The position numbers and the translations under genes are program-made. From Betaproteobacteria bacterium (GTDB lineage: Bacteria; Pseudomonadota; Gammaproteobacteria; Burkholderiales; SG8-41), in contig JACPTJ010000099.1 in assembly GCA_016192835.1 (NCBI GenBank), forward strand, positions 1 through 34,737: a stretch of DNA of 34,737 nucleotides, given 5' to 3'. Under the pieces are notes generated by a model that was given only the letters and a program-made list of their open reading frames with translations, was not told where the DNA came from and did no database searches. Positions 1 through 34,737 of the stretch are shown piece by piece (the stretch's first letter is position 1; the number at the start of each line of letters is the position of its first letter).

Positions 1-376
1 TTTGCACGACCGGAACCCCCGCCCGCGCAGCGGCCGCATACAGCGAAGGGGAGATCAGCGGGAAAGTATTGTGAGCGTGTATCACATCCGGCTTGAAGGC
101 CGCGATCCTGCGCGCCAGATCAGCAACCGTGCGCCCGGACCACATCGTCTGAACCGCCGCCGCAAATTGCCCGGTCTGAGCGAGCTCGTCGTTGTGCCGC
201 AGGTAGAGTTCGACGTCGTGGCCGCGGGCGCGCAGCAGCGACACTTCCGCGTCGACAACCGAGTCTTCTCCCCCTCGTTGCTGGTAGAGGTTATGCGCCA
301 CCAGGACCCGCAGGCTCTTGTCGAGAGTATTTTTCAAGATCGGCTGGAAAACGAAGTCAGATTGATCAGCGGCCAC
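1..376 (-). CDS. GT4 family glycosyltransferase, N-terminal part (runs off left edge)
   Basis: The minus-strand frame is open from about 376 to the window edge and encodes the donor/acceptor N-lobe start of a GT-B fold glycosyltransferase. Visible are the first beta strand and glycine loop (LRVLVAHNLYQQRGGEDSV), a second strand after RARGHDVELY, and the GT4-typical PDVIHAHNTFPLISPSLY segment. The C-terminal catalytic E-x7-E region is outside the window. The start is uncertain: a GTG at 376 overlaps the stop of the upstream deacetylase gene, and a TTG at 337 lies closer to the conserved domain; neither has a strong ribosome site. It is the last visible gene of the minus-strand train and presumably adds a sugar to the eps repeat unit. 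The sugar specificity cannot be read from the sequence. Confidence 0.75.
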   Translation of the reverse strand, partial: MAADQSDFVFQPILKNTLDKSLRVLVAHNLYQQRGGEDSVVDAEVSLLRARGHDVELYLRHNDELAQTGQFAAAVQTMWSGRTVADLARRIAAFKPDVIHAHNTFPLISPSLYAAAARAGVPVVQ

Positions 377-1112
377 TCGCGGCGGCATGCTGCAGTAGTT
401 CACGATTGTTCAGCCGGCCCTCGACCGGAATGCGTCCGGCAGCATAACGCAGGAACTCGTCGAGTTGCCGCCAGCCATCGAAGCTCTCCAGCTCCCACGA
501 GTGCCCCCACAGATGAAACACCCCGCCATGAAGACACACATGATCCAGCATTCCCCGCAGGCGCGACGCGAAATCCCCCCGCCCCAGGGAAACGCAAAAC
601 AGATCGTTGCGTCGCGCCCATTCGCCACGACTGATGAAATTCCTCACCAACACGCTTCGCGCATGAGGATAATATTGGAGGGTCGTCGGCATCCCGAACG
701 GATCGGCCGGCAATGTCCGGTAAAAGTTCACAATCGTTCGGGCGTAGTCAAACCCGGCATCGATCACGATTTGCCGGTGCTCCAACGTGTAATCACCACC
801 CGGATAACAGAAGCCGCTGACACCATGCCCCAGGATCTGCTCGAGCTGATTTTTCCCCCCCACGATCTGATTGCGCGCCTCCACTGCACCAACGGTTTTC
901 AGGTAGCAATGGTCGATGGTATGCGAGCCGATCTCGAAACCCCGGCCCAGACGCCGCATCTCCTCCGGAGGCATTACCGGCAAGCCCTCGCGGTTGGACA
1001 AGGGCACATAAAACGTGCCCTGAAACCCGTGCCGGGACAGCAACTCGGCGATGCGCGTGTCAAGGGGATGGCCGTCGTCCCAGGAGGTCGTGAAGATGGC
1101 CTTTTTTTTCAT
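366..1112 (-). CDS. Polysaccharide deacetylase (NodB-like), copy A
   Basis: Encodes a 248-residue carbohydrate esterase 4-like protein with no signal peptide. The metal/base motif appears as FTTSWDDGHPLD near the N-terminus and the second motif as GSHTIDH about 60 residues later; GFCYPGG and HLWGHSWELE follow. The chosen ATG at 1112 starts directly before the conserved strand; an upstream in-frame ATG at 1181 would overlap the methyltransferase gene and add residues absent from the paralogue at 9985. The start codon is followed by eight A residues. A second, very similar gene lies at 9985-10764 and the two also align at DNA level. The family removes N- or O-acetyl groups from sugars; a cytoplasmic location suggests action on a lipid-linked or nucleotide-linked intermediate (inference). 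Confidence 0.85.
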   Translation of the reverse strand: MKKKAIFTTSWDDGHPLDTRIAELLSRHGFQGTFYVPLSNREGLPVMPPEEMRRLGRGFEIGSHTIDHCYLKTVGAVEARNQIVGGKNQLEQILGHGVSGFCYPGGDYTLEHRQIVIDAGFDYARTIVNFYRTLPADPFGMPTTLQYYPHARSVLVRNFISRGEWARRNDLFCVSLGRGDFASRLRGMLDHVCLHGGVFHLWGHSWELESFDGWRQLDEFLRYAAGRIPVEGRLNNRELLQHAAASGR

Positions 1113-1155
1113 GCCGCAAGGCTCAACTGCGATCCCGTGCAAAGCCGCGGCGAAG

Positions 1156-1857
1156 TCAATCTCCGCATACACCGTCCTCATTGAAGCGCCCGGCGGAACG
1201 GGCGACAAAATAGCCGTGCCGGTTCCCGGGATCCTCCGGTCTTTCGGGCGATACCACAATCTCCAATCCTGCTTTTCGGCACAGGGCGGCGTAGGGATGC
1301 AGGAAGAGGCCATCGTTCCGGCCTGAAGCCAGGTGGAATCGGCTCAAGTCATCACAAACAAGAACGTAGTCTGCAAGGCAAGCGGCGCATCGCAACACCG
1401 TTTGTGCACGGTCCAAAGGAATATAGTACAAGACTGCGGACGCTATGAAGACGTCAAAATGTCCCAGTCTTGGCACCAGGTCAGGCAATCCGAGGTCGTC
1501 GCACACATGGAACACGTCTTCAGGGTACTGTTGTCGCGCGTACGCGATAGCGTCAGGTTGAAAATCCAGTCCCAGGTATGAAACTGGCCACGGCAGGATC
1601 TCTCGCATCAGGCGTAGATTGTTGCCGCCGCTGCAACCGAACTCGATGATCCTGGCGCGGTCCCTGCCAACGCGATGCAGCACTTCCTTTACAGCAGAGA
1701 CGATTGCTGAACGGGTTTTGTAGTCTTGGGCATAGGCGAGGTGCAGCTTACTGCCTTTTGTCCTCCACCAAAGACGATGTTTCGCTGCAAGAAACCCTGC
1801 CGCCATCTCCTCCGGGAACAGATCGATCACGGTTTTGGCCACGTCCTTTAAAAACAT
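1156..1857 (-). CDS. Class I SAM-dependent methyltransferase
   Basis: A 233-residue protein with a Rossmann-type methyltransferase core. Motif I is IIEFGCSGGNNLRLM, the acidic end of beta-2 is LGLDFQPDAIAYA, and a motif II-like strand is HFDVFIASAVLYYI. The N-terminal 70 residues are basic and helical and look like a family-specific cap. The ATG at 1857 has a good ribosome site (GAGGAGG, about 4 bases upstream). The 3' end lies about 44 bases before the deacetylase start. In an eps context it probably methylates a sugar or a sugar-linked group; the acceptor atom cannot be read. A 108-base gap separates it from the next gene upstream, with no clear signal seen. Confidence 0.8.
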   Translation of the reverse strand: MFLKDVAKTVIDLFPEEMAAGFLAAKHRLWWRTKGSKLHLAYAQDYKTRSAIVSAVKEVLHRVGRDRARIIEFGCSGGNNLRLMREILPWPVSYLGLDFQPDAIAYARQQYPEDVFHVCDDLGLPDLVPRLGHFDVFIASAVLYYIPLDRAQTVLRCAACLADYVLVCDDLSRFHLASGRNDGLFLHPYAALCRKAGLEIVVSPERPEDPGNRHGYFVARSAGRFNEDGVCGD

Positions 1858-1965
1858 CCGGCCTCCTCGTCAGGCAATGGCGCTCACTTGCTTGACTCCG
1901 CTTGCACGTCATTTATTGACCTCGGTTTCTCGAATAATATCGAGAATCCGCATCAACAAGAACGG

Positions 1966-2757
1966 TCAGTACGAAAACCTGCCGCGCAACCTTCGGTGTG
2001 CACCGGTCATGGAATTCACGAAACCGGTGATCTTCCCGTTCATCAGTACTTCGACCCGTCGCCGGAACGCATCAATCGGCATTCCGTCGCAACAAAAACG
2101 TGGCAATCGGTCAGTCATGCCGATTCGATTTGCGGCGGCGAACTGCACGAAATATTGGTAAGAAAAACCGACGCTCCTGGCGACATCGATCAACTGCAGA
2201 TTGCAGGCTCCCCAAGGCCAGGCAAGATGCCGGAAATGCGTAAGGGGGAGTCGCAATGAATCGGAAAGAAATTCGCGGGACTGACCCAGATCCTCACGCA
2301 AGAGGTCAAGCTTGCCGCCGGAACGCGGCGTTTGGCGCAACCAATTCTCGTGCCTGTGGGTGTGGGAATGAACTTCGAGAATACCGCTTTCCTGTATCGC
2401 CCGAACTTCTGGAAGACTCAAGTGACCGTCGAACTCCCCCGCACCGGCCGCAGGTGCCGAAAGACATCTCATGCGACCTGTAATGACAAACGCCGCCCCC
2501 TTAGCGCCGTATCGCTGCATCAGCGGTAATGCGACCTCGTAAAGCTCCCGGTAGCCGTCATCAAAAGTGATCAGGACTCGCTTACCGCTACGCCTGCTTT
2601 GGCCTCCAAGCACAGACTCCAACTCGGCGCAGGACAGAAAAGACACCCCTTGACTGGAAAGCCACTGGAGATGGGATTCGAAATCTTGGGGAGAGGTTGT
2701 TAACGTGCTCTTGTCGTAGCCAACGCGGTGATAAAGCAGTATTGGCACAGGCGTCAC
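1966..2757 (-). CDS. Polysaccharide deacetylase (NodB domain), second type
   Basis: A 263-residue CE4-like protein of a different subtype from the copies at 366 and 9985. It begins with VPILLYHRVG, typical of PgaB/IcaB-like deacetylases, has the catalytic pair in LITFDDGYRE and the histidine motif in EVHSHTHRHENW, then an AWPWGACN segment resembling motif 3. There is no obvious signal peptide. The start is GTG at 2757, supported by a GAGG six bases upstream; no closer ATG exists before the conserved strand. Probably removes acetyl groups from amino sugars of the eps unit. It is separated from the upstream glycosyltransferase gene by 154 bases in which no gene or convincing terminator was found. 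Confidence 0.85.
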   Translation of the reverse strand: MTPVPILLYHRVGYDKSTLTTSPQDFESHLQWLSSQGVSFLSCAELESVLGGQSRRSGKRVLITFDDGYRELYEVALPLMQRYGAKGAAFVITGRMRCLSAPAAGAGEFDGHLSLPEVRAIQESGILEVHSHTHRHENWLRQTPRSGGKLDLLREDLGQSREFLSDSLRLPLTHFRHLAWPWGACNLQLIDVARSVGFSYQYFVQFAAANRIGMTDRLPRFCCDGMPIDAFRRRVEVLMNGKITGFVNSMTGAHRRLRGRFSY

Positions 2758-2911
2758 GTCAAACCTCGCTCGGCGAGATGCCGCGGAAAAATATAGCCGT
2801 CGAAATCACCAGGATTCCATCTTATCGCTCGCGCGACCGCGAGACAATAACTGCCTCGCCGCACCTGCCGCAAACAACGTATTCGTCATCAGATACCCGG
2901 TTGAATCCGCG

Positions 2912-4051
2912 TCATCTCAGCCTCCGGGACGCCAACGCCTTGAGTATCCCATCCGCAAAACGTGACGCCATCTTTTCGATCGAGTATTCAGCCGCGCTGT
3001 CGATGCAAGCCCGACTCATGCGTGCGAGCGCAACGGGATCGCTCAACAGCAATGCAGCAGCCCAGGCGAATTCCCGCGCATTGTCAGGCGTCATCAGGCC
3101 GTTCTCGCCGTGCCGGAGATAAGCGATCTCCGGGCCATGATTTGAACAGTCCGTCGTGACGAGCGGCTTGCCAAAGGCGAACGAATCAAGGATTGCCAGC
3201 CCCACTGCCGCGGGGTTGAGCACAACGTCGGCGCAACCGAGATAGAGTGCCTTGTCGCGGCCCCGCCGGACCCCGACCCAATGAACCCAATCGTGCGCAG
3301 CCGCCCATTCCTGAATCCTCGGCCGTTCCTCGCCATCGCCGATGATCAGCCACTGGAACCCGGGCACGCGCTGTCGAATGCGCGTGCAGGCTTCGAACAG
3401 GAAATCAAGACGCTTTTCCGCATACAGGGAACCGATGAACGCCCCGACCGGTTTCCCGGTAACACCAAGCTCTTGTCTGAGCCACGCGATTTCGTCCTTG
3501 GATATCGAATCCCGGTCGCAGCAAATACTCACGGTATCAATCGTGTTATTCAGATTGGTAATCCGCGCCACGGGAAAACCACTTTGGGCGACCAGATCAA
3601 CTGAAATCTGGGTGTAGGCGAACCACCAATCGACCTTGGAGATCGTCCACCGCTTGAAACGCTCCCGCATACCGTCAGGTGTGCTCGTTTGCATGTTGCG
3701 GCCATGCCCCCAGAAAGCCAGCTTGAAGCGGCGTGGCACCCATAGCAGCCAATGGTTATACAACAGTTTGTTTTCGTGGTTCACGACCACCAGTTCGACA
3801 TCGCGCAGATGCTCGCCGAACGGCTGCCAGCAGACCGCCCCTGACAGGAAATAATGCGTCGGCAAGACCTTTGCCCAAGGCAGATGGCCGCCATCGCGCT
3901 TCGCCTTCTCCTCGGACGTCGCTTCGCCCACGAGCAGCACCAATTCGATCTGCCGCGCGGCGAGCAGCTCGCGCAAGCATTCAAACAGGGGCACGCGATA
4001 GTGGGTCAGCCGGCGCTCGACGATTACGACGCGCCGTGTGGATTCATGCAC
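2912..4051 (-). CDS. GT4 family glycosyltransferase
   Basis: A 379-residue GT-B glycosyltransferase. The N-lobe starts VVIVERRLTHYRVPLFECL, a form common in GT4 enzymes of capsule and EPS loci. The linker strand is GAFIGSLYAEKRLDFL (donor phosphate-binding region), followed by WLIIGDGEERPRI. The C-lobe carries a degenerate E-x7-E region around VVLNPAAVGLAILDSFAFGKP, with aspartate at the second position of LAILDS where many relatives have E. It likely transfers a nucleotide-activated hexose to the growing lipid-linked oligosaccharide at the cytoplasmic face. The gene begins 48 bases after the stop of the upstream GT2 gene, consistent with one operon. Sugar identity is unknown. Confidence 0.88.
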   Translation of the reverse strand: MHESTRRVVIVERRLTHYRVPLFECLRELLAARQIELVLLVGEATSEEKAKRDGGHLPWAKVLPTHYFLSGAVCWQPFGEHLRDVELVVVNHENKLLYNHWLLWVPRRFKLAFWGHGRNMQTSTPDGMRERFKRWTISKVDWWFAYTQISVDLVAQSGFPVARITNLNNTIDTVSICCDRDSISKDEIAWLRQELGVTGKPVGAFIGSLYAEKRLDFLFEACTRIRQRVPGFQWLIIGDGEERPRIQEWAAAHDWVHWVGVRRGRDKALYLGCADVVLNPAAVGLAILDSFAFGKPLVTTDCSNHGPEIAYLRHGENGLMTPDNAREFAWAAALLLSDPVALARMSRACIDSAAEYSIEKMASRFADGILKALASRRLR

Positions 4052-4099
4052 GACGATTTCGCCCCCTCACGAGACACGCAGATAAAATAGCGACAACCT

Positions 4100-4972
4100 T
4101 CAAGAACGCCTCGGCAGCAACGACGTAGCGAAAAGCTTGGCGTATGGCCAGAGCCAGAACAGCGGCCACAGGGGGCCGGCATGGCGCCGCGTGAACACAT
4201 ACCAGGACCTGAGAGGCAGCCCCTTGGGCCCGAGCATCACCTTCCACCGCGCCTCGAGCGGCAGGCTCGCATCGGTAAACGTTCCCTCTACCGGATTATG
4301 CGAGCAGGTTCCTGCCACGCCGGGCGCTACCCATACCGTGAAGCCTGCGTTGCGCGCACGCAACGCATAGTCTGTATCGCCCATGGCGTGCTCGAAACTC
4401 GGGTCGATGTTGCCAACCGCCGTTGCCACCTCGCGCGGAATCAGGACGCAGTTGCCGTTCATCACCACGCATTCCACCGGCTCGTCGCCAGGCACGACCA
4501 AGACAAAGGTGACCGGCTTCAGGGCGTTCACCCGCCGGCAACCGCCGTAGGTTGGACGGCCGCTTTCAGAGTCCACCGTCGTGCCGACCACGATCGCAGC
4601 CTTGCCCAGCCGCCCCCGCAACGATTCCGAGGTGGCGATCAGGCCAGCCAGAGCGTCGGGGCGCAACACCGTATCGTCATTCAACCACAAAAAAGCGTCG
4701 TAGCCGCGCGACAGGGCCCAGCCGAAGGCAAGATGCATGCTGCGGTTCCAGAACAGCCCGCCACCGGACGGCAACACCTTCACTGCGGGATACCTGGCCA
4801 ACACCGCTGCGGCGGTTCCGTCCGTGCACCCGTCGTCGACCAGCACGACGTCGAAGCAGGTCAAACGCGGCAGCGTGCTTCGATAGAGCGCATCCAGTCC
4901 GGCGAGGGTTTTTTCCCGGCGGTTGTAGCACGCCATCAGTACGGCGATCTTGAACGGCACTTCTGCGACCAT
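4100..4972 (-). CDS. GT2 family glycosyltransferase
   Basis: A GT-A fold enzyme of about 290 residues. The nucleotide-binding start is IAVLMACYNRREKTLAGL, the first acidic motif is DVVLVDDGCTDGT, and the DxD-like metal site is LWLNDDTVL. FEHAMGDTDYALRARNAGF contains the catalytic-base region of rhamnosyltransferase-like GT2 proteins. The C-terminus is hydrophobic and aromatic (PLWPLFWLWPYAK), suggesting membrane contact. The reading frame is open to an ATG at 5038, but that start overlaps the upstream gene by 32 bases; the ATG at 4972 sits right before the first conserved strand and is preferred, with an AGGGG about 14 bases upstream. Donor sugar unknown; rhamnosyl or related transfer is possible. 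Confidence 0.85.
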   Translation of the reverse strand: MVAEVPFKIAVLMACYNRREKTLAGLDALYRSTLPRLTCFDVVLVDDGCTDGTAAAVLARYPAVKVLPSGGGLFWNRSMHLAFGWALSRGYDAFLWLNDDTVLRPDALAGLIATSESLRGRLGKAAIVVGTTVDSESGRPTYGGCRRVNALKPVTFVLVVPGDEPVECVVMNGNCVLIPREVATAVGNIDPSFEHAMGDTDYALRARNAGFTVWVAPGVAGTCSHNPVEGTFTDASLPLEARWKVMLGPKGLPLRSWYVFTRRHAGPLWPLFWLWPYAKLFATSLLPRRS

Positions 4973-5006
4973 AGGGTTCAGACGATCCCCTGTCAAAGGA
5001 ACACTG

Positions 5007-5864
5007 TTAGCGGCGAGGTTCCGGCCGATCCGGTGCAAAGCTGACCGGAAATCGCCCCCCCGGATACCAGTGATTCTGCGGTATCTCGGGAAACAACAGG
5101 AAACGGCGCCCGTTCCGCTGTGAAAATCGCACGAATTCTCCGGTAAACCAGGTGCTGATGGTAATGGCTTTGGGGCTCAGCTTGGACTCAAGTGCTTTGT
5201 ATTGCAGCTTTTCATGCTGCTGTTCCGCCGTTGTGTCGTGGATAAAAAAGTCGATCGTACCTTCGAGCGCATTGAGAAAGTCCACGCTATCGCCAAATCG
5301 CAATATGGCCACGTCGGCGAAGCGATCGCCGAGCAGGAAACCCCGGTCCTCACGCACATCCAGCGCGTACACTTGTCCGATGACTCCTTCAGCCTTGTTT
5401 CGCTGCAACGCCGCCGCTATCAGACATGCGCTCAAGCCTTTGTCGGTACCTGCCTCGACGATGACTCGTGGCTTCAATGCGCGCACGAACAAGTAAAACA
5501 GGAGGCCTCGGCTGAAGCGAATTTCTGTGTCGGCGCTGTAGCGGTACGGGCTGAGCTCGATTCGGCTCGATAACCACCGCCTCAGCTCGATATCGGCCGT
5601 AAGTTCGTTGGCAAAGCCCGCGATCCGGGCTGGTTCGACACGGGTCACGAGCGATACGATCTCGATTGCCACAGCATTTCCGAGCTCCGTATAGTCGTAG
5701 GTGAAATTTGTTCGCTCGCGTGACTTGAACAACCAAATGGGGATCTGTCCCCATAGATCGCAATAATAACTGACCGCAAACCAGAACCTTAAGGGGCGTG
5801 TAAGCCAGACGCCGATCGGGGATTCAGCAACTGAATGCAACATTCGCCGAAAACGGGAAACCAT
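5007..5864 (-). CDS. Class I SAM methyltransferase of the Methyltransf_24 / CmcI-like type
   Basis: A 285-residue protein. The SAM-binding glycine motif is IVEAGTDKGLSACLIAAAL, followed by VYALDVRED (acidic end of beta-2) and TIDFFIHDTTAEQQ (motif II-like with HD). This arrangement resembles cephalosporin-hydroxylase/CmcI-like and Methyltransf_24 proteins often found among glycosyltransferases. The N-terminal 60 residues are aromatic-rich (RFWFAVSYYCDLWGQIPIWL) and may be a membrane-associated helix. An in-frame TTG at 5879 is possible, but the ATG at 5864 has a GAGG nine bases upstream and is preferred. Substrate unknown, likely a sugar hydroxyl of the repeat unit. A 142-base gap separates this gene from the glycosidase gene upstream. 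Confidence 0.7.
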   Translation of the reverse strand: MVSRFRRMLHSVAESPIGVWLTRPLRFWFAVSYYCDLWGQIPIWLFKSRERTNFTYDYTELGNAVAIEIVSLVTRVEPARIAGFANELTADIELRRWLSSRIELSPYRYSADTEIRFSRGLLFYLFVRALKPRVIVEAGTDKGLSACLIAAALQRNKAEGVIGQVYALDVREDRGFLLGDRFADVAILRFGDSVDFLNALEGTIDFFIHDTTAEQQHEKLQYKALESKLSPKAITISTWFTGEFVRFSQRNGRRFLLFPEIPQNHWYPGGRFPVSFAPDRPEPRR

Positions 5865-6022
5865 TGAATCGCACCTCAATCAGGAAAACGGGACGCGAAC
5901 TTGCAGCGATGTGGTGGATCGCAATGTCCAAGCAGATCCGGCCTTAAGCCCGCAAACACTCCAATGTGGAATCGCTGCGGTTATGCGAAGTAAGATTGGC
6001 CCGAATTATTAGCATGACTAGC

Positions 6023-7345
6023 TTATTTTGTCTCGGTTGCGTCAAACCATAACAGAACAGGCGGCTGGCCGACCGGGACCAGCACTTTTCCATCCGCTAC
6101 CCGGAGACGGCTTTCCTGCGCGCTGCGCCATAGCATTTCCTGGCCGGCAAAGCGAAACCCCCGGGGTACCGTCACGGCCTGCGTTGCGGGAACCTCCGCC
6201 CAGAGAATCTTGAAATGGCGTGAACCCTTGTTTCCGCCGCACATGACTCCCGCTCCCTTGAATGACTCGCACCCGGCGAGAGTTGCTCCGATCAGCCACT
6301 TCTGCACCTGGGCCATCGCCGCATAGGCAGGAAGATGTTCACCCGACGTGGTTACCATGCCGCTGCGCTCACTGTCCCACGAATAGTAGTAATAACGGCC
6401 CAGGCCGGCGGCAGCCCCGAGTATCAGTTGCTGCGTCATCTTGGCCGCAGATTCGGTGAGTGACCGAGTTGCCCCGGCGCCCGCCCCAGCGGGCAAGGAT
6501 TCGCCCGGTCCATAGACTTCCAAGCCCGTTTCCGTATTCCACAAAGGCAGGTTCTCGAGACCCTGACGTTTCATGACGGATCGAATCTCCAGGATCTGGC
6601 GCGCCAAATGGCTGGAATTTTCAGAATAAAAGTGGTAGCAAATTGCCTGAACATATTTCTTGCCGCCTGCCGCAAGAAACATCTCCAGCCGATTAGCGCC
6701 ACCCACGAATCCTGGCGTACACAACATTGCAGCGGCGGAAACATCGTCCAGCACTTTGCGCGCGACACGGGCCATTTCAACCATGTTAAAAATACTGCCC
6801 GTGTAAAAGCCAGGCCTGCCGCGATCCCCGGCGATATCGGAAAAATAGGGTTCATTCCAAAGTTCGTACGCAGCGATGCGGCTACCATAACGCTGCGCAA
6901 CGCGGCGTACATATTCTTCCCAGTGGCCCATCCGCACCGGCTCTGCTCCGCATCCCGGACCGTAACCGCACGGTTCATCCGGGCGGGCCGAAGCCCAGCG
7001 GGGCGTCGAGCCGAGGGTGTACAGCACCGTTGCCCGGTGCGCAGCAGCTTCATGCACGTAATAGTCGAGACGCTCGAATTCCCACACACCCGCCCGTGGC
7101 GCTATATCCGCCCAGCGTGTCACCGAATCCCACAGCCGGACTGTTCCGAAAGTCAACGGCGGCCACTGAGTTCGTACCGCCTTTTCCTGTGGCCGGAGAA
7201 CCAAGCGATGGAAATGCACGCCAAAATATGCGGGGGTTATTTCTTGTCCTCGCCCCGCAGTGGCGTCAAGGTATACATCCGCACATGCGAACTGTGTGAA
7301 CGCCATGAGGGCCGCAAGCAGCAGAATGTTCTGCCGGCGCTTCAT
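6023..7345 (-). CDS. Secreted clan GH-A glycoside hydrolase (GH39/GH5-like)
   Basis: A 440-residue protein with a signal peptide (positively charged MKRRQ, hydrophobic core, likely cleavage after ACA near residue 22). A TIM-barrel clan GH-A pattern is visible: AYELWNEPYF supplies the acid/base Glu at about 165, and LPLWNTETGL supplies a nucleophile Glu at about 272; LYTLGSTPRWAS and ICYHFYSE match other barrel strands. The ATG at 7345 overlaps the stop of the polymerase gene as ATGA, so the two are probably translationally coupled; the open frame extends further upstream but only inside the polymerase gene. It probably cleaves the eps polymer or its by-products in the periplasm, setting length or clearing blocked polymer. 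Exact GH family and bond specificity are not certain. Confidence 0.82.
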   Translation of the reverse strand: MKRRQNILLLAALMAFTQFACADVYLDATAGRGQEITPAYFGVHFHRLVLRPQEKAVRTQWPPLTFGTVRLWDSVTRWADIAPRAGVWEFERLDYYVHEAAAHRATVLYTLGSTPRWASARPDEPCGYGPGCGAEPVRMGHWEEYVRRVAQRYGSRIAAYELWNEPYFSDIAGDRGRPGFYTGSIFNMVEMARVARKVLDDVSAAAMLCTPGFVGGANRLEMFLAAGGKKYVQAICYHFYSENSSHLARQILEIRSVMKRQGLENLPLWNTETGLEVYGPGESLPAGAGAGATRSLTESAAKMTQQLILGAAAGLGRYYYYSWDSERSGMVTTSGEHLPAYAAMAQVQKWLIGATLAGCESFKGAGVMCGGNKGSRHFKILWAEVPATQAVTVPRGFRFAGQEMLWRSAQESRLRVADGKVLVPVGQPPVLLWFDATETK

Positions 7346-8703
7346 ACCAATGCTCCCCGACGTTGTTTGGCGTCGCCAGCTCCTCGTAAAACTGCATTTT
7401 TTCCCGCTACATAGGAAAGGGCGATTCCAAACAGGAAACTCTGCAAGTAATCGGTGCCGTAGGGAACGTAATAAGCCAATTGCATCACCATCAACACCAA
7501 CAGCACTTCTGCTTCCGTACCACCACGACCATCCCGGCAGATGCGGTAAAGACCGCCAACGACGTACCACGTTGCGGCAAGGAACGCCAACAAGCCCAGC
7601 AACCCGGTGTTGAAAAGCGTCTGGACATAAAGGTTGTGGGCCGTGTAGTTGATCTTGCGCGTCTCGCCGCGGCTGTCTTGCACATAGCGACTGGTATCCG
7701 AACCAAAGCTCTGGCCAATAACGATTGATCGTACGCCAGCCCCGTACCATTTCTTGACAATTTCGTGCCAACTGCTTAGCCGCTCACCGGTCGTATCCTG
7801 TCCAGCCAAGGCTCGCGCCGCGGACCCCTCCACCTGCTGTGCCAATCCAGACAGTTTGTCGCTGACTACCAAGGGTACCGCAGTGACGGCCACAATGAAG
7901 ACCAGGAGAAATACCTGACTCAATGTCGAACCACTCTTAGACCTCCCAAGCAGCAGTCGAGTCAGAACACCAACCAGCGCCGAAAGCCATACCGACCGGT
8001 GTTGGAGAACGACGACCATGCCAAATAGAACCGGCGAAAACAATCGCGCCGCGGTGAAGCCTTGCGATGCGCCCACATAAAAGAAACCCGCAACCAGGAC
8101 CTGGGCGATAACAAGTGTCTCGCCTGATTTAATCACCCGAATCGGGCCATCGACGTTATAGGTCCCTCCTGGCGGTAACAAACTGCTGATCGGAGTGTAG
8201 TACACCACCCAGCGGTAGGCAGAAAGGCAGATGAAAACCAGGGCAGTCAACGCGAGCGCGTTGAATACCAATCGCAAGCGCCGTTCGTCCATTGCAAAAC
8301 TCATCGCATACGAGCCGGCCACCATGAAATAGAAATAGGGGCGCACCTGGACGCCGGCAAGGGAACCGTAGGAAACCAGGCCGGTCAGCAGGCTCACGCA
8401 GATGAGCGCACAAAACAACATCCAAGCGCGATTCTTTTTCGGAAAGTCTGGTGCAAAAACCAATCGCAGCCCAACAACCAAAGCGATCAAGCCCAGGACT
8501 ATGTCCGGGTAAAAAAGATTGAACCAGAGGCTTACTCCCCCATAACCCATGGACAAGGCATCGATAATGAAAACGCCGACAATCAGTGCCGAACCAGCCC
8601 CGAACCTTGAATAACTCAGCACGATAATGGCCGGCACAAGCAAACCCAAAACGAACATCACGAGAAACGGGATGATAAGAAAAAGATCGGATAAATCCAT
8701 CAC
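7342..8703 (-). CDS. O-antigen ligase/polymerase (Wzy-type) membrane protein
   Basis: A 453-residue protein with at least ten hydrophobic helices spread along its length (for example near 8-30, 50-60, 75-90, 130-155, 375-400). A large polar loop between about residues 270 and 365 carries SSWHEIVKKW and TAHNLYVQTLFNTGLLGL; the latter matches the Wzy_C/O-antigen ligase signature HNxxLxxxxxxGxxG. The gene starts with GTG at 8703 or ATG at 8700, behind a strong AAGGAG ribosome site, immediately after the stop of the glycosyltransferase gene. Its stop overlaps the glycosidase start. It most likely polymerises flipped lipid-linked repeat units in the periplasm. Ligase activity cannot be excluded, but the eps setting favours polymerase. 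Confidence 0.87.
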   Translation of the reverse strand: MMDLSDLFLIIPFLVMFVLGLLVPAIIVLSYSRFGAGSALIVGVFIIDALSMGYGGVSLWFNLFYPDIVLGLIALVVGLRLVFAPDFPKKNRAWMLFCALICVSLLTGLVSYGSLAGVQVRPYFYFMVAGSYAMSFAMDERRLRLVFNALALTALVFICLSAYRWVVYYTPISSLLPPGGTYNVDGPIRVIKSGETLVIAQVLVAGFFYVGASQGFTAARLFSPVLFGMVVVLQHRSVWLSALVGVLTRLLLGRSKSGSTLSQVFLLVFIVAVTAVPLVVSDKLSGLAQQVEGSAARALAGQDTTGERLSSWHEIVKKWYGAGVRSIVIGQSFGSDTSRYVQDSRGETRKINYTAHNLYVQTLFNTGLLGLLAFLAATWYVVGGLYRICRDGRGGTEAEVLLVLMVMQLAYYVPYGTDYLQSFLFGIALSYVAGKNAVLRGAGDAKQRRGALV

Positions 8704-9948
8704 TCAGCGCTCCTTGACTTCCCAACCTGCGCCGTGAACGTGGCATGCTGCTCTACCAACAACGTCGCGATATATCTGTTCATATTGATTCACCACAATC
8801 CCGGCGCTGAAAATCTTCCGTGAACGCTCCAAGGCCGTTTCCCGGCATCGCGCGTAGACTGCGGGTTCCACGAGCAACCCCAGCATGGCCTCGCATATCG
8901 CCTGTGGGGACGTCACGTCGGCGAGCAACCCGCCGCCGCCTATTACCCACGGGACTGCACCGCTGCGACTGCCGCCTATGACCGGCACGCCGAGCGCCAT
9001 TGCCTCGGCCACCGACATGCCAAAGGTTTCCTCGAGCGACGGATGCACCAGCGCGTCCTCCTGGCTAAGAGCCTGCAGCAACTGCGAGTAAGGCAGGTTG
9101 CCAATGAAAGTGACCCCGGCGGCAACCCCGCGCGCATCGGCCCAGCGCTGCGCCCTACCCCCCGGCTCAAAATCAACGCCAAACAGGCTTAACTCGGCGT
9201 CTGGCAGGCGGCGGCGCAGCAGCGAGAACGCGATGAGCGCCGGTTGCGGGTTCTTGAGCGGACCCCAGCCATTCAGCACCATCGCGAGACGCGGGCGAAG
9301 CGGGTCAACCATTCGCCTTGAGGGCGCGTGCTTCATCACCTCCGACGGCAACGGATTGGGAATCACAGTGATTGGAACGCGAGCGGAACCGGCGATCGCA
9401 TCCCTGAGATAGGGGGAAACCGCAGTCAGCGTGCATGCTGTTGCCATGACACGCCGCGCCATGAAATAGCGCACCAGACGATAACCGTTCGGCATGTACC
9501 GCAGTACAGCCCGGGGCACGTCGTGGCAGGTAATTACGTGAGGCAACCCCGATGCGATGGCCGCAAGCGCAAACTCGTATGCCCAGTGCGCATGGATGAG
9601 GTCCAGTCCCTCGGAGAGCATGGCTTGGCGCAACGCGTCACGCTCGATGCGAAAGCCATCTACTGCCCGCCCCGGCTTGCCGAACTTCGGGCGAAAGGCA
9701 TGAGGCCGTACGGGGCAATAATGAATCCGGAAGCGATCGCCCTGCGCCACGACTTCGGCGTACGGCGAAATCGGCAAGTCCGAGGAAGTCGTGAAAGCGG
9801 CCACCGTATGGCCGCGCGCGAGAAGTTCGCCGATCAGCGTGCTTACCAGTGGCGCGCCGCCATAGCCGTGAGGCAGCCGTGCCGGATCTTCCGCGACGAA
9901 GCCGGCAATGCTCTCCGTGCCAATGGGACCGGCGATGCCAATTTTCAT
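8704..9948 (-). CDS. GT4 family glycosyltransferase
   Basis: A 414-residue GT-B glycosyltransferase. N-lobe: MKIGIAGPIGTESIAGF, then a glycine-rich GYGGAPLVSTLIGELLARGH loop. LDLIHAHWAYEFAL and ITCHDVPRAVL follow the GT4 pattern. The C-lobe contains LFGVDFEPGG, FIGNLPYSQL and a good E-x7-E motif in HPSLEETFGMSVAEAMALGVPVIG (Glu pair around EETFGMSVAEA), then GLLADVTSPQ. It starts with ATG at 9948, 36 bases downstream of the deacetylase stop; a clear ribosome site is not seen. Likely adds one sugar of the repeat unit to the undecaprenyl-linked chain on the cytoplasmic side. Sugar specificity is unknown. Confidence 0.9.
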   Translation of the reverse strand: MKIGIAGPIGTESIAGFVAEDPARLPHGYGGAPLVSTLIGELLARGHTVAAFTTSSDLPISPYAEVVAQGDRFRIHYCPVRPHAFRPKFGKPGRAVDGFRIERDALRQAMLSEGLDLIHAHWAYEFALAAIASGLPHVITCHDVPRAVLRYMPNGYRLVRYFMARRVMATACTLTAVSPYLRDAIAGSARVPITVIPNPLPSEVMKHAPSRRMVDPLRPRLAMVLNGWGPLKNPQPALIAFSLLRRRLPDAELSLFGVDFEPGGRAQRWADARGVAAGVTFIGNLPYSQLLQALSQEDALVHPSLEETFGMSVAEAMALGVPVIGGSRSGAVPWVIGGGGLLADVTSPQAICEAMLGLLVEPAVYARCRETALERSRKIFSAGIVVNQYEQIYRDVVGRAACHVHGAGWEVKER

Positions 9949-9984
9949 TTATTTCGAGCTTGCCTGGAACCGAAGCCGGGTCGA

Positions 9985-10764
9985 TCAGCCGCTATTCGCG
10001 GCAGCATACTGCAGCAATTCGCGATTGTTCAGCCGGCCCTCGACCGGAATGCGCTCGGCAGCATAGCGCAGGAAGTCGTCGAGTTGCCGCCAGCCATCGA
10101 AACTCTCCAGCTCCCACGAGTGCCCCCACAAATGGAACACCCCGCCATGAAAACACACATAATCCAGCATCGCTTGCAGGCGGGACGTGAAAGTTTCTTT
10201 TCCATGGAAAACGGAGTACAGGTCCTTGGTTCGCTGCCATTCGCCGCGCCCGGTGAAATTCCTCACGAACAGACTGCGAGCCTTTCCCAATACGGAACGA
10301 GGGGAGGGGTGCTCATGGGGATAAAACTGGATCGTCGTCGGCATTTGAAAAGGATCAGCCAGCATTGTCCGGTGAAATTTTTCGATCGTTCTGGCATAGT
10401 CAAATCCGGCATCGATCACCATTTGCCGGAGCTTCCAGGTGCATTGTCCCAAGGGATAACAGAAACCGCTCACGCGATGCCCCAGGATCCGCTCGAGCTG
10501 GTTTTTTCCTTCCACGATCTGCCTGCGCGCCTCTGCCGCGTCAACGGTCTTCAGGGGGCAGTGATCGATCGTGTGCGAGCCGATCTCGAACTCCTGTCCG
10601 AGGCGCCGCATTTCCCCGGGAGGCATCACGGGCAAGCCCTCGCGATTGGACAAGGGCATATAAAACGTGCCCTGGAATCCGTGCCGGGACAACAACTCGG
10701 CCATTCGCGCATCGAGCGGATGGCCATCGTCCCAGGAAGTCGTGAAGAGGGCCCGGTTTTCCAT
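9985..10764 (-). CDS. Polysaccharide deacetylase (NodB-like), copy B
   Basis: A 259-residue paralogue of the protein encoded at 366-1112: the motifs LFTTSWDDGHPLD, GSHTIDH, GFCYPLGQ and HLWGHSWELE recur in the same order with near-identical flanks. It differs mainly by an extra stretch of about ten residues around EHPSPRSVLGKA. There is no signal peptide. The ATG at 10764 lies 7 bases after the NadE-like stop with a GAGAG in between; an open frame upstream of it lies inside that gene and is not used. It is placed in the acyl/amide module, so it may remove an acetyl group to free an amine before a new acyl group is added (inference). Confidence 0.87.
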   Translation of the reverse strand: MENRALFTTSWDDGHPLDARMAELLSRHGFQGTFYMPLSNREGLPVMPPGEMRRLGQEFEIGSHTIDHCPLKTVDAAEARRQIVEGKNQLERILGHRVSGFCYPLGQCTWKLRQMVIDAGFDYARTIEKFHRTMLADPFQMPTTIQFYPHEHPSPRSVLGKARSLFVRNFTGRGEWQRTKDLYSVFHGKETFTSRLQAMLDYVCFHGGVFHLWGHSWELESFDGWRQLDDFLRYAAERIPVEGRLNNRELLQYAAANSG

Positions 10765-10771
10765 GCGACTC

Positions 10772-11824
10772 TCAGTTGGACCGGATGTGATCGTGCGCCA
10801 GAACCGGTTCGACCAGCAAAGGCGGACAGTGCAGGTAATTCGTGGCACGGCGTTTGGAGCCAATGTCCCGCCACACGCGCGCCACCTGCTCAACGCTCAA
10901 ACCGACTGCCGGCGCGACGGCCTCCGCGGGAATGCCATGGGTGCAGGCATACAGGCAAAGATCCATGAGATTGTAGGGAAGAGAAAAGTAGAATTCTTCC
11001 TGGGTCTGCGCGAGCGACCACGTATCGGTTGTCGGCGGCCGGGCGCGGATCTCTTCGGGGATCCCCAGGAATTCCGCGAGCTGGTAGACCTGGGTCTTGT
11101 AGAGGTGCGCGATCGGCTTGAAGTCCGCCGCGCCGTCACCGTTCTTCACGAAAAATCCCTGGTCGTATTCCAGCCGGTTCGGCGTTCCGGCCACCGCGTA
11201 GTTCAACCGGTCGGCGTGATAGTACTCGATCTGTTTGCGCGTGCGCTGCTTCATGTTGGTGGCGGCAACGATACCGAGATAGATGTCGAGCGGCAGCCGC
11301 AGCTTCTGCAGCCGCTGGTCGGGCGATTGCACCACCAGCGAAGTAATGCTGTATCCCTCGTTGCCGAGGACGTTCGCGATCGCGACCTTGCAGCCCCAGC
11401 CGGCGCCAAAATCGGGAACCAGTTTGCGGATGAATTCATCGCGCCGCGCGTAGCAACCGGCCGCCGTGAGTAAAGGTTCGATGTCTTCCGTCACGCTCCG
11501 CACGCCGAGTTGCCCGGCCACCAGCCGGCCCAGCCGGAGGCTGTCCTTATCCGAGTCTTTCTCCGGCATGAACACGGCCAGCACCTTGTCCGCGCCGAGC
11601 GCTTGAGCGCAGAGCGCCGCTGTCACGCTCGAGTCGATGCCGCCTGACAATCCGATGACAGCTCCCCGGCGCCTCAGCGTGCGCAGTACCTGGGTGCGTA
11701 TGGCGTCGTTGATGCGGCGCACTTCAGCGGCGGAATCGACCCGCAAAACGTCGGGAGAAAATCCGGACGCCGCGGCCGCGCGCTGATCGGCGGGATCGGA
11801 CGGTGGCGGAACGGTCCCGCTCAT
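10772..11824 (-). CDS. nadE: NAD synthase-family amide synthase (NadE-like, ammonia-dependent type)
   Basis: A 350-residue N-type ATP pyrophosphatase. The PP-loop is VIGLSGGIDSS at residues 57-66, then VLAVFMPEKDSDKDS, ATNMKQRTRK, VAGTPNRLEYDQGFFVKNGDGAADFKPI and LYKTQVYQLAEFLGIP, all matching NadE order. No CN-hydrolase glutaminase domain is present, so ammonia must come from solution or a partner. The known family reaction is amidation of deamido-NAD through an adenylate. The protein is longer than usual NadE (about 270 residues), with an N-terminal extension of about 50 and a C-terminal tail. Start ATG overlaps the ligase stop (ATGA). Context with AsnB, ACP and an acyl-AMP ligase leaves open that it amidates another carboxylate; the symbol marks the family only. 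Confidence 0.85.
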   Translation of the reverse strand: MSGTVPPPSDPADQRAAAASGFSPDVLRVDSAAEVRRINDAIRTQVLRTLRRRGAVIGLSGGIDSSVTAALCAQALGADKVLAVFMPEKDSDKDSLRLGRLVAGQLGVRSVTEDIEPLLTAAGCYARRDEFIRKLVPDFGAGWGCKVAIANVLGNEGYSITSLVVQSPDQRLQKLRLPLDIYLGIVAATNMKQRTRKQIEYYHADRLNYAVAGTPNRLEYDQGFFVKNGDGAADFKPIAHLYKTQVYQLAEFLGIPEEIRARPPTTDTWSLAQTQEEFYFSLPYNLMDLCLYACTHGIPAEAVAPAVGLSVEQVARVWRDIGSKRRATNYLHCPPLLVEPVLAHDHIRSN

Positions 11825-13374
11825 TCGCGCTCCTCCAGGGACTGGGCGTCAATCAGACGGCGGCTGATCTTGCCGCTGTCGGTCTTGGGAAGCGAGTCGC
11901 GAAACTCGACCAGCTTTGGAATCATGAACTCTTCGAGATGTTTGGCGCAGTGGCGAATGACGTCCTGCTCCTTCATTGCCGCATGGGTTGAAACGACGAC
12001 GGCTTTGATGGCCATGCCGAGGATCGCGTCGGGTACGCCGATCACGGCGGCCTCGCGGATGCCGGCAAGCGCATACAGCACGTTTTCGATTTCCTTCGGG
12101 CTCACTTTCTCGCCACGCGTCTTGATAATGTCGTCCTTGCGGGCGACGAAATAGAGAAAGCCCTCGTCATCGGCGCGGAACAGGTCCCCGGTGTGGAGCA
12201 CCTTTTCCCATGCGAAAGGACCGGGGCGCAGCGCGCGATCGGTGGCTTCAGGGTCTTCCCAATAGCCTTTCATCACGTGCGGGCCGCGGATGACAAGCTC
12301 GCCGACCGTGCCGGGGGGAACGCGCTGGCCCGCGTCCTCAATCACGTAGGCCTCGGTGCCGGGAATGGCGATGCCGACCGAGCCCGGGCGTTTTGCCAGC
12401 TCGCCCGGGGGCAGATAGGTGCAGCGCTTGCACTCCGTCACCCCGTACATGGAGTAAATCCGGGCTTGGGGAAAAAGCTCCTGCAGGCGCGCAATGTGCG
12501 CGGGCGGCAGCGCGGCGGCTGTGTTCGTGATGTAGCGGATATGCGGGTAAGCGCCGGGTTTCAGGTCCTTCATCTGCAGGAGGATGGCCGCCATCGTCGG
12601 CACCAGCGGCAGGCCGGTGACTTGTTCGGCGGCGATCTTGTTGAGTATGGCCTGAGGAAATGCGAACGATTTCTCCAGCACGAGGGTTGCCCCGACCCGC
12701 ATCGCCATCAGCACCTGATACAGGCCGTAATCGAATGAGATCGGTAGAACGTTGAGGATGATGTCGTCGGGCGTATTTTCGAGATAGGTGGTGATCGATG
12801 ACGCCGCGGCCACGATATTCTGGTGCGTCATCATCACGCCCTTGGGGAAGCCGGTCGACCCCGAGGTGTAGATCAACATTGCCAGATCGAGCTCGATGCC
12901 GGCGGCATCCGGCGACGGCGCTATCCCGGGCTCGGCGAGGGCGTCCTCGAAGCGAATGCCCCCGGCCACCGCAGGCTTGCCTGCGGCGCCGGTCACGACG
13001 GCAAGTTTGACCGAGGGCGCTTCCGCCAGGGCGTCGCGCGCGACCGGCAACAGCGAGCCGAGCGTGATCAGCGCCGCAGCCCGGCAGTTATTCAGCAGAT
13101 AGGCGAGCTTGTCGGCTTTGGTGGACGGATTGATCGGGCTGAATACGGCACCCGCTTTCAATACCGCGAAGATGCCGACGACCGCTTCCCAGCGATTGTC
13201 CATGAAGACGACGACGCGATCGCCGCGCGTGACGCCGTGGCGGCGCAGCGCGGCCGCAAGGCGATCGGATGCAACATCGATTTCCCTGAATGTGAGGCGC
13301 CTGTCGCCGGCAACTACCGCGATCTTTTCCGGAAATCGGCGGCTGCTGTCCCGCAGGAATTGCTCAACGCGCAT
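11821..13374 (-). CDS. Acyl-AMP ligase of the ANL superfamily (exosortase-locus type)
   Basis: A 517-residue adenylating enzyme. Core motifs: A3 P-loop YTSGSTGFPKG (about 169-179), A5 YSMYGVTECKRC, A7 LHTGDLFRADDEGFLYF, A8 KDDIIKTRGEKVSPKEIE, and A10 LPKTDSGKISRR with the catalytic lysine. The family activates a carboxylate as acyl-AMP and loads it on CoA or a carrier protein. The carrier gene lies just upstream, with only two bases between its stop and this ATG, so loading of that ACP is the likely role. It resembles the acyl-CoA ligases reported near exosortase loci. The substrate may be a fatty, hydroxy or amino acid; the binding pocket cannot be decoded by eye with confidence. The stop overlaps the NadE-like start. 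Confidence 0.9.
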   Translation of the reverse strand: MRVEQFLRDSSRRFPEKIAVVAGDRRLTFREIDVASDRLAAALRRHGVTRGDRVVVFMDNRWEAVVGIFAVLKAGAVFSPINPSTKADKLAYLLNNCRAAALITLGSLLPVARDALAEAPSVKLAVVTGAAGKPAVAGGIRFEDALAEPGIAPSPDAAGIELDLAMLIYTSGSTGFPKGVMMTHQNIVAAASSITTYLENTPDDIILNVLPISFDYGLYQVLMAMRVGATLVLEKSFAFPQAILNKIAAEQVTGLPLVPTMAAILLQMKDLKPGAYPHIRYITNTAAALPPAHIARLQELFPQARIYSMYGVTECKRCTYLPPGELAKRPGSVGIAIPGTEAYVIEDAGQRVPPGTVGELVIRGPHVMKGYWEDPEATDRALRPGPFAWEKVLHTGDLFRADDEGFLYFVARKDDIIKTRGEKVSPKEIENVLYALAGIREAAVIGVPDAILGMAIKAVVVSTHAAMKEQDVIRHCAKHLEEFMIPKLVEFRDSLPKTDSGKISRRLIDAQSLEERE

Positions 13375-13376
13375 GG

Positions 13377-13628
13377 CTATGCGGTTTTCCCTTGGACGTA
13401 GCTGACGATCCTGCTGATGGAATCCAGGTTCTCCGGCACCATCTCGGCATCGCCGAACGCAAGGCCAAACTCGGTCTCGAGAAATGCGACCAGTTCCAGC
13501 ACGCCGGTCGAGTCGATCACGCCGGCTTCCAGCAGCGATTCCGAGTCCGTCAAAGAGGCACGATCCTCGCGAAACAGAAAATTATCCGTGATGAACTGAC
13601 GGACTTTTTGTTCGATATCAATCTGCAC
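13377..13628 (-). CDS. Acyl carrier protein
   Basis: An 83-residue acidic four-helix carrier protein. The phosphopantetheine site is GVIDSTGVLEL, with Ser at about residue 40; FLETEFGLAFGDAEMVPENLDS follows as helix III and loop. The start was chosen as GTG at 13628 because a strong GGGAGG lies about five bases upstream; the open frame extends to a TTG at 13652 that overlaps the asnB stop and has no such site. It is placed between asnB and the acyl-AMP ligase, two bases from the latter. It is not the fatty-acid-synthesis ACP, which carries DSLDTVE-like sequence and sits in the fab cluster; this one is probably dedicated to the polymer-decoration module. Confidence 0.88.
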   Translation of the reverse strand: MQIDIEQKVRQFITDNFLFREDRASLTDSESLLEAGVIDSTGVLELVAFLETEFGLAFGDAEMVPENLDSISRIVSYVQGKTA

Positions 13629-13648
13629 CTCTGCCTCCCGCAGGATGT

Positions 13649-15610
13649 TCAAGCTGCTTGCGAAGATGCCCGCGGCAAGCCGCCGGCCTCAAAAAATTGC
13701 TGCCCCAGGATCTGGGTCGAGAGTATTCCCACGAACGCCATGTTATCGCGAAAGCCGACAAACGATAGTGCGCTGCATTTGCGGACGAGCTTGTCGACCG
13801 CGCGCGGTTCGAACAAGCCCAGCGCGGAGATCCGGTTGGCGGCGAGCATTTCCGCCGCAAACGCGGGCGCCTGCGGTCCGACGAACGGTTGGCTGTCCGG
13901 CGCGCGGTAGGGCTGTTTGGGACGGCCCGCGATGGCTGCGGGAAGCAGGCGGCCCGCCACCTCGCGCAGAATGTGTTTCTCGCGCAGCGTGCGCAGCTTG
14001 AGCCGCGGCGGAAGGCGGGCACCGAACTCGATCACGCGATGGTCGAGAAACGGGAAGCGTCCCTCGACCGAATGCGCCATCGCAACCCGGTCGCCTTGCG
14101 ACGACAGGATATAGCCGGGCAGCAAATAGGCGGTCTCGAGATATTGCGCCTGCGACAGCGGATGCCAGCCGCTGAATTCGGGAGGCAGCCGCTCGCGCAG
14201 TTCCGCAAGCGCATCGTAGCCGCGTAGCGCATCCCGCAATTCCGCGGAAAAAAAGTTCTTGGCGCCGGCGGTCGTGCGAAACCGGGGAAGATGCGAGAAC
14301 AGGGGGTCCGCCGTGTCGTCGGCAGCGGTGAAAAAAAACGCCTCCAGATATTTCTGCGACTGGCTCTTCAGCGCCGGCAGATAGGGATACAGACGCTGCA
14401 GCAAGAGCAGTCGCCGGCGGGATCGCGGTTGCGCCGCGCAGAATCGGCGCACCTTCGCTTCCTTGAAAATGTCGTATCCTCCAAAGACCTCGTCGGCGCC
14501 TTCGCCGGTCAATACGACCTTGAATCCGTTGGCGTGGACATGGGAGGAAAGCGCGAAAAGCGGCGCCGGCGCGGTGCGCAGGATCGGCCGCTCGACATGG
14601 CGGATGACTTCGGGAAATAACCGCCCGATATCCGCTGTTGTGCAGGTGACGGAAGTGTGCTCGGTCGCGAGCGCACGCACCATTTCGCCTTGAAACTCGC
14701 TTTCGTCGAATTCCCCCGACTCGAACTTAACGGAAAAGGTGCGCAGCCGTTCCGGAACGAGCGCCTTCACCATCGCCGTGATCAGCGATGAGTCGAGTCC
14801 GCCGCTGAGATAGGCTCCGACCGGCACGTCGGAGCGCAGGCGTATCCGCGTGGCATCGACCAGCAACGCATTCAATTCCTCGGCGATTTCGCCTTCCGCG
14901 CGAAGGTCGAGCGTGCTTGCGTCGCCCTCCTCCGGGTAGGATAGCCGCCAATAGGGACGCACCTGCGTTCCCTGCGGGCCCGCAATCAACACATGAGCCG
15001 GCGGCAATTCAGAGATGTTCTTGAAGGGAGTGCGTGGCGCGAGCGGAACCCACAACGTGAAAATCTGATCGAGGGCGATCGGATCGATCTCGGCGGTTAC
15101 GCCGGGAGCTTCGAGCAGCGCCTTCACTTCGGAGGCGAAATAGAGGCGTCCGTCACGATTCGTGTAGTACAGCGGCCGCACGCCGGCCCGGTCGCGCGCC
15201 AGCATGAACAGATTCCGGCGGCTGTCCCAAATGGCGAACGCGAAATCGCCATTGAAAAGCGTGACGCAGTCGGCTCCCATTTCCTCGTAGAGCTGGAGGA
15301 TCACCTCCGTATCGGACTCTGTCCGAAAGCGCCGGCCGCGCGCAATCAGATCGCGACGCAGCTCGACGTAATTGAAGATTTCGCCGTTGAACGTGATCCA
15401 GATCGCGCCGTCCGAATTCGCCATCGGCTGCTGGCCGGTGGCGATGTCGATGATCGAGAGCCGCGCATGCGCGAGCCCCGCTTCGCTGCCGGCATGGGTC
15501 CCCTTTGCATCCGGGCCGCGATGCGCAAGCGTCCCGATCATGCGCTCGAGAATCTCGAACGCAGGAACCGGCGTATCCGACCTCCCGTAATAACCTGCGA
15601 TGCCGCACAT
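13649..15610 (-). CDS. asnB: Glutamine-hydrolysing asparagine synthetase-like amidotransferase
   Basis: A 653-residue protein. The N-terminal class II glutaminase begins MCGIAGYYGR (nucleophile Cys2) and has HRGPDAKG, ARLSIID, and FNGEIFNY. The C-terminal synthetase carries the PP-loop YLSGGLDSS (about 268-275) and GEGADEVFGGYDIF, then HSVEGRFPFLDHRV. Both active sites look intact. The reaction known for the family moves glutamine ammonia to an adenylated carboxylate; in exosortase and O-antigen loci relatives are thought to amidate uronic or other acid groups. ATG at 15610 has AAAGG eight bases upstream and must be the start to expose Cys2. The tail after about 600 is more divergent. Gene order suggests co-function with the downstream ACP and ligase. 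Confidence 0.92.
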   Translation of the reverse strand: MCGIAGYYGRSDTPVPAFEILERMIGTLAHRGPDAKGTHAGSEAGLAHARLSIIDIATGQQPMANSDGAIWITFNGEIFNYVELRRDLIARGRRFRTESDTEVILQLYEEMGADCVTLFNGDFAFAIWDSRRNLFMLARDRAGVRPLYYTNRDGRLYFASEVKALLEAPGVTAEIDPIALDQIFTLWVPLAPRTPFKNISELPPAHVLIAGPQGTQVRPYWRLSYPEEGDASTLDLRAEGEIAEELNALLVDATRIRLRSDVPVGAYLSGGLDSSLITAMVKALVPERLRTFSVKFESGEFDESEFQGEMVRALATEHTSVTCTTADIGRLFPEVIRHVERPILRTAPAPLFALSSHVHANGFKVVLTGEGADEVFGGYDIFKEAKVRRFCAAQPRSRRRLLLLQRLYPYLPALKSQSQKYLEAFFFTAADDTADPLFSHLPRFRTTAGAKNFFSAELRDALRGYDALAELRERLPPEFSGWHPLSQAQYLETAYLLPGYILSSQGDRVAMAHSVEGRFPFLDHRVIEFGARLPPRLKLRTLREKHILREVAGRLLPAAIAGRPKQPYRAPDSQPFVGPQAPAFAAEMLAANRISALGLFEPRAVDKLVRKCSALSFVGFRDNMAFVGILSTQILGQQFFEAGGLPRASSQAA

Positions 15611-15637
15611 AGGGAGAGCCTTTCCCGGCCTAGACTT

Positions 15638-16753
15638 TCAGACGAATTGCCCGTGGGTCAGCCGCGCCCATGACTCCCCGGCCAGTCCCGTCACCAAAGC
15701 GTCGCCGGCGCGGATCGCGGCAAGCAGCCCCGCATTTCTGGAGTGCATCGTCACCGACGGCGCACGCTTGAAGATGCACCCGTTTTGCAGCAGAGCGTCG
15801 AGCAAATCCGGCTGAGACCGGCCCCTCACCACCACGCAACCGAGGTCATTCACGTCAGCCAGCAGACCCTTGATAACGGTGTCGGCGTCGCCCCGCCCGC
15901 TGAAAATCTGCAGCACCAACGCGATGCCCCCCGGACGGCCGTAATATAGGTAGCAGCCGAGCGGCGCCCTGTTCTTGCCGCAGACAATACGGCCGATCAA
16001 ATCACCAAAAGGCTCCTTGCGCGCCGCATGCGTGAGAAACCAGCGCAGGCTCGCGTCGTCCCACGCCGGCCTGAGTTCGTAGCGTGCCGAAAATTGCCGG
16101 ACTAGCGCAACCAATTCGTTCGCGTTGATATCGGCCCGCTCAATCCGGGCATCGAGCGGCTCGACCCGAAAGCGACGCCGTTTGCCCACGCGCAACAGGG
16201 TATCGACGGCAAGTCCGACCGGGCGGAGCCAGCCCGCCATCCACGACCGCTCCTTGAGCATCGCGATGCCGAACTGGGCGGGACGCAGAACTCGCTCCCA
16301 ATCCATGCTGTAGGTCGGAACGGTACTGCCACCGAGGCGCTGCCACATGCGCTGTACCTGCGGACCCGATGTTTCGCCCAGCGACAAGTCCTGCGGTCCG
16401 GTGATGAAGGAACGCAGTAGACGCGCTCCCGCCAGGGGGTCCTGCCGCGGGTTGTCGACCATCAGCGAGCTCGCGAGGGCGGCGCGTATCGCGGCTCCTC
16501 GGTAAGTCATCTGGAGCGGCAACACCCCAATGAAACCATTAACCATCCCATCGGCGGACACACTGACGCGTGAGGTCAGCTCCGGATCGCGCCAGGGATG
16601 TTCGAAGAACAGGTCCCCCAAGTACGACTGGAGCGTGGCCAGATCGCATTTCTCATTGTTGCGAAATATGCGCCTGAACAACGCCGCGACAACCGCAAGA
16701 TCGTCAGGCCTGAATTCTCGAATCCTTACATTACCCTCGAGGGTGATTCCCAT
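15638..16753 (-). CDS. GNAT/FemAB-like acyltransferase
   Basis: A 371-residue protein with a GNAT-like first half (IREFRPDDLAVVAALFRRIF at the start; LASSLMVDNPRQDPLAGARLL resembling the acyl-CoA pyrophosphate-binding region, though the usual Q/RxxGxG/A is poorly kept) and a second half reminiscent of a duplicated GNAT/FemAB fold. Similar proteins occur in exosortase-associated loci. It may transfer an acyl or aminoacyl group to a sugar amine; the donor could be the nearby ACP (inference). Start ATG at 16753 has an AGGG only three bases away, which is unusually close. It is the first gene after a 167-base gap containing a TATAAT element, so it may open a transcription unit running to the left. 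Confidence 0.65.
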   Translation of the reverse strand: MGITLEGNVRIREFRPDDLAVVAALFRRIFRNNEKCDLATLQSYLGDLFFEHPWRDPELTSRVSVSADGMVNGFIGVLPLQMTYRGAAIRAALASSLMVDNPRQDPLAGARLLRSFITGPQDLSLGETSGPQVQRMWQRLGGSTVPTYSMDWERVLRPAQFGIAMLKERSWMAGWLRPVGLAVDTLLRVGKRRRFRVEPLDARIERADINANELVALVRQFSARYELRPAWDDASLRWFLTHAARKEPFGDLIGRIVCGKNRAPLGCYLYYGRPGGIALVLQIFSGRGDADTVIKGLLADVNDLGCVVVRGRSQPDLLDALLQNGCIFKRAPSVTMHSRNAGLLAAIRAGDALVTGLAGESWARLTHGQFV

Positions 16754-16836
16754 TAACCCTGCACCTGGGTGCGAAACCCGCTATGTTGGAAAGGAAGACC
16801 GGTTTCGAACTCATTATCAGTTTTACGCGCCGGCCC

Positions 16837-16842
16837 ATTATA
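16837..16842 (-). promoter_or_regulatory. Candidate sigma-70 -10 element upstream of the GNAT-asnB-acp group
   Basis: A perfect TATAAT is present on the minus strand in the 167-base gap between the flippase and GNAT genes. The leader to the GNAT ATG would be about 77 bases. No good -35 box at 16-18 bases was found (a TTGACG is 35 bases away), so the call rests on the -10 match and location. Confidence 0.35.
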
Positions 16843-16920
16843 GCGCGGCGGCCCGAGTTCGATTCTCATGACTTTGCCGTCAAAAAAACGAATCCCATTG
16901 TTGGTGGTCGTATTCTCCAA

Positions 16921-18474
16921 TCACGTTAGCTGTTCATTAAGGTATCTCTTGAACCATCGAGGAAGGGACCCCGTCTCCTGATTCGTATAGCGAAGGAGCA
17001 CTCTCGCCAGATCGGGACCAACCAGAAACCGGATGCATAGCAGCCCGCCGCCGAGTGCGAGCGCCGCGCCCAACGTCAGCGCGAAAGCCAGGCGCAGCTG
17101 CGCAAGGATGCCCAGCATCTGTAACCCATGATCGGCCGCGAACAAGGTAGCGGCTACGGCGAGCGAAAACGGCAACGTCCCCCGCAGCGGCGCCAATGCG
17201 GCATGTGCGGGGACGTCCAGGACACGTAGCAATACCGACGTTATCCACACCGCTCGCACCAGGTAGACGCCGAAAACGCTCCAGGCTAGCACCTCCAGCG
17301 AAAAGCGCGCACTGACAAAGATCGCACCGATTAGCAGCAAGGCGATCCAGAACTGGACTTTGAGTTCCTTGCCGACCATGCCGCACCCCCACAGGATCGG
17401 CCCGGCGATTGCCATTGCCGCGTGCACCGGCATGGCCAGTGCCAGCGGCAATAGTAACGGTATAGCGGCGAGCCACTTCTGACCGTAGAGCGCCACCACT
17501 ACCGTTTCGGACAATACGCCGGCGGCGATGAAGGTGGGCAACGATACCAGCAGTACCAGGTTCAACGCCAACAGATAGGCGCGGCCGAGTGCTGCCGCAT
17601 CGTCCTGAACGCGGGCGCTTGCTGAAAACAGCACCTGCTGCAGGGTGACCACCATATGGTTGGCCGGCGTGCGCATGAGATTGTACGACACTGAATAAAA
17701 ACCCAGCGCCTGTACCCCTAACAGCCTGCCCACTAGCAGGTTATCCAGATTCTCGCTTACCCAGTTGGACAGGTTGGTGAGCAGAACGCGCCCGGCGAAA
17801 CTCTGCAGCGCCCTGCCTTCGGCCACCAGCAACGGCCGGAGAGTATGGGGTGCCGCGCGATAGAGCAACACCGCTTCCATCAGATATTGTGTCCCCAGCG
17901 CGCCGATCAGGCTCCACACACCCGCACCGGCCAACGCCAGGCCGATGCCAACCAGGACGAACCCCGTGACATAACTCGCTACCTGCGCGATCTGTACTGT
18001 GCGAAATTCGAGCCGGCGTTTGAGCAGACTCAGGGGTACGACGCTGAAGCTCTGGATGACAACGCTGAGCGCGATTCCGCGCAGTGGCCAGGTAAGCGCG
18101 GGGTCGCCGAAAAATTGCGCCAACAATGGCGCGACTAGTGCGAGCAGCAGGGCAAGCCCGGCTGATGCCGCCACGATCCGGGTAAATGCCACGCGTATAT
18201 CCGCTTCGGCGAGAGCCTTTTTTTGAACCAGTGCCGGGCCCAAACCCATTTCTGAAACAATGCTAACCACGCCCACGCTCACCAGGCAGACGCCGAACAT
18301 GCCGTACGGCACGGGTCCGAGCAATCGCGCCAGGACGATCTGAGCAATGAATTGCGCCAACACACGCGCAGCGACGCCAAGGTAGTTCCATTTCGCCGCC
18401 GCGAGAACGCGCTCGGAGAGCGTTCCCGGCCGAGGTCCGGCGGGCGTGTCCATGCGATCTGTGTCGACCGGCAT
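16921..18474 (-). CDS. Wzx-type lipopolysaccharide/oligosaccharide flippase
   Basis: A 517-residue polytopic protein of the MOP superfamily with about 12-14 hydrophobic segments. The N-terminus AAKWNYLGVAARVLAQFIAQ, then LARLLGPVPYGMFGVCLV and EMGLGPALVQKKAL, is the usual start of the polysaccharide-synthesis (RfbX/WzxC) subfamily; NWVSENLDNLLVGRLLG and YSVSYNLMRTPANHM match the conserved middle. It moves undecaprenyl-diphosphate-linked repeat units across the inner membrane. Start ATG lies three bases after the FkbM stop. The last 40 residues are cytoplasmic and basic. A 167-base gap follows with a possible promoter for the next gene group. Confidence 0.9.
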   Translation of the reverse strand: MPVDTDRMDTPAGPRPGTLSERVLAAAKWNYLGVAARVLAQFIAQIVLARLLGPVPYGMFGVCLVSVGVVSIVSEMGLGPALVQKKALAEADIRVAFTRIVAASAGLALLLALVAPLLAQFFGDPALTWPLRGIALSVVIQSFSVVPLSLLKRRLEFRTVQIAQVASYVTGFVLVGIGLALAGAGVWSLIGALGTQYLMEAVLLYRAAPHTLRPLLVAEGRALQSFAGRVLLTNLSNWVSENLDNLLVGRLLGVQALGFYSVSYNLMRTPANHMVVTLQQVLFSASARVQDDAAALGRAYLLALNLVLLVSLPTFIAAGVLSETVVVALYGQKWLAAIPLLLPLALAMPVHAAMAIAGPILWGCGMVGKELKVQFWIALLLIGAIFVSARFSLEVLAWSVFGVYLVRAVWITSVLLRVLDVPAHAALAPLRGTLPFSLAVAATLFAADHGLQMLGILAQLRLAFALTLGAALALGGGLLCIRFLVGPDLARVLLRYTNQETGSLPRWFKRYLNEQLT

Positions 18475-18477
18475 CGT

Positions 18478-19215
18478 TTACTTCGGCCTGGCATCGCCCC
18501 CGCGGCGGAAAATGCCGTCGAACTGAAGCACTTCTCCACTTGCAGGATCAATGAAAACGGGCTCCAGCGCGACCATGGCAAAACCGCAAGCTGTTAAGTA
18601 ATCGAACAACTCAGCAAAAAGCGGCTGTCCCGCATAAAGCGGGATTAGCGACATTTCCACCTGAACCGCCTGTACTTTCGGTAGGGAACATCGCGCGCCA
18701 TCCAGGACATGCTTCTCGAATCCTTGAGTGTCGATCTTGAGATAGACGCGATCGGATACCGAGCAGTAATTGTCGAACACCGAATCGAGCTTGACTATCC
18801 GCACCAGCTCCTTGTCTCTGAAAGCCGACTCCGGCGCTGCGCGCACGTGCGACGGCAGCATTTCAAGAATCGAACTGCTTGTGGACCTCTGCGCTATGTT
18901 GAACTCAACCGAGCCATCGCGCTCGCCAACCGCAGCGTTCACCGCGATACAGCGGCGGTCCGCCTGCGCCCAGCGTTGCAAATCGCGGAACGCTGCGCTC
19001 AGCGGCTCGAAGGACACAATGCGGCCGGCGTAGCCTATCTCGCGCAATTCCTGGGCAAATTGACCGACGTTGGCGCCGATGTCGAAAACAACGTCGATTC
19101 CGTAAGTTTGGAATAACTTAGCCCGGCGCGCCAGAGGGTGGTGGAGCGGATGGAACGGAACGAGATCCCGGCCCATTTTTCTGCATAGCAGGCGAATTTT
19201 TCTCAAAAACTTCAT
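18478..19215 (-). CDS. FkbM family methyltransferase
   Basis: A 245-residue SAM-dependent O-methyltransferase. Motif I is VVFDIGANVGQFAQEL, the beta-2 acidic residue is in IVSFEPLSAAF, the central FkbM signature appears as SSSILEM and VKLDSVF, and YLKIDTQGFEKHVLDGA is the highly characteristic FkbM motif. QVEMSLIPLYAGQP follows. Family members methylate sugar hydroxyls, including O-methyl fucose and rhamnose in several bacteria, which fits the neighbouring GDP-fucose genes (inference). ATG at 19215 lies 12 bases after the fcl stop. The N-terminus is basic (MKFLRKIRLLCRKMGR) and may touch the membrane. Confidence 0.92.
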   Translation of the reverse strand: MKFLRKIRLLCRKMGRDLVPFHPLHHPLARRAKLFQTYGIDVVFDIGANVGQFAQELREIGYAGRIVSFEPLSAAFRDLQRWAQADRRCIAVNAAVGERDGSVEFNIAQRSTSSSILEMLPSHVRAAPESAFRDKELVRIVKLDSVFDNYCSVSDRVYLKIDTQGFEKHVLDGARCSLPKVQAVQVEMSLIPLYAGQPLFAELFDYLTACGFAMVALEPVFIDPASGEVLQFDGIFRRGGDARPK

Positions 19216-19227
19216 TGGGGAAGGCGA

Positions 19228-20160
19228 TCAAGCCGTTTCTGATGCGAGATAGTCCTGATAGGTGCTCTGTAGGCCTTGCTGGAGATTAATCCGATAGCCC
19301 CAACCAAGCCTCGACAAGGCTCCGACATCCAGCAGCTTCCTCGGCATCCCATCCGGTTTACTCGCATCGAATATCAAATCGCCCTTGAATCCCACCACTG
19401 CCATGATGGTTTCGGCCAGCTCCCGAATGGTCACGTCCGAGCCCGTGCCAACGTTGTAAAGCCCTTCGGTAATGCCGCGCTCCATGATGAAAACGCAGGC
19501 GTCCGCCATGTCGTCTACATGCAGAAACTCGCGCATGGGTTTGCCTGAGCCCCATACCTCGAGCCTGGCGTCGCCGCGCAGCTTGGCTTCGTGCGCTTTG
19601 CGCAGCAGCGCCGGCAGAACGTGGCTGTTGGCGAGATCGTAGTTATCATTCGGCCCGTAGAGGTTGGTCGGCATCACGTTAACGTACTGTCTGCCGTATT
19701 GCCGGTTGTACGATTCGCACAGCTTGATGCCCGCGATCTTGGCGATCGCGTAGGGCTCGTTGGTCGGCTCGAGCGGGCCGGTGAGGAGGTAATCCTCCTT
19801 GATCGGCTGAGCGCAGTCTCTTGGGTAGATGCAGCTGGAACCCAGGAACAGCAGATCGTTCACCCCGGCCTGATGGGCCGCATGGATGATGTTGGCCTCC
19901 ATCATCAGGTTCTCGTATATGAATTCGGCGCGATAGGTGTTGTTGGCATGAATGCCACCGACCTTGCCGGCCGCGAGGAAAATGTATTCCGGCTTCTCGG
20001 CTTTCAGGAAGGCACTCACAGCGGCCTGGTTGGTGAGGTCGAGTTCGGCACGCGTGCGGGCAAGAATGTTATTGTAGCCACCGGCTTGGAGGCGGCGCAC
20101 GATGGCCGACCCGGCCATGCCGCGGTGACCGGCAACGTAGAATTTGGCGTCTTTTTGCAT
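19228..20160 (-). CDS. fcl: GDP-L-fucose synthase
   Basis: A 310-residue SDR-family epimerase-reductase that turns GDP-4-keto-6-deoxy-D-mannose into GDP-L-fucose with NADPH. The NADP loop is [13 protein letters not shown] (residues 8-20), the catalytic triad is Ser in FLGSSCIYP (about 108) with Tyr137 and Lys141 in [22 protein letters not shown] and [17 protein letters not shown] are family hallmarks. The ATG at 20160 was chosen because it lies just before the conserved strand and 4 bases after the gmd stop; an in-frame ATG at 20187 would overlap gmd. It follows gmd, giving a complete two-step route from GDP-mannose, so L-fucose or a derivative is expected in the polymer. Confidence 0.95.
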
Positions 20161-20164
20161 GGCG

Positions 20165-21334
20165 TTATTCGTGATACGCCATGGCACGATAGCCGTGCTT
20201 ATTGATCAGTGCGTCGCGCTCGGCGATCCTGAGGTCTTCGCGGACCATTTCCTGCACGAGTTCTTCGAAGCTGATCCGCGGCTCCCAGCCGAGTTTTTGC
20301 TTGGCCTTGGCGGGATCGCCCAACAGGGTTTCTACCTCGGTGGGACGGAAGTAACGGGGATCGACCCGCACAATTACGTTACCGGTGGCGCGTGATTGGT
20401 GATTGGTGATTGGTGACTGGTGATTCGTCGTTTGTGATTCGTGGTTCGTGGCTCGTGGCTCGTGGGCTGACTGAAGAATTCCGGTCTCGCCTACCCCCTC
20501 GCCTTGCCAGAGGATTTTCATGCCGAGTTCTCCGGCGGCGGCATTGACAAAGTCCCGCACGCTGTATTGGCGGCCGGTGGCGATCACGAAATCTTCCGGC
20601 GCGTCTTGCTGCAGCATGAGCCACTGCATTTCGACGTAGTCTTTGGCGTGGCCCCAGTCGCGCAGCGCATTCAGGTTGCCGAGATAGAGGCACTCTTGCA
20701 GGCCGAGCTTGATGCGCGCGAGCGCGCGGGTGATCTTGCGCGTGACGAAGGTTTCACCCCGGCGCGGGGACTCGTGGTTAAACAAAATGCCATTGCACGC
20801 ATAGAGGCCGTAAGCCTCGCGGTAGTTAACCGTAATCCAGTACGCATAGAGCTTGGCCACACCATAGGGGCTGCGGGGATAGAATGGCGTGGTTTCCTTC
20901 TGCGGGATTTCCTGCACGAGGCCGTAGAGTTCGGAAGACGATGCCTGATAGAAGCGGGTTTTTTTCCCGAGGCCGAGGATGCGGATGGCCTCGAGGATAC
21001 GCAACGTGCCTAATGCGTCGGCATTGGCGGTGTATTCGGGTTCTTCGAAGCTGACGGCGACGTGGCTCTGCGCGGCGAGGTTGTAAATCTCGTCGGGCTG
21101 GACTTCCTGGATGATGCGAATGAGATTGGTGGAATCCGTCAGGTCGCCGTAATGCAGGATGAAACGGCGGTTATCGATATGCGGATCCTCGTAAATATGG
21201 TCGACGCGGTCCGTGTTGAAGCTCGAGGAGCGGCGCTTGACGCCGTGAACGATGTAGCCCTTCTCGAGCAGGAATTCGGCGAGGTAGGAACCATCCTGGC
21301 CGGTAACACCGGTGATCAAGGCGACTTTACCCAT
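20165..21334 (-). CDS. gmd: GDP-mannose 4,6-dehydratase with a repeat-encoded insertion
   Basis: A 389-residue SDR dehydratase making GDP-4-keto-6-deoxy-D-mannose. NADP loop [14 protein letters not shown] (5-18); catalytic ASSSELYG (131-138) and SPYGVAK (Tyr157, Lys161); [17 protein letters not shown] and [18 protein letters not shown] are strongly conserved. Residues about 289-318 are unusual: a TNH(E/Q)S-rich stretch with seven-residue periodicity stands where E. coli Gmd has a loop of about 15 residues between the GTGVEEKG and [12 protein letters not shown] regions. It is produced by the heptanucleotide array at 20392-20468. The frame stays open on both sides, so the enzyme is probably functional with a longer surface loop. 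ATG at 21334 has GAGG five bases upstream. Confidence 0.95.
20392..20468. repeat. Tandem heptanucleotide array inside gmd (about 11 units)
   Basis: On the plus strand the units read GTGATTG three times, then GTGACTG, GTGATTC, GTCGTTT, GTGATTC, GTGGTTC, GTGGCTC twice and GTGGGCT, an uninterrupted 7-base register over 77 bases. Purity is highest at the low-coordinate end and decays toward the other. Three units equal 21 bases, so gmd shows a seven-residue peptide period ([21 protein letters not shown]). Gain or loss of one or two units would shift the gmd frame. Confidence 0.95.
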
Positions 21335-21360
21335 ATGTCCTCAAAGAAAAAGAGAGAAAA

Positions 21361-22047
21361 TCAGACGCCGAAGCGACCGGCGATGCGCGCGCGGTCTTTC
21401 TCGCTCATGCCAGCCAACATGGCTTCCAGGAATTCCTGCTGGAGCCGGTAGGCGCCATTTTCGTCGCGATCAATCGACGAAACACGCACCAGCATCCCGT
21501 CGGCGACTTTGCCGGTCAGCCCATAACGCAATTGCGCGAGCTTGTGAGGAAGCCCAAAGAACGTGATTTTGTCGCCCACGATTACCCAATAAGTGATCGG
21601 CTCGCTGCGTGCGCGTTGTTGTGCCAGCAGCCGCGTTACCGGCAGTTTCCCGTATTGGGTGACCAACTCCCCGGCCACCGTTTTCAATAAATCGAAACCC
21701 TGCGCTGGATAGCAGACTTCCGGGCGGTGGATGTTCATGCCTTCGTTCTGGTCGTCGCTGTACGCGATCGACAGCATGATGTGCTGGCCTTTGCCGTTGA
21801 TGTAGGTCCGCGCCAGCGTCTGGTTGTAGATTTTCTCGAGCTTTGCCAGGAGTTCGGGACTGGGCAACAACGGTACGATCGATGTGTCGATCTTCCATTC
21901 ACCGAACGATTCCGGAATCATCGTTTCCAGATTGACCTTGTCAGCGTCGCTGGTAACTTTCTTGGTCGGAGTCATGACATACGCGAGCCCCGCACCCGCA
22001 AACATCAGCAGCCCGATCAGCAGCATCCTGCGGTCGAGCGTCATCAT
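21361..22047 (-). CDS. epsI: EpsI, exosortase B-associated protein
   Basis: A 228-residue protein with one N-terminal membrane anchor (about residues 8-25) and an extracytoplasmic EpsI domain. The diagnostic motif is NIHRPEVCYPAQGF (Cys about 112), and LSIAYSDDQNEGM precedes it; PITYWVIVGD and LVRVSSIDRDENGAY follow. In many exosortases EpsI is fused to the C-terminus; here it is separate, as in exosortase B loci. Its function is not established in the family; it is thought to work with exosortase and surface polysaccharide. Its ATG overlaps the xrtB stop (ATGA), so the two are coupled. The gene ends 26 bases before gmd. Confidence 0.9.
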   Translation of the reverse strand: MMTLDRRMLLIGLLMFAGAGLAYVMTPTKKVTSDADKVNLETMIPESFGEWKIDTSIVPLLPSPELLAKLEKIYNQTLARTYINGKGQHIMLSIAYSDDQNEGMNIHRPEVCYPAQGFDLLKTVAGELVTQYGKLPVTRLLAQQRARSEPITYWVIVGDKITFFGLPHKLAQLRYGLTGKVADGMLVRVSSIDRDENGAYRLQQEFLEAMLAGMSEKDRARIAGRFGV

Positions 22048-22925
22048 ACCGTCGCTCTCCCACGCCAGCGCACGCTGGCGAGCCGAATCACCCCATCCAG
22101 GCCCAACAGCATCAGCAGTGCCACCATGAATAACAACATGCCGGCAAAACTGTGCGTAAAGCCCTGTCCCGTTTCATCACCCAGATGATACGTGACGAGC
22201 ACCAATATCATTACGCGCACGATATTGGCGCCAAAAGCGATCGGCAGGATACTGGCGATAATCAGGCCGTTGTGCAGCCAGCTCGGGTAGCGCATCAGGC
22301 GCAGATACACGAGCCCGAGCGCGGACAGGCTGAACATCGAGTTGAGCCCGGAACAGGCATCCGCCACGAGCAGCTGGTATTGACCCACGATCAGCACCAC
22401 GCCATTGCGGGCGATCGGGTAACCCGCGGCGTAAAGCAGCTGCTCGGCGATCTCCGAGACGTGTTGTTTTAACGGCACCGTCAGTGCGTCGACGAAAAAA
22501 CCCGGCAACGGAACCAGGAAGACGATCAAAATGAGCGAAAACCACAGCGCGCGCAGGCCCTCCCAGCCGCGCGTGGCGAGCAGCACGCCGGCGAGTATCG
22601 GGGCCAGCGCGCCGACCTCGAACAGAATGATGCCTTGGGAACGGCCCAATGCATAAAGCAGCAGTCCGAACACCAGTAATGAGTAGCCTGGCCCCGGCGC
22701 CGTGCGAGCCGTCGCAATGAGCAGTGCTTTGCGTTCTTCCCAGATGAACCAGACGATGACGGCAAGAATGATGGGGCCGTGAGCGTGCTCTTCCGACTGC
22801 CAGATCGTCGTGGCGAGATCATAGAATGTCGGGAGGTAGAGAACCAGCACTCCGGCGGCCACCGGCAGCCATTCAAGCCAGTCGGCGCCGCCCCGGCCTG
22901 GCTTGGCGTCGGGCACAATGGACAT
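22044..22925 (-). CDS. xrtB: Exosortase B (EpsH family)
   Basis: A 293-residue integral membrane cysteine protease/transpeptidase with about eight transmembrane helices. The catalytic triad of exosortases is visible: Cys191 in VADACSGLNSMFSL, Arg237 in GANIVRVMILV, and His258 in GQGFTHSFAGM. EEHAHGPIILAVIVW and LVPLPGFFVDALTVPLKQ are typical of the EpsH family. Exosortases cleave and transfer PEP-CTERM proteins at the outer face of the inner membrane. Position between epsG and epsI, with EpsI not fused, matches the B type. ATG begins four bases after the epsG stop. No PEP-CTERM protein is encoded in this window, so its substrate is elsewhere. Confidence 0.93.
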   Translation of the reverse strand: MSIVPDAKPGRGGADWLEWLPVAAGVLVLYLPTFYDLATTIWQSEEHAHGPIILAVIVWFIWEERKALLIATARTAPGPGYSLLVFGLLLYALGRSQGIILFEVGALAPILAGVLLATRGWEGLRALWFSLILIVFLVPLPGFFVDALTVPLKQHVSEIAEQLLYAAGYPIARNGVVLIVGQYQLLVADACSGLNSMFSLSALGLVYLRLMRYPSWLHNGLIIASILPIAFGANIVRVMILVLVTYHLGDETGQGFTHSFAGMLLFMVALLMLLGLDGVIRLASVRWRGRATV

Positions 22926-22929
22926 GTGG

Positions 22930-23817
22930 TCAGAACTCGTTGAGTACGGCGCCGACGACCGTGGCGCTGCCTTGGGACAGACTGTCCGTAATACGACGTA
23001 CCTGCGAGATGCGCGTGGTATTCTTGTGTATCACGACCAAGGCTGCGCCGGCGCACACAGCGATAGTTTGTGCGTCGGAGCATTCGGCCGCAGCCGGCGT
23101 GTCGAGCAGGATCACGTCGAATTCCGTAGCGAGTTCTCCCAGCAGTTGCGGGAACAGCGGCCGCGCGAGGAGTTCCAGTGGGTTCGGGGGCAAGGCGCCG
23201 GCGGGCAACACCGAAAGGTCGAGCAATGAGGGGATGCGCTGGATCATTTCCGGCCCGCCGCGGCCGGAGAGTATTGCCGAGAGGCCACCGCGGTTGTCGA
23301 GGCCGAAGAGTTCGTGCTGGCAGGGATTGCGCATGTCGGTGTCGATCAGCAGCGTATGCTCGCCGAGCTGCGAGAATACTACGGCGAGATTCGCAGCGAT
23401 GAAGCTGCGCCCCTCATTACGCGCGGCACTGACAACGGCGAGCGCTCTGCGGGCGGGGTCGGTATCGAACCAGCGCACCATGAGCTGGCTACGAAGGGCG
23501 CGCAGCGCTTCCACCTGCGGGCTAAAGGGCGTATAGGCGGCCACCAGATCTTCGCTGACTTTACTGTGCCCGTGCACCAGGTATGGGTAATCGAACTGGC
23601 GTGAGATTGCGAAATCGATGTCGGCCTGAGTGATCAGGCCGAGTTGCGTTGCGGCGTTGCCGAAGCGCAAACCCTGCTCGCGCTGCAGGCGCAGGATGCG
23701 CTCTGCATCTTCCGGCGTAAGCTTTCCCGCGTCGATCAGAATGGCCCCGATCGAGCGCTCGCCGCGCCCGGATACGACGCTGCCGGCAGCGGCTGGAATA
23801 ATGTTGTTCTGTGCCAT
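22930..23817 (-). CDS. epsG: EpsG, chain-length regulation ATPase (BY-kinase-like)
   Basis: A 295-residue cytoplasmic protein. Residues about 20-82 form a type II secretion GspE N-domain-like module (IGAILIDAGKLTPEDAERI; QLGLITQADIDFA). The ATPase has a Walker A region AARNEGRS (131-138) with Arg where most P-loops have Lys and Asn where most relatives have Gly, Walker A' LLIDTDMRNP, and Walker B VILLDTPAA. There is no C-terminal tyrosine cluster, unlike classical BY kinases. It is known as the cytoplasmic partner of EpsF in controlling chain length. ATG at 23817 lies nine bases after the epsF stop. Confidence 0.92.
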   Translation of the reverse strand: MAQNNIIPAAAGSVVSGRGERSIGAILIDAGKLTPEDAERILRLQREQGLRFGNAATQLGLITQADIDFAISRQFDYPYLVHGHSKVSEDLVAAYTPFSPQVEALRALRSQLMVRWFDTDPARRALAVVSAARNEGRSFIAANLAVVFSQLGEHTLLIDTDMRNPCQHELFGLDNRGGLSAILSGRGGPEMIQRIPSLLDLSVLPAGALPPNPLELLARPLFPQLLGELATEFDVILLDTPAAAECSDAQTIAVCAGAALVVIHKNTTRISQVRRITDSLSQGSATVVGAVLNEF

Positions 23818-23826
23818 CGATTCGAT

Positions 23827-25227
23827 TTACCGCGCCATCAGGGCTGATTTACGGCTCCAGAATGCCAGTCGTATAGGCCCACGGCGCTGCTGCTTTTCGA
23901 TCACGCCGAGAATGGGTAACTGCAGCATCCCGCCAAGATCGTCAACCGAGCGAATGCGCTGATCGAACATCTCGAGCACCAACGCTGCGCCGACGCCGAG
24001 CAGCGTGCCGACGAAAACAGACACCAGGGTGTTGAGCAGCGGTTTCGGGAACGAAGGCTCGGTCGGTTCGGCCGCCGGCGTGAGCACCGATACATTGGTC
24101 TGCGTCGATTGGCTCTCCAGGCTGGTTTGGTTGAACCGCTGCGACACGGCTTCGTAGGCCTTATGCGCCGCGTCCACGTCCCGCATAAGCACCGCAACTT
24201 CGTCGCGATGATGCTTGAGCTCGAGCAGTTTTTTCTTCTGGGCTTCGATTGCGGCCTTGAGTTCGGCTTCCTTATCCCTGCCGACCGCTCGCGAGGTGGA
24301 AAAACCGCTGGTAATGTGCCGCGTCTCCACTTCCAGTTTCCGCTTCAGCGTGGCGATTTCGGATTCCGCGCGTTGGTACTGAGGGTGGTTCCTGCCCAGG
24401 TTGCCGGCAAGTTCCTGCAACTTTGCTTCCTGCCGGGCGAGCTCGACTTTGAGGGCTCCGATCGTCGGGTTTTGCACAACCTCGGGCAGCGTGTCCGAAG
24501 CAGCGCCAGACCGCTGCTTGCTCTGTGCATCGGAGGTCTGTCCCTGAACGACGGTCAGCTGCGTGGAGAGTTCGTTGAGCTTGGCGGTTTCGTTGTCCAG
24601 CCGTTCGTCGATGGCGACGATGCCGTGCTCCTGCTGGTATGCGGAAAGTTTCGCCTGCGCTTTTTCCAAGTTGTCCCGTAGCGACTTGCCCTGTTCGCCG
24701 AACCACTTGGCATACTGCCGCGCCGGCTCGACTTTCAATTCGACATTGGTTTCAATATAGGCCTGCGTGAACGCATTGGCGACGGCGGCGGCGAAGCCGG
24801 GATCGACGGCCTTGTAACTGATGCTGATGACGTTGCTCTCGCGCGCAGGCTTGACGTCCAGTTTCGTCTGCAGCACATCAGCAAGCCACACCTCCAGCTT
24901 GCCTTTGCCTTTGGTCGCTTCCATCCATTGTTGTCTGACCGTTGGATTTGCGTCGAGCTTGAGCAGCTTGACGACCTTCTGCGCGACGCGGTCGCTTTGA
25001 ATGATGTCTGTCTGAGTGGCCATGTAACCGGGCGCGGCCATTCCCGGAAGCATCATGCCAATGACGGGGTCGGGCGACTTGACGTCGATTACCACCGAGG
25101 TCGTGGCGGTGTATTGCTTTGGCAGCACCAGGCTCACCCCGAGCGTGGCCGTCACGGTGCCGAGCAACACCAGTAACACCAGTTTGTAGCGCGCCCGGAG
25201 AATCAGCAGGAACTGTTGCAGGTTCAT
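23827..25227 (-). CDS. epsF: EpsF, polysaccharide co-polymerase (Wzz-type chain-length determinant)
   Basis: A 466-residue inner-membrane protein: first helix about 14-34, a long periplasmic alpha-helical hairpin (coiled coil about 175-225 and 260-370), and a second helix about 400-422, followed by a cytoplasmic tail FDQRIRSVDDLGGMLQLPIL. The Wzz domain starts YTATTSVVIDVKSPDPV, and the proline-rich region PSFPKPLLNTLVSVFVGTLLG before the second helix is characteristic. It sets polymer length together with EpsG and contacts the exporter EpsE. ATG at 25227 has GGGAGGG about five bases upstream, ten bases after the epsE stop. Confidence 0.94.
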   Translation of the reverse strand: MNLQQFLLILRARYKLVLLVLLGTVTATLGVSLVLPKQYTATTSVVIDVKSPDPVIGMMLPGMAAPGYMATQTDIIQSDRVAQKVVKLLKLDANPTVRQQWMEATKGKGKLEVWLADVLQTKLDVKPARESNVISISYKAVDPGFAAAVANAFTQAYIETNVELKVEPARQYAKWFGEQGKSLRDNLEKAQAKLSAYQQEHGIVAIDERLDNETAKLNELSTQLTVVQGQTSDAQSKQRSGAASDTLPEVVQNPTIGALKVELARQEAKLQELAGNLGRNHPQYQRAESEIATLKRKLEVETRHITSGFSTSRAVGRDKEAELKAAIEAQKKKLLELKHHRDEVAVLMRDVDAAHKAYEAVSQRFNQTSLESQSTQTNVSVLTPAAEPTEPSFPKPLLNTLVSVFVGTLLGVGAALVLEMFDQRIRSVDDLGGMLQLPILGVIEKQQRRGPIRLAFWSRKSALMAR

Positions 25228-25237
25228 CGCGCCCTCC

Positions 25238-27220
25238 CTAGAAAATACTTTCGCGCACGTAAATCACGTCATCAGGCTGCACCGGGTCGTCGAAGCCGGG
25301 TCTCAGGATTGCAACCTTGCCGTCGGCGCCGCGGCGGTGCAGACGCAGCCAGCGTTCGGTGCCGCGTAGGGTCGGGCCGCCGCCCTGGGCCAGGGCCTGC
25401 CGGACCGTCATGTTACGCTCGACACGGTACGAGCCCGGGCGCTGCACTTCGCCGTAGATGTAGAAAATCGGCGCGCGCTGAACGTAAATCACATCGCCGC
25501 CCGCCACCACGAGATCGTCCTGCAGCCGGTTCCGATCAGCGAACATGCCGGCAATGTCAATCTCTTTGCGGAACGGTTTGCCTTCGCGCGTGCCTGTCAG
25601 AACGGCAACGTCTGCACCCGTGGCAACGGTGATGCCCCCGGCGATGGCGATCATCTCCGAGACGCGGACGTTGAGGGTATCCAGTGGAAAACGTCCGGGG
25701 CGGTTTACTTGCCCCAGTACGGCAACCTGGTAGCCGCGAATCTGCTGCAGCACGATGTTGACCTGCGGCTGCTGGATGAAACCGCCGTCTTTCAGCGCCT
25801 TGGCGATGGTCTGCTCGGCGGCCGGAATCGTAAAGCCACCGACCTTGACTTCCCCTATCAGAGGAAAACTGATTGTGCCGTTTTCGGTCACCCGCGCTTC
25901 AACGGTGAGATCGGGGTTCTGGAACACCACTATCTTAATCATGTCGCCCGCGCCAAGCTGGTATTCGATCTGCCTTGCCAGTTCGGGTTTATTCTGTTGC
26001 TCCTCACGGCTCACAGCAGGCACTTGGGCCTGCAATTGAGCCGGCTCTGTCCTTCGCGGCGAGACCTCTGGCGTCGCCGGAACTGGCGCTGACGCTTCGG
26101 ACGGTTGTTCTGCAGCGCTCGCAATGCTTGGTGGCGGGACCTCCGGCGCTGATGGAACTGGCGCTGTAGCCCGGGTCGGCTGTTCTCCCGCGCTCGCAAC
26201 AATCGCATCGGGCCGATAGGTGGCAATCCGGGCATGGGCACCACGGAACTTCCGCAACAATGCCTTGGCAGCCTGCACCGCCTCTGCGCGGGTATCCCAA
26301 TAGCCGACCCGCAGCGCGTATGCCGCGCCGCGCTTATCGATCCTCGCATGCGGCTCGCCTGCTACCCGCGCGAGCGATTCCTGCAAAACGGCCACGGATG
26401 TCCCTGACAGCAACTGGACGGAATGGTAATCCTGCCCCGCCACGAGTTGCGGTGGGCGAGGCATACCGGGCAGCTGGGCCTGCGATTGCTCAGGCTCTGC
26501 CCGTAGCGGCGAAACCTCAGCGGTGGGGCGGCGCTCGGCGTCGCGACGGGATTCAGCCAGGCGCAGCGCCTCAGTCTCAGCCTTTTCCCGAAGTACGGCT
26601 TGTGCCATCGCTTCACGTTCCGCTGCCACGCGCTCCCGCGCGGCAGCCTCGGCTTGCGCTTCAGCCTGTTGCCGTATCGTGGCTTCCCTCAGCGCTCGCG
26701 CTTCCGCCGCCGAGCGCTCTTGCGCTGCAGCCTCCGCTCGCCGCTCCGCTTCAGCGCGTTCTGCGGCAAGCTTTGCCGCCTCACGCTCCGCTTGCACTGT
26801 GGTTTCTCGCGTCCCCCCTCCCGGCGCCCGTGCCCCTGTTAATGGGTGTGGCACCGCAGCTATCGGCGGTTGCTCTCCGGCGCCGGCAACGATCGCATCG
26901 GGCTGATAGGGAGCGATCCGGGTATGTGCCCCACGGAACTTCGGCAACAAGACCTTGGCGGCTTGCACCGCCTCGTCGCGGCTTTCCCAATAGCCGAGCC
27001 GCAGCGTGTATTCGGCGCCGCGTTTTTCGATTCTTGCGTAAGGTTGGTCCGCAACCAGCGCGAGCGATTCCTGCAAAACGGCAGCCGATGTTCCTGACAA
27101 CAACTGGACGGAATAATAATCCTGCCCCACCACGAGCGGGGCACCCGAGGACTCGCGCGGGATCGCCGCTAACGCGACAACCGCGAGTACGAGGATACCG
27201 AATAGTCGCTGCGAACTCAC
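25238..27220 (-). CDS. epsE: EpsE-type polysaccharide export protein fused to two SPOR domains
   Basis: A 660-residue protein, far longer than usual EpsE (about 265). Order: signal peptide (about 1-27, no lipobox Cys); SPOR-like domain 1 (29-118, QDYYSVQLLSGTS ... LRLGYWESRDEAVQAA); Ala/Glu/Arg-rich coiled coil (about 141-231); SPOR-like domain 2 (259-348, nearly the same sequence); Pro/Ala-rich linker (350-410); Wza-type polysaccharide export domain (about 418-510, YQLGAGDMIKIVVFQNPDL and VLGQVNRPGRFPLDTL); two SLBB-like repeats to the end (IYGEVQRPGSYRVERNMTV). The start GTG at 27220 has GGAG seven bases upstream and is followed directly by the signal peptide; the open frame to 27388 only overlaps epsD. 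SPOR domains bind denuded peptidoglycan, suggesting wall anchoring or septal targeting of the exporter (inference). Confidence 0.9.
   Translation of the reverse strand: MSSQRLFGILVLAVVALAAIPRESSGAPLVVGQDYYSVQLLSGTSAAVLQESLALVADQPYARIEKRGAEYTLRLGYWESRDEAVQAAKVLLPKFRGAHTRIAPYQPDAIVAGAGEQPPIAAVPHPLTGARAPGGGTRETTVQAEREAAKLAAERAEAERRAEAAAQERSAAEARALREATIRQQAEAQAEAAARERVAAEREAMAQAVLREKAETEALRLAESRRDAERRPTAEVSPLRAEPEQSQAQLPGMPRPPQLVAGQDYHSVQLLSGTSVAVLQESLARVAGEPHARIDKRGAAYALRVGYWDTRAEAVQAAKALLRKFRGAHARIATYRPDAIVASAGEQPTRATAPVPSAPEVPPPSIASAAEQPSEASAPVPATPEVSPRRTEPAQLQAQVPAVSREEQQNKPELARQIEYQLGAGDMIKIVVFQNPDLTVEARVTENGTISFPLIGEVKVGGFTIPAAEQTIAKALKDGGFIQQPQVNIVLQQIRGYQVAVLGQVNRPGRFPLDTLNVRVSEMIAIAGGITVATGADVAVLTGTREGKPFRKEIDIAGMFADRNRLQDDLVVAGGDVIYVQRAPIFYIYGEVQRPGSYRVERNMTVRQALAQGGGPTLRGTERWLRLHRRGADGKVAILRPGFDDPVQPDDVIYVRESIF
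26177..27136 (-). repeat. Pair of direct repeats encoding the two SPOR domains
   Basis: The segments 26177-26446 and 26867-27136 (270 bases each) are strongly similar at both DNA and protein level and lie 690 bases apart. The separation is a multiple of three, so recombination between them would delete one SPOR domain and the coiled coil in frame. Confidence 0.85.
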
Positions 27221-27254
27221 GGGGCTGCTCCGGGCAGCATCGTGGGAGGCGCGC

Positions 27255-28211
27255 TCATCTGAGCCCGCGGATGCCTTTCTCGAGGTTCGGTGCAGGCGCT
27301 TGATCAGGTTTGGGCGGCTCCGCGTTGGCGGCGGGGCGGGACGCGGCCGCAGGGGCGGCCGACGCGGTGCCGGCAAACTCGCCAACATATTCGATTTTGG
27401 CTTTTTCCCTGAGCTGCTTCATCTCGCTTGCGATCGCTGCAGCCGAGCGCTGGTTGAACAGGAACTGCTGTACCCGCGGGAGGGCGGTCGCCTCATCCAC
27501 CGGAGAGGAAACCGTGGCCACTACGCGCACGACGTACAGACCACCGCTGCCCTCGATCGCCTGGATTTCGCCGCTTTTCATCGCCTGCAGCTTCGGCAGC
27601 AGCTCCAGCGGAATCTGCTCCGCAGCGCGCACGCCGCGGTTCTCGGCGAACTTGACCTGTTTGGATTTCAGCCATTCCGAGATTTCCTGCAAGGAACGAG
27701 CCCTGGACGCCTGCTCCTTCAGCTGGGCGCTGAGACCTGCCACCGGCTGAACGGCGATCTCCTCGAGGTTGAACAAGCGCCGCTGGGCGAACAGTTCCGG
27801 ATGTTCCGCATAGTATTTCCTGGCTTCATCGGTCGTCGGCCTCGACTGAGCCGACGCGATTTGCTCCAGATAGGAGCGGGCAAGAATATCGTTCTTGGCA
27901 GCCTCGAGCGCCTGCACGGTGTTGGGCGAGCGGTCGAGCTTCTTCTCGATCGCCTGCTGCTTGGCGAGTTGCTGGTCGATCAGCCTTTCGAGGATCTGGC
28001 GCTTCGCCTGCGCCGCGACTCCCGGGTTGACGTTTTCACGGGCGAGAATGCCGTTGATCTGGTACACAGTGATCTCGTGGGAATTGACTTTGGCGGCCAC
28101 CTGCGTGGAAGCGTTCTTGTCCTCGGTTTTCCCGCAACCGGCAGCGACTGCGACGGCAAGCATCAGTAGAGCGACGCACACGCGAAAATGGGGTTTCATG
28201 TGTTTGGACAT
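27255..28211 (-). CDS. epsD: EpsD, PpiC/SurA-like peptidyl-prolyl isomerase lipoprotein
   Basis: A 318-residue protein with a lipoprotein signal peptide (LAVAVAAGC, lipid Cys about 26). An N-terminal SurA-like helical chaperone part follows (VAAKVNSHEITVYQINGIL; ILERLIDQQLAKQQAIEKKL), then a degenerate PpiC-type rotamase region (FNLEEIAVQPVAGL ... KFAENRGVRAAEQIPLELL ... SGEIQAIEGSGGLYVVRVV). The C-terminal 45 residues are Ala/Pro-rich and low in complexity. It probably assists folding of outer-membrane partners such as EpsL. Two ATGs 12 bases apart (28211 and 28199) are possible; AGGA sits just before the first. It stops 34 bases before the epsE start. Confidence 0.9.
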   Translation of the reverse strand: MSKHMKPHFRVCVALLMLAVAVAAGCGKTEDKNASTQVAAKVNSHEITVYQINGILARENVNPGVAAQAKRQILERLIDQQLAKQQAIEKKLDRSPNTVQALEAAKNDILARSYLEQIASAQSRPTTDEARKYYAEHPELFAQRRLFNLEEIAVQPVAGLSAQLKEQASRARSLQEISEWLKSKQVKFAENRGVRAAEQIPLELLPKLQAMKSGEIQAIEGSGGLYVVRVVATVSSPVDEATALPRVQQFLFNQRSAAAIASEMKQLREKAKIEYVGEFAGTASAAPAAASRPAANAEPPKPDQAPAPNLEKGIRGLR

Positions 28212-28335
28212 TTTCCTAAAAGGCGTCAGAATTCAGCCAGATATTGGTTAAACGATAATAGTCTAAACCATCCTTGGGCGCTTACCAAGCGGATTGCAAT
28301 GCCGCCATCCGCGCGCAAAACGGCCTGGATTCCCA

Positions 28336-29607
28336 TCAAAACATCAGGGAAGCACTGACGACCGCGATGGTGTCGTCGAACTCGAAGGCGCCGTAATTGG
28401 AAGAGCGCCGGTCGCGCTGCAGATTGGCGCTGAAGGTAACGTAGCGCAGTGGCGTCCAGTCTGCGCCGAGTCCCGCACTGCACGCAGTATCACCGCGTAA
28501 CGGACCGGGATTCGCGATGATAGGCCCGCGGTGATCACGCTGGGTACAATCGAGGCGCATGCGCAGCGCGGTCTTGGCGGTGGCCTGCCAGGTCGGCGCA
28601 AAAGACAGGGTGTCGCTCACAGTGTAGCTGGAAAGCGCTTCCCACCAGGGACCGAGCTCCCGCCGGGCGGAAATAGCAAACCGCAGCTTGGCGGTGGGTG
28701 TCCAGGAATAGTCGAGATTGCCGGCCATGCCGGAAAAATCGCGCTGGGCGAAATGCTCGTGGCGGCGCTCAATCCACGCCACGCGGCCAGTCAGTGTGGA
28801 CTTCCCGCTCGCCAGCCACGTCGACTGCAGTTCGCTCTCCTGAAGTCGGAACCCATCGTCAATAAGGTTGACGGGATCGAGCGGCTGGTTGAGGGTGCTG
28901 CCCTTGCTCGATCGTCTGGCGGCGGTAACCGAGCTCCCGGACGCGGCGACATATCTTAGACCGGCATCGGCGCCGGTTGAGCGGGAGCTGATTTGGGCCA
29001 GAAACGCCTGGGTGTATTTGGTCTCGCTGTCAAACACGCCCAGCAGCACGTGCCAGCCGCCGGTCAGCCGGCCGTCGAGATCGAAGCGTCGACTATCAGT
29101 ATTGCTGACGTTGCGCTGGAACCCCCGGAAATCCGTGAACGGGACCAGGGTCTGCCGGTGATCCATGCTGAGCGTGCCGCCCAGGCGCGGTGTCAGGTGC
29201 CACAGCCACGCCCCGCGATAATCCAGCGCATCAAAATCGAGAAAAGTGAAGCTGTTGAAACGAGTAGTCGTCTTGGTAACGTCGAGCTGAAAGCGTTGCT
29301 GCGCGAACGATTTGTCGATGCGCAGCCCCAGATAGGCAGTATTGATGCGATCGTCCTTGTTGGGCTTGCCCACTGCGGTCAGCGGATTGACGGATCCCGG
29401 AAGACGGAACAGGTTCGCATCCCACATGACGGATCCGCCCAGTACCACCGCGAGTTTGAGAGGAAGAGACTCTCCCTGCTGCGCAGCGGCAGATTGGACC
29501 AGCATCCCGGCCACCAGCCCCAACGCAACTTTCCGAATCAACCTTCGCTGCCGGATGATCCAAACGGATTGCCGGCGTGGACCCAGCTGGAATGCGCGTT
29601 CGGCCAT
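28336..29607 (-). CDS. epsL: EpsL, outer-membrane beta-barrel of the eps locus
   Basis: A 423-residue protein with a long basic N-terminus, a signal peptide around residues 20-42 (LIRKVALGLVAGMLVQSAAAQ), then alternating amphipathic strands and the terminal Phe (AVVSASLMF) expected of a BAM-inserted barrel. Conserved EpsL features include VLGGSVMWDANLFRLP near the start and LDVTKTTTRFNSFTFLDFDALDYRGAW. Its role is not proven in the family; a polymer secretion pore or surface attachment is assumed. The start at 29607 is uncertain because a predicted promoter would place transcription at that codon; a shorter start such as TTG at 29541 is conceivable. A 124-base gap separates it from epsD, with no clear promoter recognised. 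Confidence 0.9.
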   Translation of the reverse strand: MAERAFQLGPRRQSVWIIRQRRLIRKVALGLVAGMLVQSAAAQQGESLPLKLAVVLGGSVMWDANLFRLPGSVNPLTAVGKPNKDDRINTAYLGLRIDKSFAQQRFQLDVTKTTTRFNSFTFLDFDALDYRGAWLWHLTPRLGGTLSMDHRQTLVPFTDFRGFQRNVSNTDSRRFDLDGRLTGGWHVLLGVFDSETKYTQAFLAQISSRSTGADAGLRYVAASGSSVTAARRSSKGSTLNQPLDPVNLIDDGFRLQESELQSTWLASGKSTLTGRVAWIERRHEHFAQRDFSGMAGNLDYSWTPTAKLRFAISARRELGPWWEALSSYTVSDTLSFAPTWQATAKTALRMRLDCTQRDHRGPIIANPGPLRGDTACSAGLGADWTPLRYVTFSANLQRDRRSSNYGAFEFDDTIAVVSASLMF

Positions 29608-29613
29608 GGCGCC

Positions 29614-29642
29614 ATTCTAATGGCACTTTTGCGGACTGCCTA
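29614..29642 (-). promoter_or_regulatory. Candidate sigma-70 promoter for epsL and the minus-strand eps operon
   Basis: On the minus strand TAGGCA (29642-29637) and TAGAAT (29619-29614) are separated by 17 bases; they match the consensus at 4 and 5 of 6 positions. It lies in the divergent epsL/epsB intergenic region. Transcription would begin at or next to the first epsL ATG, so either the message is leaderless or translation starts further in. Confidence 0.35.
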
Positions 29643-29750
29643 GAAACCACGCCACGAGTTTCCAAGGCACGCGGATGCCTGCCGGCAGTGATAAGATTGC
29701 GCCACAGAGTCGCGTGTGATCCCCGGCCAACTTCTCAAGCTTCCCTAACC

Positions 29751-31160
29751 GTGCCCGAGCATTCGACTTCAATCGCGTTTCGCAAAACCGCCCGCTTGTC
29801 GGTTGCGCGCGATCAGCTGCTCAATCTGTTCGAAATCACGCTCGGCCCGCTGGTGCTGGTGCTGTCGCTGTGGATCGTGGCGTTGTCGACCCAGGGGACT
29901 CTCGCTCCACACCATGTGATCCTGGCGCTCATCGTGTTTTCTCTGACTTTCCCGGGTTCCGCGCAGCTGAACCTGCGTCCCATGCGCGTGATCAGGCACA
30001 TCATTGCGGGGTGGCTCGCGGTTGCCGGGTTGCTTCTTTTCTTCGGGTATGTGAGCGGTTATCTCGGATATTTTGAACGGGTCATTCTGCTGACATGGGC
30101 GTGGGTAGCGCCGATGAGTCAGATCGGAGCGCATTTTCTGCTGCGCTTGGCAGCGCCGGCGATCCGTGAATTCCAGGGCCAGACCAAACGCGCGGTGCTG
30201 GCCGGCATGAACGAGCAGGGCATCGAACTGGCCCGGCGCCTGAGCAACGACATCTACTCGAATGTTCACGTCGTCGGCTTCTTCGACGACCGCACTCACG
30301 ACCGCCTCCAGAATCGCGACGAGTTCACCGTGCTCGGTAAGATTCAGGATCTGCCTGGTTTCACCAAGCAGAACCATATCGAGGCTATCTATCTCTCATT
30401 GCCGATGGCCTCGCAGCAACGCATCCTGACACTGCTCGACGATCTGCGCGACACCACCGCCTCCATCTATTTCGTGCCGGACACCTTCGTCACCGATTTG
30501 ATTCAGGGGCGCATGGACGTCGTCAGCGGCGTGCCCGTCGTGGCCGTCTGCGAGACGCCTTTTACCGGAATAAGCGGCCTGATCAAGCGCGGCAGCGATA
30601 TCGTGCTTTCGCTGCTGATCATCGCTTTGGTGTCTCCGCTGCTGCTGTTGATTGCGCTCAGCGTCAAGCTGAGTTCGCCCGGGTCGGTGATTTTCAGGCA
30701 GCGCCGCTACGGCCTCGACGGCCAGGAGATCATTGTTTACAAGTTCCGTACGATGAAGGTCATGGAAGATGGCGCCGCCATCAGGCAGGCGAGCCGCGAC
30801 GACCCGCGCGTGACCCGCCTGGGGGCTTTGCTGCGGCGGACATCGATGGATGAACTGCCGCAATTCTTCAACGTGCTGCAGGGACGAATGAGCATTGTGG
30901 GGCCCCGGCCGCACGCTGTGGTTCACAACGAGATGTACCGCAAGCTGATCAAGGGATACATGCTGCGGCACAAGGTCAGGCCGGGGATCACCGGCTGGGC
31001 TCAGGTTAACGGATACCGCGGTGAAACCGAAACGCTGGACAAGATGAAGGGGCGGATTGACCTCGATCTCGACTACCTGCGAAATTGGTCGCTGCGACTT
31101 GACCTGTACATCATCGCCAAAACGGTATGGGTCATCTTCAAGGGTGAGCATGCCCGGTAA
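29751..31160 (+). CDS. epsB: Undecaprenyl-phosphate glucose (hexose) phosphotransferase
   Basis: A 469-residue polyisoprenyl-phosphate hexose-1-phosphate transferase. Four N-terminal transmembrane helices (about 25-120), a central Rossmann-like domain ([30 protein letters not shown]), a further helix ([19 protein letters not shown]), and the catalytic bacterial sugar-transferase domain with [51 protein letters not shown] and [18 protein letters not shown]. It starts repeat-unit assembly by moving a sugar-1-phosphate from UDP-sugar to undecaprenyl phosphate. The start was set at GTG 29751, giving the usual family length; the frame is open to 29577, but that part lies antisense to epsL. No clear ribosome site is seen. 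It is the only plus-strand gene. Confidence 0.92.
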
Positions 31161-31192
31161 ACCAGTTGCCGCTTGAGGAGAATGTTGCAGCC

Positions 31193-31621
31193 CTATCGGG
31201 TGCTTTGTTGGGCGGACCAATTGGGCAGCAACTGTCGCACGGAGTCTCCCAGAAGCTGGATCTCGTCGCGAACGAAGAAAATCTCGCGGCCAGGCTCATG
31301 GACAAAAAGACGATCCCCTACCGCGCTGGCGTAAGAGACATCGCTCTTGCCGGGAAAGGTGATCGCTATCCTGGTCTGCCCGTCGCTCGGCGCGGTCCAA
31401 TTGCAGGGTAACTGCTTACCGCCGCTCTCGCGGAAAAAGCACGTGCCATCTGCACTGAATTTCGCAGTGATGGTCCCCTGCCTGGTAATCGACTCGCTTT
31501 TCCATCCTCCCACGATGCGCCGGGCAGTCTTTGCGGCAACGTCACCCCCGGCATCCGTGCACGCCGCAACAAGGTGTGTGAGTATTATGGCGGTGAAGGC
31601 GGCAGCGAACCCTTTCGTCAT
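31193..31621 (-). CDS. Small lipoprotein of unknown function
   Basis: A 142-residue protein with a lipoprotein signal peptide (MTKGFAAAFTAIILTHLVAAC; lipobox LVAAC). The mature part has IVGGWKSESITRQGTITAKFSADGTCFF and QTRIAITFPGKS, which resembles small beta-barrel lipocalin-like or META-like lipoproteins that begin with a G-W-K strand, but no family can be named with confidence. ATG at 31621 has GGGAG seven bases upstream; the frame is open to 31732 but lacks a site there. It converges on epsB with 32 bases between stops. It may not belong to the eps system. Confidence 0.75.
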   Translation of the reverse strand: MTKGFAAAFTAIILTHLVAACTDAGGDVAAKTARRIVGGWKSESITRQGTITAKFSADGTCFFRESGGKQLPCNWTAPSDGQTRIAITFPGKSDVSYASAVGDRLFVHEPGREIFFVRDEIQLLGDSVRQLLPNWSAQQSTR

Positions 31622-31705
31622 TTCAGGCTCCCGGCTCTTCATTACTTGCGTTGAAAGGCGCGAGTCCGGCAACGGCTGGAAATCCGATCCCGTGGCGGGT
31701 TTATG

Positions 31706-31733
31706 ATTATCACAAACTGTGACTTTTGTCACT
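31706..31733 (-). promoter_or_regulatory. Promoter-like sequence overlapped by a CRP/FNR-like palindrome
   Basis: The palindrome GTGAC-TTTT-GTCAC at 31719-31732 extends to TGTGA-N6-TCACT, one mismatch from the CRP consensus. On the minus strand it overlaps a GTGACA -35-like hexamer, and a GATAAT -10-like hexamer lies at 31711-31706 (15-base spacer). A regulator here could repress or activate the downstream lipoprotein gene. No binding is shown. Confidence 0.4.
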
Positions 31734-31884
31734 ATCCGGCTATGACATTTATTTTATATCAACTAGTTACGAAACTGCAGGGTATTCTAAAGATCGCCAC
31801 TCACCAACCGTGACGCGGTCACTATCGATCAGTGGTTTTTGCACGAGTTCAATCCACGCTTCGTATGCCATGAATCAAAACAGC

Positions 31885-31898
31885 TCTCCGTTTGGAGA
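31885..31898 (-). terminator. Weak intrinsic terminator-like hairpin after the tRNA gene
   Basis: In the minus-strand direction TCTCC and GGAGA form a 5-bp stem with a 4-base loop, followed after a few bases by GTTTTG, about 14 bases past the tRNA CCA end. The stem is short and the T run imperfect. The 200 bases beyond it up to the lipoprotein gene are AT-rich and show no gene. Confidence 0.35.
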
Positions 31899-31911
31899 AC
31901 CGCTCGGACAT

Positions 31912-31988
<77 letters not shown>

Positions 31989-31997
31989 GCGGCACGA

Positions 31998-32003
31998 ATT
32001 ATA
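31998..32003 (-). promoter_or_regulatory. -10 element of the tRNA promoter
   Basis: A perfect TATAAT on the minus strand ends 9 bases before the mature tRNA 5' end and is followed by a GC-rich discriminator (GTGCCGC), a pattern expected for stable-RNA promoters. No convincing -35 box was seen. Start would fall right at the tRNA. Confidence 0.4.
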
Positions 32004-32040
32004 GCGGGGTTGAGTCCGCGGCTTGCGAGCGGGCTCCGGC

Positions 32041-34265
32041 TCAGCTCTCGGTGTCGAGGAAGCTGCGCAGGCGCTCGGAGCGCGAAGGATGGCGCAGCTT
32101 GCGCAGCGCCTTCGCCTCGATCTGGCGGATGCGTTCGCGCGTGACGTCGAATTGCTTGCCGACTTCCTCGAGCGTGTGGTCGGTGTTCATTTCGATGCCG
32201 AAGCGCATGCGCAGCACTTTCGCCTCCCGCGGCGTGAGCGTATCGAGCACGTCCTTGGTCGCATCGCGCAGACTCGCGTAGACCGCGGAATCCGCCGGCG
32301 CCATGGTCGCCTGGTCCTCGATAAAGTCTCCGAGATGCGAATCGTCGTCGTCGCCGATCGGCGTTTCCATCGAAATCGGCTCTTTGGAAATCTTGTCTCC
32401 TCGGGCATCTCCATTTTCTCGGCGAGCAGCGCGGGGTCCGGTTCCTGCCCGGTTTCCTGCAGGATCTGGCGCGAAATCCGGTTCATCTTGTTGATGGTCT
32501 CGATCATGTGCACCGGGATGCGGATCGTTCTTGCCTGGTCGGCGATCGAGCGCGTGATCGCCTGGCGGATCCACCACGTTGCGTAAGTCGAGAATTTATA
32601 GCCGCGGCGGTATTCGAACTTGTCGACCGCCTTCATCAGGCCGATGTTGCCTTCCTGGATCAGGTCGAGGAATTGCAGGCCCCGGTTGGTGTACTTCTTG
32701 GCGATCGAAATCACCAGCCGCAGGTTGGCTTCCGTCATCTCGCGCTTGGCGCGGCGCGCTTTCGCCTCGCCGGTCGACATCTGGCGGTTGATTTCCTTCA
32801 GGTCCTTGATCGGAATGCCGACCTGCTTCTGCAGATCGACCAGTTTCTGCTGCTGCTCGACGATCGCCGGCTCGAAGCGCTGGAGCGCCTCGCTCCACGG
32901 CTTGCGCGCCGCGATTTCGTTGGCGGTCCAGCGCAGGTTGCATTCCTTGCCGGGGAATTCCTTGATGAAGTGCGGGCGCGGCATCTTGGCCTTGTTCACA
33001 TACAGATCCATGATCTCGCGCTCGTAGCTGCGCACGCGGTCGACCAGCCTGCGCAGGCCATCGCACAGCGCCTCGACCTGTTTCGCCCCAAAACGGATGT
33101 TCATCAATTCGTTCGAGATCTGGTCACGCGCCTGCAGGTAAGCCTTGCTGCGCGGGCCATTCTTGGCGAGCGCGCGCAGCATCTTGTTGTAGAGATTGCG
33201 GATCACCGCGAAACGCTTGAGCGCATCTGCCTTGAGGCGCAGCAGGTCGGCGGTTTGCACCGCGGCCTGTTCTTCCTCGCTCATCTCTTCTTCTTCGATG
33301 TCTTCCTCTTCGCCCTCTTCCTCTTCCTCGGCAAGCTCCCGCGCGAGCTCGTCGGCGGTCGGATCGACCAGGCCATCGACCACCTCGTCGACGCGGATTT
33401 CGTCCTTTTCGATGCGCTCCGCGAGCGAGAGGATTTCGGCGATCGTGGTCGGGCATGCAGAAATCGCCTGGATCATGTGCTTCAGGCCGTCCTCGATGCG
33501 CTTCGCGATTTCGATTTCGCCTTCGCGCGTCAGCAGCTCGACCGAGCCCATCTCCCGCATATACATGCGTACCGGGTCGGTGGTGCGGCCGAATTCGGAA
33601 TCGACGGTCGAGAGCGCGGCCTCGGCCTCCTCGACCACGTCCAGGTCGGCGACCGCCGGGGTCGCATCCGACATCAGCAGCGTCTCGGCATCGGGCGCCT
33701 CGTCGTAGACGTTGATGCCCATGTCGTTAATCATGCTGATGATGTTCTCGATCTGCTCGGCATCCAGCATGTCGTCCAGCAGATGATCGTTGATCTCGGC
33801 GTAAGTGAGGTAGCCGCGCTCCTTGCCGAGCACGATCAGGTTCTTGAGGCGCACGCGGCGCGCTTCGGCATCACGCGGTGACAGTTCCTTGCGCGCGAAC
33901 ACCCTGACCAGCGCCTTCTCTTTGGCGATCAGCCCGCGGGTCGAGCGCGGCTTGCCTTTCAACTTCGCCTGAACGCGCGCGATCCTCTCCTTGAGCAACG
34001 CCTTCTTCAGCGTTGCCTTGTCCATCTTCTGCGGCTGCCTGACCGGCTTCAGCGGGAGCGGCTTCGGCAGCGCTTTCTCGACGCGCTTATCCTTGCCGGC
34101 GAGCCTGGCCTTCAGCGCAGCGCGCGCCTTCGCCGCTGCCCTCGCTTTGAAACGCGCCTTGAGCCGCCTCCCCCTGGCCGCCAGCCGCTGGCGGGCGAGT
34201 TTGGCCTTCGCGGCCGCTCTCCTGCGTGCTGCAGACCTGGCCTTCGCTTTCCTGAGGTTTGCCAT
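32041..34265 (-). CDS. rpoD: RNA polymerase primary sigma factor RpoD, interrupted by a frameshift
   Basis: Sigma-70 in two frames. The 5' frame from ATG 34265 encodes a Lys/Ala/Arg-rich N-terminal extension (about 100 residues), region 1.1 ([21 protein letters not shown]), region 1.2 ([22 protein letters not shown]), an acidic non-conserved part, region 2 ([39 protein letters not shown], residues split by the core-binding and -10 recognition helices) and region 3.0 up to EKMEMPEE at 32397. The 3' frame resumes at [20 protein letters not shown] (32394) and carries region 4 ([26 protein letters not shown]). Compared with the canonical KIRKVL-type link, 16 bases appear missing at 32395-32396. 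Uncorrected, the 5' frame reads on to 32187 and loses region 4. As RpoD is essential, a sequencing or assembly error is likely. Confidence 0.95.
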
Positions 34266-34307
34266 CTCGCCGTTCCCGCGTGAGTTCAAGCGCCAAAAAA
34301 GGTGCGG

Positions 34308-34313
34308 ATTATA
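34308..34313 (-). promoter_or_regulatory. -10 element upstream of rpoD
   Basis: A perfect TATAAT on the minus strand in the 118-base dnaG-rpoD gap would give a leader of about 36 bases to the ATG at 34265. No good -35 hexamer is visible. rpoD is probably also read through from dnaG. Confidence 0.45.
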
Positions 34314-34383
34314 CCTTGATTCGACCCCGTTCAGAGCCGAGACCTGAATCTGGGGTTCGTTACGGGACACTTCAACCTTCGAT

Positions 34384-34737
34384 TCAGATCGGCGTGCGGG
34401 CGCCGTTGCCCGCCGCGCCCTTCAGTTCGGCAAGCCGTCGGGACAATTCCTGGAACCGCTTGCGCTCTGCGTCGTTGCGCGCGCCGCTGGCGGTCAAACG
34501 CTGGTACTCGCTCTGTACGCATACCAGCTCCAGTTGAATGAACGCGCCCGCCCAGTCAGCCTGCGCCGACTCGACGTCTTCCGCAGCGGTGAGCGTTTCA
34601 CCCGCCACATCCTGGTAGAGCATCGCATACTGCGACTCCCGGGTCGCCTCGAACAGCATTGCCGGCGAGGCAACTCCGCTGTCCTTCAACGCGTCGACCA
34701 GCTCGGCCGCCAGCTTGACCCGCTGGGCCTCGCCCCC
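34384..34737 (-). CDS. dnaG: DNA primase, C-terminal end (runs off right edge)
   Basis: The frame is open from the right edge to a TGA at 34384 and encodes 117 residues: helical, with [40 protein letters not shown] and a tail [20 protein letters not shown]. This matches the helicase-binding C-terminal domain of betaproteobacterial primase in character, and dnaG lies directly upstream of rpoD in these bacteria. The zinc and TOPRIM domains are outside the window, so the identification leans on gene order. The domain contacts DnaB at the replication fork. Confidence 0.78.

Follow-up and report, generated by a model that had tools for sequence, protein, structure and literature searches.

OPX exporters of class 1 carry an acylated N-terminal cysteine, according to the available part of PMC9601211, and those of class 3 in PMC9603273 are, as we understand its accessible sections, a truncated kind with Poly_export and SLBB domains and no part spanning the outer membrane. 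How exopolysaccharide channels cross and hold peptidoglycan, and what sets the site of polymer release, are in our judgement poorly known. SPOR domains are described in the available text of PMC6895207 as recognising glycan strands that lack stem peptides, a form concentrated at septa. In the same text, the SPOR domain of RlpA grips the glycan mostly via main-chain contacts, with the side chains of Q270, R302, R309 and R311 facing the glycan and Q270 contacting its lactyl and N-acetyl groups. LspD, the secretin of the Legionella T2SS, has an N-terminal SPOR domain, as stated in the accessible part of PMC9239104, which cites another paper. The accessible parts of PMC6113214 and PMC7901474 treat SPOR and polysaccharide subjects separately, and in those of the OPX papers PMC9603273 and PMC9601211 the letters 'spor' belong to spore or sporulation words at every place covered (12 of 12 and 12 of 13, respectively). 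No report of a SPOR domain on an exopolysaccharide exporter was found in full-text searches that mostly covered papers outside subscription journals. The original prediction for the gene described here held that a coupling of exopolysaccharide export to the cell wall was not known to be described; as far as searched, this stands for SPOR on exopolysaccharide exporters, but LspD, as presented in that partial source, is a precedent on another kind of channel.

The window is a 34,737-nt stretch (contig JACPTJ010000099.1, assembly GCA_016192835.1, Betaproteobacteria bacterium), and its epsE gene encodes a 660-aa protein that runs from a signal peptide through a SPOR domain, a predicted 91-residue helix, a second SPOR domain and a Pro-rich linker to a complete EpsE export domain (Table 1). 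This order had been predicted, and the frame is open throughout. Likewise as predicted, the export domain is limited to about the last 240 residues, the NCBIfam EpsE model (TIGR03028) matching residues 419–660.

Table 1. Features of the window on and around the epsE–SPOR fusion gene.
Feature	Position	Strand	Basis and remarks
epsE–SPOR fusion gene	25238..27220	(-)	660 aa, GTG start, single open frame
Signal peptide	27140..27220	(-)	about residues 1–27, by eye; without cysteine
SPOR domain 1	26888..27139	(-)	residues 28–111; Pfam, predicted fold, profile A3
Ala/Glu/Arg-rich predicted helix	26534..26806	(-)	residues 139–229, single-sequence model
SPOR domain 2	26198..26449	(-)	residues 258–341; Pfam SPOR search of genome, profile A3
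Pro/Ala-rich linker	25976..26185	(-)	about residues 346–415; internal 73-nt repeat
EpsE export domain (Poly_export + SLBB_2 + SLBB)	25241..25966	(-)	Pfam, NCBIfam
epsL, outer-membrane component of the eps system	28336..29607	(-)	TIGR03014
epsD, periplasmic PPIase, directly upstream of epsE	27255..28211	(-)	TIGR02925
epsF, chain-length/co-polymerase partner	23827..25227	(-)	TIGR03017, 658 bits
epsG, tyrosine kinase	22930..23817	(-)	TIGR03029
Exosortase B (XrtB)	22044..22925	(-)	TIGR03113
epsI, B type	21361..22047	(-)	NF045609
Wzx-type flippase	16921..18474	(-)	MOP flippase models, below their cut-offs
Wzy/O-antigen-ligase type protein	7342..8703	(-)	PF04932

The eps operon that holds this gene also encodes EpsF, EpsG and an exosortase. 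Family models farther along the locus identify a GDP-mannose dehydratase, a GDP-fucose synthase and glycosyltransferases, and we read the whole, from these matches, as a Wzx/Wzy-dependent, XrtB-linked exopolysaccharide system with an exosortase. Residues 23–74 of EpsG also match an MshE-related cyclic di-GMP-binding domain, at 38.6 bits against a cut-off of 38.

The gap between the epsD stop and the epsE start is 34 nt, epsF follows downstream, and a GGAG motif stands 7 nt 5′ of the GTG start. No second signal peptide ahead of the export domain was seen in the three forward frames of nt 1001–1300 of the gene. Because the frame is open throughout and no second signal peptide was seen, the reading of the SPOR and export parts as two separate genes is rejected; as the sequence stands, the two parts are one gene. 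The whole 660-aa protein contains no cysteine and therefore, by its sequence, is not a lipoprotein.

An error of assembly or gene calling, in which a bcsC-like 5′ end was wrongly joined to epsE, would also produce such a gene. The source genome is a fragmented assembly (586 contigs, 85.8% complete, 5.65% contaminated), and rpoD on the same contig is broken across two frames. However, the fusion gene occupies the usual place between epsD and epsF, it is a single open frame with a plausible ribosome site and no second signal peptide seen, and its matching parts differ from the host bcsC at 21–25% of DNA positions, too much for that gene simply to have been misplaced. We therefore reject such an artefact as very improbable. 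The rpoD split lies at 32041–34370 (-) of the window, where 32187–34370 encodes regions 1.1–2 and part of region 3 and the overlapping frame 32041–32577 (-) encodes the remainder of region 3 together with region 4; this is probably an assembly error, since rpoD should be an essential gene.

In the export domain, Pfam placed Poly_export at residues 418–491, SLBB_2 at 498–580 and SLBB at 585–636, and TIGR03028 scored 361.5 bits (cut-off 262.65) with its complete model, 1–239. Residues 401–615 match the solved Wza in sequence. The Pfam search did not report Wza_C at E values up to 10, and the EpsE model reaches the last residue, 660. The 'Wza-type' label given originally thus holds for the Poly_export and SLBB part but not beyond it, there being neither a reported Wza_C nor a cysteine. 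Both class 1 OPX traits, the Wza_C helix that spans the outer membrane and the acylated N-terminal cysteine, are absent from EpsE, which fits the truncated OPX kind with Poly_export and SLBB and no outer-membrane-spanning part. We infer that EpsL is a separate barrel or pore partner of EpsE; a beta-barrel porin model matched it below cut-off.

The SPOR assignment was first examined at the level of family models. Pfam SPOR (PF05036) scored 33.5 bits on EpsE against a cut-off of 21, in two stretches of which the better was at residues 34–91, and in a search of the genome each copy passed the cut-off singly (29.4 bits at 26948–27121 and 26.5 bits at 26258–26431). The original assignment is borne out by these scores, with which the fold and a conserved glutamine agree; the description of the two domains as nearly identical is not, the copies being only 75% identical. 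Genome-wide, SPOR was over cut-off at six places, these being contigs C13, C446, C441 and C583 and the two EpsE copies, and below it on C408 (20.6 bits) and C513 (13.8 bits). By sequence, we read the C13 protein as DedD-like, that of C446 as RlpA and that of C408 as an ExeA-like ATPase.

A structural model of SPOR copy 1, built on an alignment of nine window and named-genome sequences (A4), had a mean pLDDT of 77.3, a pTM of 0.64 and the topology b-a-b-b-a-b. The first three ranks in VIA-align were all SPOR domains: 1x60 (Z 9.3), 6i05 (Z 9.1, rmsd 1.9 over 70) and 6i09 (Z 9.0), the last being the RlpA SPOR domain with denuded glycan. DedD (Z 6.9) and DamX (Z 6.3) ranked lower, and unrelated folds started at Z 6.9. 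Foldseek with the same model returned nothing at E of 0.001 or less, its best match being an SbtB protein (E 2.7e-3) and its second CwlC. The RNP-like b-a-b-b-a-b topology appeared, at low confidence, for both copies in a full-length model computed from the single sequence, which was used for the helix and, cautiously, for topology, as its mean pLDDT was 46, residues 364–660 were below 50 and it was poor outside the helix. The structure prediction proposed as a check thus gave a SPOR fold for copy 1, with solved SPOR domains as the best matches (Z 9.0–9.3), and for copy 2 the same topology at low confidence. Fourth in the VIA-align ranking (Z 8.4), amid SPOR domains, was PDB 6ozd, residues 81–166, the Burkholderia exported protein BPSS2145, whose title does not mention SPOR.

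Q12, R36, R40, R47 and R74 are invariant in all 11 exporter SPOR rows of profile A3, both EpsE copies included. The match to RlpA starts with model residue 8 on residue 266, so that Q12 corresponds to Q270 if there is no gap between, and HMMER also aligns Q12 with a glutamine of DamX, the sole SPOR domain among solved sequences matched by the profile, weakly (E 0.019). By eye, R47 fits RlpA R311 if the glycine after it is matched. With simple matching on that glycine, the position of R309 is occupied by T or A, so a basic patch would need other arginines; two invariant ones, R36 and R40, lie close by. Of three more remote rows from genome G373, that of BcsC retains the glutamine, whereas BcsB has E and a solo SPOR protein has H at this position, so the glutamine contact does not extend across the wider group. 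A glycan-binding surface on the EpsE SPOR domains is a plausible prediction from these alignments.

Between the SPOR domains, the original prediction placed a coiled coil of about 90 residues. An Ala/Glu/Arg-rich helix at residues 139–229 was indeed predicted, confidently and as one helix, by the model without alignment; a charged single helix would, however, be as possible there as a coiled coil. Its DNA is 77% identical over 267 nt to repeat genes on contigs C319 and C464 of the same genome. Chance similarity between such compositions was rejected, since the match scored 203 bits whereas 100 codon shuffles averaged 30.2 bits and never exceeded 46.4, and the repeat genes are likely relatives of the helix. 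The genes on C319 (L134) and C464 (L135) are very large and Ala/Glu/Arg-rich, with a C-terminal membrane helix by eye.

The front of epsE resembles a second gene of the host. Contig C583, recovered by searching the genome with the EpsE protein, carries BcsB, a GH8 endoglucanase of BcsZ type and a 1020-aa BcsC, named from its C-terminal model, with one N-terminal SPOR domain. At the DNA level, epsE 21–356 is 75% identical to bcsC 15–350 over 337 nt (E 4e-61), a match that covers most of the signal peptide, from about residue 7, and epsE 778–1050 is 79% identical to bcsC 82–353 (E 2e-65). The two SPOR copies are 83% identical to each other over 270 nt. Because of the bcsC match at the 5′ end and the helix match to the C319/C464 repeat genes, epsE appears to be a mosaic drawn from three sources. 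A tree was built from 14 SPOR rows, which are short, and has 5 of 11 inner branches open and two long end branches; in it the EpsE copies group together (96/93) inside a group with the BcsC proteins of the host and of L102 (99/99). L102, Betaproteobacteria bacterium RIFCSPLOWO2_12_FULL_62_13, has a BcsC with SPOR and, it appears, an unfused 270-aa EpsE as well.

Between the EpsE SPOR copies and BcsC, dS is 0.67–0.77. Between host and L102, dS is 0.20 for bcsC and 0.23 for bcsZ but 0.77 for the EpsE export domains, from which the bcs and eps loci seem to differ in history. The much closer bcsC and bcsZ (host C583 against L102) hint that one locus was transferred horizontally. Recent copying of the present-day bcsC was considered and rejected, since EpsE SPOR and BcsC are separated by far more than the 0.20 between the bcsC genes of relatives; by this comparison the fusion is not very recent, or it came from an unsampled relative.

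We next asked how widely exporters carry SPOR. Within the family, 26 of 74 genomes had a TIGR03028 match at E up to 1e-3, with 12 over cut-off; in the order sample, 91 of 399 had one at E up to 1e-50, with 78 over cut-off. Profile A3 at E up to 1e-4 found SPOR in 4 of the 399 genomes of the order sample, and among its 91 EpsE-bearing genomes a SPOR-EpsE was present in the host genome only, in searches that score the top candidates per genome and may miss distant copies. In the order sample this result also bears on the combination of SPOR with Poly_export/SLBB, a search for which had been proposed at the outset. At EpsE and OPX loci (L018–L047, L056–L084 and some others; frames of at least 80 aa), SPOR was found only in the fusion gene (as L019) and in the BcsB of G373 (in L143). 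Some other EpsE genes lie in long frames, of up to 613 aa, that were suspected of being fusions. A subset of 12 such regions was translated (L085–L094, L100 and L101, of which L093 lacks the C-terminal end), and these were rejected as fusions, each showing by eye an ordinary EpsE that has a signal peptide and lies behind unrelated upstream sequence.

The other three A3 genomes were G202 (BcsC), G334 (a SPOR-TPR protein in a bcs-like locus, by eye) and G373, which has a 1587-aa BcsC, a BcsB and a 132-aa solo protein with A3-type SPOR. Of 379 genomes, 36 had a BCSC_C match, at 38 places in total, and 3 of the 38 bear A3-type SPOR. SPOR is no fixed part of the low-scoring BcsC group, there being no match in the loci of G246, G276, G427 (a stretch with an ambiguous letter) and G154. 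In named genomes, seven SPOR loci were confirmed among 56 stretches. BcsC with SPOR occurs in L102 and L106, the L106 protein being that of G202, with its barrel matched, and L103, from the cultured, non-pathogenic Jeongeupia naejangsanensis, has a SPOR-TPR protein without a barrel-model match. PelB (PF24604 barrel) with a SPOR-type front occurs in L104, L107 and L108, and L105 is by eye nearly identical to L104. These four loci, with SPOR or SPOR-like PelB-type proteins in pel-like clusters, come from Comamonadaceae, Sterolibacterium and Rhodoferax assemblies; the named genera with SPOR exporters we take to be betaproteobacteria, except where the record itself states so. Pfam SPOR was over cut-off in the host BcsC, L102, L103, L107, the G334 protein and the G373 BcsC, and under the cut-off of 21 in L104 (19.2), L105 (20.6), L108 (16.1), L106 (14.7) and the G373 solo protein (20.0). 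In a class sample of 321 genomes, there were two weak matches outside the order (G601 and G737).

Two G373 proteins extend the range of carriers. Its BcsB (L099:422-2926 (-), also L143) has an N-terminal SPOR-like domain by A3 (E 8.5e-12) without a Pfam SPOR report, which would give the cellulose machine a second SPOR-bearing component. The solo protein (L097:1618-2013 (-)) is small and secreted, contains little beyond its SPOR-like domain, and adjoins lpxC-, ddl- and murC-like genes by eye. The fusion is thus part of a broader observation than originally made, as BcsC, BcsB and PelB of other genomes bear a module of this kind. In the genomes sampled, exporters carry SPOR sporadically and recurrently, and it does not appear to be fixed in any one exporter family.

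That the fusion occurs in one of 91 EpsE-bearing genomes of the order sample, and that Ala/Glu/Arg repeat sequence is abundant in the host genome, could reflect neutral accretion, a chance fusion tolerated by export in which SPOR has no role. We regard this as unlikely. Copy 1 against copy 2 gives a dN/dS of 0.21 at dS 0.56, and the five pairs that include an EpsE SPOR copy give pairwise dN/dS of 0.21–0.26 at dS 0.56–0.77, values that blend constraint from before and after the fusion. Furthermore, Q12 and the arginines are kept in both copies.

The best explanation, to which we assign a probability of roughly two in three, is that EpsE is a periplasmic OPX subunit with a peptidoglycan-anchoring front end taken from a bcsC-like gene. 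The bcsC-like 5′ end, with its signal peptide and SPOR domain, would have been captured by epsE, with duplication of SPOR and acquisition of the long helix. After secretion, the export domain would form a ring between EpsF and EpsL, an octamer if it assembles as Wza does, and the SPOR pairs (16 domains per octamer) would attach to peptide-free glycan strands, thereby fastening the ring to the wall at the point where the channel crosses it. The tether would consist of the helix, up to 13.7 nm long (91 residues × 0.15 nm), and flexible linkers. With neither a lipid anchor nor an outer-membrane helix, EpsE must get its hold in the envelope from partners such as EpsF and EpsL, perhaps together with SPOR. 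The repeated appearance of the module on EpsE, BcsC, BcsB and PelB argues for a function in export. The architecture, the DNA homology to bcsC, the predicted SPOR fold, the conserved glutamine and the low dN/dS are computed results, and a link to the wall would be the natural reading of a SPOR domain on EpsE. The original suggestion, that the exporter is held to peptidoglycan or placed at the septum, thus receives partial support. Against anchoring, the fusion is known from one assembly only and nearly all other EpsE found have no SPOR.

The same recurrence on EpsE, BcsC and PelB would be seen if SPOR gripped the exported polysaccharide instead of peptidoglycan, as a glycan-feeding module ahead of the channel, and the predominance of main-chain contacts in SPOR-RlpA, as given in the partial source above, would allow it. 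However, these exporters handle presumably different polymers, for which a common ligand such as the wall fits better, and in RlpA, according to that source, the conserved glutamine makes its contacts with lactyl and N-acetyl groups. We find this quite improbable.

If peptidoglycan anchoring is correct, export enriched at septa or young poles is a possible consequence, provided that peptide-free glycan is mainly septal in the host; the expectation comes from the bacteria studied so far, in which division sites are richest in such strands. Whether this targeting, with polymer deposited at the septum or new pole, is itself the selected function is a separate proposal that we hold to be possible, at somewhat under even odds. 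It is consistent with the septal enrichment of the SPOR ligand in the available text of PMC6895207 and with the position of the G373 solo protein near lpxC-, ddl- and murC-like genes, named by eye. However, the models matched by the eps genes include no division family except a MinD-type ATPase on EpsG, below cut-off, and LspD, in the part of its source available, shows SPOR serving an envelope machine as such. More doubtful, and offered tentatively, is the wider proposal that a SPOR module moved among the Wzx/Wzy-OPX, BcsC, BcsB and PelB machines of betaproteobacteria and confines secretion to peptide-free wall at division sites and young poles.

The recurrence of SPOR on EpsE, BcsC, BcsB and PelB is, as far as we searched, undescribed. 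The SPOR-EpsE itself is a single case from a fragmentary genome, but the pattern across exporters is testable: BcsC, PelB and EpsE proteins with and without SPOR form a natural set for asking where polymer emerges.

Compared with EpsE of XrtB/PEP-CTERM-type exopolysaccharide loci (TIGR03028), the protein has the same export domain and the same operon of EpsD, EpsF, EpsG, XrtB, EpsI and EpsL. In the other translated EpsE proteins the signal peptide comes soon before the export domain (270 aa in total in L136), whereas here about 390 residues intervene. Wza, of class 1 OPX, matches residues 401–615, but EpsE has no reported Wza_C and no cysteine for lipidation. The SPOR-BcsC proteins of the host and other genomes are like EpsE in having a signal peptide, a SPOR domain and a Pro-rich linker before the exporter, and unlike it in having one SPOR and no long helix, followed by TPR and a beta-barrel. 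The SPOR domains of RlpA, CwlC, DedD and DamX share the fold of the copy 1 model and the glutamine, but belong to wall enzymes or division proteins and not to exporters. LspD, as described in the accessible part of its source, resembles the fusion in bearing SPOR at the N terminus of an outer-membrane channel protein, a likeness by description, but it serves protein export through an unrelated channel. Envelope machines with wall-binding modules are thus already known, and what is new, as far as searched, is SPOR on an OPX exporter.
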